From Streptomyces clavuligerus (lineage in GTDB: Bacteria > Actinomycetota > Actinomycetes > Streptomycetales > Streptomycetaceae), in NCBI RefSeq assembly GCF_005519465.1, contig NZ_CP027858.1, positions 5,084,001 through 5,148,000 on the forward strand: a DNA stretch of 64,000 nt, in the 5' to 3' direction. The translations under genes and the position numbers were made by a program. Position 1 is the first letter of the stretch, and each line of letters begins with the position of its first letter. Below the pieces are notes generated by a model that was not told the DNA's origin, did no database searches, and saw only the letters and a program-made list of their open reading frames with translations. This document shows, one piece after another, positions 1 to 64,000 of the stretch.

Positions 1-83
1 GCGGTAATGGATGCAGGGCCCGTACTGTGGGTCTTGTTGAAGAGCTGGAGCCGGAGTCCGTCAGAAGGGGGCGCGCGAAGCCC

Positions 84-881
84 ATGAGCGGTGTCATGAA
101 GCGTATGGGGATGATCTTCCGCGCGAAGGCCAACAAGGCCCTGGACCGGGCCGAGGACCCGCGCGAGACTCTCGATTACTCGTACCAGAAGCAGCTGGAG
201 CTGCTCCAGAAGGTCCGCAGGGGCGTCGCCGACGTGGCCACCTCCCGCAAGCGGCTGGAGCTCCAGCTCAACCAGCTCCAGGGCCAGTCCGCCAAGCTGG
301 AGGACCAGGGCCGCAAGGCGCTGGCGCTCGGCCGCGAGGACCTGGCGCGGGAGGCGCTGTCCCGCAGGGCCGCGCTCCAGCAGCAGGTCAGCGATCTGGA
401 GACGCAGCACCAGACCCTCCAGGGCGAGGAGGAGAAGCTCACGCTCGCCGCCCAGCGCCTCCAGGCCAAGGTCGACGCCTTCCGGACGAAGAAGGAGACG
501 ATCAAGGCCACCTACACCGCCGCCCAGGCGCAGACCCGGATCGGCGAGGCGTTCTCCGGGATCTCGGAGGAGATGGGCGATGTGGGCCTGGCGATCCAGC
601 GGGCCGAGGACAAGACCGCCCAGCTCCAGGCGCGGGCGGGCGCCATCGACGAGCTGCTGGCCTCCGGCGCGCTCGACGACCCGTCGGGGATGGCGAAGGA
701 CGACATCGCGGCCGAGCTGGACCGGATCTCCGGCGGCACGGACGTCGAGCTGGAGCTCCAGCGGATGAAGGCCGAGCTGGCGGGCGGCAGCGGCGCGAGC
801 CAGCAGGCCATCGAGGGCGGCACCGAGCAGGACGCCGCCCACCGGCAGCAGACGGGTCGGCCCAACTTCGACAAGCAGTGA
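84..881 (+). CDS. pspA: PspA/IM30 family phage-shock protein
   Basis: 265-residue soluble, almost entirely helical protein of the PspA/IM30/Vipp1 family, which binds and stabilises stressed membranes from the cytoplasmic side. The N-terminus carries a basic, membrane-surface type segment, followed by the family signature ALDRAEDPRE at residues 19-28 and long heptad-like stretches rich in Q, L, E and A (coiled coil, about residues 30-170). The length is near the usual 220-270. I chose ATG 84; GTG 27 is an alternative that adds 19 unconserved residues. A -10-like TACTGT lies at 23-28, so 84 leaves a short leader. The PspA-associated gene follows on the same strand after 193 bases, as usual in actinobacteria. 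Confidence 0.93.
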   Translation: MSGVMKRMGMIFRAKANKALDRAEDPRETLDYSYQKQLELLQKVRRGVADVATSRKRLELQLNQLQGQSAKLEDQGRKALALGREDLAREALSRRAALQQQVSDLETQHQTLQGEEEKLTLAAQRLQAKVDAFRTKKETIKATYTAAQAQTRIGEAFSGISEEMGDVGLAIQRAEDKTAQLQARAGAIDELLASGALDDPSGMAKDDIAAELDRISGGTDVELELQRMKAELAGGSGASQQAIEGGTEQDAAHRQQTGRPNFDKQ

Positions 882-1074
882 CCCGCTGACCCACCCGCCG
901 GGACCGGCCCGCCACCGGGCCGGAAGCGGCAACCGGGAACGGAAACCGGGACCGGCCCCGTCACCGGGCCAGAAGTGGAAGCGGAATCGGACCGGGCGCA
1001 GGGGCCCGGACCGGGAGCGAGACCGACGGACAGGCGCCCACCCGGCGCCGCCGTCCGAGCGACAGGGGCTCGTC

Positions 1075-1362
1075 ATGATCGTACGGATCATGGGGGAGGG
1101 ACAGGTGAAGCTGGCGGACAGCCACTTCGCCGAATTGAACAGGCTCGACGACGAGCTGCTGGCCGAGCTGGAGCAGGGCGACGAACCGGGGTTCCGGCGG
1201 ACCCTCGCCGCGCTCCTCGCCCGGGTCCGCGAGGTCGGTGAGCCGCTGCCGGACGACGTACTGGAGCCGTCCGAGCTGATTCTCCCCGGGCCGGACGCGA
1301 CCCTGGCGGAGGTCAAGGCGATGCTGGGTGACGAGGGGCTGATCCCGGGCCTGCCCGGCTGA
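1075..1362 (+). CDS. pspAA: PspA-associated protein PspAA
   Basis: 95-residue acidic protein beginning MIVRIMGEGQ, characteristic of the PspAA family found directly downstream of pspA in actinobacteria. No membrane segment or signal peptide. It probably works with PspA in envelope stress; its biochemical role is not known to me. AGGGG at 1064-1068 serves as ribosome site. The 193-base gap from pspA contains two diverged copies of a CCGGGA-rich block (about 900-930 and 949-975) and no better gene. Confidence 0.85.
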   Translation: MIVRIMGEGQVKLADSHFAELNRLDDELLAELEQGDEPGFRRTLAALLARVREVGEPLPDDVLEPSELILPGPDATLAEVKAMLGDEGLIPGLPG

Positions 1363-1490
1363 CCGCCCGCCCCATGGGCCCCGGGAGCGCCCCGGGCCTC
1401 CCTGCCCACCGCGTCCCGCCCGGGCCCCGGGCCGTCCCGGTGTGCCCGCACCGTCGCCCCGCCCGGCTCCACGCCGTAACGTCTTCCGTC

Positions 1491-2735
1491 GTGAATCGCT
1501 TCGCCCGCGGCTTCGCCCGCACCCGGTGCTGGTTCGGCGCCCGCCCGCTCGCCTTCGACGGCGTGCTCGCCGTCCTCTCCCTGGCCGCCATGGTCGTCGG
1601 CTCCTTCGCCGTCAACGGGGTGCACGGACCCGAGTTCGGGACCCGCACCCCCGCCGCGCGCAGTGTGGTGCTCATGGTCCTGGTCGCCGCCGCGCTGCTG
1701 TACCGGCGCAGCCACCCCCGCGGCGTCCTCGTCTTCACCAGCCTGCTGTCGGTGATCGAGCTGGGCTTCGGCGACCCCTCGGCTCCGGTCGCGATGTCCG
1801 CCGTGATCGCCCTCTACACCGTCGCCTCGCGCACCGACCGCCCCACCACCTGGCGGGTCGGCCTGATCACCATGGCCGGGCTCACCGGCACCGCCATGTT
1901 CTTCGGCTCCACCCCCTGGTACACGCAGGAGAACATCGCCATATTCGCCTGGACCGGGATGGCCTCGGCCGCGGGGGACGCCGTCCGCAGCCGCCGGGAC
2001 TTCGTCGACGCCATCAGGGAACGCGCCGAACGGGCCGAGCGCACCCGGGAGGAGGAGGCCCGCCGCCGGGTCGCCGAGGAGCGGCTGCGGATCGCCCGCG
2101 ATCTCCACGATGTCGTCGCCCACCACATCGCGCTCGTCAACGTGCAGGCCGGAGTCGCCGCCCATGTCATGGACCGGCGCCCCGACCAGGCGAAGGAAGC
2201 CCTGGCCCATGTCCGGGAGGCCAGCCGCTCCGCGCTCAACGAACTGCGCGCCACCGTCGGGCTGCTGCGCCAGTCCGGCGACCCCGAGGCCCCCACCGAG
2301 CCCGCCCCCGGCCTCGCCGTCCTCGACGACCTCGTCACCACCTTCCGGCAGGCGGGGCTCCCCGTCGAGGTGGCCCGCGCCGACGAGGGCGCCGCCCCGC
2401 CGTCCGCCGTCGACCTCGCCGCCTACCGGATCATCCAGGAGGCCCTGACCAACGTCCGCAAACACGCCGGTGACCAGGCCCGCGCCGAGGTCAGCGTGGT
2501 CCGCGTGGGACTGACCCTGGAGGTCACCGTCCTGGACGACGGACCCTCCGGCCGCGTCCCGGCACCGGCCGGGCCCCGGGACCCCGACGCCCCCGAGGGC
2601 GGCCACGGCCTCATCGGCATGCGGGAACGGGTCGCCGCCCTCGGCGGGCGGCTCAGCGCCGGACCCCGGTACGGAGGCGGTTTCCGGGTGCAGGCGATAC
2701 TGCCCCTCACGGCACGTACGGGGGAGGACATATGA
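1491..2735 (+). CDS. Sensor histidine kinase, DesK/NarX type
   Basis: 414-residue membrane sensor kinase. The N-terminal 150 residues hold about four hydrophobic segments; then comes a charged coiled linker, the HisKA_3 motif RDLHDVVAHH with phospho-acceptor His206, the N box (IIQEALTNVRKH) and the G box (GHGLIGMRERVAALGG) of the HATPase domain. Start chosen at GTG 1491 because the upstream in-frame residues are arginine/proline-rich and unconserved. It overlaps the response-regulator gene by four bases (ATGA), so the two are a co-translated pair. The signal is unknown; the position between pspA and an RND transporter suggests an envelope or drug cue (inference). Confidence 0.93.
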   Translation: MNRFARGFARTRCWFGARPLAFDGVLAVLSLAAMVVGSFAVNGVHGPEFGTRTPAARSVVLMVLVAAALLYRRSHPRGVLVFTSLLSVIELGFGDPSAPVAMSAVIALYTVASRTDRPTTWRVGLITMAGLTGTAMFFGSTPWYTQENIAIFAWTGMASAAGDAVRSRRDFVDAIRERAERAERTREEEARRRVAEERLRIARDLHDVVAHHIALVNVQAGVAAHVMDRRPDQAKEALAHVREASRSALNELRATVGLLRQSGDPEAPTEPAPGLAVLDDLVTTFRQAGLPVEVARADEGAAPPSAVDLAAYRIIQEALTNVRKHAGDQARAEVSVVRVGLTLEVTVLDDGPSGRVPAPAGPRDPDAPEGGHGLIGMRERVAALGGRLSAGPRYGGGFRVQAILPLTARTGEDI

Positions 2736-3418
2736 CGATCAGGGTGCTGCTCGCCGACGACCAGACACTGCTGCGCAGCGCGTTCCGCATCCTGGTGGAC
2801 TCCGAACCCGACATGGAGGTGGTCGGGGAGGCCGCCGACGGGGCCCAGGCCGTCACCCTCACCCGTTCCGAACGCGCCGACGTGGTCCTCATGGACATCC
2901 GGATGCCCGGCACGGACGGACTCGCCGCCACCCGCACCATCACCGCCGACCCCGCGCTCGCCGCCGTGCGCGTGATCATGCTGACCACCTTCGAGGTCGA
3001 CGAGTACGTGGTCGGGGCGCTGCGCGCCGGGGCCTCCGGCTTCCTCGGCAAGGGCGCCGAACCGGAGGAGCTGCTGAACGCCATCCGGATCGTCGCCGCG
3101 GGCGAGGCCCTGCTCTCCCCGACCGCCACCAAGGGCCTGATCGCCCGATTCCTCGCCCAGGGCGGCGACGGCGCCGACGAGCAGCGGGCCGCCGCCTACG
3201 GCGAGCGGCTGAACGCGCTCACCGGGCGGGAGCGCGAGGTCCTCGTCCTGGTCGCGGGCGGTCTCTCCAACGACGAGATCGGCGAGCGCCTCGATGTCAG
3301 CCCGCTCACCGTCAAGACCCATGTGAACCGCGCGATGGCCAAACTGGGTGCCCGCGACCGCGCCCAGCTCGTCGTCACCGCCTATGAGTCGGGCCTGGTG
3401 CGACCCCGCGCGGAGTGA
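2732..3418 (+). CDS. LuxR/NarL-family response regulator
   Basis: 228 residues. N-terminal receiver with acidic pocket DD (9-10), phospho-acceptor Asp55 in VVLMDIRMPG and downstream Lys in FLGKGAE. C-terminal LuxR-type helix-turn-helix beginning LTGREREVLVLVAGG and containing VSPLTVKTHVNRAMAKL. Cognate partner of the overlapping kinase gene. The RND transporter starts 178 bases downstream on the same strand and may be its target. Confidence 0.95.
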   Translation: MTIRVLLADDQTLLRSAFRILVDSEPDMEVVGEAADGAQAVTLTRSERADVVLMDIRMPGTDGLAATRTITADPALAAVRVIMLTTFEVDEYVVGALRAGASGFLGKGAEPEELLNAIRIVAAGEALLSPTATKGLIARFLAQGGDGADEQRAAAYGERLNALTGREREVLVLVAGGLSNDEIGERLDVSPLTVKTHVNRAMAKLGARDRAQLVVTAYESGLVRPRAE

Positions 3419-3596
3419 CCTCTCCACCGGCCCGGTACGCCCCGGGTGGGCGCCGTACCGCGTGATGTACTCCAGACGCGGTATGGACCGCGTAAGGAAA
3501 CGAGACCTGGGGGCGACGGGCTTCCTCTTCGGATGGCTGATCGTATAGGCGGGCACCGTACCCGCCCTGCCGCACAAGCCACAGAAGAGAGAACCC
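3419..3596 (+). promoter_or_regulatory. 178-base leader ahead of the RND gene with a hairpin
   Basis: No convincing gene. It holds a small hairpin (GGCGGG at 3548-3553 against CCCGCC at 3561-3566) and several copies of CCGCGT/ACGCGG near 3459-3496 that could form alternative pairs. AAGAGAG lies just before the RND start. The hairpin could be a weak terminator for the two-component operon or part of a leader for the transporter; I cannot tell which. Confidence 0.3.
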
Positions 3597-6500
3597 ATGT
3601 CCTGGCTGTCGAAGTTCAGCCTGTTACACAGAACGCTCGTCGGGCTGATGTCGATCGTGGCGATCGTCTTCGGCGCGATCGCGATACCCCAGCTCAAACA
3701 GCAGCTCCTGCCCTCCATCGAGCTGCCCGTCGTCTCGATCGTCGCCCCGTACGAGGGCGCCTCCCCCGAGGTGGTCGAGAAGCAGGTCGTCGAACCCCTC
3801 GAAAGCAGCCTGGAAGCCGTCGACGGCCTCAAGAGCGTCACCGCCACGGCGAGCGAGGGCAACGCCGTGATCATGGCCGGTTTCGACTATGGGAACGTCA
3901 GCACCAAACAGCTCGTCGCCGATGTGCAGCAGGCCGTGAACCGGGCCCGCGCCCAGCTCCCCGACACCGTCGACCCGCAGGTCTTCGCGGGCTCCACGGA
4001 CGACATCCCGACCGTCGTCCTCGCCGCCTCCTCGGACCAGGACCCGCAGACCCTCGCCGACCGGCTGGAACGCGTGGTCGTCCCCGTCCTGGAGGACATC
4101 GACGGCGTCGGCCGGGTCACCATCGACGGGGAACGCGAACTCCAGGTCTCCGTCACCCCCGACGGGACCCGGCTCGCCCGCGCCGGACTCACCACCGCGG
4201 CCCTCGCCGAGGCGCTGCGCGCGGGCGGCGCCACCGTCCCCGCCGGAGGCTTCAGCGAGGACGGCAGGAACCGCACCGTCCAGGTCGGCGGCGGCTGGAC
4301 GGAGCTGCGGCAGATCGAGGAGCTGCGGATCGCCCCCGCACCGCCCGCCAAGGGCGGCCCGGTACGCCTCGGCGACATCGCCACCGTGCGGCAGGAGCCC
4401 GCCCCCGCGGTCGCCCTCACCCGCACCAACGGCAGGGCCAGCCTCGCTCTCCTCGTCACCATGGACAACAACGGCAGCGCCGTCGCCATCTCCGACGCCG
4501 TCGCGGAGGAACTGCCCTCCCTCCGCCGGGACCTGGGCGCGGGCGCCGAGCTGTCCGTCGTCTCCGACCAGGGGCCCGCCGTCTCGAAGGCGATCTCCGG
4601 ACTGACCACCGAGGGCGGCCTCGGCCTGCTCTTCGCCGTGGTCGTGATCCTCGTCTTCCTGGTCTCGCTCCGCTCCACCCTGGTCACCGCGGTCTCCATC
4701 CCCCTCTCGATCGTCCTCGCGCTGATCGTGCTGTGGACCCGCGACCTCTCGCTCAACATGCTCACCCTGGGCGCGCTGACCATCGCGATCGGACGGGTCG
4801 TCGACGACTCGATCGTGGTCCTGGAGAACATCAAGCGCCATCTCGGCTACGGCGAGGAACGGCAGAGCGCCATCGTCACCGCCGTGAAGGAGGTCGCCGG
4901 AGCGGTCACCGCGTCCACCCTCACCACCGTCGCCGTCTTCCTCCCGATCGGACTGGTCGGCGGCATCGTCGGCGAGCTGTTCGGAGGCTTCTCGCTCACC
5001 GTCACCGCCGCGCTGCTCGCCTCCCTGCTGGTGTCGCTGACCGTGGTGCCGGTGCTGTCGTTCTGGTTCCTGCGCGCCCCCAAGGACGTCCGGGGCAAGG
5101 ACCCGGAGGAGGCCCGCCGGATCGCGGAGGAGAAGGAGGGCCGCAGCAGGCTCCAGCGCGGCTACATCCCGGTGCTGCGCTTCGCGACCCGCCGCCGGGT
5201 CACCAGTCTGCTGATCGCCTTCGCGATCCTGATCGGCACCTTCGGCCTCGGCGGGCTGCTGCGGACGAACTTCTTCGACCCCGGCGAGCAGGAGGTGATG
5301 TCGATCAGGCAGCAGCTCCCGCCGGGCACCGGCCTCGACGCCTCCGACGCCGCCGCCCGGAAGGTCGAGAAGGTCCTCGACGGCATCGACGAGATCGAGA
5401 CCTACCAGGTCACCGTCGGCTCCTCCGGTCTGATGGCCGCCTTCGGCGCGAGCACGGGCACCAACCGGGCCTCGTACCAGATGACGCTCAAGGACGCCGG
5501 GGAGTACGAGCGGGTCCGCGACCGGATCGAGGACGGGCTGACGAAGCTCGACGGCATCGGCGACACCACCGTCTCGATGGGCGACGGCCTCGCCAACCAG
5601 GATCTGAAGGTCGTGGTGAAGGCCGCCGACCCCGCCACCCTGGAGCGGGCGACCGAAGCGGTGCGCCAGGAGGTCGCCGGGCTCGACGACGTCGACGACG
5701 TGGAGAGCGACCTCGCGCAGAGCGTCCCCCGGATCGCGGTCCGCGGCACCGCCCGCGCCGCCGGGGCCGGATTCACGGAGGCCACCCTCGGTATGGCGGT
5801 CGCCCAGGCCGTCCGGGGCACCCCCTCCGGCAAGGCGGTCCTCGACGACACCGAACGCGATGTCGTGATCACCTCGGCGAAGCCCGCCCGCACCCTCCAG
5901 GAGCTGCGGAACCTGCGGATCGGACCGGCGCGGCTCAGCGACATCGCCACCGTGGAGCTGAAGCCCGGACCGGTCTCCCGGACCCGGATCGACGGCTCCC
6001 GCGCCGCCACCGTCACCGCCCGGCCCACCGGGGACAACACCGGCGCCGTCAGCAGCAGGCTCCAGTCCGCGATCGCCTCCCTGGACCTGCCCAAGGGCGC
6101 CGAGGCGTCCATCGGCGGGGTCTCCGAGGACCAGGAGGAGGCGTTCACCGCGCTCGGCATCGCGATGCTGGCGGCGATCGCGATCGTCTTCATGCTGCTC
6201 GTCGCGGCCTTCCGCTCCCTGGTCCAGCCGCTGATCCTGCTGGTCTCCATCCCCTTCGCCGCGACCGGCGCGATCGGGGGCCTGCTGGTCACCGACACCG
6301 CGCTGGGCGTCCCCGCGCTGATCGGCATGCTGATGCTGATCGGCATCGTGGTCACCAACGCGATCGTGCTGATCGACCTGATCAACCAGTATCGGGCCCA
6401 GGGGCACGGCGTGGTCGACGCCGTGATCGAGGGCGGTCGGCACCGGCTGCGCCCGATTCTCATGACCGCGCTGGCGACGATCTTCGCCCTGCTGCCGATG

Positions 6501-6737
6501 GCCCTCGGCGTCACCGGCGAGGGCGGCTTCATCGCCAAACCGCTCGCGGTCGTCGTGATCGGCGGTCTGCTCACCTCCACGCTGCTCACCCTGCTGCTCG
6601 TGCCGACGCTGTACGCGATGGTCGAGCTGCGCAAGGAGCGGCGCGCCGCGAGGAAGGCGGCGAAGCGGGCCGCCGGGGAGGCGCCCGGGGAGACGCCGGA
6701 GAGGGTTTCCGGGGAAGCCGGGCCCGCCGGAGCCTGA
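3597..6737 (+). CDS. RND efflux permease, AcrB/HAE1-like
   Basis: 1046 residues, the normal length for an AcrB-type permease. Architecture seen: TM1 at about 12-30, a large extracytoplasmic domain, a block of five hydrophobic segments from about 340 containing the TM4 motif GRVVDDSIVVLENIKR (paired acidic residues of the proton relay), a second extracytoplasmic domain, and a second TM block containing IGIVVTNAIVLIDLINQ. No membrane-fusion or outer-membrane partner is adjacent, as expected in a monoderm. Codon 10 is TTA (3624-3626), which is rare in high-GC actinobacteria and read by the bldA tRNA in Streptomyces, so expression may be development-linked. It probably exports lipids or drugs; the substrate is unknown. 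Confidence 0.93.
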   Translation: MSWLSKFSLLHRTLVGLMSIVAIVFGAIAIPQLKQQLLPSIELPVVSIVAPYEGASPEVVEKQVVEPLESSLEAVDGLKSVTATASEGNAVIMAGFDYGNVSTKQLVADVQQAVNRARAQLPDTVDPQVFAGSTDDIPTVVLAASSDQDPQTLADRLERVVVPVLEDIDGVGRVTIDGERELQVSVTPDGTRLARAGLTTAALAEALRAGGATVPAGGFSEDGRNRTVQVGGGWTELRQIEELRIAPAPPAKGGPVRLGDIATVRQEPAPAVALTRTNGRASLALLVTMDNNGSAVAISDAVAEELPSLRRDLGAGAELSVVSDQGPAVSKAISGLTTEGGLGLLFAVVVILVFLVSLRSTLVTAVSIPLSIVLALIVLWTRDLSLNMLTLGALTIAIGRVVDDSIVVLENIKRHLGYGEERQSAIVTAVKEVAGAVTASTLTTVAVFLPIGLVGGIVGELFGGFSLTVTAALLASLLVSLTVVPVLSFWFLRAPKDVRGKDPEEARRIAEEKEGRSRLQRGYIPVLRFATRRRVTSLLIAFAILIGTFGLGGLLRTNFFDPGEQEVMSIRQQLPPGTGLDASDAAARKVEKVLDGIDEIETYQVTVGSSGLMAAFGASTGTNRASYQMTLKDAGEYERVRDRIEDGLTKLDGIGDTTVSMGDGLANQDLKVVVKAADPATLERATEAVRQEVAGLDDVDDVESDLAQSVPRIAVRGTARAAGAGFTEATLGMAVAQAVRGTPSGKAVLDDTERDVVITSAKPARTLQELRNLRIGPARLSDIATVELKPGPVSRTRIDGSRAATVTARPTGDNTGAVSSRLQSAIASLDLPKGAEASIGGVSEDQEEAFTALGIAMLAAIAIVFMLLVAAFRSLVQPLILLVSIPFAATGAIGGLLVTDTALGVPALIGMLMLIGIVVTNAIVLIDLINQYRAQGHGVVDAVIEGGRHRLRPILMTALATIFALLPMALGVTGEGGFIAKPLAVVVIGGLLTSTLLTLLLVPTLYAMVELRKERRAARKAAKRAAGEAPGETPERVSGEAGPAGA

Positions 6738-6911
6738 CCCCCGGACCCCAGTACCGGGCCCGCCGGGCCCGAGGCGTCCGCCCCGGCCTCGGACCCGCCC
6801 GGCCCGAGGCATCCGCCCCGGTACCGCGGGCTTCCCCCGGTACCGGGCATCCCCGGCCCGGCCCCGTGTGTACGGGCCCGGGCCGGGGGCCCTTTCCGCC
6901 ACGATGGGCCC

Positions 6912-7604
6912 ATGACGACTTTCGCCCTGATCCCCGGCGCCGACGGCCGCGCCCGGTACTGGCACCGGGTGGTGCCCGAGCTGACGGCCCGGGGCCATCG
7001 CGCCGTCACCATGGATCTGCCCGAGGACCCGCACGCGGGCCTGGGGGCGTACGCGGAACTGGTCGTCGGAGCCGTCGGCAGCCCCCCGTACCCCGGCGGT
7101 CTTGTCCTGGTGGCCCAGTCGCTGGCCGGGTTCTTCGCCCCGCTGGTCGCGGAGCTGCTGCCGGTGGACGGGATCGTCCTCGTCAACGCGATGGTGCCGG
7201 AGCCCGGGGAGACAGCGGGGGAGTGGTGGGACGACACCGGTCAGCCCGCCGCCCGCCGGGCCTTCGCCGTGGCGCAGGGACGGGACCCGGACGCGCCCTT
7301 CGACCTCCGGACGGACTTCTTCCACGATGTGCCCGAGGAGATCACGGCCGAGGCCCTGGCCGCCCCGGCGAGCGGCCCGTCGGACGCCCTGTTCGCGGAC
7401 CCCTGGCCGCTGCTCTCCTGGCCGGACGTCCCCACCCGCTTCCTCCAGGGGCGCGAGGACCGGTTCTTCCCGCTTGCCTTCCAGCGCCGGGTGGTCCGGG
7501 ACCGGCTGGGCCTCGCGGTGGAGGAGATCCCCGGCGGCCATCTGCCCGCCCTGAGCCGTCCCGTGGAGCTGGCGGACCGCCTCTGCGCACCGCGCACGGC
7601 CTAG
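6912..7604 (+). CDS. Alpha/beta hydrolase, EstC/salicylate-esterase-like
   Basis: 230-residue soluble alpha/beta-hydrolase. It opens with FALIPGADGRARYW, places the nucleophile in AQSLAG (Ser70, an elbow with Ala in the first position), then has the likely acid in GREDRFFP and the histidine in GGHLPALSRP. This order matches short esterase-like members related to plant hydroxynitrile lyases and salicylate esterases. No signal peptide. The substrate cannot be read from the sequence. It converges on nadA across a strong hairpin. Confidence 0.8.
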   Translation: MTTFALIPGADGRARYWHRVVPELTARGHRAVTMDLPEDPHAGLGAYAELVVGAVGSPPYPGGLVLVAQSLAGFFAPLVAELLPVDGIVLVNAMVPEPGETAGEWWDDTGQPAARRAFAVAQGRDPDAPFDLRTDFFHDVPEEITAEALAAPASGPSDALFADPWPLLSWPDVPTRFLQGREDRFFPLAFQRRVVRDRLGLAVEEIPGGHLPALSRPVELADRLCAPRTA

Positions 7605-7613
7605 GGAGACCGC

Positions 7614-7653
7614 CCGCGGGTCGGCAGAGGGGCGCCCCTCTGCCGACCCGCGG
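7614..7653. terminator. Bidirectional terminator between hydrolase and nadA
   Basis: Perfect 19-bp inverted repeat (7614-7632 and 7635-7653), very G+C rich, lying between two convergent genes. The two-base centre means the top pairs open to form the loop. No U tract, which is usual for streptomycete terminators. Confidence 0.8.
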
Positions 7654-7668
7654 CGGCAGCGGCGCGCG

Positions 7669-8853
7669 CTACGGCAGCGCGAGCATCCGCTCCAGCGCCA
7701 GCTTGGCGAAGCTCTCCGTCTCCGGGTCCACCTGGATACGGTTGACCAGCGCGCCGTCGGCCAGCGACTCCAGCGTCCAGACGAGGTGCGGCAGGTCGAT
7801 CCGGTTCATCGTGGAGCAGAAGCAGACCGTCCGGTCGAGGAAGACGATCTCCTTGTCCGGGTGGGCGTTCGCCAGTCGGCGCACCAGGTTCAGCTCGGTG
7901 CCGATGGCCCACGTGGAGCCCGCGGGCGCCGCGTCCAGCGCCTTGATGATGTACTCCGTCGAACCCACCTGGTCCGCCGCCGCCACGACCTCGTGCTTGC
8001 ACTCGGGGTGCACCAGCACCTGGACACCGGGAATCCGGGCCCGTACATCGTTCACGGAGTCCAGCGAGAAGCGGCCGTGCACCGAGCAGTGCCCGCGCCA
8101 CAGGATCATCTTCGCCGCGCGGAGCTGCTCCACGGTGAGCCCGCCGCCCGGCTTGTGGGGGTTGTAGACCACGCAGTCGTCGAGGGACATCCCCAGGTCC
8201 CGGACGGCGGTGTTGCGCCCGAGGTGCTGATCGGGCAGGAAGAGCACTTTCTGGCCCTGCTCGAACGCCCAGTCCAGCGCCCGCTTCGCATTGGAGGAGG
8301 TGCAGATCGTGCCGCCGTGCTTGCCGGTGAACGCCTTGATGTCGGCCGAGGAGTTCATGTACGAGACGGGCACGACCTGCTCGGCTATGCCCGCGTCGGT
8401 CAGCACGTCCCAGCACTCCGCCACCTGCTCGGCGGTGGCCATGTCGGCCATGGAGCAGCCCGCGGCGAGGTCCGGCAGCACGACCTTCTGGTCGTCGGAG
8501 GTCAGGATGTCCGCGGACTCGGCCATGAAGTGCACGCCGCAGAAGACGATGTACTCGGCCTGCGGCCGGGCGGCGGCGTCCCGCGCCAGCTTGAAGGAGT
8601 CGCCGGTGACATCGGCGAACTGGATGACCTCGTCACGCTGGTAGTGGTGGCCGAGGATGAAGACCTTCTCCCCCAGCCTCTCCTTCGCCGCACGGGCGCG
8701 CGCCACCAGGTCCGGATCGGACGGGGAGGGCAGATCGCCGGGACACTCCACTCCGCGCTCACTGCGGGGGTCGGCCTCCCGGCCGAGCAGCAGCAGGGCC
8801 AGCGGGGTCGGCTGGACGTCCAGCGGCTCCGTACGGGGCTGGGCGGCGGTCAC
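7669..8853 (-). CDS. nadA: Quinolinate synthase
   Basis: 394 residues. NadA condenses iminoaspartate with dihydroxyacetone phosphate to quinolinate in de novo NAD synthesis, using a [4Fe-4S] cluster. The three expected cluster cysteines are visible in VFCGVHFMAE, HPECKHEVV and RTVCFCSTMN; other family hallmarks are GHHYQRDEV and the MNSSADIKAF loop. I chose GTG 8853 because AAAGGG lies nine bases before it; TTG 8877 is in frame upstream but has no ribosome site. nadB and nadC are not adjacent. The neighbouring Fe-S carrier gene (erpA type) is a sensible partner. Confidence 0.95.
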   Translation of the reverse strand: MTAAQPRTEPLDVQPTPLALLLLGREADPRSERGVECPGDLPSPSDPDLVARARAAKERLGEKVFILGHHYQRDEVIQFADVTGDSFKLARDAAARPQAEYIVFCGVHFMAESADILTSDDQKVVLPDLAAGCSMADMATAEQVAECWDVLTDAGIAEQVVPVSYMNSSADIKAFTGKHGGTICTSSNAKRALDWAFEQGQKVLFLPDQHLGRNTAVRDLGMSLDDCVVYNPHKPGGGLTVEQLRAAKMILWRGHCSVHGRFSLDSVNDVRARIPGVQVLVHPECKHEVVAAADQVGSTEYIIKALDAAPAGSTWAIGTELNLVRRLANAHPDKEIVFLDRTVCFCSTMNRIDLPHLVWTLESLADGALVNRIQVDPETESFAKLALERMLALP

Positions 8854-8903
8854 CACACCACACCCTTTCTCTTGCAACTCTTGCGACGCAGACTTTTCGT
8901 CTA

Positions 8904-8966
8904 TTTGACGCTATTATCATAACGGCTTCACGTCACTTTGACGATGGCCATAGCGTCGATGTGACG
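8904..8966 (-). promoter_or_regulatory. nadA upstream region with TGACG dyads
   Basis: Upstream of nadA, the minus strand carries a plausible -10 (TATGAT, complement of 8916-8921). Around it lie an exact inverted repeat, GACGCTAT at 8907-8914 with ATAGCGTC at 8950-8957, a small dyad CGTCA-CTT-TGACG at 8931-8943, and direct TTTGACG repeats at 8904-8910 and 8937-8943. This looks like operator DNA for a regulator of NAD synthesis. I cannot assign it to a known repressor. Confidence 0.45.
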
Positions 8967-9141
8967 CATCCCCGCCCGCCCGGTCGTGTCCCGCCGACCG
9001 GGCGGTGTGCGAGCATGAAGAGGAAAGAACGCCACGGCCCGGAATGAAACCGCGGCGACACTGGTTGCACGGGTCGGCAAGCAGTCTCCGTACCTCCCCC
9101 TGCCTCTGGTGGGGAGACCCATCCCGGGAGTGATGAAGCAG

Positions 9142-9498
9142 ATGTCCGTATCGGACGAGACCACCACGGTGAACGACGGCATCCTCCTCTCCGACGCCGC
9201 GGCCGCCAAGGTCAAGGCCCTGCTCGACCAGGAGGGCCGGGACGATCTGGCGCTGCGCGTCGCGGTTCAGCCCGGTGGCTGCTCCGGCCTGCGCTACCAG
9301 CTCTTCTTCGACGAGCGCTCCCTCGACGGCGATGTCGTCAAGGACTTCGACGGCGTCAAGGTCGTCACCGACCGGATGAGCGCGCCCTACCTGGGCGGCG
9401 CCTCCATCGACTTCGTGGACACCATCGAGAAGCAGGGCTTCACCATCGACAACCCGAACGCCACGGGTTCCTGCGCCTGCGGCGACTCCTTCAACTGA
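9142..9498 (+). CDS. erpA: HesB/IscA/ErpA-family Fe-S insertion protein
   Basis: 118 residues, an A-type carrier that delivers Fe-S clusters to apoproteins. The three invariant cysteines are Cys47 (PGGCSG) and Cys111 and Cys113 (GSCACGDSF). I chose ATG 9142, with GGGAG at 9126-9130; ATG 9133 would sit too close to that site. Placed next to nadA (minus strand), whose product needs a [4Fe-4S] cluster. It ends before a strong bidirectional hairpin. Confidence 0.93.
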   Translation: MSVSDETTTVNDGILLSDAAAAKVKALLDQEGRDDLALRVAVQPGGCSGLRYQLFFDERSLDGDVVKDFDGVKVVTDRMSAPYLGGASIDFVDTIEKQGFTIDNPNATGSCACGDSFN

Positions 9499-9566
9499 GC
9501 CACGCGCGGCCGACCCCGTACGGCCGGCCCCCCGCACCGCTGGTTTCCGCGCCCTGAGCGCACGGT

Positions 9567-9601
9567 GAAGGCGGCGACCCGACGACCGGGTCGCCGCCTT
9601 C
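9567..9601. terminator. Bidirectional terminator, erpA / secreted protein
   Basis: Perfect 15-bp stem (9567-9581 and 9587-9601) with a five-base loop ACGAC, between the convergent erpA gene and the minus-strand gene ending at 9627. Confidence 0.85.
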
Positions 9602-9626
9602 AGCCGTTGCGCGGGCGGGCGGGCGC

Positions 9627-11279
9627 TCAGCTCCGGGCGAGCGCCTTCCCCGTCGCGGCGTCCACGACCTTCCGGTCACCCAGCGGCTGCCGGAGCGTCA
9701 CCGGCACCCGGTGGTCCTTCGCCAGGGCGACACAGGCCGTTCCCGGGGCGGGCTCCGGCTCCTCGATCCGCACCAGCACCCGGTCGCCGCTCTCCCGCGC
9801 GGTGACCTCCGGCTCGCCGCAGACCCCGCCCCAGAAGCCCACCGTCAGCGTCCGTCCCGACGCGCGGTACGAGGGATGGGCCGCGGTGGCGGGCTGCTCC
9901 GGCTCCCGCGCGGCCGGCGGCTCGACGGGCCGCTCCACGGGCGGAGCCGGCACGGGCGCGGCGGCGGGCTGCCCCGGCCAGGACTCCGAAGCGGGCTGCG
10001 CCACGGTGTACGGCGCGGCCCCCGCCGCCGTCGGCTCCACCCGGAACAGCCAGGACGGCACCAGGGCGGCCGTGCCCCGCGGATACTGGAGCGACAGGCC
10101 GAACTCCACCGAGTCCACCGTCACCGTCCGGGGCGCGGCCGGGGGCCGCTCCCTGGCGCAGACCACCTCCGGCTCCCCGGGCTTCTCCCCCTGACCGGTC
10201 AGCGGGAGATCGGTGGCGCAGACCCCGCAGGGGACCGTCTTCGCCTTCGGTGCCGTCTGCGCGGGCCGCCCGTTCTCCCGCGGCAGATCGGTGGCGCACC
10301 CGGACGGGGCGATGACGAGGGACGCCGCGTTCAGCCGTGCCAGCGCCGTCGCGGCGCCGACCACCTTCTCCTCGGCGCCCTTCACCGGGGCGGCCAGCAT
10401 GCCCGACCCGCTGAGCACCGTGCCGTCCGGGCCGATCCCGAGCACCGTCGACCAGCCGTGCGTCGGCAGACCGCCCACCACCGGGTCGGCGGTGACGATC
10501 CGGGTCGAGCCGACCACCTGCCGCGCGGACAGGGCCGACCGCTCCAGGCCGAACCCCTTCAGCACCCGCAGGGCCGCCTCCTTCGCCACCCGTTCGCCCG
10601 GCGCGACCGCACCGTCCCCGCCGCCCGTCGCCGCCGTCCCGGACGGGCCGTCCGCCGATCCGCCGCAGCTCGCGCCCTTGCGGCAGTCGTCGGGGCCGGT
10701 CGCGGCGCCGAAGGAGCTGTACCACCAGCTCCCCGGGGCCGCCTTCTGCACCCGCAGGGTCGGTTCCGCGCCGTCCTTGCCCGCGCCGATCACCCACTCG
10801 TCCCCCGAGGAACGGGGCGCCGTGTCGGCCATCCCCAGCAGATGCGCGAGCCGGGCCACCCGCTCGTCCGTCACGGACCCCTCGGCGCGGTACGGGGCGG
10901 ACCGGTCCGGGCCCTTCGGCAACTCGCCCCGGACCTGGTAAACCGTTCCTCCCGAAGGGGCCGGCTCACCCGGCGCCACCCCGGAACCGGGGGCCGGGGG
11001 CACCGAGAGCGCGGGCGGCGGAGCGGTGGATTCCGTCTGTGTCCTGCCTGTCCCGTCCGTCCCGTCCGTCCCGTCCGTCCCGTCCGCGCCGCCGCGGGCC
11101 CGCTGCTCCGTCCCGGCGCTCCCGGCGTTCGGGCCGGACGCGGCGATATAGGTCCCCGCCCCGCTCACGGCGAGGACCACCGCCACCACGGAGACGACGA
11201 GCGGCGCACGCCGCCGCCTGCCACCGCTCCGTCCGCCGCCGCCCGGGTGTGTCGTCGTCCTCTCGCTGTCGCTGTTCAC
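9627..11279 (-). CDS. Membrane-anchored extracytoplasmic protein of unknown function
   Basis: 550 residues. The short basic N-terminus is followed by one hydrophobic segment (about residues 24-42, APLVVSVVAVVLAVSGAG), then a low-complexity linker with tandem Gly-Thr-Asp triplets, then a large exported domain with two short Cys-containing repeats (SGCATDLPRENGR and CGVCATDLPLTGQG) and a Pro/Ala/Glu-rich stretch near the C-terminus. The start is fixed at GTG 11279 by AAGGAG seven bases upstream. I do not recognise a catalytic motif. It resembles the streptomycete hypothetical membrane proteins that sit at this place near the adenosine-kinase-like gene. Confidence 0.75.
   Translation of the reverse strand: MNSDSERTTTHPGGGGRSGGRRRRAPLVVSVVAVVLAVSGAGTYIAASGPNAGSAGTEQRARGGADGTDGTDGTDGTGRTQTESTAPPPALSVPPAPGSGVAPGEPAPSGGTVYQVRGELPKGPDRSAPYRAEGSVTDERVARLAHLLGMADTAPRSSGDEWVIGAGKDGAEPTLRVQKAAPGSWWYSSFGAATGPDDCRKGASCGGSADGPSGTAATGGGDGAVAPGERVAKEAALRVLKGFGLERSALSARQVVGSTRIVTADPVVGGLPTHGWSTVLGIGPDGTVLSGSGMLAAPVKGAEEKVVGAATALARLNAASLVIAPSGCATDLPRENGRPAQTAPKAKTVPCGVCATDLPLTGQGEKPGEPEVVCARERPPAAPRTVTVDSVEFGLSLQYPRGTAALVPSWLFRVEPTAAGAAPYTVAQPASESWPGQPAAAPVPAPPVERPVEPPAAREPEQPATAAHPSYRASGRTLTVGFWGGVCGEPEVTARESGDRVLVRIEEPEPAPGTACVALAKDHRVPVTLRQPLGDRKVVDAATGKALARS
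11052..11087. repeat. Four tandem 9-bp units encoding Gly-Thr-Asp repeats
   Basis: Four near-perfect copies of CCCGTCCGT inside the minus-strand gene 9627-11279. They encode the (GTD)n stretch of the linker. The unit is a multiple of three, so copy-number change would keep the frame. Confidence 0.8.
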
Positions 11280-11466
11280 CGGAACGCTCCTTCCCTCCCG
11301 CCCCCGCGGCGCGTGGGCACCGATGGGACGGAACGGAGGCGCGGACGGTTCCGCACGGCCGGAAGCCGCGGAACGGGAACGGGCCTCGCACGCGAGGGAC
11401 CTCGCACGGGACCTCGCGCACAACGGCAGGGCGGACGCGGACGCGGACCGGCGTACGGACCCGGGC

Positions 11467-11754
11467 TCAGCCGCCGTACTCGGGCATCGAGCCGATCAGC
11501 CGGGCGGAGGCGGCGGGCACGGTCACCCCGCGGATGCGGGACGGGGAGACCGGGGCCGCGGCGGGCTCCGGGGGCACCACCCAGTGCGGGGCCATCCGGA
11601 CGCAGTCGCTCCGCAGCCGTTCCAGGGTCGGCTCGGCGTCCTGCGAGGGACGGGTGTTCCGCGAGTGATGGGCGTTCCGCGAGGGACGGGGGTCCAATGC
11701 GGAGCGGGGCCAGACAGACGGGCCGGACGGGAGAGAAGGGGCGGAACTGCTCAT
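11467..11754 (-). CDS. Small conserved-looking protein of unknown function
   Basis: 95 residues; the N-terminal half is Ser/Pro/Arg-rich, the C-terminal half (LERLRSDCVRMAPHWVVPP to LIGSMPEYGG) looks ordered and gene-like. The start ATG 11754 lies six bases after TACGGT (complement of 11761-11766), an arrangement compatible with a leaderless mRNA and the main reason for accepting the gene. Function unknown. It may share a regulatory region with the divergent kinase gene at 11891. Confidence 0.6.
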   Translation of the reverse strand: MSSSAPSLPSGPSVWPRSALDPRPSRNAHHSRNTRPSQDAEPTLERLRSDCVRMAPHWVVPPEPAAAPVSPSRIRGVTVPAASARLIGSMPEYGG

Positions 11755-11890
11755 ATCCGCACCGTACGCACCAGGCGGTGCAGCAGAAACCCCTACTATC
11801 GGGTAGTTTCGGATACTGCTCCACGTCTGGGACCAGGTAGCGTGGAGTGTCCTTTATACAGCTATACCGCCTTACCGGGAGCACCCACCC
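11755..11890. promoter_or_regulatory. Divergent promoter region with dyads
   Basis: Between the small gene (minus) and the PfkB-type kinase (plus). It holds the dyad CTCCACG ... CGTGGAG (11819-11847) and ACTA-tcggg-TAGT near 11795-11807. TAGCGT inside the larger dyad (about 11836-11841) could be the -10 for the plus-strand kinase gene, leaving a leader of roughly 45 bases. Confidence 0.4.
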
Positions 11891-12865
11891 GTGCGCATCG
11901 CAGTCACCGGCTCCATCGCCACCGACCACCTCATGACCTTCCCCGGCCGCTTCGCGGACCAGTTGGTCGCCGACCAGCTGCACACGGTGTCGCTCTCCTT
12001 CCTGGTCGACACGCTCGATGTGCGCCGGGGCGGGGTCGGAGCCAATATCTGCTTCGGCATGGGCCAGCTCGGCACCCGCCCGGTCCTGGTCGGCGCCGCC
12101 GGTGCCGACTTCGACGAGTACCGCGCCTGGCTGGACCGCCATGGCGTGGACACCGGCTCGGTCCGTATCTCCGAGGTGCTGCACACCGCCCGCTTCGTCT
12201 GCACCACGGACACCGACCACAACCAGATCGGCTCCTTCTACACCGGCGCCATGAGCGAGGCTCGGCTGATCGAGCTCCAGTCGGTCGCCGAGCGGGTCGG
12301 CGGACTCGACCTGGTCCTCATCGGCGCCGACGACCCCGAGGCGATGCTCCGCCACACCGAGGAGTGCCGCTCCCGGAACATCCCGTTCGCCGCCGACTTC
12401 TCCCAGCAGATCGCCCGGATGAGCGGGGACGAGATCCGGATACTGCTGGACGGCGCCGCCTATCTCTTCTCGAACGAGTACGAGAAGGGGCTCATCGAGA
12501 ACAAGACCGGCTGGAGCGACGCGGAGATCCTCTCCCGCGTCGGCCACCGGGTCACCACCCTCGGCTCGCGGGGCGTGCGCATCGAGCGCGCGGGCGAGGA
12601 CCCGATCGAGATCGGCTGCGCGGAGGAGGAGGCCAAGGTCGACCCGACCGGTGTCGGCGACGCCTTCCGCGCGGGCTTCCTGTCCGGCCTCTCCTGGGGT
12701 GTGGGCCTGGAACGGGCGGCCCAGGTCGGCTGCATGCTCGCCACGCTGGTCATCGAGACCCTGGGAACCCAGGAGTACACCCTGCGCCGCGCCCACTTCA
12801 TGGAGCGCTTCGTCAAGGCGTACGGCCCGGACGCGGGCGCCGAGGTCCAGCAGTTCCTGGCCTGA
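11891..12865 (+). CDS. PfkB-family carbohydrate kinase, adenosine-kinase-like
   Basis: 324-residue ribokinase-fold kinase. The glycine-rich N-terminal motif RRGGVGANICFGMGQLG and the C-terminal catalytic and anion-hole motif DPTGVGDAFRAGF are both intact. Overall it most resembles the actinobacterial adenosine kinase / nucleoside kinase branch (mycobacterial AdoK type), so adenosine or a related nucleoside is the likely substrate; sugar specificity is not excluded. GTG start at 11891. It is followed by a strong terminator before the convergent IscS-TusA gene. Confidence 0.9.
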   Translation: MRIAVTGSIATDHLMTFPGRFADQLVADQLHTVSLSFLVDTLDVRRGGVGANICFGMGQLGTRPVLVGAAGADFDEYRAWLDRHGVDTGSVRISEVLHTARFVCTTDTDHNQIGSFYTGAMSEARLIELQSVAERVGGLDLVLIGADDPEAMLRHTEECRSRNIPFAADFSQQIARMSGDEIRILLDGAAYLFSNEYEKGLIENKTGWSDAEILSRVGHRVTTLGSRGVRIERAGEDPIEIGCAEEEAKVDPTGVGDAFRAGFLSGLSWGVGLERAAQVGCMLATLVIETLGTQEYTLRRAHFMERFVKAYGPDAGAEVQQFLA

Positions 12866-12903
12866 GCACCCGACAGCTCCGTCCGGCCGGACGCGCGCGA
12901 ACA

Positions 12904-12938
12904 CGGTGGGGGCCCGCACCCGGTGCGGGCCCCCACCG
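12904..12938. terminator. Bidirectional terminator, kinase / IscS-TusA gene
   Basis: Seventeen paired bases (12904-12920 and 12922-12938) of almost pure G+C, between convergent genes. The one-base centre implies that several inner pairs open to form the loop. Confidence 0.8.
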
Positions 12939-12961
12939 CCGTTCCCGGACCGGCCCCCGGG

Positions 12962-14329
12962 TCAGATCAGACGCCGCACCACATACGCCGAGCCCCGCTC
13001 CCGCTTCTCCTCCCCGGCATACCCCTGCCCCCGCATCCCGCACCACGCCGGGATGTCCAGCCGGGCCGCCTCGTCGTCCGACAGCACCGTCACCGTCTCC
13101 CCGACCGGGACGTCCCCGATCACCTTCGCCAGCTCGATCACCGGGATCGGGCACCGCTTGCCCAGCGTGTCCAGCACCAGCCCGGCGGTCCGCGCCGCCG
13201 GGCCCGCCGCCGGAGCCGTCGGCGCGCCCAGCCGCTCCCGTACCGAGGCGACCACCCCGGGCAGCACCGCGAGGAAGCGCTCCACCTCGTCGCCGGAGGC
13301 CCCCGCGCCCAGCGAGATCCGGACATTGCCCTCGCTCAGCACCCCCATCGCCCGCAGCACATGGCTCGGCGTCAGCGTGCCGGAGGTGCACGAGGAGCCC
13401 GAGGACACGGAGAAGCCCTCCCGGTCCAGCGCGTGCAGCAGCGCCTCGCCGTCGACATAGAGACAGGAGAACGTGACGAGGTGCGGGAGCCGCCGCACCG
13501 GGTCGCCCACCACCTCCACATCCGGGACCAGCTCCGGCACCCGGGTCCTGATCAGGTCCACCAGCGCCCGCAGCCGGGCCGCGCCCCCGGCCGCCTCCGC
13601 CCGGACCGCCCGCAGCGAGGCCGCCGCGGCCACGATCGCCGGAATGTTCTCGAAGCCGGGGGAACGTCCCGACTCCCGCTCGTCCGCCGGTTCCCCGGGA
13701 GCGAAGCGCACCCCCTTGCGGACGGCCAGCAGCCCCACCCCGGCGGGCCCGCCCCACTTGTGGGCGCTCGCCGTCAGCAGCGACCAGTCCCCGTCCACCG
13801 GACCCCACGCCAGCGACTGCGCCGCGTCCACCAGCAGCGGCACCCCGGCCGCCCGGCACAGCTCGGCGGCCTCGGCCACCGGCTGCTCCGTGCCCACCTC
13901 GTGATTGGCCGACTGGAGGCAGGCCAGCGCGGTGTCCCCGGTCAGCGCGGCGGCGAAGACCTCGGGGTCCACCCGGCCCGTGCGGTCCACCGGGACCTCG
14001 GCCGCGTCCTCGCCCGCCGCGTACAGCACCGAGGAGTGCTCGACCGCCGAGACCACCACCCGGCCGCCGATCCGCCGCCGCCCGGCCCGCGCGCCCCGCA
14101 CTCCCAGATGCACCGCACGCGTCCCCGAAGAGGTGAAGACGAGTTCGTCGGGGCGGCAGCCCACGGCGTCCGCCGCCGTCTCCCGGGCGGCGTCCAGGAG
14201 CAGCCGGGCCCGCCGCCCCTCGCGGTGGAGCCGGGCGGGATCGGCCCACCCCTCGTCCAGGGCGGCCAGCAGGGCCTGCCGGGCCACGGGGTGCAGGGGG
14301 GCGGAGGAGGCGACATCGAAGTAGGACAC
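12962..14329 (-). CDS. Cysteine desulfurase (class V) fused to a TusA domain
   Basis: 455 residues. Residues 1-375 form an IscS/NifS-type class V PLP enzyme: PLP lysine in ASAHKWGGPAGVG, mobile-loop catalytic cysteine in SSGSSCTSGTLTPSHVL. After an Ala/Pro linker (about 376-390), residues 391-455 form a TusA-like persulfide carrier, LDTLGKRCPIPVIELAKV, with the invariant CPxP cysteine. The enzyme would release sulfur from cysteine and pass it within the same chain to the TusA cysteine for tRNA thiolation, cofactor synthesis or Fe-S assembly. GTG start. It is divergent from ctaC across a 338-base control region. Confidence 0.9.
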   Translation of the reverse strand: MSYFDVASSAPLHPVARQALLAALDEGWADPARLHREGRRARLLLDAARETAADAVGCRPDELVFTSSGTRAVHLGVRGARAGRRRIGGRVVVSAVEHSSVLYAAGEDAAEVPVDRTGRVDPEVFAAALTGDTALACLQSANHEVGTEQPVAEAAELCRAAGVPLLVDAAQSLAWGPVDGDWSLLTASAHKWGGPAGVGLLAVRKGVRFAPGEPADERESGRSPGFENIPAIVAAAASLRAVRAEAAGGAARLRALVDLIRTRVPELVPDVEVVGDPVRRLPHLVTFSCLYVDGEALLHALDREGFSVSSGSSCTSGTLTPSHVLRAMGVLSEGNVRISLGAGASGDEVERFLAVLPGVVASVRERLGAPTAPAAGPAARTAGLVLDTLGKRCPIPVIELAKVIGDVPVGETVTVLSDDEAARLDIPAWCGMRGQGYAGEEKRERGSAYVVRRLI

Positions 14330-14554
14330 GCCGCCACGCTAATACCCTCCGGGCCAACCGCCGCACCCTGGCGGAGCGTCGGGTTCCGGGGTCGTGGACC
14401 GCCTCGCTCCGGGGTCGCCCACCGGGGTGACACCCCACCGCACACCAGGGCGATTCCACCGGAAAACCCGGTCCTGTCCAGCGGAATTCCATCCCTTCGG
14501 GGTGTCGGACGGCGCGTTGGGCACCCTCCCCGCGCGACCCCAAATAGCGTCCAG

Positions 14555-14585
14555 TAGGGTTTGGTCCGCATAAACATCCAAACCC
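14555..14585 (+). promoter_or_regulatory. ctaC promoter -10 with overlapping dyad
   Basis: TAGGGT (14555-14560) is a -10 candidate; the -35 is weak. Starting inside it is an exact inverted repeat, GGGTTTGG at 14557-14564 and CCAAACCC at 14578-14585, whose arm centres are 21 bp apart (two helical turns), as for a dimeric repressor or activator. It lies about 83 bases before the ctaC start. Confidence 0.45.
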
Positions 14586-14667
14586 CCTGCCCGCGTCAGG
14601 GCCGGCGACCGACCAGCGAGACGGCCGCAGCCCGTCGCGCGGGCCGAGACTCTCGGGAAGGCGCTAC

Positions 14668-15633
14668 GTGAGTCCCAACGGCTCCGACCGCTCGTCGCGG
14701 CGCCCGATGCGGCGGAAGCTGCCGCAGGTGCTGACTGCGGGCCTGATCCTGGTGACCGCCACCGGTTGCGAATACACATACAAGGACTTCCCCCGCCTCG
14801 GTATGCCAACGCCGGTCACGGAAGAGGCGCCGATCATCCTCTCCCTCTGGCAGGGCTCGTGGGCGGCTGCGCTCGTCACGGGTGTGCTGGTGTGGGGTCT
14901 GATCCTGTGGAGCGTCTTCTTCCACCGGCGTACCCGCACCAAGGTCGAGGTTCCTCCGCAGACCCGGTACAACCTGCCCATCGAGGCGCTGTACACCGTG
15001 GTCCCGCTCATCATCGTCTCGGTGTTCTTCTACTTCACCGCGCGTGACGAGTCCCGGCTGCTCTCCCTGTCCAAGAAGCCCGCCCACACCATCAATGTGG
15101 TCGGCTACCAGTGGAGCTGGGGCTTCAACTACATCGAGAACGTTCCCGGTGTGACCGGGGACGCGAAGACGGACAAGAACCTCAAGGCCATTCCGGACAA
15201 GTACCTGAAGGCCCTGCCGGAGAACGCGGGCGGCGTCTACGACGCCGGCATCCCCGGCACCCGGAATCCGCAGAACGGCAACCCCGGCCCCACGCTGTGG
15301 CTGCCGAAGGGGGAGAAGGTCCGCTTCATCCTGACCTCCCGAGACGTGATCCACTCCTTCTGGGTGGTTCCCTTCCTCTTCAAGCAGGACGTGATCCCCG
15401 GCCACACCAACGCCTTCGAGGTGACCCCCACTCAGGAGGGCACCTTCATGGGCAAGTGCGCCGAGCTCTGCGGTGTGGACCACTCCCGGATGCTCTTCAA
15501 CGTCAAGGTCGTCTCCCCGGAGCGTTACCAGAAGCACCTGAAGGAGCTTGCCGACAAGGGGCAGACCGGCTACATCCCGTCTGGCATTGAGCAGACGGAC
15601 CCGGCCAAAAACGCGGAGAAGAAGCAACTGTGA
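14668..15633 (+). CDS. ctaC: Cytochrome c oxidase subunit II
   Basis: 321 residues. Lipoprotein-type signal peptide (lipobox TATGC near residue 33), two membrane helices (about 58-82 and 105-125), then an extracytoplasmic cupredoxin domain with the CuA ligand motif [12 protein letters not shown] and an upstream [11 protein letters not shown] histidine. The CuA centre takes electrons from the cytochrome c domain of QcrC in the actinobacterial bc1-aa3 supercomplex. GTG start; the stop overlaps ctaD by four bases (GTGA). Confidence 0.97.
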
Positions 15634-17369
15634 GCATCCTCAACGAATCCCAGGGTGCCGCCGAAGCAGCTGACGACTCATACGAGAACGAGCTGCCGGT
15701 ACGGCGCAAGCAGCCGGGCAATGTGGTGGTGAAGTGGCTGACCACCACCGACCACAAGACCATCGGTACGCTCTACCTGGTCACGTCGTTCGTCTTCTTC
15801 TGCATCGGCGGCCTCATGGCGCTCTTCATGCGCGCCGAGCTGGCCCGTCCGGGTACGCAGATCATGTCGAACGAGCAGTTCAACCAGGCGTTCACGATGC
15901 ATGGCACGATCATGCTGCTGATGTTCGCGACGCCGCTGTTCGCCGGGTTCGCGAACTGGATCATGCCGCTCCAGATCGGCGCGCCCGATGTGGCGTTCCC
16001 GCGGCTGAACATGTTCGCCTACTGGCTCTACCTCTTCGGCTCGCTCATCGCGGTGGGCGGCTTCCTGACCCCGCAGGGCGCGGCCGACTTCGGCTGGTTC
16101 GCCTACTCCCCGCTGTCGGACGCCGTCCGCTCGCCGGGCATCGGCGCCGACATGTGGATCATGGGCCTGGCCCTCTCCGGCTTCGGTACGATCCTCGGCT
16201 CGGTCAACTTCATCACCACGATCATCTGCATGCGCGCGCCCGGCATGACGATGTTCCGTATGCCGATCTTCACCTGGAACGTGCTGCTGACCGGTGTGCT
16301 GGTCCTGCTCGCCTTCCCGGTGCTGGCCGCGGCGCTCTTCGCGCTGGAGGCGGACCGCAAGTTCGGCGCCCATATCTTTGACTCGGCCAACGGCGGTGCC
16401 CTGCTCTGGCAACACCTCTTCTGGTTCTTCGGCCATCCAGAGGTGTACATCATCGCCCTGCCGTTCTTCGGCATCGTCTCGGAGATCATCCCGGTCTTCA
16501 GCCGTAAGCCGATGTTCGGCTACATGGGTCTGGTGGGCGCGACCATCGCGATCGCCGGTCTCTCCGTGACCGTGTGGGCCCACCACATGTATGTCACCGG
16601 CGGTGTGCTGCTGCCGTTCTTCTCCTTCATGACGTTCCTGATCGCGGTACCGACCGGTGTGAAGTTCTTCAACTGGATCGGCACCATGTGGAAGGGCTCG
16701 CTGTCCTTCGAGACACCGATGCTCTGGACGATCGGCTTCCTGATCACCTTCACCTTCGGTGGTCTGACCGGCGTCATCCTGGCCTCGCCGCCGCTGGACT
16801 TCCACGTCTCCGACTCGTACTTCGTCGTCGCGCACTTCCACTACGTCGTCTTCGGCACCGTGGTCTTCGCGATGTTCGCCGGCTTCCACTTCTGGTGGCC
16901 GAAGTTCACGGGCAAGATGCTGGACGAGCGTCTGGGCAAGATCACCTTCTGGACGCTGTTCCTCGGATTCCACGGTACGTTCCTGGTCCAGCACTGGCTG
17001 GGCGCGGAGGGAATGCCGCGGCGTTACGCGGACTATCTCGCCGCCGATGGATTCACCGCGCTGAACACCATCTCCACCATTGCCTCGTTCGTTCTGGGCG
17101 CGTCGATCCTGCCGTTCTTCTACAACGTCTGGAAGACCGCGAAGTACGGAAAGAAGATCGAGGTGGACGACCCCTGGGGTTATGGCCGCTCGCTCGAATG
17201 GGCGACGTCCTGCCCGCCGCCGCGGCACAACTTCCTCACGCTGCCGCGTATCCGTTCGGAATCTCCGGCCTTCGATCTGCACCACCCCGAAATCGCGGTT
17301 GTCGACCAGCTCGAAAACCGTGGTGAGGTCGACAAGGCCCTGACCGCTGGGAAGGAGGCGGCCAAGTGA
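15630..17369 (+). CDS. ctaD: Cytochrome c oxidase subunit I
   Basis: 579 residues with about twelve membrane helices. The haem-copper signature [17 protein letters not shown] provides a CuB histidine and the cross-linked tyrosine, followed by the adjacent AHHMY histidines and HFHYV haem ligands. It carries haem a, haem a3 and CuB and reduces oxygen while pumping protons. GTG start, translationally coupled to ctaC and ctaF through four-base overlaps at both ends. Confidence 0.98.
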
Positions 17370-17764
17370 AGATCCAGGGAAAGATGTTCCTCTGGCTGAG
17401 TGTCTTCGTCCTCGCCGTGGCCATCCTCTACGGCGTCTGGTCCAAGGAGCCGGCCGGTACGACCGCGCTGTTCCTGGCGTTCGGCCTCTGTGTCATGGTC
17501 GGCTACTACCTGGCCTTCACGGCCCGGCGGGTCGACGAGATGGCACAGGACAACACCGAGGCCGACGTGGCCGACGAGGCCGGTGAGCTGGGATTCTTCT
17601 CCCCGCACAGCTGGCAGCCGCTCGCGCTGGGAGTCGGCAGTGCGCTCGCCTTCCTCGCCGTGGCCGTCGGCTGGTGGCTGCTCTACTTCTCCCTGCCGGT
17701 CATCTTCATCGGCATCTTCGGCTGGGTGTTCGAGTACTACCGCGGTGCGAACCAGAACCAGTGA
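17366..17764 (+). CDS. ctaF: Cytochrome c oxidase subunit IV, actinobacterial type
   Basis: 132 residues with four predicted membrane helices and a hydrophilic central loop ([10 protein letters not shown]...). This small subunit is typical of actinobacterial aa3 oxidases and is encoded right after ctaD. GTG start overlapping the ctaD stop. Ends before a hairpin. Confidence 0.95.
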
Positions 17765-17797
17765 TCCGGCGGTAGCCCCGCTCCACTGACACCGCGT

Positions 17798-17834
17798 CGG
17801 ACCCGGGTCCCTCCTCGCGAGGGGCCCGGGTCCG
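17798..17834 (+). terminator. Terminator of the ctaCDF operon
   Basis: Stem of about 16 pairs (17798-17813 with 17819-17834) with one G-T pair and a short loop, 34 bases after the ctaF stop. Confidence 0.8.
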
Positions 17835-17889
17835 CCGTTTGCACGCGCTCAGCGCGCGGCCCGCGGCCGGTCTCCCTACGGTGGTGACC

Positions 17890-19140
17890 ATGAACCGTAA
17901 GCCGCACCTCAGCGCCGTCCTCCGCTGTACCGTGCTGGTGCTCTCGCTGGGGGCCTTCATCACCGCCTGCGGTGAGAAGGAAGGCCCTCACCCGCTGGCG
18001 GGCAAACCCTTCGACGCCGCCGGCCAGGTCGTCTTCAACACCCCCAGGAACGGCGCCAAGGCCGATCCGGACAAACCCTTCGAGGTCACCGCCAAGGTGG
18101 AGGAGGCCCGGATCACCGATGTCACCGTCGTGGACCACGCGGGCCACCACCTCGCCGGGGAACTGGCGGCCGACGGCAGCCGCTGGCGCTCCACGGCCGC
18201 GCTGTCGGCCGGGGCGCGCTACACCGCCCGGGTGACCACCGAGAGCAAGGAAGGCACCGTGGGGGCCCGTCGGGTCACCTTCGCGACCTCCCCGGCGAAG
18301 CGCCTGCTCAAGATGGCCTTCCTCCCGGAGGAGGGCACCTTCGGCGTCGGCCAGCCCCTGGTGGTCGAGCTGAGCCATCCGGTGCCCGACCGGGCCGGCC
18401 GGGCGGTGGTCGAACGGGCCCTGAAGGTGCAGTCCACCCCGTCGGTGGAGGGCGCCTGGCACTGGCTGAACGACGACGCCCTGCACTACCGGCCCAAGGA
18501 GTACTGGCCCGCCGGAGCCAAGGTCAAGATCGTGAACAACCTCAAGGGTGTCAAGATCTCCAACCAGCTCTACGGCGGCACCTCCAAGGGGGCGTCGATC
18601 ACCATCGGGGACCGGATGGAGGCCATCACCGACGCCTCCTCGCACTGGATGACGGTCTTCCGCAACGGTGAGGAGCTGACCAGCATCCCCATCACCACCG
18701 GCAAACCCGGCTTCGCCACCCGCAACGGCATCAAGGTGGTGCTCGGCAAGGAGTACTTCGTCCGGATGCGCGGCTCCAGCGTCGGCATCGGCGGCTCCGA
18801 GGCGTACAACCTGCCGGTCTACTACGCCACCCGGGTCACCTGGAGCGGCGAGTACGTCCACGCGGCGCCCTGGTCCATCGACTCGCACGGCTACGCCAAC
18901 GTCAGCCACGGCTGCACCGGGATGTCCACATCGAACGCCGCGTGGTTCTACGAGACGTTCAAGGAGGGCGACATCGTCCAGGTCGTCAACAGCATCGGCG
19001 ACGACATGGACCCGTTCGGGAACGGCTACGGCGACTGGAACCTGGACTGGGACGAGTGGCGCGAGGGCAGCGCGCTGGTCTCCGGTGTCAGGGACGGCAG
19101 CAGCCCGTCCGACGCCGCCCGGCTGCGGCCCCGTCTCTGA
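17890..19140 (+). CDS. L,D-transpeptidase lipoprotein with Ig-like domains
   Basis: 416 residues. Lipoprotein signal ending in the lipobox FITAC (Cys near residue 31), two Ig-like domains (about 45-250), then a YkuD catalytic domain with HGYANVSHGCTGM; the nucleophile is Cys342. It forms 3-3 cross-links in peptidoglycan outside the membrane. The residues after the cysteine are T-G instead of the common I/V-R. TACGGT at 17877-17882 lies seven bases before ATG 17890, suggesting a leaderless transcript. The gene separates ctaCDF from ctaE-qcrCAB, as in other streptomycetes. Confidence 0.92.
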   Translation: MNRKPHLSAVLRCTVLVLSLGAFITACGEKEGPHPLAGKPFDAAGQVVFNTPRNGAKADPDKPFEVTAKVEEARITDVTVVDHAGHHLAGELAADGSRWRSTAALSAGARYTARVTTESKEGTVGARRVTFATSPAKRLLKMAFLPEEGTFGVGQPLVVELSHPVPDRAGRAVVERALKVQSTPSVEGAWHWLNDDALHYRPKEYWPAGAKVKIVNNLKGVKISNQLYGGTSKGASITIGDRMEAITDASSHWMTVFRNGEELTSIPITTGKPGFATRNGIKVVLGKEYFVRMRGSSVGIGGSEAYNLPVYYATRVTWSGEYVHAAPWSIDSHGYANVSHGCTGMSTSNAAWFYETFKEGDIVQVVNSIGDDMDPFGNGYGDWNLDWDEWREGSALVSGVRDGSSPSDAARLRPRL

Positions 19141-19227
19141 GCCCGTCAGGGCCGTTCAGCGGCCGGTCAGGGCCTGTTCCGCCGCCCGGGAGGGAGACAA
19201 CCCCCGGCGGGCGGCGGCGGGCCCTCG

Positions 19228-19629
19228 TCAGGCCCCTATGGCCTGCCGCCGGCGCAGCAGCGAGGCCAGGGCCCCGGCCAGCTCCACCGGGTCCACCGGA
19301 AGCGTCACAGCGGCCTCGGCGCGGCTCCAGGTGGCCAGCCAGGCGTCCTGCGGACGGCCGATCAGCAGCAGGACCGGAGGGCACTGGAAGACCTCGTCCT
19401 TGATCTGGCGGCAGACCCCCATGCCGCCCGCGGGCGCCGTCTCCCCGTCCAGCACACAGACGTCGACCCCGCCCCGCTCCAGCTCCGCCAGGACCGCGGG
19501 CAGCGTCGCGCACTCGATGAACTCGACGGCCGGGACATCCGGGGCGGGCCTGCGGCCGGCCGCCAGCCGTACCTGTTCGCGGGTGGTGGCATCATCGCTG
19601 TAGACCAGCACGGTGGCGGTCGGCTGCAT
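19228..19629 (-). CDS. Degenerate receiver-domain protein
   Basis: 133 residues with a CheY-like layout: acidic pair in YSDDAT, an aspartate at the phosphorylation position in VCVLDGETAP, and PVDPVEL near the end. The conserved downstream lysine is not evident, so phosphorylation may be lost. No output domain follows. GGAGG lies four bases before ATG 19629. It is divergent from ctaE, so a role in controlling the respiratory genes is possible but is inference. Confidence 0.8.
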   Translation of the reverse strand: MQPTATVLVYSDDATTREQVRLAAGRRPAPDVPAVEFIECATLPAVLAELERGGVDVCVLDGETAPAGGMGVCRQIKDEVFQCPPVLLLIGRPQDAWLATWSRAEAAVTLPVDPVELAGALASLLRRRQAIGA

Positions 19630-19811
19630 CGTTCCTCCGCGTCGTTGGACACCTGGGAGATCCCTGGGGGGATCAGGTACCGATGGGCCGGATGGTACTC
19701 GTTCCAACTGCCGGTAAACAGCCGTTCGGACTGTCGCTCGATGGGCCGTTCGGGCAGCGCCGGGCCCATGGACACACCGAACGGCACCCCCCGGAGTGAG
19801 GGCGGGATAAG

Positions 19812-19832
19812 CGACCGACATAATGTCGGTCG
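19812..19832. promoter_or_regulatory. 21-bp perfect dyad across the ctaE start codon
   Basis: CGACCGACAT at 19812-19821, one central base, ATGTCGGTCG at 19823-19832. The right arm contains the ctaE ATG. As RNA it would form a hairpin hiding the start; as DNA it is a textbook dimer operator. No clear Shine-Dalgarno sequence precedes the ATG. Confidence 0.6.
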
Positions 19833-20440
19833 TGGCGACAGCAACGACAGTAGAAACCGGGCACGCGCACCCGTCGGTCAATCGGCCGAACCTCGTCAGC
19901 GTCGGAACCATCATCTGGTTGAGTTCCGAGCTGATGTTCTTCGCGGCCCTCTTCGCGATGTACTTCACTCTGCGCTCGGTGACGGGTGCCGAGTACTGGT
20001 CCTCAAGGGCCGACCTTCTGAACTTCCCGTTCTCGATGACGAACACCACGATCCTGGTGCTCTCCTCCCTCACCTGCCAGCTCGGCGTTTTCGCCGCCGA
20101 GCGCGGCGATGTGAAGAAGCTGCGTACGTGGTTCATCATCACGTTCGTCATGGGCGCGATCTTCGTTGGCGGTCAGGTGTACGAGTACACCGAGCTGGTC
20201 CAGCACGGGGTCACCCTCTCCTCCGACCCGTACGGCTCGGTGTTCTACCTGACCACCGGCTTCCACGGACTGCATGTGACGGGCGGCCTGATCGCCTTCC
20301 TGCTGGTCCTGGGCCGGACCTACGCGGCCAGGAGATTCACCCATGAGCAGGCAACCTCCGCCATCGTCGTGTCCTACTACTGGCACTTCGTCGATGTCGT
20401 CTGGATCGGCCTCTTCGCCACGATCTACTTGATCAAGTAA
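19823..20440 (+). CDS. ctaE: Cytochrome c oxidase subunit III
   Basis: 205 residues, five membrane helices, short actinobacterial form of subunit III. Family motifs [23 protein letters not shown] and [15 protein letters not shown] are all present. GTG 19832 is an alternative start. It heads the ctaE-qcrCAB run; the spacer to qcrC is 75 bases. Confidence 0.96.
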
Positions 20441-20515
20441 CGGGCGCGGGCCACCGGCCCGAGCAGACACAGTCCAGAAGCATCGACGCAGAAAATCCTG
20501 ACACCGGGGTAATCC

Positions 20516-21328
20516 GTGAAAAAGCTCTCCGCACGACGACGCCATCCGCTGGCGGCGGTCGTCGTCCTACTCCTCGCGCTGGCGGCCACCGGGGGGCTGT
20601 ACGCCGCGTTCGCGCCTGCGGACACGGCACAGGCCGATCAAACCGCCCAGTCCCTCGCCATCGAGGAGGGCAAGAAGCTCTACACCGTCGGCTGCGCCAG
20701 CTGCCACGGTACCGACGGTGAGGGAACCACCGACGGTCCGTCGCTGGTGGGTGTCGGGTCCGCCGCCGTCGACTTCCAGGTCGGCACGGGACGTATGCCC
20801 GCCCAGCAGCCCGGCGCCCAGGTGCCGAAGAAGAAGAACATCTACACCCAGGCGGAGATCGACCAGCTCGCGGCGTACGTCGCCTCGCTGGGCGCCGGTC
20901 CGATCACGCCGACCGAGCAGCAGTACAGCCCCACCGGCGCCGATGTCGCCAAGGGTGGCGAACTCTTCCGCACCAACTGCGCCCAGTGCCACAACTTCAC
21001 CGGCAAGGGCGGCGCGCTGACCAATGGCAAGTACGCCCCCACGCTGGAGGGCGTCAGCGCCAAGCACCTCTACGAGGCCATGCAGACCGGCCCGCAGAAC
21101 ATGCCCTCCTTCCCCGACGGCGTCATGCCCGAGCAGGAGAAGCGAGACATCATCGCGTACGTCGAGACCATGAACGACCCGAAGGTCGCCTCCAGCCCCG
21201 GCGGGATCACGCTGGGCGGGCTCGGTCCCGTCAGCGAGGGTCTGTTCGCCTGGGTGGCCGGTCTCGGTGCGCTGATCGCCGCCGCCGTCTGGGTCGCGGC
21301 CCACACTGCTAAGGCCAAGAAGTCATGA
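20516..21328 (+). CDS. qcrC: Ubiquinol/menaquinol-cytochrome c reductase, dihaem cytochrome c subunit
   Basis: 270 residues. N-terminal signal-anchor helix (about 11-33), two class I cytochrome c domains with CASCH (Cys60-His64) and CAQCH (Cys155-His159), and a C-terminal membrane anchor. It replaces soluble cytochrome c in actinobacteria and passes electrons straight to CtaC. GTG start; its stop overlaps the qcrA start (ATGA). Confidence 0.97.
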   Translation: MKKLSARRRHPLAAVVVLLLALAATGGLYAAFAPADTAQADQTAQSLAIEEGKKLYTVGCASCHGTDGEGTTDGPSLVGVGSAAVDFQVGTGRMPAQQPGAQVPKKKNIYTQAEIDQLAAYVASLGAGPITPTEQQYSPTGADVAKGGELFRTNCAQCHNFTGKGGALTNGKYAPTLEGVSAKHLYEAMQTGPQNMPSFPDGVMPEQEKRDIIAYVETMNDPKVASSPGGITLGGLGPVSEGLFAWVAGLGALIAAAVWVAAHTAKAKKS

Positions 21329-22407
21329 GTAGCCAAGACATTCCAGAAGAGAACCTGCCCGAAGAGCAGGCCGCCGCGCACGGCGCGGCAGGGCACGGCG
21401 GCACGGCCACCGTGACGAAGCACGCGGACGACAACCCGTTCCACGACCCCGGTCTGCCGGCCCACAAGCCGCGCATCCAGGACATCGACGAGAAGGCCGC
21501 CAAGCGGTCCGAGCGCACGGTCGCCGTGCTGTTCATGCTGTCGATGCTGGCCACGGTCGCGTTCATCGCCTGCTTCGTGATCTTCCCGATCGACAAGCTC
21601 GTCTACATCTGGCCCTTCGGCCGGGTGAGCGCGCTCAACTTCTCGCTGGGCTGGACGCTCGGCGCGGCCCTCTTCTTCATCGGCGCGGGCGCGGTCCACT
21701 GGGCCCGCACCCTGATGTCCGACGAGGAGATCGCCGACGACCGTCACCCGATCGAGGCGTCGCCCGAGGTCAAGGCCAAGGTCATGGCCGACTTCCGACA
21801 GGGTGCCGAAGAGTCGGGCATGGGCCGCCGCAAGCTCATCCGCAACACCATGTTCGGTGCGCTGGCGCTCGTCCCGCTGACCGGTGTGGTCCTGCTGCGC
21901 GACCTCGGTCCGCTGCCGGAGAAGAAGCTGCGCAAGACGCTCTGGGCCAAGGGCAAGCAGCTCATCAACATGAACACGCATGAGCCGCTGCGTCCCGAGG
22001 ACATCACGGTCGGCTCCCTCGTCTTCGCGATGCCCGAGGGGCTGAAGGAAGACGACCACAACTTCCAGATCGAGATCGGCAAGGCCGCCCTGATGCTCGT
22101 CCGCATCCAGCCGGACGACATCAAGGACAAGCGCGAGCTGGAGTGGTCGCACGAGGGTGTCGTCGCCTTCTCCAAGGTCTGCACCCACGTCGGCTGCCCG
22201 ATCAGCCTCTACGAGCAGCAGACCCACCACGTGCTCTGCCCGTGTCATCAGTCCACCTTCGACCTCTCCGACGGAGCCCGTGTCATCTTCGGGCCCGCCG
22301 GTCACCCCCTTCCGCAGCTGCGGATCGGTGTGAACGCGCAGGGCAACCTCGAAGCGCTCGGCGACTTCGAGGAGCCGGTCGGTGCGTCCTTCTGGGAGCG
22401 CGGATGA
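21325..22407 (+). CDS. qcrA: Rieske iron-sulfur subunit of the bc1 complex
   Basis: 360 residues. A long N-terminal cytoplasmic extension and three hydrophobic segments (about residues 55-130 and 170-190) precede the Rieske domain, with [2Fe-2S] ligands in CTHVGC and CPCHQS. This extended form is typical of actinobacteria. Coupled by four-base overlaps to qcrC and qcrB. Confidence 0.97.
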   Translation: MSSQDIPEENLPEEQAAAHGAAGHGGTATVTKHADDNPFHDPGLPAHKPRIQDIDEKAAKRSERTVAVLFMLSMLATVAFIACFVIFPIDKLVYIWPFGRVSALNFSLGWTLGAALFFIGAGAVHWARTLMSDEEIADDRHPIEASPEVKAKVMADFRQGAEESGMGRRKLIRNTMFGALALVPLTGVVLLRDLGPLPEKKLRKTLWAKGKQLINMNTHEPLRPEDITVGSLVFAMPEGLKEDDHNFQIEIGKAALMLVRIQPDDIKDKRELEWSHEGVVAFSKVCTHVGCPISLYEQQTHHVLCPCHQSTFDLSDGARVIFGPAGHPLPQLRIGVNAQGNLEALGDFEEPVGASFWERG

Positions 22408-24044
22408 GTACAGCGACAGCAACAGACGACAAGCGCACCGAGCGCAAGGCACCCGCCGGTGAGCGGGTCGCCGACTGGGCGGACGGCCGGCTGGGGATCT
22501 ACTCCCTCGCCAAGGCCAACATGCGGAAGATCTTCCCGGACCACTGGTCCTTCATGCTGGGTGAGATCTGCCTCTACAGCTTCATCATCATCATCCTCAC
22601 GGGTGTGTATCTGACGCTGTTCTTCACCCCGTCGATGAACGAGATCACGTACCACGGCAGCTACATCCCGCTCCAGGGTGTGCGCATGTCCGAGGCGTAC
22701 GCGTCGACGCTGGAGATCAGCTTCGACGTCCGCGGTGGTCTGCTCATCCGCCAGATCCACCACTGGGCCGCCCTGATCTTCGTCGCGGCGATGATGGTCC
22801 ACATGATGCGCGTCTTCTTCACGGGCGCCTTCCGCAAGCCGCGCGAGATCAACTGGCTGTTCGGCTTCCTGCTGCTCGTCCTGGGCATGTTCACCGGTTT
22901 CACCGGTTACTCGCTCCCGGACGACCTGCTCTCCGGCACCGGTGTCCGCTTCATGCAGGGCGCGATCCTGTCCGTGCCGATCGTCGGTACGTACATCTCG
23001 ATGTTCCTGTTCGGCGGCGAGTTCCCCGGCCACGACTTCGTGCCCCGGTTCTACTCGATCCACATCCTGCTGCTGCCCGGCATCATGATGGCGCTGCTCG
23101 TGGGTCACCTGATCCTGGTCATCTACCACAAGCACACGCAGTACGCGGGCCCCGGCCGCACCGAGAAGAACGTCGTCGGCATGCCGCTGATGCCGGTCTA
23201 CATGGCCAAGGCGGGCGGCTTCTTCTTCCTGGTCTTCGGCATCATCTCGGTGATCGCCGCGGTGGCCACCCTCAACCCGATCTGGGCACTCGGCCCCTAC
23301 CGGGTGGACCAGGTGTCCACAGGCGCCCAGCCGGACTGGTACATGGGCTTCGCCGAGGGTCTGATCCGCGTGATGCCCGGCTGGGAGATCAACTTCTGGG
23401 GTCACACACTCGCCCTGGGTGTGTTCATCCCGCTGGTGATCTTCCCGCTGGTCCTGGGCGCGATCGCGGTCTGGCCGTTCATCGAGTCCTGGGTCACCGG
23501 CGACAAGCGCGAGCACCACATCCTGGACCGTCCGCGCAACGCCCCGACGCGCACCGCCTTCGGTGTGGCCTGGCTGACCGCGTACTTCATCATGCTGATC
23601 GGCGGTGGCAACGACATCGTCGCCACACACTTCCATCTGTCGATCAACGCGATCACCTGGTTCGTCCGGATCTTCTTCTTCGCCGGACCGGTCATCGCCT
23701 TCATCATCACCAAGCGGATCTGCCTCGGTCTCCAGCGCCGTGACCGGGACAAGGTGCTGCACGGCCGGGAGACCGGCATCATCAAGCGGCTGCCGCACGG
23801 CGAGTTCATCGAGGTGCACGAGCCGCTGCCGCAGGGCGAGCTGTACACGCTGACCTCGCACGAGCAGCACCAGCCGATCGAGCTGGGCCCCGAGGTCGAC
23901 GAGAACGGCGTCCGCCGCAAGGTCTCGCTCACCAAGAAGGCCCAGGCCAAGCTGAGCCAGGGCTTCTACGGTGAGGGCAACCAGATCCCGAAGCCGACGG
24001 CTGAGGAGTACAAGGAGATCACCAGCGGCCACGGCCACCACTGA
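22404..24044 (+). CDS. qcrB: Cytochrome b subunit of the bc1 complex
   Basis: 546 residues. Eight-helix cytochrome b with haem histidines in QIHHWAAL / VHMMRVFFTG and SIHILLLPG / GHLILVIYH, plus the quinone-site region containing PDWYMGFAEG. A charged C-terminal extension of over 100 residues (KRICLGLQRRD onward) is a known feature of actinobacterial QcrB. Oxidises menaquinol. It ends the operon before a strong terminator. Confidence 0.97.
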   Translation: MSTATATDDKRTERKAPAGERVADWADGRLGIYSLAKANMRKIFPDHWSFMLGEICLYSFIIIILTGVYLTLFFTPSMNEITYHGSYIPLQGVRMSEAYASTLEISFDVRGGLLIRQIHHWAALIFVAAMMVHMMRVFFTGAFRKPREINWLFGFLLLVLGMFTGFTGYSLPDDLLSGTGVRFMQGAILSVPIVGTYISMFLFGGEFPGHDFVPRFYSIHILLLPGIMMALLVGHLILVIYHKHTQYAGPGRTEKNVVGMPLMPVYMAKAGGFFFLVFGIISVIAAVATLNPIWALGPYRVDQVSTGAQPDWYMGFAEGLIRVMPGWEINFWGHTLALGVFIPLVIFPLVLGAIAVWPFIESWVTGDKREHHILDRPRNAPTRTAFGVAWLTAYFIMLIGGGNDIVATHFHLSINAITWFVRIFFFAGPVIAFIITKRICLGLQRRDRDKVLHGRETGIIKRLPHGEFIEVHEPLPQGELYTLTSHEQHQPIELGPEVDENGVRRKVSLTKKAQAKLSQGFYGEGNQIPKPTAEEYKEITSGHGHH

Positions 24045-24075
24045 TCACCTGATCTGATCGTCGCGATCGCCACAG

Positions 24076-24112
24076 CGAAGAGCCCCGTCCATTGCATGGA
24101 CGGGGCTCTTCG
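24076..24112 (+). terminator. Terminator of ctaE-qcrCAB
   Basis: Perfect 16-bp stem (24076-24091 and 24097-24112) with loop TTGCA, 31 bases after the qcrB stop. Confidence 0.9.
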
Positions 24113-24129
24113 CCGTCCCCGGGGGTGGA

Positions 24130-24208
24130 TAGGGTGGGCGGAGGACTCCGCGTACCGCTGTATCGGCCGCTGTATCCGATGTACCCCCTTGTACCCCTGG
24201 AGTGGACC
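24130..24208 (+). promoter_or_regulatory. trpD promoter and leader with short direct repeats
   Basis: TAGGGT at 24130-24135 is a -10 candidate. The leader carries CCGCTGTATC twice (24155-24164, 24167-24176; 12-bp period) and TGTACCCC twice (24180-24187, 24190-24197; 10-bp period). No Trp-codon leader peptide is visible here, in contrast with trpEG. Confidence 0.4.
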
Positions 24209-25288
24209 ATGAACGTTGTGACCCCGGTCGGCGGCGACAGCGTGGCGGACCTCTCCTGGCCCCGCGTACTGAACGCCCTGCTGGACAACGACGACCTGAG
24301 CGCGGACGCCACGGCGTGGGCGATGGACCGCATCCTCAGCGGCGAGGCGACGAACGCGCAGATCGCCGGGTTCGCGGTGGCGCTGCGGGCCAAGGGCGAG
24401 ACGGTGGACGAGATCTCCGGGCTCGTCCGCACCATGTACGAGCACGCCCATCTGATCGAGGTGCCGGGGCCGAGCGTCGACATCGTCGGCACGGGCGGCG
24501 ACGGGGCCAAGACCGTGAACATCTCCACGATGTCGGCGATCGTGGTGGCCGGCACCGGGGCGAAGGTGGTCAAGCACGGGAACCGGGCCGCGTCGAGCGC
24601 GTCCGGCGCCTCCGATGTGCTGGAGAAGCTGGGCGTCGATCTGGAGCTGAGCCCGCGGCGGGTCGCCGAGGTCGCGGAGGAGGCGGGGATCACCTTCTGC
24701 TTCGCGGTGAAGTTCCACCCGGCGCTGCGGCATGTGGCCGCCGCGCGCAAGGAGCTGGGCATCCGGACCACGTTCAACTTCCTGGGGCCCCTGACCAACC
24801 CCGCGCGGGTGCGCGCGCAGGCGACCGGCGTCGCCGACGCGCGGATGGCGCCCATCCTGGCGGGGGTGCTCGCGGGGCGCGGCGCGTCGGCGCTGGTGTT
24901 CCGGGGGGACGACGGGCTGGACGAGCTGACGACGACGGCGACCTCGCGGGTGTGGGTGGTACGGGACGGCTCCGTGCGGGAGGAGCCCTTCGACCCGCGC
25001 GACGTGGGGATTCCGCTGGTGCCCGTGGAGGCGCTGCGGGGCGCTGACGCGTCGTACAACGCGGAGGTGGCGCGGAGGCTGCTCGCGGGTGAGGAGGGGC
25101 CGGTGCGGGACGCGGTCCTCCTGAATTCCGCGGCAGCGCTGGTGGCGCTCGATCCGGGGGACGCGCCGCTCACCGAGCAGATCGCCGCGCAGATCGCCCG
25201 CGCGGCGGAGTCCCTCGACTCGGGCGCCGCGCAGGAGGCCCTGACCCGCTGGATCACGGCGACGCATCGCCCTGACCCCGGCCATTGA
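24209..25288 (+). CDS. trpD: Anthranilate phosphoribosyltransferase
   Basis: 359 residues. Transfers phosphoribose from PRPP to anthranilate, the second step of Trp synthesis. PRPP-binding glycine loop [14 protein letters not shown], then [15 protein letters not shown], and [12 protein letters not shown] chose ATG 24209 with TGGAG just upstream; an in-frame ATG at 24179 would add [10 protein letters not shown]. The gene stands alone, far from trpEG at the other end of the window. Confidence 0.96.
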
Positions 25289-25710
25289 GTTCTTCTCCGC
25301 CGCGCCTTGTCTTCTCCGCCGCGATGGCGGGTCGTTTCGCGGTGGTTGTCGGCGGTGCCGGGCATGGCGTCTCTTTTCCGCCGCGATGGTGGGATGTTCC
25401 GCGGTGGTGTTCGGCGGTGCCGGGCGGGCATGGCTGATGGTGTTTCGGCACCGCCGGGTCGCTGTCGCGCGGTTGCCCACCGTCGCGGCGGGTTGAAGGG
25501 GCTGGCTGCCCCTTTCATGGTCCCCTGAGCGGTGCCGGGCATGGCGTCTCTTTTCCGCCGCGACGGCGGGACGTCTCACGGCGGTTGTCGGCGGTGCCGA
25601 GCGGGCGTGGTCGGTGGTGTTTCGGCACCGCCGGACCGCTGTCGCGTGGTTGCTCGCCGTTGCGGCGGGTTGAAGAGGCCGTCTGAGCTGCCCCTTCATG
25701 GCCCCCTGGG
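25289..25710. repeat. Tandem ~177-bp imperfect repeats, locus A
   Basis: Non-coding. Two consecutive units with a 177-bp period (from about 25352 and 25529) share most of their sequence, including the GCGGTGCCGGGCATGGCG block, TTTTCCGCCGCGA, GTGTTTCGGCACCGCCGG and GCGGCGGGTTGAAG. A partial copy precedes at 25310-25351. Each unit is rich in short internal dyads. The core (TTCCGCCGCGAYGGYGGG, spacer, GGCGGTGCCGGGCGGGC) recurs at 40.4-41.0 kb. All frames through it read as arginine/proline-rich noise. Confidence 0.8.
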
Positions 25711-25843
25711 GGCCGTCGCGGCGGGATGAAGGGCCGGTCCGTGCTGCCTTTCGTACCAGCCGGTGGCGGAGGGAAGAGGCGGGCAGCCTCTTCGTTTCCG
25801 GTGAACCCCGCGGGAGGCGCGCGGTCCGGGATGCGGGACGAGG
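25711..25843. other. Unassigned intergenic DNA before the SAM-IV promoter
   Basis: Continuation of the intergenic region with short remnants of the repeat family (GTCGCGGCGGGATGAAGG near 25712). I see no gene. A promoter begins at its right edge. Confidence 0.5.
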
Positions 25844-25873
25844 TTGCGTGCGGGGGAGCTGCTGGCATACCGT
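25844..25873 (+). promoter_or_regulatory. Promoter of the SAM-IV riboswitch transcript
   Basis: -35 TTGCGT at 25844-25849, 18-base spacer, -10 TACCGT at 25868-25873. A start site seven to eight bases on falls at the first base of the aptamer P1 stem. Confidence 0.7.
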
Positions 25874-25880
25874 CTGCGCA

Positions 25881-26000
25881 GGTCATGAGCGACAGCGACT
25901 ACGGCCCCGGCCCGCTGTCCGGCAACCCTCCGTCCGTGGCGGGGTGCCCCGGGTGAAGACCAGGCCGTGGGCAGCGAGGTCCGCGGCAAGCGCGGACCCC
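25881..26000 (+). ncRNA. SAM-IV riboswitch
   Basis: S-adenosylmethionine aptamer of the actinobacterial SAM-IV class. P1 is GGTC 25881-25884 with GACC 25958-25961; P2 is GACAGCG 25891-25897 with CGCTGTC 25913-25919; the SAM-I-like core has ATGAGCG, CCGGCAACCC and GGGGTGCCCCGGGTGA. The class-specific extra hairpin downstream is GGTCCGCG / CGCGGACC (25978-25985 and 25991-25998) with loop GCAAG. It should lower expression of the class V PLP enzyme gene when SAM is plentiful. Identification rests on recalled consensus and visible pairing. Confidence 0.92.
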
Positions 26001-26039
26001 TGCAAGCCCTGGGGTCCTGGTCCTCAAGGGAGCAGTCTC

Positions 26040-26060
26040 GTGAGCAAGCGAATGCGTTAG
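26040..26060 (+). CDS. Six-codon upstream ORF (MSKRMR)
   Basis: GTG start with AAGGGAG at 26026-26032, seven bases upstream, one of the better ribosome sites in the window. Peptide V/M-S-K-R-M-R, stop TAG. A short dyad GGGCGA-A-TCGCCC (26060-26072) begins at the stop codon. It lies between the aptamer and the real gene, so its translation may be part of the expression platform. Confidence 0.5.
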   Translation: MSKRMR

Positions 26061-26226
26061 GGCGAATCGCCCCTTCTCCACCCTCCCTCGAATCGCCGCG
26101 CGGCCTCCGCGCCCGCGTACCCGAGGGACACCCGTACCCGGAACCCGCGCCGCCGCACGGCGCCCCGCGGCGTACCCGTACGGGCCCACGACGTCATTCC
26201 GCCTTGTCCCACCGGGAGATACCGCC

Positions 26227-27600
26227 ATGTCCGCATGCCCGAACACCCTCATCGACACCGCCGTCTGCGCCCCGCTCCCCGTCCTCGGCCGGGATGTGAC
26301 CGTCCCCCTCGTCACCGGGGGCGAGGTCACCTACGCCGCGCTCGACTACGCCGCGAGCGCCCCCGCCCTCCAGCGGGTCTGGGACGACGTCGCCGCGTAC
26401 GCCCCGTACTACGGCAGCGTCCACCGCGGCGCGGGCTATCTCTCGCAGCTCTCCACGGACCTCTTCGAGAACAGCCGCGCCACCGTCGCGGAGTTCCTCG
26501 ACTGCCGCGCCGATGACCAGGTGGTCTTCACCCGGTCCACCACCGACTCGCTGAATCTGCTGGCCTCCGCGCTCCCCGAGGGCTGCCAGGTCTTCGTCTT
26601 CGAGACCGAGCACCACGCCTCGCTGCTGCCCTGGGGTGACGGCGCCCGGGTGACCTGTCTGGACGCGCCCCGCACCCCCGAGCAGGCCGTCACCACCCTG
26701 GAGCGGGCGCTCGCCGACCGCGACCCCTACGGGCCCGCCCTGGTCTGTGTGACGGGCGCGTCCAATGTGACCGGTGAGCTGTGGCCGGTGCGGGAGCTGG
26801 CCGCCGCCGCCCACGCCCACGGCGCGCGGATCGTGCTGGACGCCGCCCAGCTCGCGCCCCACCACCCGGTCTCCGTGCAGGAGTTGGACGTGGACTGGGT
26901 CGCGTTCTCCGGGCACAAGCTGTACGCGCCGTTCGGCTCGGGCGTGCTCGCGGGCCGCGCCGACTGGCTCCGGGCCGCGAAGCCCTACCTCGCGGGCGGC
27001 GGCGCCTCCCGCACCGTCGCCCGCCGCCCCGACGGCGCTGTCGACGTCGAGTGGCACACCACCGCCGCCCGCCACGAGGCCGGTTCCCCCAACGTCATCG
27101 GCGTCTACGCCATCGCCTCCGCCTGCAAGGCCCTCACCGAGGCGGGCTTCGACTCCCTCGTCGCCCGCGAGCAGTCCCTCGTCTCCGCCGTCCGTACCGG
27201 CCTCGCCGCGATCCCCGAGGTCACGGTGCTCTCGCTGTTCGGCGACGAGGCCCCCCGCGTCGGCGTGATCTCCTTCGTCGTCCAGGGCTGGAACAGCTCC
27301 CACTTCGCCGCCGCCCTCTCCGCCGAATACGGCATCGGCGTCCGCGACGGGCTCTTCTGCGCCCACCCGCTGGTGCGGACCCTGCTCGGCAGCGACCCGC
27401 AGGACCCGGGGGAGTGCGGCGCGCCCGAGGCCGCGCCGGGCGAGAAGTCCCTCAACGCCATCCGGGTCAGCTTCGGCGCGGGCACCCCGGACGAGCACGT
27501 CGAACGGTTCCTGGACGCCGTGCGGGAGTTGGTCGCCCAGGGCGCGCGCTGGACCTACCGCACCGAGGACGGCCGCTGCGTCCCCGACACCACGGGCTGA
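26227..27600 (+). CDS. Class V PLP-dependent aminotransferase / SufS-like desulfurase
   Basis: 457 residues. Class V fold: HH motif in FETEHHASLLPW, PLP Asp in VLDAAQLAPHH, PLP Lys in FSGHKLYAPFGSG, and a cysteine in GLFCAHPLV at the position of the SufS active-site cysteine. It is therefore a candidate cysteine desulfurase or selenocysteine-lyase-like enzyme. Control by a SAM-IV riboswitch ties it to sulfur or methionine metabolism. GGGAGA precedes ATG 26227. Its last 46 bases overlap the end of the convergent glycerate kinase gene. Confidence 0.88.
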   Translation: MSACPNTLIDTAVCAPLPVLGRDVTVPLVTGGEVTYAALDYAASAPALQRVWDDVAAYAPYYGSVHRGAGYLSQLSTDLFENSRATVAEFLDCRADDQVVFTRSTTDSLNLLASALPEGCQVFVFETEHHASLLPWGDGARVTCLDAPRTPEQAVTTLERALADRDPYGPALVCVTGASNVTGELWPVRELAAAAHAHGARIVLDAAQLAPHHPVSVQELDVDWVAFSGHKLYAPFGSGVLAGRADWLRAAKPYLAGGGASRTVARRPDGAVDVEWHTTAARHEAGSPNVIGVYAIASACKALTEAGFDSLVAREQSLVSAVRTGLAAIPEVTVLSLFGDEAPRVGVISFVVQGWNSSHFAAALSAEYGIGVRDGLFCAHPLVRTLLGSDPQDPGECGAPEAAPGEKSLNAIRVSFGAGTPDEHVERFLDAVRELVAQGARWTYRTEDGRCVPDTTG

Positions 27601-28757
27601 GGCGCGGGCAGCCGGGTCCCGATCAGGATCATCCGCAGGGCCCGCTCGGTGGCGTCGGCCAGGAACTCCCCGCCCCGGCCCAGCGCCTCCGTCAGCGAGA
27701 CCGGCGCGGGCAGGATCGAGCTGTACGCGTCGACACCCGCCGACCGCACCTGCTGCGCCCCCTCGCCGATGGTCCCGGCGAGGGCGAGGACCGGGCGGTC
27801 GTACCGCTTGGCCCGGCGGGCCACCTCGGCGGGAACCTTGCCGCGCGGGGTCTGGTGGTCGAGCGCGCCCTCCGCGGTGACCACCAGATCGGCCCGGGCC
27901 AGCCGCTCGTCCAGGTCGAGATGGTCGAGGAGGACGTCGAAGCGGGGCAGCAACTGGGCGCCGAGCGCCGCGAGTCCCGCGCCGAGACCGCCGGAGGCGC
28001 CCGTTCCGGGTCCGCCGTACAGATCGGCGCCCACCCGCAGATCGCGGGTGAGGACGGCCGCCCAGCGCTCCAGACCGGCCGCGAGCTGTTCCACCTGCGC
28101 CGGGGTCGCCCCCTTCTGCGGGCCGAAGACCCGGGCGACACCGCGTTCCCCGCAGAGCACGTTGAACGGATTGCAGGCCACGCGGATCTCCGTCCCGGCG
28201 AGCCGGGGGTCGAGCCCGGAGGCGTCGATCCGGTCGACCCGGGTCAGCTCGCGCCCCCCGAACGGGAGTTCCCGCCCGTCGGCGTCGAGCAGCCGGGCCC
28301 CCAGCGCCTGGAGTGCGCCGGCCCCGCCGTCCGAGGTGCCGGAGTCGCCGCAGCCGACGAGGATTCTGCGGACGCCCGTGTCCAGCGCGGCGCGGATCAG
28401 CTCGCCGACGCCGTAGGTCGTGGTGGCGCCCGGGTCGCGCAGATCGCGCGGCACCAGCGAGAGTCCGGCGACGGCGGCCATCTCCACCACCGCGGTCTCC
28501 TCGTCCGCGCCGAGCAGCGCGAAGTGCGTCCCGATGCGTTCCCCGGTGGGGCCGGTGGCCCGCAGCGGCACCAGCCGCCCGCCGGACGCGGCGGCCAGCG
28601 CGTGGGCCGTGCCCTCCCCGCCGTCCACCAGCGGGATCAGATCGATCTCGGCCTCCGGCACCACCCTGCGCACACCTTCGGCGATGGCCTCGGCCGCGGA
28701 CTGGGCGGACAGGGACTCCTTGAAGCCGCTGGGCGCGACGGCGAAACGGGTCAGCAT
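27555..28757 (-). CDS. Glycerate kinase, GlxK/GarK family
   Basis: 400 residues. Family opening FAVAPSGFKESLSAQSAAEAI, substrate loop VDGGEGTAHAL, GCGDSGTSDGGAGALQALG and TAEGALDHQTPRGK. Phosphorylates D-glycerate, linking glyoxylate/allantoin or serine breakdown to glycolysis. ATG 28757 has AGGAG eight bases upstream. It follows the SLC13 permease gene by 51 bases on the same strand, so the two are probably an uptake-plus-kinase operon. The 3' end overlaps the convergent class V gene. Confidence 0.93.
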   Translation of the reverse strand: MLTRFAVAPSGFKESLSAQSAAEAIAEGVRRVVPEAEIDLIPLVDGGEGTAHALAAASGGRLVPLRATGPTGERIGTHFALLGADEETAVVEMAAVAGLSLVPRDLRDPGATTTYGVGELIRAALDTGVRRILVGCGDSGTSDGGAGALQALGARLLDADGRELPFGGRELTRVDRIDASGLDPRLAGTEIRVACNPFNVLCGERGVARVFGPQKGATPAQVEQLAAGLERWAAVLTRDLRVGADLYGGPGTGASGGLGAGLAALGAQLLPRFDVLLDHLDLDERLARADLVVTAEGALDHQTPRGKVPAEVARRAKRYDRPVLALAGTIGEGAQQVRSAGVDAYSSILPAPVSLTEALGRGGEFLADATERALRMILIGTRLPAPQPVVSGTQRPSSVR

Positions 28758-28808
28758 CGTACGAACTCCTGACGGACGGAGGGAAACACGGGGAAGAAGT
28801 CGTGGGGC

Positions 28809-30221
28809 TCAGCGGAGCGGCACGCCGAGCAGCGGCCAGACCGCCACCGCGAAGAGCAGCACCAGCAGCGCGCTCAGCGGGGCCAGGACGGCCGAGAGCC
28901 GCAGCAGGTCGCGTGGGGTGTAGGTGGGCACGCCCGGGATCTCCGCGAAGAGCGTGACCGGTTTCGCGGAGGCGGGCAGGGTGTGGCAGAAGCCCGCGGC
29001 GGCGGTCGAGGCGAGCGCCGCGGCCACCGGGTTCACCCCGGCTCCGGCCGCCGCCGCCACGACCAGCGGCACCAGCACCGAGGATCTCGCCGAGCGGGAC
29101 TGGAGCACCAGATGCGCCACGGTGGAGATCAGGACCACCACCGAGAGGAAGGCCCACGGCGGCAGGTCCAGCGGTATCCCGCCCACCATCCAGTCGGCCG
29201 CCCCGGAGTCGGCGAGCGCCACGCCCATCGCCATCGTCGCGGCCATGAAGAGCAGCAGCGACCAGGGAACGGTCTTCAGCGCGTCCTTGAGCCGCACGGT
29301 GCCCAGCGCGGGCGAGGCGGCGACTATGGCGCCGATCAGCGCGACCACGGCCGGCGGCACCCGGTGCAGGGGCTCGCTGCACCACAGTACGACGACGGTG
29401 GCCAGCAGCAGGGCGCATCGGGTCTCGGCGGGCTCCCACGGACCGGTCACCGGCCGGTCGCTGTGCGCCTGGATCTCCTCGGCGGTGATGTGCACGGGCC
29501 CCTTGCGGTCCGCGCGGCTCGTGGTGGTGAACAGCACCACCTCGGCGGCGAGATGGGAGGAGACGACGGCCAGCGGGAGCCCGATGAGCAGCCACTCGGT
29601 GAAGCCGATGCGCTCCCCGACCGCCTCCCAGAGCACGGAGACGGTGATGAGATGGGCGCCCGCGCCGATCAGTGTGGCCACCGCCGACAGCAGGATGACG
29701 GTGGGGAAGAGCAGCGCCAACATCACCACCAGGCGCTTCCGGTCGGCGAGTGCCTTGGCCAGCGCCAGGAAGACGGGCATCGCGAGCGCGGCCCGTCCGG
29801 AGGTGGCCGGTACCGCGAAGGCGGTGACCACGAGCGCCGCGGTCGTCAGATGGACGAGCTGGCGCACGGTGCGTGCCCCGCCGACGAGGAAGGCCGCGGC
29901 CCGCCCGGCGAGCCCGGTCTTCGCCACGGCGGCGGCCAGGACGAAGGCGCAGATCAGCAGCCACACCGTGTCGTCGCCGAGGGTGCCGAACAACTCGTCG
30001 CTGCTGATGACCCCGGTGGCGGTGAGCGCGAGCCCCGCGCCGAGCGCGATATAGGTGTCGTCGATCGGGGTGCCGATCCAGGCACAGGTCGCGATGGCGA
30101 AGATCGCCAGGGTGAGCCGGGCGTCGCCGCTCAGCCCCGGGAAGTTGCCGGGGACCACGAGCAGCGCGCAGATGCTCAGGGCCACGCACAGGGTGGTCGC
30201 TTGTCGCAGGTTCAAGGTCAC
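28809..30221 (-). CDS. SLC13/DASS-family permease
   Basis: 470 residues, about eleven to twelve membrane helices. Layout of the SLC13 / divalent-anion sodium symporter group, including PATSGRAALAMPVFLAL and SSHLAAEVVLFTTTSR. Probably imports an organic acid; co-transcription with glycerate kinase suggests glycerate or a precursor (inference). GTG start with GAAGG upstream. Confidence 0.85.
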   Translation of the reverse strand: MTLNLRQATTLCVALSICALLVVPGNFPGLSGDARLTLAIFAIATCAWIGTPIDDTYIALGAGLALTATGVISSDELFGTLGDDTVWLLICAFVLAAAVAKTGLAGRAAAFLVGGARTVRQLVHLTTAALVVTAFAVPATSGRAALAMPVFLALAKALADRKRLVVMLALLFPTVILLSAVATLIGAGAHLITVSVLWEAVGERIGFTEWLLIGLPLAVVSSHLAAEVVLFTTTSRADRKGPVHITAEEIQAHSDRPVTGPWEPAETRCALLLATVVVLWCSEPLHRVPPAVVALIGAIVAASPALGTVRLKDALKTVPWSLLLFMAATMAMGVALADSGAADWMVGGIPLDLPPWAFLSVVVLISTVAHLVLQSRSARSSVLVPLVVAAAAGAGVNPVAAALASTAAAGFCHTLPASAKPVTLFAEIPGVPTYTPRDLLRLSAVLAPLSALLVLLFAVAVWPLLGVPLR

Positions 30222-30261
30222 ATGAGAGAGCCTTCACCCGGGCGGTGAGTGCTCCATGAGC

Positions 30262-30273
30262 CCTTCATGAAGG
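30262..30273. promoter_or_regulatory. 12-bp palindrome and CTTCACCC boxes upstream of the permease
   Basis: CCTTCATGAAGG is a perfect palindrome 41 bases before the permease start. CTTCACCC occurs on both sides on the plus strand (30232-30239 and 30278-30285). A similar CCTTCACC lies upstream of the neighbouring two-component operon (complement of 33002-33009), so one regulator could bind both. Confidence 0.35.
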
Positions 30274-30320
30274 AAACTTCACCCACTGTCCCCCGTACGG
30301 CCCACCCGTCACAGGCAGTT

Positions 30321-30347
30321 GGCTTCCCCGGCCGGTCCGGGGAAGCC
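30321..30347 (-). terminator. Terminator of the OmpR-type two-component operon
   Basis: 11-bp perfect stem (30321-30331 and 30337-30347) with a five-base loop, 31 bases beyond the response-regulator stop on the minus strand. Confidence 0.75.
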
Positions 30348-30377
30348 GGTCGGCCGGGGCACCGGGCGGTGAGCCGG

Positions 30378-31040
30378 TCAGTCGGGGAGCCGGTATCCCA
30401 TGCCCCGCACCGTCTCCACCCGGCCCGCGCCCAGCTTCTTGCGCAGGGCGCGGACATAGACGTCGACGATGTTGGAGCCCGGGTCGAAGTCGTACCCCCA
30501 GACATGGGAGAGGATCTGCTCCCGGGAGAGCACCTGGCCGGGGTGGCGCAGAAAGAGTTCGAGCAGTACGAACTCGCGTGCCGTCAGATCGACGGTCCGC
30601 TCGCCCGAACGGGCCCTGCGGGTACGGAGATCGAGCGACAGCTCCCCGTTGCGCAACACCGTCACCTCGGGCGCGCGGGCGGCGGTGCGCAGCCGCAACC
30701 GGACCCGCGCCAGCAGTTCCTCGAAGCGGAACGGTTTGGTCATCCAGTCGTCCGCGCCGCCTTCGAGACCGGCGACGGTGTCCCGCACGGAGTCCCGCGC
30801 GGTCAGGATGATCACCGGTACGGAGACCCGGGCCTCGCGCAACTGCCGCAGCACGGTGAAGCCGTCCCGCCCCGGCAGCCCGATGTCCAGCACGATCAGA
30901 TCGAAGCCGCCGGTGACGGCGTAGTCGAAGGCGGAGTCGCCGTCCCCGACGACGGTGGTGGTGAAACCGTTGGCCCGCAGCCCCTTCTCGACGAACGAGG
31001 CGATGCGCTCCTCGTCCTCGACGATGAGTATCCGGTTCAC
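30378..31040 (-). CDS. OmpR/PhoB-family response regulator
   Basis: 220 residues. Receiver with ILIVEDEERI, phospho-acceptor Asp in LIVLDIGLPG and Lys in TKPFRFEELL, followed by a winged-helix DNA-binding domain ending GRVETVRGMGYRLPD. ATG overlaps the kinase stop by four bases, so kinase and regulator are co-translated. Confidence 0.96.
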   Translation of the reverse strand: MNRILIVEDEERIASFVEKGLRANGFTTTVVGDGDSAFDYAVTGGFDLIVLDIGLPGRDGFTVLRQLREARVSVPVIILTARDSVRDTVAGLEGGADDWMTKPFRFEELLARVRLRLRTAARAPEVTVLRNGELSLDLRTRRARSGERTVDLTAREFVLLELFLRHPGQVLSREQILSHVWGYDFDPGSNIVDVYVRALRKKLGAGRVETVRGMGYRLPD

Positions 31041-32536
31041 AGGGTCGCCTCTCTCGGGTCTCTCGGTTCTCTCGGGTCTCGCGGGGGTACGAGGTCGCGC
31101 TGGGCCAGGTCCTGCTGGAGGACGAGGACGAAGGTGGCGCCGCCGCCCTCGGTGGGCCGCAGCTCGACGCGTCCGCCGTGGCCCTCCGCTATGGCCTTCA
31201 CGATGGCGAGGCCGAGTCCCGCCCCGGTGGCGCGGGCGCCCCGCCGCGCGGTGCCGCGCCGGAACCGCTCGAAGATCACCTCGGCGTCCTGGGGCTGCAC
31301 CCCGGGCCCGCTGTCGGCGACATACAGCTCGATGCCGTCCTCCAGGCTGCGGGAGCCGATGGAGACCCGCTGCCCGGGGACGGTGTGCTGGACGGCGTTC
31401 TGCGCGAGCTGGACCATCGCCTGGGTGATCCGCTGGGGGTCGAGCCGGGCCTCGTCGTCGACGGTCTCGGCGAGCTGCCAGGTGCGGTCGCCGAGCGCCC
31501 GCGCCTTGACGAAGACATCGGCGGTCAACTCCCCGAGCTGGACGGGTTCGGGGGTGACGAAGTCGGGCCGCTCGGCCTTGGCCAGCAGCAGCAGGTCCTC
31601 GACGATCCGGCTCATCCGGTCCAGCTCCTCCATCACGATCCGTACGGTCTCCTCCCGTTCGGCCGGATCGTCGCCCATCAGCTCCAGATGGCCGCGGACG
31701 ATGGTGATGGGGGTGCGCAGCTCGTGGCCCGCGTCGTCGACGAACTCCCGCTGGGCGGCGAAGGCGCGTTCCAGCCGGTCCAGCATGGCGTTGAAGGTCT
31801 CGGCGAGCGCGGCTATGTCGTCGCGGCCCTGGACGGGGATGCGCCGGGTCAGGTCCTGCTCGGTGAGCTGGGCGGCGGTGGTGCGCACCAGCCGTACGGG
31901 CTGGAGGATCCGTCCGGCGACGGCCCAGCCGATGCCGGTGGTCATCAGCAGGGCCACGCCGGATATCGCGAGCAGCATGGTGAAGACATCGTTCGCCTTG
32001 CCCTGTTCGGCCTCCGGGTGGATGGCGACGACGAACGCGGCCGGGGGCTGGCCGGGGCCCGCGTCGATCTCGGTCTTCGCCCAGTGGATGTCGCCGAAGG
32101 CGCGGTGCACGGTGCCGGTGGCCTGTGGTGAGCCGAAGACCTCGATCAGCGCCATGCGGTCCTTGGCCAGCGGCTCGTACGCCTGCACCTCGCGGTGCTG
32201 CTCCAGCGTCGCGGGGTGCATGCCGGTCCGCCCCACGAGGCCGAGGAGTTCCTCGTCGGGGTCGGCGTACTGCCGGACGAGGAACAGCTTCAGCAGTTCG
32301 CCGGGGTCGGTGAACCGGCCGCCGGTACGGGGGTCCACGCCCTGCTCGACGAAGTTGGCGAACTCCGCGGCCTCCTGCACCAGGAGCCCGTTGATCCGAT
32401 GGTCCACATCGCGGAGGAGTACGGAGCGGGTGGCCGTCGCGACCGCGCCCAGGGCCACCGCCATCACCAGCAGCAGCCAGAGCATGATGCGCAGCCGTGC
32501 GGACACCCAGCGGCGTACCGGGTCAGCCGTCGTCAC
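31037..32536 (-). CDS. Sensor histidine kinase, EnvZ/MprB type
   Basis: 499 residues from GTG 32536 (GTG 32572 is an in-frame alternative). TM1 at about 15-40, an extracytoplasmic sensor of about 130 residues, TM2, HAMP (about 200-255), HisKA motif REFVDDAGHELRTPIT with the phospho-acceptor His, N box MVQLAQNAVQHT, and ATP lid GAGLGLAIVKAIAEGHGG. The start overlaps the end of the small acidic membrane protein gene, indicating coupling. The signal is unknown. Confidence 0.93.
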   Translation of the reverse strand: MTTADPVRRWVSARLRIMLWLLLVMAVALGAVATATRSVLLRDVDHRINGLLVQEAAEFANFVEQGVDPRTGGRFTDPGELLKLFLVRQYADPDEELLGLVGRTGMHPATLEQHREVQAYEPLAKDRMALIEVFGSPQATGTVHRAFGDIHWAKTEIDAGPGQPPAAFVVAIHPEAEQGKANDVFTMLLAISGVALLMTTGIGWAVAGRILQPVRLVRTTAAQLTEQDLTRRIPVQGRDDIAALAETFNAMLDRLERAFAAQREFVDDAGHELRTPITIVRGHLELMGDDPAEREETVRIVMEELDRMSRIVEDLLLLAKAERPDFVTPEPVQLGELTADVFVKARALGDRTWQLAETVDDEARLDPQRITQAMVQLAQNAVQHTVPGQRVSIGSRSLEDGIELYVADSGPGVQPQDAEVIFERFRRGTARRGARATGAGLGLAIVKAIAEGHGGRVELRPTEGGGATFVLVLQQDLAQRDLVPPRDPREPRDPREATL

Positions 32537-32936
32537 CGGAGTCGTCGCCGCCCACGCCGCCGTCGTCACCACCCGGGCCGTCGTCGTCGTTGTCGTCGCC
32601 GCCGGGCGGGTTCTCCTTCACCGGGGGCGGGGCCACGGTCTCGTCCACCGGCTGGGAGGGGGTCCGGCGGGGGGACGGGGGCCGGACGGTCTCATCGCTG
32701 GGGGAGGGCTCGGGGAGCCGGGACGGCGAGGTGGAGTCCTGCGGGTCGGAGGACTCCGGCTGCTCCGGCGCGCCGGTCGGGGCGCCGCCGCCGGGGGACG
32801 TGCTCTGGCCGATCTGCACCTTCGGCGGGACCTTGCGGTCGTCGGGGCTGTCGGTGAGGGCGTAGCTCGTCACCGCGATCCCGAGCGGGATCGCGACGAC
32901 CGCGGCCAGGGCCGCTATGCGATGAGAGAAGACCAT
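32523..32936 (-). CDS. Small membrane-anchored protein with acidic Gly/Asp tail
   Basis: 137 residues. One N-terminal hydrophobic segment (about 6-26, IAALAAVVAIPLGIAVTSYA), then an unstructured Pro/Ser/Glu-rich stalk and a C-terminal run made almost only of Gly and Asp. No catalytic motif. It is the first gene of the kinase-regulator operon and overlaps the kinase start by 14 bases. The acidic tail might bind calcium or another cation sensed by the kinase (inference). Confidence 0.75.
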   Translation of the reverse strand: MVFSHRIAALAAVVAIPLGIAVTSYALTDSPDDRKVPPKVQIGQSTSPGGGAPTGAPEQPESSDPQDSTSPSRLPEPSPSDETVRPPSPRRTPSQPVDETVAPPPVKENPPGGDDNDDDGPGGDDGGVGGDDSGDDG

Positions 32937-32981
32937 GTGTTCGATGGTGACCAGGCAGGCGAAGGGCGGAGATGAGACCGG

Positions 32982-32999
32982 GATGAGGAATTCTTCATC
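32982..32999. promoter_or_regulatory. Near-perfect 18-bp palindrome upstream of the two-component operon
   Basis: GATGAGGAATTCTTCATC matches its own complement at all but one symmetric pair. It lies 46 bases before the first gene (minus strand) next to CCTTCACC (complement of 33002-33009). Candidate autoregulatory site. Confidence 0.45.
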
Positions 33000-33072
33000 T
33001 TGGTGAAGGTTCTTGACACGGTACGGGTCGGGTGGGACGTACGGGGGGCGCCGTGCGGGGGGTGCGGCCGGG

Positions 33073-33354
33073 TCAGGAGTCCAGACCGATGGCGAACGCC
33101 GCCTCCAGGTCGTGCTGGGAGTAGGTGCGGAAGGCCACATGCGTGTCGGTGGCCTCGACGCCCGCGATCCTGCTGATCCGGCCGGGGATCACATCGGCGA
33201 GGTCGTCGTGGCGGGCCACCCGGACCATGGCGATCAGATCGTAGGTGCCGGTGACCGAGAAGACCTCGCTGACACTGTCCAGCGCCGCGATGGACTCGGC
33301 GATCTCGGGGATGCGGTCCACGCTGGTCTTGATGAGCACGATCGCGGTGATCAC
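33073..33354 (-). CDS. Stand-alone Lrp/AsnC ligand-binding (RAM) domain protein
   Basis: 93 residues covering only the C-terminal alpha/beta sandwich of the Lrp/AsnC family (VITAIVLIKTSVDRIPEIAE, VFSVTGTYDLIAMVRV, DTHVAFRTYS). No helix-turn-helix domain. Such single-domain forms bind amino acids and can modulate full-length partners. GTG start overlaps the rhomboid stop by four bases, so it is translationally coupled to a membrane protease. Confidence 0.92.
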   Translation of the reverse strand: MITAIVLIKTSVDRIPEIAESIAALDSVSEVFSVTGTYDLIAMVRVARHDDLADVIPGRISRIAGVEATDTHVAFRTYSQHDLEAAFAIGLDS

Positions 33355-34094
33355 GGCTTGCTTTCTCCCTCGGTGGCCGCTGTGTGGACCTTCACTCTAG
33401 CCCCCCGTCCGTACCGTCCCCAGGCATAGAGAAACCCCAGGGCGAAGCCGACGAGATGGGCCAGATAGGCCACTCCCGCGCCACCGCTCGCCGTGCCGGA
33501 AGCCGCCATTCCCTGGAGGACGAACCAGAAGATCAGCACGATCCACGCGGGGAAGCGGAGCGGCAGGAAGAAGAGGAAGGGAAAGAGACTGGTGACCCTG
33601 GCCCTGGGGAAGAGAAAGAGAAAGGCCCCCAGCACCCCGGAGATCGCCCCCGACGCCCCCACCAGAGTCTGCTGCGACCCCGCGTTGGCCGCGGCGTACG
33701 CCGCCAGCGCCAGATAGCCCGTGACCGCGTAGAAGAGGACGAACTCCACGCGGCCCAGACGCTCCTCGGCCATCGCGCCGAAGACGTAGAGAAAGAGCAT
33801 GTTCCCGAGCAGATGCAGCCAGTTCCCATGGAGGAACAGAGCGGTGAACGGGGTCAGCAGCGCGCCGGGATCGCCGCTCATCAGTTCGGCCGGGATCACC
33901 CCCCACCGTTCGAAGTACGCGCTCTGCGCCGCCCGCACCGCCGCCGCGTCCCGGCCGCCGTGCGGCGGATTCAGCCCCGACACCGGGCTGACCACGAAGA
34001 GCGCGCAGCAGACGGCGATCGTCGCGGAGGTCACGGCCGGGCCCGACACGGCACCGCGGACCGCCCCCCGGGCCACGTCCCGCCAGTCGATCAT
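33351..34094 (-). CDS. Rhomboid-family intramembrane serine protease
   Basis: 247 residues, about six membrane helices. LHGNWLHLLGNMLFLYVFG, then the catalytic serine in VGASGAISGVLGAF and the catalytic histidine in YLAHLVGFALGFLYA. ATG 34094 is a reasonable start but has no strong ribosome site, and the true start could lie slightly elsewhere. Cleaves transmembrane substrates; target unknown. Confidence 0.9.
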   Translation of the reverse strand: MIDWRDVARGAVRGAVSGPAVTSATIAVCCALFVVSPVSGLNPPHGGRDAAAVRAAQSAYFERWGVIPAELMSGDPGALLTPFTALFLHGNWLHLLGNMLFLYVFGAMAEERLGRVEFVLFYAVTGYLALAAYAAANAGSQQTLVGASGAISGVLGAFLFLFPRARVTSLFPFLFFLPLRFPAWIVLIFWFVLQGMAASGTASGGAGVAYLAHLVGFALGFLYAWGRYGRGARVKVHTAATEGESKP

Positions 34095-34533
34095 GGACAG
34101 ATCATGGCGTAGCGGAGGAGAAGGGTACAGAGCGCCTCGCCGTGCCCTCAGGACCCCTGAGGCCATAGAGTTACAGGGAGTACACCCGCAGTTCGACGGC
34201 GCACCGCGGACCCCGCACCCCGCGCGGCGGCCGTGCGCCCGGCGAGAGCCGGCGTACGGCGGTGGCGCGGAGGAGCGTAGGACACACCAGAGAACGCACC
34301 AGACGCACCAGGCGTACAGGCGTACCGCGTGGTCCGATCGGCGTATCGGACGGGTGGGGCACACCGGGCGTACCCGGGCCCATCCGACCCGGGGCGCGCC
34401 CGTCGCGCCCCGCACGGGACGTACCGGGATGCACCGGGGCGCACCGGGCCGGGCACGGCCGTACGGACGGCACGGGCCGCAGACGCCGTACAGACCGGGC
34501 GGCGGGCTGGGCGAAGGAAAGAGGACGGCACTG
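34095..34533. other. 440-base intergenic region with short direct repeats
   Basis: No gene I can support. Rich in short variants of CGTACCGGG / CGCACCGGG and CACCAGACGCACCAGGCG, so every frame is open but low-complexity. It contains an exact dyad, GTCCGAT at 34333-34339 with ATCGGAC at 34346-34352. Control signals for the divergent rhomboid and zinc-ribbon genes should be here. Confidence 0.5.
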
Positions 34534-34776
34534 ATGACGACGGTCCCGACACCGACGACCGAGACCCGCTGGCGCTGCACGCTCTGCGGCAACCTCACCC
34601 GATTCGACGTCACCCGCTCCTCCCGGGTCGTCGAGTACGTCCATCTGGACCTCGCGGGGGAACCCAGGGTCGAGGAGCGCCAGGTGCTCAGTGAGACCAT
34701 CGAGTCCGTGCGCTGTCGCTGGTGCAACGCACAGGACAAGATCGAATTGGTGGACAGGCCGGATACGGACTCCTGA
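34534..34776 (+). CDS. Small zinc-ribbon protein
   Basis: 80 residues with two CxxC knuckles, WRCTLCGN (about 15-18) and RCRWCN (about 61-64), forming one zinc ribbon. The region between them (TRFDVTRSSRVVEYVHLDL) is ordered and conserved-looking. GAGGAC precedes ATG 34534. It lies 34 bases before the NYN gene on the same strand, a pairing I recall as common in actinobacteria. Possible nucleic-acid-binding accessory. Confidence 0.85.
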   Translation: MTTVPTPTTETRWRCTLCGNLTRFDVTRSSRVVEYVHLDLAGEPRVEERQVLSETIESVRCRWCNAQDKIELVDRPDTDS

Positions 34777-34810
34777 CGGAGCCGGCCACAGGGTAGTGGG
34801 GTGACGGATC

Positions 34811-36172
34811 GTGGAGCAGGCCGACAGCGGCGTGGAGCCGGCCGGAGGGGCCGGGGACGCCGCGGAGGCGCTCGACCGGCCGTTGCCGGACGGCGTACGG
34901 CGCAGGGTCGTCGCGCTGGTCGCGGACGCCTTCGGCGGGCTCACCGTCCCGGAGCTGCCCGCCCAGCTCCGGCAGTACGCCCGTTTCACCCCCTCCCGGC
35001 GCGCCCGGTTCGCGGGCAACGCCATGGCCGCCGCGCTGGAGAGCGACCCCGTCTTCCGGCAGCGCATCGGCGAGCGGCTGTCCCGGACCCAGCCCGAGCT
35101 GTGCTCCGCGCTGGTCGCCGGGGCGCCGCCCGCCGCCGCCGACCCCCTCGACGTCGCCGCCACCGCCTATGTGCTCCGCCCGCCGGGCTGGGTGAAGCTG
35201 GTGGAGGCCGCGGGCGAGGAGGCCGAGCGCGCCGACGCCGAGCGCGCCGACGAGGCCGGGCGGCGCGAGCTGGAGCGGCTGCGCGAGGAGCTGGCCGAGG
35301 CCCGTGACCACGCCCGGGGCGAGACCGAGCGGCTCCGCGGCGAGCTGGACACCGTCCGCAAGGAGGCCGAGGCGCTGCGCCGCAGGATGCGCGGCGCCCA
35401 GAGCGACCTCAAGCGCGGCGAGGCGGCCCTGCGCCGGGCCCTGGCCGAGGTCGACACCGTCCGGGCCGAGGGCGCGGCCCAGCTCTCCGCGGCGGAGAGC
35501 GAGAACCGCCGGCTCAAGGCCCGCCTCGGCGAGGCGGAGGCCGCCGTGGAGGCCGGGCGCAGGGCCGCCCGCGAGGGGCGCTCCGTCGAGGACATGCGGC
35601 TGCGGCTGCTGCTCGACACCGTGCTGGAGTCCGCCCAGGGCCTCCGCCGCGAACTGGCGCTGCCACCGGCCTCCATACATCCGGCCGACACCGTCGACGC
35701 GGTCGCGCCGGGCCGGATGTCCCCCAAGGACATCGCCGCCCGCGCGCTCTCGGAGACCGACCCGGCCCTCCTCGACCAGCTTCTCGCGCTGCCGCAGACC
35801 CATCTCGTGGTGGACGGCTACAACGTCACCAAGACCGGCTACCCCACCATGCCGCTGGAGAAGCAGCGACTGCGTCTCCTCGGCGGGCTCTCGGTGCTGG
35901 CCGCGCAGAGCGGGGCGGAGATCACCTGTGTCTTCGACGGGGCGGAGCTGGCGGCCCCGGTGCTGCTCGCCCCGCCGCGCGGGGTGCGGGTGCTCTTCTC
36001 GAAGCCGGGCGTCACCGCCGACGAGCTGATCCGCCAGCTCGTCCGGGCGGAGCCTCCCGGGCGGCCCGTGGTCGTGGTGTCGACCGACCGCGAGGTGGCC
36101 GACGGGGTGGCCAGGGCCGGGGCCCGGCCGGTCGCCTCGGTGATGCTGCTGAAACGGCTCTCCAGGGTCTGA
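34811..36172 (+). CDS. NYN (YacP/Rae1-like) domain RNA-binding protein with coiled coil
   Basis: 453 residues. N-terminal helical region (1-130), a long charged coiled coil rich in E, R, A and L (about 135-270), and a C-terminal NYN/PIN-like domain starting at THLVVDGYNVTKTGYP with acidic residues in VVDGYN, TCVFDGAE and VVSTDREVADGV that would bind the catalytic metal. Likely ribonuclease or RNA-binding protein. GTG start; follows the zinc ribbon closely. Confidence 0.88.
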   Translation: MEQADSGVEPAGGAGDAAEALDRPLPDGVRRRVVALVADAFGGLTVPELPAQLRQYARFTPSRRARFAGNAMAAALESDPVFRQRIGERLSRTQPELCSALVAGAPPAAADPLDVAATAYVLRPPGWVKLVEAAGEEAERADAERADEAGRRELERLREELAEARDHARGETERLRGELDTVRKEAEALRRRMRGAQSDLKRGEAALRRALAEVDTVRAEGAAQLSAAESENRRLKARLGEAEAAVEAGRRAAREGRSVEDMRLRLLLDTVLESAQGLRRELALPPASIHPADTVDAVAPGRMSPKDIAARALSETDPALLDQLLALPQTHLVVDGYNVTKTGYPTMPLEKQRLRLLGGLSVLAAQSGAEITCVFDGAELAAPVLLAPPRGVRVLFSKPGVTADELIRQLVRAEPPGRPVVVVSTDREVADGVARAGARPVASVMLLKRLSRV

Positions 36173-36357
36173 GACCCGGCCGCCGGGCCGCCGGGGCGGA
36201 CCGCACGACGCGTCCGGCCGTGCGACCGCGCGTCAGCGCCCGTCGCCGATCGTGGACTTGTGGTGGACGCGGAGTGAAGTCCTCGCGGCGGCAGTGCCGT
36301 TGTCCGTGGGGCGCGGGTAAAGAATGGTCTCCCGGCCGGATTTTTTCCCGGCGGGAT

Positions 36358-36387
36358 TTGAAGTGATCACAAGAACGTCACTAAGGT
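36358..36387 (+). promoter_or_regulatory. Promoter for the first NlpC/P60 gene
   Basis: -35 TTGAAG at 36358-36363, 18-base spacer, -10 TAAGGT at 36382-36387. The palindrome GTGATCAC (36363-36370) overlaps the -35 and spacer. The implied leader is about 160 bases and could hold RNA-level control. The rest of the 36173-36357 stretch has no gene I can support. Confidence 0.5.
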
Positions 36388-36556
36388 CAGGCGTCGAACC
36401 TTCGCGCGGTCGATCATCCATCCGGGATGGCAGCGAAGGGCCGCCGAGTCCGTGCGCGCACACCGGCCGAGTGCGGGATGCGAGGGCGCGCGGAGCCGGA
36501 GCCGCAAGGACCGGGCTCCCCGGTAGGCGGCTCAGAGGAAGAAGGAGCCGTCCTCC

Positions 36557-37642
36557 GTGGCGTCCCACCGTCGTCCCAAGCAGCCGAGCCGCGCCCGGGT
36601 CACCGTGCTCACCGCGACCGCTGCCGCCGCCGTGGCCCTGACCTCCCAGACCGCCCAGGCCGACCCCAAGCCCGGCAAGGACGCGGTCAAGGAGAAGGTC
36701 GACAAGCTCTACACGGAGGCCGAGCGCGCCACCGAGAAGCTCAACGGCGCCAAGGAGCAGCAGGGCAAGCTCCAGAAGCAGGTCGACGCGCTCCAGGACC
36801 GGGTCGCCCGCGGCCAGGACGAGCTGAACGAGCTGCGGGACGCCCTCGGTTCGGTGGCCAGCGCCCAGTACCGCTCCGGCGGCATGGACCCGGCGCTCCA
36901 GCTCTTCCTCTCCTCCGACCCGGACGACTACCTCGACCAGGCGTCCGCGCTGGACCAGCTCGGCGCCAAGCAGACCGAGGCGATCAGCGACATCCAGGCC
37001 AAGCAGCGCACCCTGGCCCAGCAGCGCGAGGAGGCCCAGGAGAAGCTGGGCGACCTCGCCGACACCCGCAAGGAGCTGGGTTCCAAGAAGCGCGAGGTGC
37101 AGGGGAAGCTGGCCGAGGCGCAGCAGCTCCTCAACACCCTCACCGCGCAGGAGCGGGCCGAGCTGAAGCGGGTCGAGCAGGAGCGCGCCGACCGCGCCCA
37201 GGCCCGGGCCGAGCTGGCCGCGAAGGGCAGCGGCGGGGACAGCTCGGGACGGGAGAGCGCCGGTCGGCCGACGGGGGCGGCCAAGCCCGCGTCCGGCCGG
37301 GTCTCGTCCGCGTACGGCGCCGCCCAGAGCAAGATCGGATCGCCGTATGTCTACGGCGCGTCCGGCCCCAACTCGTTCGACTGCTCCGGCTTCACCTCCT
37401 GGGCCTTCGCCCAGGCCGACGTCGCCATCCCGCGCACCTCCCAGGCGCAGGCCCAGATCGGCACCCGGATCAGCTCGCAGGCCGATCTCCGCGTCGGCGA
37501 CCTGGTGTTCTTCTACTCCGATCTGCACCACGTCGGCTTCTACGCGGGCGACGGCCAGATCCTGCACTCCCCGCGCACCGGCGCGGTGGTGCGGTACGAG
37601 TCCATCGACAACATGCCGTACCAGTTCGGGGTGCGGGTCTGA
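36557..37642 (+). CDS. NlpC/P60 endopeptidase with coiled coil, RipA/CwlO type
   Basis: 361 residues. Sec signal peptide (cleavage near TAQA-DP, about residue 35), a long coiled coil (about 40-215, FtsX-interacting type in CwlO/RipC relatives), a linker, and a C-terminal NlpC/P60 domain with catalytic Cys in NSFDCSGFTSWAF and His in DLHHVGFYAGDG. Cuts peptide stems in peptidoglycan. GTG start with GAAGGAG ten bases upstream. A paralogue follows in tandem. Confidence 0.95.
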   Translation: MASHRRPKQPSRARVTVLTATAAAAVALTSQTAQADPKPGKDAVKEKVDKLYTEAERATEKLNGAKEQQGKLQKQVDALQDRVARGQDELNELRDALGSVASAQYRSGGMDPALQLFLSSDPDDYLDQASALDQLGAKQTEAISDIQAKQRTLAQQREEAQEKLGDLADTRKELGSKKREVQGKLAEAQQLLNTLTAQERAELKRVEQERADRAQARAELAAKGSGGDSSGRESAGRPTGAAKPASGRVSSAYGAAQSKIGSPYVYGASGPNSFDCSGFTSWAFAQADVAIPRTSQAQAQIGTRISSQADLRVGDLVFFYSDLHHVGFYAGDGQILHSPRTGAVVRYESIDNMPYQFGVRV

Positions 37643-37726
37643 CGCGGTACCGCCCCGCGTTCGCTCCGTACGGCGGCGCGCCCGCGCCCGCCCCTACCGC
37701 CTGACCCGCCCGCGCCGTCGACCGAC

Positions 37727-37806
37727 CGACGCTCCGACCGGCCGGCCGACGCTCCGACCGGTCGGCCGACGCTCCGACCGGTCGGCTGACGGTCCGACCA
37801 GCCGTC
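37727..37806. repeat. 20-bp tandem repeat, four copies
   Basis: Units of CGACGCTCCGACCGGTCGGC at 37727-37746, 37747-37766, 37767-37786 and a degenerate fourth at 37787-37806. Each contains the dyad CCGACCGGTCGG. It lies in the 340-base gap between the two NlpC/P60 genes, which otherwise holds only the terminator and leader. Confidence 0.85.
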
Positions 37807-37839
37807 CGATCGGGCGAATTCGCGTCCCGCGCCCTGATG

Positions 37840-37882
37840 CCGCGCCCCACCGGTGACCTGTGGTCTCACCGGTGGGGCGCGG
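37840..37882 (+). terminator. Terminator between the two NlpC/P60 genes
   Basis: Perfect 17-bp stem (37840-37856 and 37866-37882) with a nine-base loop, 103 bases before the second gene. Confidence 0.85.
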
Positions 37883-37984
37883 TCGCGCGTGCCCCCCGAG
37901 GTCTTTGGCCGCTCCGTGGTCGCCCGGCTACTGTCTGCCGCGCACCAGACCGGCCCCTCGTCCTCGCGGAAGGGAGCGCTATCC

Positions 37985-39001
37985 GTGGCGTCCCATCGAC
38001 GGCCCTCACCGCCCACCCACCGTGCCGCCGTGCTGTCCGCCGCCGCGGCCACGGCCGCCGTGGCCCTCGGGACCACCCCGGCGGGCGCGGACCCGGGCGA
38101 CTCCCCGAGGAGCGCCCGTGCCGCCGTGGACCGGCTGTTCGCCGACGCCGAGCGCGCCACCGAGCGCTACAACGAGGCGGGCGAACGGGTCGCCCGGCTA
38201 CGCACGGCGGTGGCGCGCGCCCGGGACGGCGTGGCGCGCGGCCAGGAACGCGTCAACCGGATGCGGCAGGCGCTGGGCGCGGTCGCGATGGCGCAGTACC
38301 GCTCCGGCAGCATGGACCCCACCCTCGACCTGCTCTTCTCCGCGGACCCCGAGAGTTATCTCGCCGGGGCGGAGATGCTGGAACGGCTCGGTGAACGCCA
38401 GCACTCCGTGCTCCACGACCTCCGCCATCTCCAGCGCGAGCTGCGGCAGACCCGCGTCGAGGCCGTACGGGACCTCGCCGAGCTGGAACGCGGACGGCGC
38501 GACCTCGCCCGGAACAAGCGGGTGGTCGAACGGAAGCTCGCCGCCGCCCGCACCCTCCTCAACTCGCTCTCCGCGCCGGAACGGGACGCGTACGACCGGG
38601 CCTCCCGCAGCGGGCGGACCGAGCTGCCCGACCTCCCCGGAGCGGTCCCCGCGTCCGGCAGGGCGGGGGTCGCGCTGCGCGCCGCGCAGGGGGCGCTCGG
38701 CCGCCCCTACATCTGGGGCGCCACCGGGCCCGCCGGTTTCGACTGCTCCGGGCTCGTCCAGTGGTCCTACGCCCAGGCGGGCGTGGCCCTGCCCCGCACC
38801 TCCCAGGCCCAGCGCTTCGCCGGGCGCCCCGTCCCGCTCTCCCAGGCCCAGCCCGGAGACCTGATCACCTACCGGGCCGACGCCAGCCACATCGGCCTGT
38901 ACGCGGGCAACGGCCGGGTCCTCCACGCGCCCTACCCGGGGGCGGCGGTGCGGTACGACCCCGTGGGCATGATGCCCATCACCGCCGTGACCCGGGTCTG
39001 A
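37985..39001 (+). CDS. NlpC/P60 endopeptidase, tandem paralogue
   Basis: 338 residues, same plan as the gene before it: signal peptide (cleavage near PAGA-DP), coiled coil (about 45-210) with the matching MAQYRSGSMDPTLDLLFS segment, then NlpC/P60 with Cys in AGFDCSGLVQWSY and His in DASHIGLYAGNG. GTG start with GGGAG upstream. It arose by tandem duplication; separate terminator and leader suggest separate regulation. Confidence 0.95.
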   Translation: MASHRRPSPPTHRAAVLSAAAATAAVALGTTPAGADPGDSPRSARAAVDRLFADAERATERYNEAGERVARLRTAVARARDGVARGQERVNRMRQALGAVAMAQYRSGSMDPTLDLLFSADPESYLAGAEMLERLGERQHSVLHDLRHLQRELRQTRVEAVRDLAELERGRRDLARNKRVVERKLAAARTLLNSLSAPERDAYDRASRSGRTELPDLPGAVPASGRAGVALRAAQGALGRPYIWGATGPAGFDCSGLVQWSYAQAGVALPRTSQAQRFAGRPVPLSQAQPGDLITYRADASHIGLYAGNGRVLHAPYPGAAVRYDPVGMMPITAVTRV

Positions 39002-39152
39002 CGGCATCACCCCGGCCGGTGACGGACCCGCCGCCGGTTTCCGTACAGGGGTACGGGGGCGGGTCCGGCGCCCGTCGGCCCGGAGGAGCCCGTACGGGGG
39101 GACCGTCCGCGAGCGGCACCCGGCGGGCACGGCGTTCCGTACGATCGGCAGG

Positions 39153-40388
39153 GTGGCCCTTCACCGGCGCGCGGCGCGTGCGAGACGACGAACGGCGGCG
39201 GGGCTGCTCGCCGCCGCGGCCGTGCTGCCTCTGGCCCTCCTCCCCGGATGCGCCGCGCCCGCGCCGCCCGACACGGCGACGGCCGACATCCAGCGGCTGC
39301 TCGACACCCGGGCGGCGGCCCTGCTCGCCCGGGACGAGTCCGCCTATCTGTCCGTGCTGGCCCCGGGGGCCACGGGGCTGCGGCAGGCGGAGCGGCGCCG
39401 GTTCCGCGGGCTGGCGGAGGTGCCGCTCGGTGGCTGGACCTACCGGATCGGCACGGTCGAACGGCGCGACGGCGGGCGCGGTGCCGTCGCCGAGGCCGAA
39501 CTCGGCTTCCGGTTCGACGGCTACGACACCGGCCCCGTCACCGCCGCCCGCACGCTGGAGCTGGCCCGCCACGGCGAAGGGTGGCGGATCACCGCGGACC
39601 GTCCGGCCGACGGAGCGGCCGCACACCTCTGGGACCAGGGCGAGGTCCGGGCGGTCCGGGGCGACCACAGTCTGGTGCTCGGCGTCGGGCAGAGCAGGGA
39701 CCGGCTCCGCTCGATCGCCCGGACCGCCGACCGCTCGGTGCCCGCCGTCTCCCGCTCCTGGCCGTCCCCCTGGGCGGGCCGGGTCGTCGTCCTGGTCCCC
39801 GCCTCGCTGGACGACATGGGCGCGCTGCTGGGGGCGCCCGCGGCGGGCTACCGGGGGATCGCGGCCGTCACCACGGGGGCGACCGGCGAACAGGGCGGGG
39901 TCCCGGCGGACCGGGTGATCGTCAACCCGGAGGCGTACGGGGCGCTCGGCGAGTTCGGCAAGGAGATCGTGCTGACGCACGAGACCACGCATGTCGCCAC
40001 CCGGGCGCAGACGTCGGCGTCCACGCCGATGTGGCTCTCCGAGGGCTTCGCCGACTGGGTGGCCTACCGCGCCAGCGGACGCCCGGCGGGCCGGATCGCC
40101 CCCGAGCTGCGGAGCGCGGTGCTGCGGGGCGAGGTGCCGGGGGAGCTGCCCGCGAACGAGGACTTCTCCTTCACGGGCGACGCGGATGCGCTCGCGCGGG
40201 CGTACGAGGGGGGCTGGCTCGCGTGCGAACTGATCACCGAACGCTGGGGCACGGACAAACTGCTCGCCCTCTACCGCGAATCCGCCCGCACCCCCCTCCC
40301 CACGGCCCTCTCCCACGTCCTCGCCACCACCCCCACCACCTTCACCACCACCTGGCGCACCTACCTCACCACGCGCCTCACCGCCTGA
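39153..40388 (+). CDS. Lipoprotein with gluzincin-type metallopeptidase motif
   Basis: 411 residues. Lipobox LLPGC near residue 33; NTF2-like region (about 45-170) followed by a peptidase-MA-like domain with His276-Glu-Thr-Thr-His280 and a third ligand Glu297 in SEGFADWVAY. Extracytoplasmic zinc protease or inactive relative. TACGAT (39140-39145) lies seven bases before GTG 39153, suggesting leaderless transcription. Confidence 0.85.
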   Translation: MALHRRAARARRRTAAGLLAAAAVLPLALLPGCAAPAPPDTATADIQRLLDTRAAALLARDESAYLSVLAPGATGLRQAERRRFRGLAEVPLGGWTYRIGTVERRDGGRGAVAEAELGFRFDGYDTGPVTAARTLELARHGEGWRITADRPADGAAAHLWDQGEVRAVRGDHSLVLGVGQSRDRLRSIARTADRSVPAVSRSWPSPWAGRVVVLVPASLDDMGALLGAPAAGYRGIAAVTTGATGEQGGVPADRVIVNPEAYGALGEFGKEIVLTHETTHVATRAQTSASTPMWLSEGFADWVAYRASGRPAGRIAPELRSAVLRGEVPGELPANEDFSFTGDADALARAYEGGWLACELITERWGTDKLLALYRESARTPLPTALSHVLATTPTTFTTTWRTYLTTRLTA

Positions 40389-41032
40389 CCGCGAGCCCCG
40401 AGGAGGGCGGCCCACCCCGCCGCGCCGCGACGGCGCGGGCGTGAGAGGGGGCGGGCCCTTTTTCCGCCGCGTCGGCGGGGTCGATGATGGTGGTGTCCGG
40501 CGGTGCCGGGTGGGCTTGGCCGCAGTGGTGCGGGTGTGAGAGGGGGCGTGCCCTTCTCTTCCCGCCGCGTCGGCGGGGGCCGCGACGGTGGTGTTCGGCG
40601 GTGCCGAGCGGGCCTGGCCGATGCCCGCACCTCGTGGGGCGGCGCGGGTGTGAGAGGGGGCGGGCCCTTCTCTTCCCGCCGCGATGGCGGGGGCTGTGAT
40701 GGCGGTGTCCGGCGGTGCCAAACTCTGTGGTGCCGTAGGGCTGCGGGAGGGCCGACGGTTCGGCCTTCCCGTTCCGCCGCGACGGCGGGGTCGATGATGG
40801 TGGTGTTCGGCGGTGCCGGGCGGGCTTGGCCGATGCCCGCACCTCGTGGGGCGGCGCGGGTGTGAGAGGGGGCGTGCCCTTCTCTTCCCGCCGCGTCGGC
40901 GGGGGCCGTGACGGTGGTGTCCGGCGGTGCCGAACTCTGTGGTGCCGTAGGGCTGCGGGAGGGTCGACGGTTCGGCCTTCCCGTTCCGCCGCGTCGGCGG
41001 GGCCGGGCGGCCCGGCCGATGTTCGTGCGCCG
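40389..41032. repeat. Tandem repeat block, locus B
   Basis: About 640 bp of non-coding repeats. Units beginning GTGAGAGGGGGCG start at 40441, 40536, 40650 and 40862. A higher-order 212-bp duplication is clear (40650 onward against 40862 onward; the sub-unit AACTCTGTGGTGCCGTAGGG recurs with the same offset near 40720 and 40932). Each unit contains TTCCCGCCGCGTCGGCGGGG and GGCGGTGCCG, as in the 25.3-25.7 kb block. Runs in opposite frames look like arginine-rich protein but are repeat artefacts. Confidence 0.85.
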
Positions 41033-42226
41033 TCATGCTCGGCCGACGGCGGTGCGCGGGGCGCGGGACTCCGCTCCGGCGCGCCGCAGCGCGCCCGCCG
41101 CGTACAGCGTCGCCGCGACGAGCAGCCCGTTCCGCAGGAACAGCAGACCGACCCCCCAGGGCGTACTCGCGGTGACCTCCGCGAAGAAGACGGGGAACTC
41201 CAGCACCGTCACGCCCGTCGCGACGAGGACGAGCCCCGCCGCGCGGCCCATCCGGCTCGCCCCGGCGCACAGACACATCGCGGCCAGCCCGACCAGCCAC
41301 AGCATGTACTGCGGGCTGATCACCCGGCTGGTCGTCGTGAAGAGCAGCACCGCGGCGAAGGCCGCGTCCTCCACCGGCCACGCCCGCGCCCGCCGCCGCC
41401 ACAGCAGCAGCCAGCCGAGCGCCGCCCCCGCGAGGCCCAGCGCCAGGGCCGACACCAGCGGCACACCGGGGCCCAGGAACTCGACCGAGCCGTAGTGCAG
41501 CAGTACCCGCCCGTCCCAGCCGAGATACCGCGCCCCGTGGAAGACGAGCCCGCCCAGCGACTCGATCTCCGTCCCTCGGTCGCGCTGCGCCGTCAGGAAG
41601 GCCCAGCCCCCGGGCAGCGCCAGCAGCGGCAGCGCCACCCCCGCCGCGACGGCCGCCGCCGCGCCGAGGGCCAGGCGGGTGGCCCGTCCCCGTTCCACCC
41701 CCGTCAGCAACAGCAGCGGCCAGACCTTGAGCAGCGCCCCGAGCCCCGCCAGCGCCCCCAGCACCCGCGGCCGTCCCGCGCCGAGCACCAGCGCGGCCAC
41801 CGCGACCGCCGTGACCATCAGGTCGTACCGGGCGTACGCGGTCGGCCCGAGCAGCGGCACGCCCACGACCCACACCCACACACCGCGCACGGACCCGCCG
41901 GGCCGCCGTCCCGCGTACCCCAGCAGCGCCTGGACCACCCCGTCGCACAGGAACACCAGAACGAAGAAGGCCGCCGCGTAGTCCAGGAACGGCAGGACGG
42001 CGGGGGCGAGCAGCACCGGCCCGGCGCCCGGCGGGTACTGCCAGGTCACGTCGCCGACCGGGAAGGAACCGGAGCGCAGGGTCTCGTACCACCCCCGGTA
42101 GATCACCGAGACATCGGCGGTCACGTCCGGCCCCGGGAAGTCGACCACCCCGAAGACGCACGCCAGCAGTACCGCCCTGCTGAGAATCCACACCGTGAGC
42201 CCGGTGGAGCCGAGCACGCCTCTCAT
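41033..42226 (-). CDS. GT87-family (DUF2029) membrane glycosyltransferase
   Basis: 397 residues with roughly ten hydrophobic helices. GT-C topology: an early loop with acidic residues (YRGWYETLRSGSFPVGDVTWQYPPG) typical of polyprenyl-phosphate-mannose-dependent mannosyltransferases. Probably adds mannose to a lipid-linked acceptor outside the membrane. Divergent from the pimB-like gene, which supports a role in phosphatidylinositol-mannoside or related glycolipid synthesis. Confidence 0.85.
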   Translation of the reverse strand: MRGVLGSTGLTVWILSRAVLLACVFGVVDFPGPDVTADVSVIYRGWYETLRSGSFPVGDVTWQYPPGAGPVLLAPAVLPFLDYAAAFFVLVFLCDGVVQALLGYAGRRPGGSVRGVWVWVVGVPLLGPTAYARYDLMVTAVAVAALVLGAGRPRVLGALAGLGALLKVWPLLLLTGVERGRATRLALGAAAAVAAGVALPLLALPGGWAFLTAQRDRGTEIESLGGLVFHGARYLGWDGRVLLHYGSVEFLGPGVPLVSALALGLAGAALGWLLLWRRRARAWPVEDAAFAAVLLFTTTSRVISPQYMLWLVGLAAMCLCAGASRMGRAAGLVLVATGVTVLEFPVFFAEVTASTPWGVGLLFLRNGLLVAATLYAAGALRRAGAESRAPRTAVGRA

Positions 42227-42362
42227 GACCGACCAAATCCCGCCGTTTCACCCCGTTTCGGCACTCATGATGCCGTCCGCGTCCCCGCCCCGCGACTGGA
42301 GGACATCCCCCCGGACGGGTCCGTTCGGCGCCCCGTCCGGACTTCGGTACTGTCGGCGAACG

Positions 42363-43505
42363 ATGCACAAGACCCTGATCGTGACCAACGACTTCCCGCC
42401 CCGCCCCGGTGGCATCCAGGCTTTTCTGCACAACATGGCGCTGCGCCTGGACCCGGACCGGCTCGTCGTCTACGCCTCCACCTGGAAGCACGGCCGTGAG
42501 GGCCGGGAGGCGACCGCCGCGTTCGACGCGGAGCAGCCCTTCACCGTCGTCCGCGACCGCACGACGATGCTGCTGCCCACGCCCCGGGTCACCCGCCGCG
42601 CCGCCGGACTGCTGCGGGAGCACGGCTGCGAGTCGGTCTGGTTCGGCGCGGCGGCCCCCCTCGGGCTGATGGCCCCGGCGCTGCGCCGGGCCGGTGCCCG
42701 CAGACTGGTCGCGACCTCGCACGGGCACGAGGCGGGCTGGGCCCAGCTCCCGGCGGCGCGCGGGACGCTGCGCCGGATCGGGGAGGGCACGGACACGATC
42801 ACCTATCTCGGCGAGTACACCCGTTCCCGGATCGCCGCCGCCCTCACCCCGCAGGCCGCCGCCCGGATGGTCCAGCTCCCGCCGGGCGTGGACGAGAAGA
42901 CCTTCCACCCCGGCTCCGGCGGCGCGCTCGTCCGTGAGCGGCTCGGGCTCAGCGACCGTCCGGTGGTGGTCTGCGTCTCCCGGCTGGTGCCGCGCAAGGG
43001 CCAGGACACCCTGATCCGGGCCCTGCCCGCCATCCTGGCGAAGGTCCCGGACACCGTCCTGCTGATCGTCGGCGGCGGGCCGTACGAGAAGGAGCTGCGC
43101 GCCCTCGCCGACAACACCGGCGTCGCCGCGTCCGTCCGCTTCACCGGCGCGGTCCCCTGGGCGGAGCTGCCCGCCCACTACGGCGCGGGCGACGTCTTCG
43201 CCATGCCCTGCCGCACCCGCCGGGGCGGTCTCGACGTCGAAGGGCTCGGGATCGTCTATCTGGAGGCGTCCGCCACCGGGCTCCCGGTCGTCGCGGGCGA
43301 CTCCGGCGGCGCCCCGGACGCGGTCCTCGACGGCGAGACGGGCTGGGTGGTCCGGGGCGGTTCCCCCGAGGAGTCGGCCGACCGGATCGTGGCCCTGCTC
43401 CAGGACCCCGAGCTGCGGCGCCGGATGGGGGAGCGGGGGCGGCGCTGGGTCGAGGAGAAGTGGCGCTGGGACCTGCTGGCGGGGACGCTGCGCGAGCTGC
43501 TCTGA
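42363..43505 (+). CDS. pimB: GT4 glycosyltransferase, PimB-like
   Basis: 380 residues. GT-B fold: N-terminal DFPPRPGGIQAFLHNMAL, HGHEAGWAQLP, second-domain VSRLVPRKGQDTLIRALP, and EGLGIVYLEASATGLPVVAGDSGG with the E(x7)E nucleotide-sugar motif. Closest in pattern to GDP-mannose-dependent phosphatidylinositol mannosyltransferase PimB of actinobacteria. TACTGT (42348-42353) lies nine bases before ATG 42363, so the leader is very short or absent. Confidence 0.88.
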   Translation: MHKTLIVTNDFPPRPGGIQAFLHNMALRLDPDRLVVYASTWKHGREGREATAAFDAEQPFTVVRDRTTMLLPTPRVTRRAAGLLREHGCESVWFGAAAPLGLMAPALRRAGARRLVATSHGHEAGWAQLPAARGTLRRIGEGTDTITYLGEYTRSRIAAALTPQAAARMVQLPPGVDEKTFHPGSGGALVRERLGLSDRPVVVCVSRLVPRKGQDTLIRALPAILAKVPDTVLLIVGGGPYEKELRALADNTGVAASVRFTGAVPWAELPAHYGAGDVFAMPCRTRRGGLDVEGLGIVYLEASATGLPVVAGDSGGAPDAVLDGETGWVVRGGSPEESADRIVALLQDPELRRRMGERGRRWVEEKWRWDLLAGTLRELL

Positions 43506-45305
<1,800 letters not shown>

Positions 45306-45350
45306 CCCCGGCCGTCGCCGGAGCCCCGGCGGGCCCGCCGACGGGGCGGG

Positions 45351-47144
45351 TCACCCCCGGTAGATCGCCTCGATCTCGTCGGCGAAGTCCTTGGCCACCA
45401 CATTGCGCTTGAGCTTCAGCGAGGGCGTGATGTGGCCGGCCTCCTCCGTGAACTGCCCCGGCAGCACCCGGAACTTCCGCACCGACTCGGCCTTCGACAC
45501 CGCCGCGTTGCCGTCGTCCACCGCCCGCTGGATCTCCGCCAGCAGTTCGGGGTCCTCGCGCAGCGCCGCGGCCGTCCCGCCCGTCCGGCCGCGCTCCGCC
45601 GCCCAGCGGCCCAGGAACTCCTCGTCCAGGGTGATCAGCGCACCCACGAAGGGCCGTCCGTCGCCGACCACCATGCACTCCGCGACCAGCGCGTGCGCCC
45701 GGATACGGTCCTCGATCACCGCCGGGGCGACGTTCTTGCCGCCCGCGGTGACCAGGATCTCCTTCTTCCGGCCGGTGATCGCCAGATAGCCGTCCTCGTC
45801 CAGGGCGCCGATGTCCCCGGTGCGGAACCAGCCGTCGGCCAGCGCCTCGGCGGTCGCCTCCGGGTTGTTCCAGTACCCCGAGAACAGATGCTCGCCGTGG
45901 AGCAGCACCTCCCCGTCGTCCGAGATCCGCACCACGGACCCCGGCAGCGGCTGCCCCACGGTGCCGATCTTCTGCCGGTCCGGGGGGTTGAACGCGGTCG
46001 CGCCGCAGGACTCGGTCAGCCCGTACCCCTCCAGGACGGTGAGCCCGACCCCCCGGAAGAAGTGCCCGAGCCGCTCGCCCAGCGGGGCGCCGCCGGAGAT
46101 CGCGTGCTCGATCCGGCCGCCGAGCGCCGTCCGCAGCTTGCCGTAGACGAGGGCGTCGAAGACGGTGTGCTTGAGCCGGAGCCCCAGCGAGGGGCCGCGC
46201 GCGGTGTCCAGCGCCCGGCTCCAGTCGATCGCGGTCTTCGCCGCCTTGTCGAAGATCCTGCCCTTGCCGTCGGCCTGGGCCTTCGCCCGGGCGCCGTTGT
46301 AGACCTTCTCGAAGACCCTGGGCACACCGAGCACCAGCGTGGGCTGGAATCCGGCCAGATCCTCGGTGAGATTGCGGATGTCGGGGACACAGCCCAGCTT
46401 GATCGGGGCCATGATCGCGCCCACCTCGACCAGCCGTCCGAAGACATGCGCGGCGGGCAGGAAGAGCAGCACCGAGCACTCGCCCGTACGGAACAGGGGC
46501 TTCAGCCGCTCGACCGCGTTGCCGCACTCCGCGAAGAAGTTGCGGTGGGTCAGCACACAGCCCTTGGGGCGGCCCGTGGTCCCGGAGGTGTAGACGATGG
46601 TCGCCGGGTCGTCCGCCCTGGCGCTCGCGCTGCGCTCGTCCAGCGTCGCGTCGGAGATCTCCGCCCCGGCCGCCACCAGCGCGTCCAGCGCGCCCGCCTC
46701 GATCTGCCACAGCTCGCGCAGCGCGGGCAGCCGGTCCCGGACCGACTCCACGGCCGCCGCGTGGGCCCCGTTCTCCACGATCGCGGCGACCGCGCCCGAG
46801 TCGGAGAGAATCCACGAGACTTGCTCGGCCGAGCTGGTCTCGTACACGGGGACGGTCACCCCGCCCGCGCTCCAGATGGCGAAGTCCAGCAGGACCCACT
46901 CATAACGGGTACGGGACATCAGGGCCACCCGGTCGCCGGGCTCGATCCCGGCCGCGATCAGGCCCTTGGCCGCCGCGAGCACCTCCGCGAGGAACTGCGT
47001 CGAGGTGACGTCGGTCCAGGAGTCCCCGACCTTTCTGCCCATGACCGCGACATCGGGATGCTGGGAGGCGTTGCGGCGGATCAGGTCCGTCAGGTTGCCG
47101 TCCGTGGGGACCTCATACAGGGCCGGAAGGCTGAACTCGCGCAA
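45351..47144 (-). CDS. Long-chain fatty acid-CoA ligase, FadD15-like
   Basis: 597 residues, adenylate-forming family. P-loop-like YTSGTTGRPKGCVLTHRN, GYGLTESCGATAFN, DGWFRTGDIG and the C-terminal lysine motif LKRNVVAKDF. Activates fatty acids as acyl-CoA. The start is TTG 47144, supported by GAGGAG seven bases upstream; homologues begin at the same residue. It lies between lipid-related genes. Confidence 0.95.
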   Translation of the reverse strand: MREFSLPALYEVPTDGNLTDLIRRNASQHPDVAVMGRKVGDSWTDVTSTQFLAEVLAAAKGLIAAGIEPGDRVALMSRTRYEWVLLDFAIWSAGGVTVPVYETSSAEQVSWILSDSGAVAAIVENGAHAAAVESVRDRLPALRELWQIEAGALDALVAAGAEISDATLDERSASARADDPATIVYTSGTTGRPKGCVLTHRNFFAECGNAVERLKPLFRTGECSVLLFLPAAHVFGRLVEVGAIMAPIKLGCVPDIRNLTEDLAGFQPTLVLGVPRVFEKVYNGARAKAQADGKGRIFDKAAKTAIDWSRALDTARGPSLGLRLKHTVFDALVYGKLRTALGGRIEHAISGGAPLGERLGHFFRGVGLTVLEGYGLTESCGATAFNPPDRQKIGTVGQPLPGSVVRISDDGEVLLHGEHLFSGYWNNPEATAEALADGWFRTGDIGALDEDGYLAITGRKKEILVTAGGKNVAPAVIEDRIRAHALVAECMVVGDGRPFVGALITLDEEFLGRWAAERGRTGGTAAALREDPELLAEIQRAVDDGNAAVSKAESVRKFRVLPGQFTEEAGHITPSLKLKRNVVAKDFADEIEAIYRG

Positions 47145-47551
47145 GACTGCTGCTCCTCATCGGGCGCCGGCGCCACGGCTCTGTGTGATGCACCGGCTGC
47201 GGTCCTCGGTCGGGCAGGTGCTCACCGGGGGCTGAGCACGACAGGACTGCCCGGACGTTACCCACCAGTATTCAGTTCCGATAGGGGGTCCCGACCAGAT
47301 GTTCGTTGCGTCACACGTATATGACAGTACTTCGCGCAGGGTAGTCCACACGCCCGGTCCGGAGAAAGAACGACCGGTCCGGCCCCATTCGTCCGCCAGG
47401 TCCGGACCAGGGCGGCGGAAGCGCCGAGCACTCGGCGAACAGACTGATAAAGGCTGATGAGGGCTGATAAAAGGGAATGACCGCCGGCGCTGGGCCCGGC
47501 CGCCGCGAGACCCCCTGTCCCCCGCCGGGACGGCGCCCTAGGGTGACCGTC
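47145..47551. promoter_or_regulatory. 400-base divergent control region
   Basis: No gene supported. It holds a possible -10 for the minus-strand ligase (TAACGT, complement of 47255-47260), AT-richer stretches near 47270-47345 and 47440-47480 unlike the flanks, and the -10 TAGGGT at 47539-47544 for the plus-strand phosphoesterase gene. Confidence 0.4.
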
Positions 47552-48364
47552 ATGCGAGGCAGAACCACAGCGGACACACCCACCGCAGCAGGCGTCACCC
47601 GGATCAACGTGGTCAGCGACGTCCATGGGAACGTGCGGGACCTCGCCCGGGCCAAGGAGGGCGCCGACGCCCTGATCTGCCTCGGCGACCTGGTGCTCTT
47701 CCTGGACTACGCCGACCACTCCCGCGGCATCTTCCCCGAACTCTTCGGCGTCGAGAACGCCGACCGGATCGTGGAGCTGCGCACCGCCCGCCGCTTCGCC
47801 GAGGCCCGCGAGCTGGGGCGGCGGCTCTGGAGCGAGCTGGGCCTGGACCGGGACACCGCCATCGAGTCGGCCGTGCGCAAGCAGTACGCCGAGCTGTTCG
47901 CCGCCTTCCCCGCGCCGACCTACGCCACCTACGGGAACGTCGACATCCCCGCCCTGTGGCCCGAGTACGCGCGGGAGGGCACCACCGTCCTCGACGGGGA
48001 GCGCGCCGTCATCGGCGGCCGGGTCTTCGGCTTCGTCGGCGGCGGGCTGCACTCGCCCTCACGGACCCCGTACGAGATCTCCGAGGAGGAGTACGCCGCC
48101 AAGGTCGAGGCCATCGGCGAGGTCGACGTCCTCTGCTCGCACATCCCGCCGGACGTGCCCGAACTCGTCTACGACACCGTCGCCCGCCGCTTCGAGCGCG
48201 GCAGCCGCGCCCTGCTCGACGCGATCCGCCGCACCCGGCCCCGGTACGCCCTCTTCGGCCATGTCCACCAGCCGCTCGCCGCCCGGATGCGGATCGGCGC
48301 CACCGAGTGCGTGAACGTCGGCCACTTCGCCTCCACGGGCCGCCCCTGGACCCTCCAGTGGTGA
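47552..48364 (+). CDS. Calcineurin-like metallophosphoesterase
   Basis: 270 residues. Metal-binding motifs in order: VVSDVHGNV, LICLGDLV, TYGNVD (in the GNH/D position), LCSHIPPD and LFGHVHQP. Cytoplasmic phosphodiesterase or phosphatase of unknown substrate. TAGGGT at 47539-47544 sits seven bases before ATG 47552, suggesting a leaderless mRNA. Confidence 0.88.
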   Translation: MRGRTTADTPTAAGVTRINVVSDVHGNVRDLARAKEGADALICLGDLVLFLDYADHSRGIFPELFGVENADRIVELRTARRFAEARELGRRLWSELGLDRDTAIESAVRKQYAELFAAFPAPTYATYGNVDIPALWPEYAREGTTVLDGERAVIGGRVFGFVGGGLHSPSRTPYEISEEEYAAKVEAIGEVDVLCSHIPPDVPELVYDTVARRFERGSRALLDAIRRTRPRYALFGHVHQPLAARMRIGATECVNVGHFASTGRPWTLQW

Positions 48365-48529
48365 GCGCCCGGACCCTCCGCCGGGCGGCCCCGGACCGCC
48401 CCGCCGCCCCCGCGCGCTGAACTCCGGCCCTGGGCGGGGCGAGCCGGCGGAGCGCGATAGCCTGCACACCACACAATCACCCGGTCCGTACCCCGCAGTC
48501 CGTACCGCACTGTTTGAGGAGCCGCAGCG

Positions 48530-48979
48530 ATGGCGGAACACACCAGCTCAAGCATCACCATCGAGGCGGCACCGGCCGACGTCATGGGAGTGATCTCCGA
48601 CTTCGACCGCTACCCGGAGTGGACCGGCGAGGTCAAGCAGGCCGAGGTGCTCTCCCGGGACGAGCAGGGCCGCGCCGAGCAGGTCCGCCTGGTCCTGGAC
48701 GCCGGGGCGATCAAGGACGACCACACCCTCGCCTACTCCTGGGAGGGCGCGGACACGGTCAGCTGGACCCTGGTGAAGTCGCAGATGCTCCGCGCCCTGG
48801 ACGGTTCGTACACCCTCGCCCCCGTCGGCGGCGGGGACCGGACCGAGGTCACCTACACCCTCACCGTCGACGTCAAGATCCCCATGCTCGGGATGATCAA
48901 GCGCAAGGCCGAGAAGGTCATCATCGACCGCGCCCTCGACGGACTGAAGAAGCGCGTCGAGAACGGCCCCGCGGCCTGA
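48530..48979 (+). CDS. SRPBCC (START/cyclase-dehydrase) domain protein
   Basis: 149 residues, one helix-grip domain: SSSITIEAAPADVMGVISDFDRYPEW at the start and a long C-terminal helix. Binds hydrophobic ligands in the family; ligand unknown. GAGGAG precedes ATG 48530. Its stop overlaps the ArsA-like ATPase start (TGATG), so the two probably act together. Confidence 0.9.
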   Translation: MAEHTSSSITIEAAPADVMGVISDFDRYPEWTGEVKQAEVLSRDEQGRAEQVRLVLDAGAIKDDHTLAYSWEGADTVSWTLVKSQMLRALDGSYTLAPVGGGDRTEVTYTLTVDVKIPMLGMIKRKAEKVIIDRALDGLKKRVENGPAA

Positions 48980-50244
48980 TGCGCACGGTCCTCGTCACCG
49001 GACTCGGCGGCGCGGGCCGTACCACCGTCGCCGCCGCGACCGCGCTCGCGGCGGCGGGCGACGGCCGGCGGGTGCTGCTGCTCACCGCCGACCGGGACAC
49101 CCTGCTCGGCACCCCGCTCGGGACCGAACCGCGGCGGATCACCGGGGCTCCCGCCGTCGCGCCCGCCGGTGCCGGGGCCGGTGCCGCCGCGGACCTGTGG
49201 GCCGCCCGGATCGACCCCACCGCCGCCCTCCGGGACGAGTTCCTGGCCCTCCAAGAGCGCGCGACCGCCGTGCTCGACCTCCTCGGCGCCGTCCCCCTCG
49301 CCGGGGAAGAGATCGTCGAACTCCCCGGCAGTGCGCAGTTCGCCCTGCTCAGGGCCGTGACCGAGGCGGAACGGGGCGACTGGGGGCTCGTCGTCGCCGA
49401 TCTGCCCCCGCTGCCCGAGGCCGTCGACCTGCTCGCCCTGCCCGAGCGGCTGCGCCGCTATCTGCGCCGACTGCTGCCACCGGAGCGCCAGGCCGCCCGC
49501 GCGCTGCGCCCCGTCCTCGCCCAGCTCGCCGGGGTCCCGATGCCCGCGCGGTGGCTGTACGAGACGGCCGCCCGCTGGGACCGCGAGCTGGCCGCCGTCC
49601 AGGAGACGATCGACTCCCCGGGGACCCTGCTGCGGATCGTCGCCGAACCGGGCCCCACCGCCACCGACGCCCTGCGCGCCGCCCGTACCGGACTCGCCCT
49701 CCACGGGCTGCGGACCGACGCGCTGATCGCCAACCGCGTCCTGCCCCGCCACTCCGCCGACACCTGGCTCGCGGCGCTCGCCGCCCAGCAGGAGAAGGCC
49801 GTACAGGAGTGGCAGGAGTGGCAGGAGCGGAACGGGGACGGGGCGCCGGGGACGGCGGTACGGGAGGTTCCGCACCTGGGGCGCGACCCCCGGGACGCCG
49901 AGGACCTGGCGCTCCTCGCCGCCGCGCTCAGCGGTCCCGGCTCCGCCGCGCCGACCGCAGGGCCGGTGCCGGAACCCGCCCCGCCCGGCCCGTCCGCCGT
50001 GGTGGACCGCAGGGCCGAGGACGGCACCCTCGTATGGACCTTCGAGCTGCCCGGCGCCGACAAGAAGGACTTCGGCCTGGTCCGCCGGGGCGATGAACTG
50101 CTGCTGCGCGCCGGACGGTTCCGCAGGATCGTTCCCCTGCCGTCCGCCCTGCGCCGCTGCACCGTCTCGGGCGCCGCGCTCACCGACGGGACGCTGACCG
50201 TCCGCTTCACCCCCGACCCGGAGCTGTGGCCGCGTACCTCCTGA
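48979..50244 (+). CDS. ArsA/Get3-like P-loop protein with Hsp20-like C-terminal domain
   Basis: 421 residues. N-terminal P-loop TGLGGAGRTTVAAATALAAAG: the usual Walker lysine (GKTT) is arginine. SIMIBI/ArsA features continue (LLTADRDTLLG, LVVADLPPLPEAVDLL). Residues about 345-421 (VWTFELPGADKKDFGLVRRGDELLLRAG) form an Hsp20/alpha-crystallin-like sandwich found in bacterial ArsA relatives. Arsenite-specific cysteines are not evident, so a chaperone or lipid-linked role is more likely than arsenite efflux. Confidence 0.85.
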   Translation: MRTVLVTGLGGAGRTTVAAATALAAAGDGRRVLLLTADRDTLLGTPLGTEPRRITGAPAVAPAGAGAGAAADLWAARIDPTAALRDEFLALQERATAVLDLLGAVPLAGEEIVELPGSAQFALLRAVTEAERGDWGLVVADLPPLPEAVDLLALPERLRRYLRRLLPPERQAARALRPVLAQLAGVPMPARWLYETAARWDRELAAVQETIDSPGTLLRIVAEPGPTATDALRAARTGLALHGLRTDALIANRVLPRHSADTWLAALAAQQEKAVQEWQEWQERNGDGAPGTAVREVPHLGRDPRDAEDLALLAAALSGPGSAAPTAGPVPEPAPPGPSAVVDRRAEDGTLVWTFELPGADKKDFGLVRRGDELLLRAGRFRRIVPLPSALRRCTVSGAALTDGTLTVRFTPDPELWPRTS

Positions 50245-50298
50245 CCCCCGGTGCGGCCGACTCCGGCCAGGGGCGCCGAACGGGCCGCGTCCGTTCGG

Positions 50299-50314
50299 GT
50301 ACCGTCGACGGTAC
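50299..50314. promoter_or_regulatory. 16-bp perfect palindrome upstream of the glkA-linked gene
   Basis: GTACCGTCGACGGTAC, 26 bases before the ATG of the SCO2127-like gene. It contains TACCGT and, by symmetry, TACGGT, either of which could act as a -10, so a bound protein would block or reshape the promoter. Confidence 0.5.
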
Positions 50315-50340
50315 GAGAGCCCCGAGTGCAGGAGTACGCC

Positions 50341-50832
50341 ATGAGTGACGCCACCGAGCGGCCGGAGGCAGGCACGGACCCCTGGGCCGAGGCGTGCGCC
50401 GAGGACCTCAAGGCCGAGCAGGCCCGCCGCCGGGACCGGTACGGTCCGCCGCCGGGCTCGGCCGCCGACGAGCTGCGCAAGCTGTTCGGGGCGGTCGCCG
50501 ACAAGGTCTCCGAGTTCCAGGGCTCACTGCCCGGGATGGCCGCGCAGAGCGCCGTCTCCCACTTCGTCCAGCAGGCGAAATCGGCGGTGGAGCCGGTCAT
50601 CGAGCGCAACCCCCAGGTCTTCGACCACCTCGCCGCCGCGGGCGGGGAGCTGCTCGCCGCCTATCGCTCCGCCGTCGCGGGCCAGGAGAGCCGCTGGACC
50701 CAGCGCCCCTCCGACGCCGGGCGCCCCTCCGGGAGCGGCACCGACGGCGACGACGCCTCCACCGAGCGGCCCCCGCGCACCGAGCGGCGCGACCAGGACC
50801 CCGGCCCCGGCGAGCAGATCGACCTCGACTGA
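50341..50832 (+). CDS. DUF5304/SCO2127-like protein upstream of glucokinase
   Basis: 163 residues, hydrophilic. A central helical region (about 38-110, AADELRKLFGAVADKVSEFQ to GGELLAAYRSAV) sits between disordered acidic ends. No catalytic motif. From memory its S. coelicolor counterpart, encoded just before glkA, influences glkA expression and carbon catabolite repression and interacts with BldKB. GGAG precedes ATG 50341. Glucokinase follows after 165 bases. Confidence 0.85.
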   Translation: MSDATERPEAGTDPWAEACAEDLKAEQARRRDRYGPPPGSAADELRKLFGAVADKVSEFQGSLPGMAAQSAVSHFVQQAKSAVEPVIERNPQVFDHLAAAGGELLAAYRSAVAGQESRWTQRPSDAGRPSGSGTDGDDASTERPPRTERRDQDPGPGEQIDLD

Positions 50833-50997
50833 TCCGCCCCGGTCGCGGGCCCGGCCCCGCTCCGTCCTGCTCGGCCCGGCTCCGCCCTGTCCTGCTCGGC
50901 ACTGCCCGACACGGCCGGAAACCATCGCCGACCAGGGCATCCTTCGCCCTCCGGTACGGTTGGGCCCTGGCGGGGCTCGACCGGAACTGAGGGATGC

Positions 50998-51939
50998 ATG
51001 GGACTCACCATCGGCGTGGACATCGGCGGCACCAAGATCGCGGCCGGTGTGGTCGACGAAGCGGGCGCCATCATCGAAACGCACACCGTCGCCACGCCGT
51101 CGACCCCCGGCGGCATCGTCGACGCGATCTGCTCCGCCGTCGCCGGAGCCGGTGAGGGACACCGGATCGAGGCGGTCGGCATCGGCGCCGCGGGCTATGT
51201 GGACGACAAGCGCGCCACGGTTCTCTTCGCCCCCAACATCGACTGGCGCCACGAACCGCTCAAGGACAAGGTCGAGCAGCGGGTCGGACTCCCGGTCGTC
51301 GTCGAGAACGACGCGAACGCGGCGGCCTGGGGCGAGTTCCGCTTCGGCGCGGGCCAGGGCCACGAGGACGTCATCGTCATCACCCTCGGCACCGGCCTCG
51401 GCGGCGGCATCATCATCGGCAACAAGCTCCGCCGGGGACGCTTCGGTGTGGCGGCGGAATTCGGCCACATCCGGGTGGTCCCGGACGGTCTGCTGTGCGG
51501 CTGCGGCAGCCAGGGCTGCTGGGAGCAGTACGCCTCAGGGCGCGCCCTCGTCCGCTACGCGCGGCAGCGCGCCGCCGCCGCGCCCGAGGCCGCGGCCGTC
51601 CTTCTCGGCCTCGGTGACGGCACCCCCGAGGGCATCGAGGGCAGGCATGTCAGCGAGGCGGCGCGACAGGGCGACCCGGTCGCCGTCGACTCCTTCCGCG
51701 AGCTGGCCCGCTGGGCGGGCGCCGGTCTCGCCGATCTGGCCTCGCTCTTCGACCCCTCCGCGTTCATCATCGGCGGCGGCGTCTCCGACGAGGGCGAACT
51801 CGTCCTCGAACCCATCCGCAAGTCCTTCCGCCGCTGGCTGATCGGCGCCCAGTGGCGCCCCCACGCCCAGGTGGTCGCCGCCCGACTCGGCAACCGCGCG
51901 GGCCTCGTGGGCGCCGCCGACCTCGCCCGCCAGGGCTGA
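50998..51939 (+). CDS. glkA: ROK-family glucokinase
   Basis: 313 residues. ATP loop VDIGGTKIAAGVVD, catalytic Asp105 in VVENDANAAAWGE, GTGLGGGIIIGN, and the ROK zinc motif Cys167-Gly-Cys169-Gly ... Cys174-Trp-Glu. Phosphorylates glucose with ATP and is central to glucose repression in streptomycetes. ATG 50998 chosen; ATG 50994 is out of frame. An 81-bp stretch of this gene (51580-51660) reappears just downstream of the stop. Confidence 0.96.
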   Translation: MGLTIGVDIGGTKIAAGVVDEAGAIIETHTVATPSTPGGIVDAICSAVAGAGEGHRIEAVGIGAAGYVDDKRATVLFAPNIDWRHEPLKDKVEQRVGLPVVVENDANAAAWGEFRFGAGQGHEDVIVITLGTGLGGGIIIGNKLRRGRFGVAAEFGHIRVVPDGLLCGCGSQGCWEQYASGRALVRYARQRAAAAPEAAAVLLGLGDGTPEGIEGRHVSEAARQGDPVAVDSFRELARWAGAGLADLASLFDPSAFIIGGGVSDEGELVLEPIRKSFRRWLIGAQWRPHAQVVAARLGNRAGLVGAADLARQG

Positions 51940-51967
51940 CCCGCCCCGCGCCCCGGCTCCGCCGCGC

Positions 51968-52048
51968 GCGCCCGAGGCCGCGGACGTCCTTCCCGGCCTC
52001 GGTGACGGCACCCCCGAGGGCATCGGAGGCAGCCATGTCAGCGAGGCG
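51968..52048. repeat. Partial duplicate of a glkA internal segment
   Basis: Aligns without gaps to 51580-51660 (offset 388) with about five mismatches in 81 bp. It lies beyond the glkA stop and is not part of an intact gene. It looks like a remnant of a local duplication. Confidence 0.85.
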
Positions 52049-52112
52049 CCCGGTGCGGTACGCCCGTTCCGCGCCTCCGTCCGGGCGGTTCGCGCCGCTG
52101 GGCCGGGGCCCC

Positions 52113-52506
52113 GTCCGGTCGGCGGCCCGGGTGGGATGAGGGGCGAGTGCTTCCGCCGTTCCGTGGTGGCCCGGTAGCGGGAGTCACCTGCGGTCGGACC
52201 CCGTTCGCTGCTCCCGTTCGGGTCCGGCGACCCGGGCGGGACGCCCGTCCGGCCGGTCCGTGCCGCTCGTGCCCCGCGGCACAGATGGGGGCCCTCGGCT
52301 CCGCGCGGGGCGAGTGCTCCTGGCCGACCCCGGTCCGCGCCGCCGCGGGTCTCCTGCTGGGTTGGGCGGCCCGGTGCGGTACGGCCGCCGGTGCCCTGTC
52401 CGGTCGGCGCCCCGGGTGGGGTTGAGGGGCGTGTGCTTCCGCCGTTTCGTGGTGGCCCGGTAGCGGGAGTCACCTGCGGTCGGACCCCGTTCGCTGCTCC
52501 CGTTCG
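52113..52506. repeat. Long direct repeat, two ~108-bp copies
   Basis: Copy 1 at 52113-52220 and copy 2 at 52398-52506 match at nearly every base, with one single-base gap. Both include GTGGCCCGGTAGCGGGAGTC, itself containing the dyad CCCGGTAGCGGG. The whole 51940-52604 interval between glkA and the next gene has no gene I can support; it is built from duplicated fragments. Confidence 0.85.
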
Positions 52507-52617
52507 ATCCGGACGGCAGGGTCCCGGGCCCGGCGGCCGGGACGACGGCGGAGGGCCCCACCAGCGCCGAGCACTCCCGGAGCGCGGGGCGTCGCGGCGC
52601 GGCCTAGGGTGGGGCGC

Positions 52618-53373
52618 ATGGTCGTCGAGCCGCTGCCCGACTCCCGGACCGAGGGGGACGGTTCCGTCGTCGTCCGTGTGCTGAGCTACAACGTCCGCTC
52701 GCTGAGGGACGACGAGGACGCCCTGATCCGGGTGGTCCGGGCCGCCGCGCCCGATCTCGTTCTGGTGCAGGAGGCCCCCCGTTTCCTGGGCTGGCGCAAG
52801 CACGCCGCGCGCCTCGCCGCCGGGGCCGGGCTGGTCGTCCTCGGCGGCGGGGCGGGGGCGACGGGGTCGCTGCTGCTCTGCTCGCTGCGGGCGGCCGTCG
52901 AGCGCACGGAGGACGTGCTGCTGCCCCGGACCCCCGGGCTGCACCGCCGGGGTCTGGCCACCGCGGTCGTCCGCTTCGGCGCGGCCCGGCTCGGGGTGGT
53001 CGGCTTCCATCTGAGCCTCCAGGCACGGGAGCGCCACACCCAGGCGGGGCTGGTGCTGGAACGGCTCACGGCCCTCGGGGCACCGCACACCCTCGCCGCG
53101 GGCGACGTCAACGAGCCGCCGCCGGGCCGCGCCTTCCGGCGGCTCGCGGGCCGGCTCCAGGACTGCCGGGCCCTCGCCCCCCGGGGCGGTGAGCACACCT
53201 TCCCGTCCACGGCGCCCCGCCGCCGCATCGACGCGGTCTTCGCGAGCGCGGAGGTCGAGGTGCTGGGCTGCGGGGTCCCCCTGGACCTCCCCGGGGTCAC
53301 CGCCGCCGACCTCCGCGCGGCCAGCGACCACCTCCCGGTCCTGGCCGCGCTCAGGCTCCCCGCCGGGCCCTGA
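52618..53373 (+). CDS. Endonuclease/exonuclease/phosphatase (EEP) family protein
   Basis: 251 residues. EEP fold motifs: VLSYNVRSL, VLVQEAPRF (metal Glu), GFHLSLQ, LAAGDVNEPP (Asp and Asn), RRIDAVFAS and ASDHLPVLAAL (Asp-His). Metal-dependent phosphodiesterase; substrate unknown. TAGGGT (52605-52610) lies seven bases before ATG 52618, suggesting leaderless transcription. No signal peptide. Confidence 0.88.
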   Translation: MVVEPLPDSRTEGDGSVVVRVLSYNVRSLRDDEDALIRVVRAAAPDLVLVQEAPRFLGWRKHAARLAAGAGLVVLGGGAGATGSLLLCSLRAAVERTEDVLLPRTPGLHRRGLATAVVRFGAARLGVVGFHLSLQARERHTQAGLVLERLTALGAPHTLAAGDVNEPPPGRAFRRLAGRLQDCRALAPRGGEHTFPSTAPRRRIDAVFASAEVEVLGCGVPLDLPGVTAADLRAASDHLPVLAALRLPAGP

Positions 53374-53392
53374 GACCCCGGCGGGACCGCGC

Positions 53393-53950
53393 TCAGACCA
53401 CCGCGCCCCGGCCCGGGTCCTCGCGGTCCTCGTCGTCGTCGGTCGACATCCGGGCCACCAGCGTGATGAAGCCGCCCAGGAAACCGCCCACGCAGAGCGT
53501 CGTCAGCCACCAGGTCATGTCCCAGCGGAACACCACCGCCAGCAGCATCAGCACCGGCCCGCCGATCACCCCCAGCCAGGCGAACTTGGCCGTGGTGTCC
53601 GCCTCCGGCAGCGGCGGCGGCTCCGGCGGCACGAAGTGGCCCTCGTCGCTCGCGTCGAGGTCGCCGTCCTTCGGCTCGGCGATCCGGTAGTCCCGCGGCC
53701 CCGCCCCGCCGACCCCCGGCGCGAAAGTGATCGAACTGCCGAGCGCGGGCCGCTCCTCCGGCTCGGCGGGCGGCTCGGGCCGCTTCGGCGGTTCGTCCGC
53801 CTCCAGCCCGGCCATGTCCTCCACCGACTTGAAGGGCCTGGCGCCCGGCGGGTCGGCCGGTTCCGTGCCGTACCCGGCGACGATGGCGGCCCACGCGGCC
53901 TCCTCGTCGATGGGCTGCGGCTCTCTGTCGGCGTCGTGCTGATCAGCCAC
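53393..53950 (-). CDS. Membrane protein with long acidic N-terminal region
   Basis: 185 residues. Residues 1-120 are hydrophilic, Pro/Glu/Asp-rich, with EEAAWAAIVAGYG near the start and SSITFAPGVGGAGPRDY in the middle; two membrane helices follow (about 123-143 and 147-167) and a short charged tail. Function unknown. GTG start with GGGGAG eight bases upstream. It starts inside the last eight bases of the upstream hydrolase gene. Confidence 0.82.
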   Translation of the reverse strand: MADQHDADREPQPIDEEAAWAAIVAGYGTEPADPPGARPFKSVEDMAGLEADEPPKRPEPPAEPEERPALGSSITFAPGVGGAGPRDYRIAEPKDGDLDASDEGHFVPPEPPPLPEADTTAKFAWLGVIGGPVLMLLAVVFRWDMTWWLTTLCVGGFLGGFITLVARMSTDDDEDREDPGRGAVV

Positions 53951-54722
53951 CGGTGCTGCTCCCCTTCTCTCCGATGTGTGGAGCGAACCGGCAGACAAAC
54001 GCGTGACTCTCCTTGAAAATCCGCTCCGCATCGTGGTCCAACGTCGCGACGTGGTAGCTCTGTTCCAGCAGGATCTCCGTGACGTCCGTGGAGGAGACCC
54101 GGCCGAGGATGCGCGCGGAGTCGACGGGCGGCACCACATGGTCGACGGTGCTGTGCAGCAGCACCAGCGGCTGGGTGACCTGGGGCAGCTCGCCGTCGAC
54201 CACCCGCAGCAGATTCCGCAGCGCGTACGCGGCGTGCAGCGGCACCCGGTCGTAGGCGATCTCCCGCACCCCGGGCTTGGCGATGTCGCTGGAGATCCCG
54301 GGGATGCTCGGCACCAGATGGCGCGCCACCGGCAGCACCGCGGCGGACGCGCCGTGCACCTTGTTGGCGGGGTTGACCAGGACCAGACCCGCCACGGCAT
54401 CCCCGTGCCGGGCCGCGAGCCGCAGCGCGAGCGCGCCGCCCATGGACAGCCCGAAGACGAAGACCTGGGAGCAGCGCGCGGTCAGCTCGCTCAGCGCCCG
54501 GTCCACCTCCGCGTACCAGTCCTGCCAGCCGGTGATCTGCATGTCCTGCCAGCGGGTGCCGTGCCCGGGCAGCAGCGGCAGGGACACGGTGAGCCCCCGC
54601 TCCGCCAGGTACTCGGCCCATGGCCGCAGCGACTGCGGGGAGCCCGTGAATCCATGGCAGAGGAGGACGCCGACCTCTCCGCCCTCGTGGCGGTACGGCT
54701 CGGCTCCGGGAAGGACCGGCAC
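53943..54722 (-). CDS. Carboxylesterase / monoacylglycerol-lipase-like hydrolase
   Basis: 259 residues. LLCHGFTGSPQSLRPWAEYL, nucleophile in FVFGLSMGGALALRLA, acid in LHSTVDHVVPP and histidine in EQSYHVATLDHDAERIF, matching Est30-type carboxylesterases. The start is GTG 54722, with AGGAG seven bases upstream; the longer open frame upstream runs through repetitive triplets and is rejected. Adjacent to a divergent acyltransferase gene, so a role in lipid turnover is likely. Confidence 0.9.
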   Translation of the reverse strand: MPVLPGAEPYRHEGGEVGVLLCHGFTGSPQSLRPWAEYLAERGLTVSLPLLPGHGTRWQDMQITGWQDWYAEVDRALSELTARCSQVFVFGLSMGGALALRLAARHGDAVAGLVLVNPANKVHGASAAVLPVARHLVPSIPGISSDIAKPGVREIAYDRVPLHAAYALRNLLRVVDGELPQVTQPLVLLHSTVDHVVPPVDSARILGRVSSTDVTEILLEQSYHVATLDHDAERIFKESHAFVCRFAPHIGEKGSSTGG

Positions 54723-55041
54723 CAGGGTCTCCTGTTCTGTGACGACGACGGTGACGACGACGGTGTCGATGGCGACGACGGTGGCGATGGGGATGGGAAT
54801 GGGGACGGCGGTGGCGACAGCGGTTGTGGACGGGGCGCGCGGGACGGAACGCACGGAAGGGAGTGCGGAAGTGATCGCGGAGGGACGGGACGTACGGACG
54901 GACGCGGGAACCGTGACGGGAGAATCCACCTCACGGTACGCGACGGGACTGACACCGGCCAGGTCCAACCGGCCCTCCGACGAGGAGTTCCCCGGTCGGC
55001 TCGGGATAAGGTCTGTTCGACAGCAATAGGAGGCATTCGAG
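54723..55041. promoter_or_regulatory. Low-complexity divergent control region
   Basis: 54735-54835 is a run of imperfect GACGAC/GGTGAC/GGCGAT triplets on the plus strand, with no gene. TAAGGT at 55007-55012 is a -10 candidate for the acyltransferase, giving a leader of about 23 bases that contains its ribosome site. Confidence 0.45.
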
Positions 55042-55881
55042 TTGATCTACGGCGCAATGAAGCTCTCGATCGGGAGCGGCCTGAAGCTGGCCTTCAGGCC
55101 CTGGGTGGAGGGTCTGGAGAACATTCCCGCCTCCGGGCCGGCGATCCTCGCGAGCAACCACCTCTCGTTCTCCGACTCCTTCTTCCTGCCCGCCGTGCTC
55201 GACCGCAAGGTCACCTTCGTCGCGAAGGCCGAGTACTTCACCTCTCCCGGGGTCAAGGGCAGGCTCACCGCCGCCTTCTTCAAGGGCGTGGGACAGCTCC
55301 CGGTGGACCGCTCCGGCGGGCGCGGGGCGGCCGAGGCGGCGATCAAGGCCGGTATCGAGGTCGTGCAGGGCGGCGGGCTCTTCGGGATCTACCCCGAGGG
55401 CACCCGCTCCCCGGACGGACGGCTCTACCGGGGCAAGCCCGGCGGCCTCGGCCGGGTGGCGCTCGCCACCGGCGCTCCCGTGATCCCGATCGCCATGATC
55501 GACACGGAGAAGGTCCAGCCGCCCGGCAAGGTGGTGCCCAAGCTGCTGCGTCCGGGCATCCGCATCGGCAAGCCCCTGGACTTCAGCCGCTACCAGGGCA
55601 TGGAGGAGGACCGCTACATCCTCCGCTCGGTGACCGACGAGGTCATGTACGAGATCATGAAGCTCTCCGGCCAGGAGTACGTGGACATCTACGCCACGGT
55701 CGCCAAGCGGCAGATCGCCGAGGCGGAGAAGGCGGAGAAGGCGGCGGCCAAGGCCGCGGAGAAGGCCGCGAAGGACCGCTCCGGCGAGGCACCGGCCAAG
55801 GCGCCGGACGGGGCCGTGGAACCGGGGACCCCGGGAGCCGGGTCCTCAGGTCCGGGGGCACAGGACCGCCCGGCCGCCTAG
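55042..55881 (+). CDS. 1-acylglycerol-3-phosphate acyltransferase (PlsC family)
   Basis: 279 residues. Acyltransferase motif NHLSFSDSFF (HxxxxD-like, spacing His-Asp intact), GQLPVDRSGG, and YPEGTRSPDGRLYRGKPG. Makes phosphatidic acid or acylates a related lipid at the membrane. TTG start at 55042 with AGGAGG (55028-55033) eight bases upstream. The C-terminus has a Lys/Ala/Glu helix and a disordered tail. Confidence 0.92.
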   Translation: MIYGAMKLSIGSGLKLAFRPWVEGLENIPASGPAILASNHLSFSDSFFLPAVLDRKVTFVAKAEYFTSPGVKGRLTAAFFKGVGQLPVDRSGGRGAAEAAIKAGIEVVQGGGLFGIYPEGTRSPDGRLYRGKPGGLGRVALATGAPVIPIAMIDTEKVQPPGKVVPKLLRPGIRIGKPLDFSRYQGMEEDRYILRSVTDEVMYEIMKLSGQEYVDIYATVAKRQIAEAEKAEKAAAKAAEKAAKDRSGEAPAKAPDGAVEPGTPGAGSSGPGAQDRPAA

Positions 55882-55983
55882 CGCGCGCCCGGCCGCCCCG
55901 CGCCGCACCCGCAGGGGAGCCGCGGCACACGCGCGGAGCGCCGGGGGGGGCACGGGGGAAGCGCACACACACGGGGGGAACGG

Positions 55984-57222
55984 GTGGGGAGAACGGCCGG
56001 GCGCGAGCGGGTCGTACGGATGTCGGTCGAGCTGCCGCTGTGGCGCGCGCTCGCCGGTTACCGCGTCCTGACGATGGCCTACGCGGTACTGATCTTCGTC
56101 TACAACATGGAGCGGTACGAGCGCCCCTGGGTCGCGGGCTGCTATCTGGCGGTGCTCGCCGTGTGGACGCTGGCCACCCTGCCCCGGGTGCTGGGCGCGG
56201 CGGCCCGCTGCACCAAGCGCTTCCTCGGCGCGGATCTGACGGTCGCGCTCGCCGGGATCATGCTCACCCTGGTCGCCGACGCGGACGCGCAGCGGATCGA
56301 CAGCCCCACCCTGCCGTCGATCTGGACCGCGGGCGCGGTGCTGGCCTTCGCGCTGCGCGGCGGCTGGCGCTGGGCGGCGTTCGCGTCCTCGCTGGTCGCC
56401 GCCGCCAACCTGGTCCAGCGCGGCGAGCCCAGCGGGGACACCATCCACAATGTGCTGCTGGTCTGGATCGCCTCGATCGCCATCGGCTATGTCGTGGAGG
56501 TGGCCCGCGCCTCCGAGCGCACCCTCGCCCGCGCCCTGGAGATCGAGGCCGCGACCCGGGAACGGGAGCGGCTGGCCCGCGACATCCACGACAGCGTCCT
56601 CCAGGTGCTGGCGATGGTGCAGCGGCGCGGTACCGCGCTGGGCGGTGAGGCGGCCGAGCTGGGCCGGATGGCGGGCGAACAGGAGATCGCCCTGCGCGCC
56701 CTGGTCTCCAGCGGTCCGGTGCCCGCGTCCGCCGGGGCCTCCCGGGCGGACGGCTCCCCCGAGCCGGGGTCCGGGCCGGAGGAGGACGGGGCGGACCAGG
56801 GGCCGTGCGATCTCCGTCCGCTGCTCGCACGGTACGCGGGACCCCGGGTGACCCTCTCCGGGCCGGGCGCCCCGGTGCCGCTGCCCCCGGCCGCCGCCCG
56901 GGAGCTGGCCGCCGCCGTCGGCGCCGCCCTGGACAACGTCGAACGGCACGCGGGCCCCGGGGCCCGCGCCTGGATACTCGTCGAGGACTGGACGGACGAC
57001 GTGATCGTGACCGTCCGCGACGACGGGCCCGGCATCCCTGAGGGCCGCCTCGCGCAGGCGGAGGGGGAGGGGCGGCTCGGTGTCGCCCTCTCGATCCGGG
57101 GCAGGCTGCGGGAGCTGGGCGGCACCGCCGAGCTGGTCTCCGTCCCGGGGCAGGGCACCGAGGTCGAGCTGCGGGTGCCGAGGTCCGCACCGGAGCCACC
57201 GGGCCGGGCCCCGAGGGCCTGA
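55984..57222 (+). CDS. macS: Sensor histidine kinase MacS
   Basis: 412 residues. Five to six membrane helices in the first 175 residues, then the HisKA_3-type motif RLARDIHDSVLQVLAMV with His202, and a HATPase domain with AALDNVERHAG (N box) and DDGPGIPEG. GTG 55984 start; ATG 56020 is in frame. By place and sequence it matches the MacRS pair of S. coelicolor (SCO2121/SCO2120 from memory), which controls morphogenic membrane protein genes. Confidence 0.9.
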   Translation: MGRTAGRERVVRMSVELPLWRALAGYRVLTMAYAVLIFVYNMERYERPWVAGCYLAVLAVWTLATLPRVLGAAARCTKRFLGADLTVALAGIMLTLVADADAQRIDSPTLPSIWTAGAVLAFALRGGWRWAAFASSLVAAANLVQRGEPSGDTIHNVLLVWIASIAIGYVVEVARASERTLARALEIEAATRERERLARDIHDSVLQVLAMVQRRGTALGGEAAELGRMAGEQEIALRALVSSGPVPASAGASRADGSPEPGSGPEEDGADQGPCDLRPLLARYAGPRVTLSGPGAPVPLPPAAARELAAAVGAALDNVERHAGPGARAWILVEDWTDDVIVTVRDDGPGIPEGRLAQAEGEGRLGVALSIRGRLRELGGTAELVSVPGQGTEVELRVPRSAPEPPGRAPRA

Positions 57223-57341
57223 GCCCGGGGTGCCGCCGGGCGGCGGGGACGGAGCCCCGGAGACCCAGCGCCCCGGAGAAGCAGAGATTCCAGAGACGCA
57301 GAGAACGAGCCGAGGGACCGGCGGGGGAAGGCGGAGAGCGC

Positions 57342-58046
57342 GTGACGGACGGACAGAAGGACCCGGCGCCGGTGAAGGTCATGGTCGTGGACGACCATCC
57401 GATGTGGCGGGACGCGGTCGCCCGCGATCTGGCCGAGGCGGGCTTCGACGTGGTGGCCACCGCGGGCGACGGCGCGCAGGCGGTCCGCCGCGCCCAGGCC
57501 GCCGCGCCCGATGTGCTCGTCCTCGACCTCAACCTCCCCGAACTGCCGGGCGCCCGGGTCTGCAAGGAACTGATCGGCTCGCTGCCGGGGCTGCGGGTGC
57601 TGGTGCTCTCCGCGAGCGGCGAGCACGCCGATGTGCTGGAGGCGGTGAAGTCGGGCGCGACCGGCTATCTCCTCAAGTCGGCGAGTACGGAGGAGCTGAT
57701 CGACGCGGTCCGGCGGACGGCCGACGGCGACGCGGTCTTCACGCCCGGCCTCGCCGGACTCGTCCTCGGCGAGTACCGCAGGCTCGCCGGTGAGCCCGCG
57801 CCCACCCCCGGCGGACCCGAACCCAAGGCGCCCCGGCTCACCGACCGGGAGACCGAGGTGCTGCGGCTGGTGGCCAAGGGCCTCTCGTACAAGCAGATCG
57901 CCGAACGGCTCGTGATCTCCCACCGGACCGTGCAGAACCATGTCCAGAACACCCTGGGGAAGCTGCAACTGCACAACCGGGTGGAACTGGTGCGCTACGC
58001 CATCGAGCGCGGTCTCGACGACCTCTCCGACTCCACCGGGGACTGA
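57342..58046 (+). CDS. macR: LuxR-family response regulator MacR
   Basis: 234 residues. Receiver with VMVVDDHPMW, phospho-acceptor Asp62 in LVLDLNLPE and Lys in YLLKSAS, linker, and LuxR-type HTH (LTDRETEVLRLVAKGLSYKQIAERL, ISHRTVQNHVQNTLGKLQL). GTG start after GGAGAG. The 119-base gap after macS has no gene. Confidence 0.9.
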   Translation: MTDGQKDPAPVKVMVVDDHPMWRDAVARDLAEAGFDVVATAGDGAQAVRRAQAAAPDVLVLDLNLPELPGARVCKELIGSLPGLRVLVLSASGEHADVLEAVKSGATGYLLKSASTEELIDAVRRTADGDAVFTPGLAGLVLGEYRRLAGEPAPTPGGPEPKAPRLTDRETEVLRLVAKGLSYKQIAERLVISHRTVQNHVQNTLGKLQLHNRVELVRYAIERGLDDLSDSTGD

Positions 58047-58230
58047 CCCGCCGGGCCTGTGCGCCCCCCCCCGCACACTCCCGGCCGGGCTCGCCCGCGC
58101 GGGTGAAACCGGGTGCGCCCGGTTCACCGCCGTACGAGCGCTCGGGCCCGGAGCGGAGCGGGTTGCACGACCCCCATTCGTACAAACCCCTTGGTAACGG
58201 ACAGAAATAGCCCTTCCCGGCCATCTCGGA

Positions 58231-58253
58231 GTGACGTGGATCACCATTAGCGT
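58231..58253 (+). promoter_or_regulatory. pfkA promoter -10 with Crp-like dyad
   Basis: TAGCGT at 58248-58253 is a -10 candidate. GTGACGTGGATCAC at 58231-58244 is a GTGA-N6-TCAC dyad lying in the spacer; it resembles but does not fully match the Streptomyces Crp consensus as I recall it. Confidence 0.35.
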
Positions 58254-58292
58254 GACGGTGTCCAGGAACTCACCAGGCGAAGGGAAGGATCC

Positions 58293-59321
58293 ATGCGCGT
58301 CGGAGTACTGACCGGGGGCGGCGACTGCCCCGGCCTCAACGCCGTCATCCGGGGTGCCGTCCGCAAGGGCGTCCAGGAGTACGGGTACGAGTTCATCGGC
58401 TACCGCGACGGCTGGCGCGGCCCGCTGGAGGGCGACACCCTCCCGCTGGCCATCCCCAACGTCCGGGGCATCCTGCCCCGCGGCGGCACCATCCTCGGCT
58501 CCTCCCGGACCAACCCCCTCAAGAGCCGGGACGGCGTCCGCCGGATCAAGGACAACCTGGCCAAGGCCGAGGTCGACGCGTTGATCGTGATCGGCGGCGA
58601 GGACACCCTCGGGGTCGCCGCCGAACTCCACGGCTCCTACGGGGTCAACTGCGTCGGCGTCCCGAAGACCATCGACAACGACCTCTCCGCGACCGACTAC
58701 ACCTTCGGCTTCGACACCGCCGTCTCCATCGCCACCGAGGCCATCGACCGTCTCCACACCACCGCCGAGTCGCACATGCGCGTCCTGGTGGTGGAGGTCA
58801 TGGGCCGGCACGCGGGCTGGATCGCGCTCCACTCCGGGCTCGCGGGCGGCGCGAACGTCATCCTCATCCCTGAGCAGCGCTTCGACATCGACCAGGTGTG
58901 CTCCTGGGTGACCTCGCGGTTCCAGGCCAGCTACGCCCCGATCGTGGTGATCGCCGAGGGCGCGATGCCGAAGGACGGCGAGGCGGTGCTCAAGGACGGG
59001 ACGAAGGACTCCTTCGGCCATGTCCGGCTCTCCGGCGTCGGCGAGTGGCTGGCCAAGGAGATCGAGGCACGCACCGGGAAGGAGGCCCGTACGACCGTCC
59101 TCGGCCATGTGCAGCGCGGCGGCACGCCGACCGCGTTCGACCGCTGGCTCGCCACCCGCTTCGGGCTGCACGCCATCGACGCGGTGCGGGAGGGCGACTT
59201 CGGCGCGATGGTCTCGCTCAGAGGGACCGATGTGGTCCGGGTACCGATCGCCGAGGCCACCGCCCGGCTGAAGACCGTCGACCCCGGGCTCTACCGTGAG
59301 GTCGGCGTCTTCTTCGGCTGA
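58293..59321 (+). CDS. pfkA: 6-phosphofructokinase
   Basis: 342 residues, group III PFK. LTGGGDCPGLNAVIRG, GSSRTNP, IGGEDTLGVA, PKTIDNDL (catalytic Asp), VEVMGRHAGWIA and GHVQRGGTPTAFDRW. Converts fructose 6-phosphate to fructose 1,6-bisphosphate. Residue 104 is Asp and residue 125 is Lys, the pair usually seen in PPi-dependent enzymes, although the S. coelicolor enzyme is reported, as I recall, to use ATP. GGAAGG precedes ATG 58293. Confidence 0.94.
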   Translation: MRVGVLTGGGDCPGLNAVIRGAVRKGVQEYGYEFIGYRDGWRGPLEGDTLPLAIPNVRGILPRGGTILGSSRTNPLKSRDGVRRIKDNLAKAEVDALIVIGGEDTLGVAAELHGSYGVNCVGVPKTIDNDLSATDYTFGFDTAVSIATEAIDRLHTTAESHMRVLVVEVMGRHAGWIALHSGLAGGANVILIPEQRFDIDQVCSWVTSRFQASYAPIVVIAEGAMPKDGEAVLKDGTKDSFGHVRLSGVGEWLAKEIEARTGKEARTTVLGHVQRGGTPTAFDRWLATRFGLHAIDAVREGDFGAMVSLRGTDVVRVPIAEATARLKTVDPGLYREVGVFFG

Positions 59322-59334
59322 GACACCCGCCGCC

Positions 59335-60190
59335 CACGGGCCTCCCGGCCGAGGCCCCGACGGACCTCTGGCCTCCGGGCCCTGGCTTCGGGTCTCCAGG
59401 TCTCCAGGCCACCGGTGCCCGGGCCTTCGGGACTTTCGGCCTCGGGCTTTTGTTCACCGGGCCTTCGGTCTCCGGGTCTCTGGGCCACCGGCCTCTGACC
59501 TTCGGGTACCCGGCTTTCGGCCACCGGCCTTCGGGTTCCCGGTCCCCGGGCCTTCAAGGTTCCGGCCACCGGTCCCCGAGCCTCTGGCCTCCGGGTACCC
59601 GGCTTCCGGTCATCGGGCCTCCGGCCTCTGGCTTCCGGTCTCCGGGCCTTTCGGCTTCCCGGCCTCGGGCTTTTGTTCACCGGGCCTTCGGTCTCCGGGG
59701 CTCTGAGCCACCGGCCTCTGACCTTCGGGTGTGCCCGGCTTTCGTCGGCCACCTGTCTCCGAGCCTCTGGCTTCCGGCCCTTCGGCCTCTGGGCCACCGG
59801 CCACCGGGTCTCTGGCGTTCGGGTGCCCGGTCCCTGGTCATCGGGCTTCCGGCCTCCGGGTGTCCGGCTTCCGGTCTCCGAGCCTCTGGCTCCCGGGCCC
59901 TCGGTCTCCGGGCCTCCGGATCATCGGCCGCTGGCCTCCGAGCTTTCGGCTTCCGGGTCTCCGGGCCACCGGCCCCGGCCACCGGTCTCCGGGTTTCCGG
60001 TGCCCGGGCCTTCGGGACTTTCGGCCTCCGGCTCCCCGGCCCCCCGGCCTCCGGGTCTCCCGGTCATCGGGCCTCTGGACTTGGCCTCTGGCCTCCGGTC
60101 TCGGGGCCACCGGACACAGGGCCCCGAGCACCGAGCACCGAGCATTCGGGTCTCCCAGACCCCCGGTGGCCTCCGATCGCGCCGTGATCG
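59335..60190. repeat. Degenerate minisatellite-like region
   Basis: About 850 bp of short variants of GGCCTTCGGGTCTCCGGGCC and CCACCGGCCTCTG, with an irregular period of roughly 15-25 bp. One long sub-repeat is nearly duplicated: 59440-59525 and 59663-59755 (offset 223, both containing GGGCTTTTGTTCACCGGGCC). All six frames stay largely open but read as low-complexity RRPEARG-type strings. I treat it as non-coding. The rest to 60431 is plain G+C-rich spacer with no gene. Confidence 0.8.
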
Positions 60191-60431
60191 TCCCCTGACC
60201 GGCCGACGGCCGGCCCCGACCGGCCTCAGCTCCGGCCGGAGCGCCCCGCGGCAGGTGGCGACCTGCCGCGCCCCCCCCGCGATCCCGCGGTGATCCCACC
60301 GCGCCGCGCCGCGCCGTCCCGCGGCACACGGTCCGACCGGCCGGTCGAACGCCGCCCCCGCCCCGCAGAGCGAGGGCCCGCCCGACCGGCCGCGCCACGC
60401 GCGCCGCCGCGTCGCCCCGTACCGGCGCTCC

Positions 60432-62378
60432 TCAGACCCGGGGCAGTACCGACCCGGACAGCAGCCCCGCGACCAGCCGGGGACCGTCCAGGGTGAGCAC
60501 CGACTCCGGGTGGAACTGCACCGAGGCGACATGCGCCGCCCGCAGCGCGTGGACCTCGCCCAGGGCCGGATCGCGGGCCACCTCCACCCCGCGCCCCGCG
60601 AGCCGCCGCGCCGCCGCGTCGTCGCAGCGCGCCGTGAAGCTGTTGTAGAAGCCCACCGTCTCCGCCCGGCCGAACAGCTCGATCCGCTCCTGCGCCCCCT
60701 GGTGGGGCACCCGCTTGCGGACCAGCGGCAGCCCCAGTTCGGCCGCGATCAGCTCATGGCCGAGACAGACCCCCAGCACCCCGTGCCGATGGCCGCGCAG
60801 CAGCTCGGCCGTGAGCCCCCGCAGCAGCCGCATCTTCGGATCTCCCGCCTCGCAGGGGTCGCCGGGGCCGGGCCCCAGCACCACCGGACCGGGGTGCTCC
60901 AGCGCCGCCTCCCGCAGCCCCGGCTCGTCGTACCGGCGGACACTCACTTCGAGCCCCGTCGAGCGCAGCAGATGCGCCAGCATCGCGGTGAAGGTGTCCT
61001 CCGCGTCGATCATCAGCGCCCGGGCGTGCGGCGGCGCCGCGAGCGGCTCCCGCAGCCGCAGCCAGAACGGAGCCAGCGAGGCCCTGCGCCCCTCCAGCGC
61101 GGCCCGCACCCGGGGGTCGTCCGCGAGCCGCACCGGCTCGGCCCGCCGCGCCGGGCGTCCGGGGACCACGCCCAGGGCCGCCAGCACGGCCGCCGCCTTG
61201 GCGTGGGTCTCGGCGACCTCGCCCGCCGGGTCGGAGTGCCGGACGAGCGTCGCCCCCACCGGCACCCGTACCCCGCCGGAGGGGTCGATGTCGGCGGTAC
61301 GGATCAGAATCGGCGAGTCCAGCCGCTGCCCGCCGTCCGCGTCCCGCTCGATCAGCGCCAGCGCGCCCGCGTAGTAGCCGCGTCCGCCCGTCTCGTGGCG
61401 CTCGATGACCCGGCAGGCGTTCTGCACCGGCGAGCCGGTGACGGTGGCCGCGAACATCGTCTCCCGCAGCACCTCCCGGACATCGAGCGAGGTACGGCCG
61501 CGCAGCTCGTACTCGGTGTGCGCGAGGTGGGCCATCTCCTTGAGCCGGGGCCCGACCACGACCCCGCCCCGGTCGCCGACCGTGCACATCATCTTCAGTT
61601 CCTCGTCCACCACCATCGACAGCTCGTCCCGCTCCTTGGGGTCGTCGAGGAAGCGCAGCAGCGACTCGGCGTCCGGGCCGCCGGGCGGATAGCGGAAGGT
61701 GCCGCTGATCGGGTTCATCACCACCGTGCCGCCGCTCATCCGCACATGCACCTCGGGGCTCGCGCCCACCAGCGTGCGCTCGCCCGTGTGCACCACGAAG
61801 GTCCAGTACGCCCCCCGTTCCCCCGCGAGCAGCCGCCGGAACAGGGCCAGCGCGTCCGCCCGTCCGAAGCCGTCGATCCGGCCGGTGAAGGTGCGGCGGA
61901 TGACGAAGTTGGCCCCCTCGCCCCGGCCGATCTCCTCCGTGATCACCCGTCGGACGATCTCCGCGTACTCCTCGTCGGGCACGTCGAAGGCGCCGTCCGC
62001 CACCCGCACCGGGTGTGCGGGCAGGGCGTCGAGCACATCGGCGAGCGGCAGCGCGGCGGACTCCTCGGCGAGCAGCGCGCTCAGCGGGGTCCCGTCGTCG
62101 CGGACCTGGAAGCCCCGCTCCCGGATCTGCCGGAACGGGACGAGGGCGAGCACGGGGGTGTCGCGGACGGGCAGCCCGGCGAGGGTCCCGTAGGTGTGGA
62201 CCGGCCCGGTCAGCAGGTCGACGGTGTCGGCGGCGCCCGGGGCGCGGCCCGGGGTGCGGCGGTGCAGCAGGGCGAAGGGGCGGTCGTCCGCGAGCAGCCG
62301 CGCGACGGCGGCAGCCGCGTCGGGGGCGGCGCCTTCGGAGGCGGTGGTCGTGGCGGCGGTGGTGCCTGGGTCGGACAT
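60432..62378 (-). CDS. Anthranilate synthase, fused TrpE-TrpG
   Basis: 648 residues. Residues 1-430: chorismate-binding component (GEGANFVIRRTF, NPISGTFRYPPGG, DEELKMMCTVGDRGG, MFAATVTGSPVQNACRVIE). Residues 445-648: glutamine amidotransferase (GPGPGDPCE, catalytic Cys in GVCLGHELIAAELG, His-Glu in QFHPESVLT). Makes anthranilate, the first step of Trp synthesis, in one chain. ATG 62378 with GAAGGA upstream. It is preceded by a Trp-codon leader peptide and an attenuator, so it is regulated by tryptophan. Confidence 0.94.
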   Translation of the reverse strand: MSDPGTTAATTTASEGAAPDAAAAVARLLADDRPFALLHRRTPGRAPGAADTVDLLTGPVHTYGTLAGLPVRDTPVLALVPFRQIRERGFQVRDDGTPLSALLAEESAALPLADVLDALPAHPVRVADGAFDVPDEEYAEIVRRVITEEIGRGEGANFVIRRTFTGRIDGFGRADALALFRRLLAGERGAYWTFVVHTGERTLVGASPEVHVRMSGGTVVMNPISGTFRYPPGGPDAESLLRFLDDPKERDELSMVVDEELKMMCTVGDRGGVVVGPRLKEMAHLAHTEYELRGRTSLDVREVLRETMFAATVTGSPVQNACRVIERHETGGRGYYAGALALIERDADGGQRLDSPILIRTADIDPSGGVRVPVGATLVRHSDPAGEVAETHAKAAAVLAALGVVPGRPARRAEPVRLADDPRVRAALEGRRASLAPFWLRLREPLAAPPHARALMIDAEDTFTAMLAHLLRSTGLEVSVRRYDEPGLREAALEHPGPVVLGPGPGDPCEAGDPKMRLLRGLTAELLRGHRHGVLGVCLGHELIAAELGLPLVRKRVPHQGAQERIELFGRAETVGFYNSFTARCDDAAARRLAGRGVEVARDPALGEVHALRAAHVASVQFHPESVLTLDGPRLVAGLLSGSVLPRV

Positions 62379-62449
62379 CCGGTGGGTTCCTTCCGGTCGT
62401 TCCGGTGACGGGGAGCGAAGAAGCCCCGAGGGGAACGGCCGGGTGTCCC

Positions 62450-62485
62450 GGGAAAACACTGAAGGCCGCCCCCTGGGCGGCCTTC
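62450..62485 (-). terminator. trp attenuator terminator
   Basis: On the minus strand: 11-bp perfect stem (62485-62475 and 62471-62461), three-base loop, then AGTGTTTTCCC, a T-rich tail unusual in this window. It lies between the leader peptide and trpEG. The 5' arm (GGCCGCC part) can instead pair with GGCGGCC at 62520-62514 inside the leader ORF, which gives the antiterminator. Confidence 0.85.
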
Positions 62486-62507
62486 GCGAGTCGTGTGCGC
62501 GTTCGGA

Positions 62508-62579
62508 TCAGCGGGCCGCCGGATGTGCGGTCCACCACCAGTCCTGGTTCAGCTGCTGCTGACTCCCGAGCGCGAACAT
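62508..62579 (-). CDS. trpL: trp leader peptide (three consecutive Trp codons)
   Basis: 23 residues, MFALGSQQQLNQDWWWTAHP and then AAR; Trp codons 14-16 are at 62540-62532. Stalling there leaves GGCGGCC (62520-62514) free to form the antiterminator; finishing at the stop (62510-62508) covers it and lets the terminator fold. TAGGGT (complement of 62587-62592) is seven bases before the ATG, so the transcript probably starts at the A of the start codon. Confidence 0.9.
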   Translation of the reverse strand: MFALGSQQQLNQDWWWTAHPAAR

Positions 62580-62710
62580 GCGGCGAACCCTACCGCAGCG
62601 GCCGACTCCGCCACGCCGTCACGCTGCGGGAACGCGGGATCACGGGGTGGCGTGTCTCACGTGGTGGGCGGCTCACGGGGCACCCGCCGTGACCCCGTAC
62701 TGTTGACGGT
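62580..62710. promoter_or_regulatory. Divergent trpL-trpEG / aroH promoter region
   Basis: 131 bases. Minus-strand -10 TAGGGT (complement of 62587-62592) serves trpL; plus-strand -10 TACTGT (62698-62703) serves the DAHP synthase. Both sit seven bases from their start codons. No strong -35 is visible for either. Confidence 0.6.
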
Positions 62711-64000
62711 GTGACCGTGAACGCTAAGACCACCGCTACCGGTGGCAACACCTGGCGAGACCTTCCCGCGGCGCAGCAGCCCGAGTACCCCGATGCCGAG
62801 GCTCTGCGCGATGTGATCGCGGACCTCGAATCGTATCCGCCGCTCGTCTTCGCGGGCGAGTGCGACCAGCTGCGCGCCCGGATGGGAGCCGTCGCCAGAG
62901 GCGAGGCGTTCCTGCTCCAGGGCGGAGACTGCGCCGAGTCCTTCGACGCGGTCGGGGCCGACGACATCCGGGCCAAGCTCAAGACCCTGCTCCAGATGGG
63001 GGCGGTGCTCACCTACGCCGCCTCCGTGCCCGTCGTCAAGGTCGGCCGTATCGCCGGTCAGTACTCGAAGCCGCGCTCCAAGCCGACCGAGACGCGCGAC
63101 GGCGTGACCCTGCCCACCTACCGCGGCGACTCGGTGAACGGTTTCGCGTTCACCGAGGAGGCCCGCATCCCGGACCCGCAGCGGCTGAAGCGGATGTACA
63201 ACGCGTCCGCGGCCACGCTCAACCTGGTCCGCGCCTTCACCACCGGCGGCTACGCCGACCTGCGCCAGGTGCACGCCTGGAACCAGGACTTCGTGAAGTC
63301 GTCGCCCTCCGGCCAGCGCTACGAGCAGCTCGCCCGCGAGATCGACAACGCGCTGAACTTCATGGAGGCGTGCGGCACCGACCCGGCGGAGTTCCGCACG
63401 GTCGAGTTCTTCGCCTCCCACGAGGCGCTGCTGCTCGACTACGAGTCGGCGCTGACCCGGGTCGACTCCCGCACCGGTCATCTCTACGACGTCTCCGGCC
63501 ACATGGTCTGGATCGGCGAGCGCACCCGGCAGCTCGACGGGGCACACATCGAGTTCGCCTCGAAGATCCGCAACCCGATCGGGATCAAGCTCGGCCCCAC
63601 GACCACCGTGGACGAGGCCCTGACCTACATCGACCGGCTGGACCCGGAGCGCGAGCCCGGCCGGCTGACCTTCATCGTCCGGATGGGCGCCGACAAGGTT
63701 CGCGACAAGCTCCCCGAGCTGGTAGAGAAGGTCACCGCCTCCGGTGCCACCGTGGCCTGGGTCACCGACCCGATGCACGGCAACACCTTCGAGGCGGCGT
63801 CCGGCCACAAGACCCGGCGTTTCGACGACGTCCTGGACGAGGTCAAGGGCTTCTTCGAGGTGCACAAGGCGCTCGGCACCCACCCCGGCGGCATCCATGT
63901 CGAGCTGACCGGCGACGACGTCACCGAGTGCGTGGGCGGCGGCGACGAGATCTTCGTCGACGATCTGCACCAGCGCTACGAGACCGCCTGTGACCCGCGG
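62711..64000 (+). CDS. aroH: Class II 3-deoxy-D-arabino-heptulosonate 7-phosphate synthase (3' end outside window)
   Basis: 430 codons present; the reading frame is open at the window edge (last residues ETACDPR), so about 20 residues are probably missing. Plant-type class II DAHP synthase: LLQGGDCAESFD, VGRIAGQYSKPRSKPTE, PTYRGDSVNGF, ASHEALLLDYE, KIRNPIGIKLGPTT, WVTDPMHGNT and GGIHVELTGDDVTEC. Joins PEP and erythrose 4-phosphate at the head of the shikimate pathway. GTG 62711 lies seven bases after TACTGT, favouring a leaderless start; GTG 62717 is an alternative. Divergent from trpL-trpEG. Confidence 0.96.
   Translation, partial: MTVNAKTTATGGNTWRDLPAAQQPEYPDAEALRDVIADLESYPPLVFAGECDQLRARMGAVARGEAFLLQGGDCAESFDAVGADDIRAKLKTLLQMGAVLTYAASVPVVKVGRIAGQYSKPRSKPTETRDGVTLPTYRGDSVNGFAFTEEARIPDPQRLKRMYNASAATLNLVRAFTTGGYADLRQVHAWNQDFVKSSPSGQRYEQLAREIDNALNFMEACGTDPAEFRTVEFFASHEALLLDYESALTRVDSRTGHLYDVSGHMVWIGERTRQLDGAHIEFASKIRNPIGIKLGPTTTVDEALTYIDRLDPEREPGRLTFIVRMGADKVRDKLPELVEKVTASGATVAWVTDPMHGNTFEAASGHKTRRFDDVLDEVKGFFEVHKALGTHPGGIHVELTGDDVTECVGGGDEIFVDDLHQRYETACDPR

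Follow-up and report, generated by a model that had tools for sequence, protein, structure and literature searches.

The fused anthranilate synthase gene trpEG of Streptomyces clavuligerus is, with a probability we put at about 0.88, preceded by a leaderless, ribosome-mediated tryptophan attenuator of the Streptomyces lividans trpL1 kind, through which plentiful tryptophan probably switches the gene off. Here we establish the anatomy of this element in a 64,000-nucleotide stretch of the genome (the window), its conservation among relatives, and the covariation of two of its parts, the lower terminator stem and a long-range helix that we call P1. Neither attenuation nor leaderlessness is new, because attenuation in S. 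venezuelae and the leaderless TrpL1 of S. lividans have already been published, and the attenuator itself is one more example in a known set; the comparison turns its leaderless layout from a single-strain observation into a conserved trait. P1, in which, as the comparison suggests, the opening bases of the RNA pair back to a region close to where the leader message ends, is possibly an undescribed part of this known kind of attenuator, and it raises a testable general question: do attenuators on leaderless RNAs time-gate the loading of 70S ribosomes?

Anatomy of the trpEG leader

The leader lies on the minus strand between trpEG and a divergent gene for a class II DAHP synthase, which starts at 62711. 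Direct reading of the sequence confirmed the parts named in the original prediction, that is, a 23-codon open reading frame (ORF) with three adjacent Trp codons, a -10 element exactly 7 nt from its ATG, and a GGCGGCC segment able to pair with a competing GGCCGCC. The terminator was borne out in its exact 11-bp stem, whereas its tail, predicted to be T-rich, is only moderately so. The features are as follows:

62587–62592, minus strand: -10 element TAGGGT, exactly 7 nt before the leader ATG (from sequence)
62579, minus strand: predicted +1 of the leader, the A of the ATG
62508–62579, minus strand: trpL leader ORF of 23 codons, MFALGSQQQLNQDWWWTAHPAAR and a stop; ATG at 62579–62577, stop codon at 62510–62508
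62566–62578, minus strand: 5' arm of P1, leader nt 2–14 (from structure and covariation)
62532–62540, minus strand: run of three Trp codons (UGG UGG UGG), where the ribosome presumably stalls
62510–62536, minus strand: 1:2 hairpin, RNA nt 44–70, Trp codons against the antiterminator segment (from MFE and RNAalifold)
62514–62520, minus strand: segment 2, GGCGGCC, 5' arm of the antiterminator; position kept in relatives
62494–62506, minus strand: 3' arm of P1, the linker beyond the stop codon, RNA nt 74–86 (from structure and covariation)
62476–62482, minus strand: segment 3, GGCCGCC, 3' arm of the antiterminator, also within the 5' arm of the terminator
62461–62485, minus strand: intrinsic terminator hairpin, perfect 11 bp with a 3-nt loop; its lower stem covaries
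62453–62460, minus strand: terminator tail, AGTGTTTT (from sequence)
60432–62378, minus strand: trpEG, 648 aa from the ATG at 62378, a Chorismate_bind and GATase fusion

The MFE structure of the window leader holds the 1:2 hairpin, the terminator and P1, and the leader taken as a whole is more stable than shuffled sequences (z = -2.60); its 5' domain alone (z = -0.88) and its terminator region alone (z = -0.85) are not better than most shuffles. An intrinsic terminator is present by sequence between the leader and trpEG, with termination itself predicted. The antiterminator is mutually exclusive with it. When nt 1–52 were held unpaired, mimicking a ribosome at the first Trp codon, RNA 1–105 formed the antiterminator from segments 2 and 3; under the same constraint the complete leader RNA still preferred the terminator, so antitermination would depend on timing. 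RNAalifold, run on 39 leaders of equal layout (alignment A2), drew both the 1:2 hairpin and the terminator unprompted, and 98.7% of cells of the 1:2 hairpin are paired in that alignment. The lower terminator stem served as the positive control in a tree-based test, with 7 same-branch compensatory changes against 1.40 under the null.

In the working of the switch that we infer for the S. clavuligerus strain, RNA polymerase would start at or beside the A of the leader ATG, and with such a start the ribosome would load directly onto a 5'-terminal AUG; leaderlessness would thereby make 70S initiation at that AUG part of the sensor, as originally suggested. With Trp-tRNA scarce, the ribosome would stall at the UGG codons and the 1:2 hairpin could not form; segments 2 and 3 would then pair, letting transcription run into trpEG. 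With tryptophan plentiful, a ribosome at the stop codon would cover segment 2 and the terminator would form. The Escherichia coli trp leader is built alike, with its Trp codons within hairpin 1:2, an antiterminator 2:3 and a terminator 3:4. Unlike the window leader, E. coli trpL carries a Shine–Dalgarno (SD) sequence in a 5' UTR, and it is not known to form a helix between its 5' end and the linker that follows its stop codon.

The trpEG protein scores over the gathering score for both Pfam PF00425 (chorismate-binding) and PF00117 (class I glutamine amidotransferase). Among the best 25 of 41 NCBIfam matches, no model passes its cut-off, the top one, NF010081, reaching 184.3 bits against a cut-off of 645; the name trpEG therefore follows from the domain fusion and from what the S. 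lividans gene that comes after the same leader is called. Two further chorismate-binding proteins are encoded in the genome, and for a 320-aa piece of one of these the TrpE models score best. We count this separate TrpE-type protein elsewhere against our best explanation, and the role of trpEG in tryptophan synthesis is putative. Rfam gave the leader no family match at E <= 1, and the sole Rfam match in 60000–64000 is a weak one to a miRNA, away from the leader.

Two observations concern the neighbourhood. The divergent DAHP synthase gene (plus strand, 62698–62713) itself looks leaderless, with TACTGT 7 nt from a GTG at 62711. A DAHP synthase match was present at 93 of the 124 loci compared below; it is divergent in 93/93, and in 93/93 a TANNNT stands 6–7 nt from a start codon whose offset from the expected one is between -25 and +11 codons. 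Farther along, at about 59300–60500 between pfkA and trpEG, long low-complexity repetitive ORFs run in several frames on both strands, and this stretch resembles tandem-repeat DNA.

Conservation of the leaderless layout

We compared the leader among relatives drawn from several searches. In the genus, 60 of the 61 genomes searched (its own among them) gave a match, and 57 orthologous upstream regions (L001–L057) were chosen from it by rank; the four genomes left out held weak matches (G001 and G008, E about 1e-19), distant copies only (G028) or none (G050). The family search covered 121 genomes, with a match at E <= 1e-150 in 117, and contributed 67 further upstream regions (L071–L137), bringing the total to 124. 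A set of named loci comprises the best 80 of 568 relatives, 72 of the 80 being not identical to the 124. Finally, 13 paralogous loci at 55–59% protein identity were taken as the top-ranked of a longer list.

The layout is conserved throughout the orthologous regions. By script, at least two Trp codons together with a TANNNT 6–7 nt from the start codon were found in 123 of the 124, with a spacing of 7 nt in 107 and 6 nt in 16, a start codon that is ATG in 107 and GTG in 16, and a Trp run of WWW in 118 and WW in 5. Reading the 124th leader, L136, confirmed its spacing, so that TANNNT stands at 6–7 nt in 124/124. L136 is a natural variant (at 500–1074 of that locus) in which Cys-Trp-Arg replaces WWW and in which TAGGGT, the 7-nt spacing, the ATG and the terminator are kept. 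Because the first script had required a -10, we also ran a search blind to it, for TGGTGG followed by GGCCGCC; this recovered 123/124 leaders (L136 was missed), each with a start codon 6–7 nt from a TANNNT, and in three of the 123 an alternative spacing is also present. Among the named loci, for which the search required TANNNT at 5–8 nt, the leader occurs in 80/80, with spacings of 7 nt in 62, 6 nt in 17 and 5 nt in one, L164, where a start too far upstream had been picked. The L164 record, titled Microtetraspora glauca, carries a Streptomyces-like trpL-trpEG locus and is possibly mislabelled.

Within the leader, 7 to 16 codons precede the first Trp codon (8 in 83/123). The first GGCGGCC begins 20 nt past the start of the first Trp codon in 96/123 leaders and 17–21 nt past it in 115/123, and these 115 are spread over all three frames, counted from the Trp codons (100, 12 and 3), so it appears to be the RNA rather than the peptide that is kept. 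Conservation in orthologues, and the transcription start published for the S. lividans leader of that name (PMC8079986), support the original claims of Trp-codon attenuation of trpEG and of a leaderless leader peptide.

Such a leader was found in 0/13 of the paralogous loci examined, two of which (L062 and L070) have other ORFs with WW, without such a -10. Five family loci at 59–61% identity (L098, L099, L103, L123 and L124) do carry it, so orthologues and paralogues divide according to gene copy, and identity alone does not tell them apart. The leader had no match in a distant plasmid search.

Taken singly, the parts of the leader are not all rare. In the window, perfect 11-bp stems occur in 17 registers on the plus strand, and TGGTGGTGG occurs 3 times with the two strands counted. 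A TANNNT lies 6–7 nt upstream of 9 of the 3250 ATG or GTG triplets on the two strands (0.28%), or of 5 of 998 when ATG alone is counted, and the leader is the window's only ORF of at most 40 aa that combines WW with such a -10. The leader exceeds chance through the combination of its features and their conservation, not through single parts.

These counts bear on two alternatives to the leaderless attenuator. That the same attenuator sits on a leadered transcript, with TAGGGT incidental and the start farther upstream, is very improbable: TANNNT is indeed a weak motif, yet its presence at 6–7 nt in every leader contrasts with the 0.28% of start triplets in the window, S. lividans TrpL1 is reported to be leaderless (PMC8079986), and an SD-like word stands upstream in just 1/123 leaders, for which we rejected it. 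Equally hard to credit is codon-independent or Rho-dependent regulation in which the Trp codons are not the sensor, a reading that has a precedent in the S. coelicolor ilvB leader, where candidate regulatory codons were changed and regulation was unaffected (PMC1262725), but that meets at least two adjacent Trp codons in 123/124 leaders, an intrinsic terminator, and a description of the S. venezuelae control as tryptophan-dependent (as cited in PMC4833913).

A candidate helix between the 5' end and the linker

P1 is a candidate helix joining the 5' end of the leader RNA to the linker. In the window MFE it pairs nt 2–4 with 84–86, nt 6–9 with 79–82 and nt 11–14 with 74–77, so that it encloses the Trp-codon hairpin. 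It is thus nested with the 1:2 hairpin, fits the terminator state in the same way, and crosses the antiterminator. For comparison among leaders we took nt 3–10 as its core and counted pairs with a linker octamer anchored to the consensus GCGCGTAC. All 8 pairs form in 23 of the 124 leaders, 7 in 77, 6 in 13, 5 in 9 and 4 in 2; the window itself has 6/8, placing it among the 24/124 with at most 6. The last base of the start codon is paired in 115/124, and P1 (at least 4 pairs) is part of the single-sequence MFE of 98/124. In the named loci the core forms 8/8 pairs in 6, 7/8 in 63, 6 in 8, 5 in one and 2 in two. Of the last two, L164 is the locus with the wrong start and L206, whose leader begins MLYASQIQNWWW, has one extra codon, which would shift the P1 arm 3 nt from the start codon.

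We tentatively propose, at somewhat short of even odds, that P1 acts as a load-or-lock gate in actinobacterial leaderless trp attenuators, in which the first bases of the RNA, some of them in the start codon, are paired with the linker where the leader ORF ends or just beyond. With no ribosome loaded, nt 3–10 (in the family) or nt 2–14 (in the window) would pair with the linker around the 1:2 hairpin; P1 closed in this way would partly tie up the start codon and leave the terminator as the default. Being nested with the terminator as well as the 1:2 hairpin, crossing the antiterminator and pairing a base of the start codon, P1 fits a default-off state that hinders loading. A 70S ribosome would then have to load before the linker is synthesized (RNA nt 74–86 in the window), or else P1 and the 1:2 hairpin would close and the terminator would form. 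If the gate is real, the switch would read ribosome availability for leaderless mRNA besides charged tRNA-Trp.

A real P1 might serve RNA stability instead, by shielding either the terminated leader RNA or the 5' end, or might be a pause signal, which we consider possible but rather doubtful. That P1, the 1:2 hairpin and the terminator together make up the predicted ribosome-free fold of the window leader speaks for such a role; the pairing of the start codon's last base and the crossing of the antiterminator fit a gate and speak against it, neither being decisive.

Distinctly unlikely is that the signal is not a helix at all, codons 2–4 being kept for the peptide (MFA or MYA) or for leaderless initiation and the linker being kept otherwise, both of them CGCG-rich. 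CGCG is self-complementary and chance pairing is accordingly high. The tree-based test followed a phylogeny of DAHP synthase and covered the 93 loci with a match to it (31 of the 124 left out); 0.863 of P1 cells are paired there against a null of 0.80, and both sides changed on the same branch with pairing kept 8 times, against 0.83–0.84 expected; these values were reached by 0/400 and 0/300 simulations. By this measure the covariation of P1 is roughly on a par with that of the lower terminator stem. The two arms of one leader also match each other better (6.51) than do arms exchanged among the 53 distinct combinations (5.88, sd 0.09), a comparison that ignores relatedness. Some rows of A1, the MAFFT alignment of the full set of 124 leaders, have the linker octamer out of place; we therefore based our P1 counts on the anchored octamer, the 93-locus tree and the 39-row subset A2, in which rows share an equal layout (49 leaders have it; near-duplicates were dropped). 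On A2, RNAalifold drew 5/8 of the P1 pairs unprompted, 86.5% of P1 cells are paired, four pairs have changes on both sides, and 0–1 of 500 shuffles scored as high.

Other points bear on this alternative from both sides. The octamer lies after the stop codon in 99/123 leaders and overlaps or precedes the stop codon in 24/123. Pair 5-6' forms in just 49/124, its failures being mostly U-U or U-C, and the window's own 5' domain, as noted, folds no better than most shuffles. On A2, a register slid by -2 nearly equals P1 in covariation score (0.102 against 0.103), with 71.8% of cells paired against 86.5% and one pair changed on both sides. Slid registers were not paired above the null in the tree-based test, for which we rejected them; we keep as caveats the -2 slide and the register at nt 4–11, which has 5 double changes (reached by 5/300 simulations) and is 13% paired. 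Outside the family, P1 appears as GTACGCGA:TCGCGTAC, a pairing that again argues for a helix. A pairing of the linker with the stretch before the terminator was also tried and rejected, with no signal in two registers.

Known attenuators and matches elsewhere

The closest described system is the leaderless TrpL1 of S. lividans TK24 (MFAHSTRNWWWTAHPAAH), which has a Rho-independent terminator, with two hairpins and a U-rich stretch ahead of a monocistronic trpE (PMC8079986). It shares with the window leader the leaderless transcript, a WWW leader peptide ending TAHPAA(H/R), the Rho-independent terminator and a monocistronic anthranilate synthase gene downstream; the window peptide differs in having five more codons ahead of the Trp run, and we found no mention of P1 in what we consulted of the account of TrpL1 in PMC8079986. 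The original prediction named neither P1 nor the earlier publication of a leaderless leader of this sort. Four of the named loci (L144, L155, L159 and L190), all with a relative of the window's trpEG, encode exactly the S. lividans TrpL1 peptide. The report of attenuation at the S. venezuelae anthranilate synthase gene to which the original prediction refers does exist: attenuation of trpEG was published by Lin, Paradkar and Vining in 1998, as cited in PMC1262725 and PMC4833913, and these describe a Trp attenuator of the same kind of gene in the same genus.

Classical trp attenuators were predicted in Corynebacterium and Streptomyces by Seliverstov in 2005 (PMC1262725), and the window leader shares with them double or triple UGG repeats, GC-rich terminators and gGCC-rGCy-GGCC complementary triples. 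According to its legend, the alignment in figure 1 of that paper begins at the Trp codons and stops at the terminator, which leaves out the 5' end. For S. clavuligerus, 150 premature transcription units have been reported (PMC8269248). Leaderless attenuating leaders have been reported, proposed or reviewed in other actinobacteria (PMC4633059, PMC5784534, PMC9031893). Among these, the mycobacterial cysteine uORFs, described as regulating translation of downstream genes through attenuation (PMC9031893), and the Corynebacterium diphtheriae ilvB leader share with the window leader a short leaderless ORF in which the regulated amino acid is abundant and which precedes related genes, and differ in the amino acids concerned. 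We found no description of a helix joining the trpL 5' end to the linker in a literature search that was incomplete and did not extend to the original S. venezuelae study, and we do not claim its absence from print.

To look beyond the family, we built a covariance model, P1 included, from the 39 leaders of equal layout. Run against the genome of the window, it recovered the window site (E 4e-10); at E <= 0.1 it matched 50 of the 197 genomes searched from the class, of which 16 belong to the genus itself and 34 lie outside the family. We read the best match in 14 of these 34, comparing the leaders rather than the genes downstream, and found a WW leader with TANNNT at 6–7 nt in 14/14. P1 is in the same register in 10/14, shifted in 3/14 and absent in 1/14, in a sample that is biased towards P1 because the model includes it.

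The model also gave two weaker matches in its own genome. One (E 0.33) coincides with the window site but reads along the other strand. The other (E 0.17; L219, contig C1, 3960396–3960487) lies before trpS, where the leader MTTRMCSLQWWPA, ended by a stop codon, has the TANNNT element TACGCT 7 nt upstream. Its predicted helix joins nt about 11–20 to the linker and begins at about nt 11, not at the start codon.
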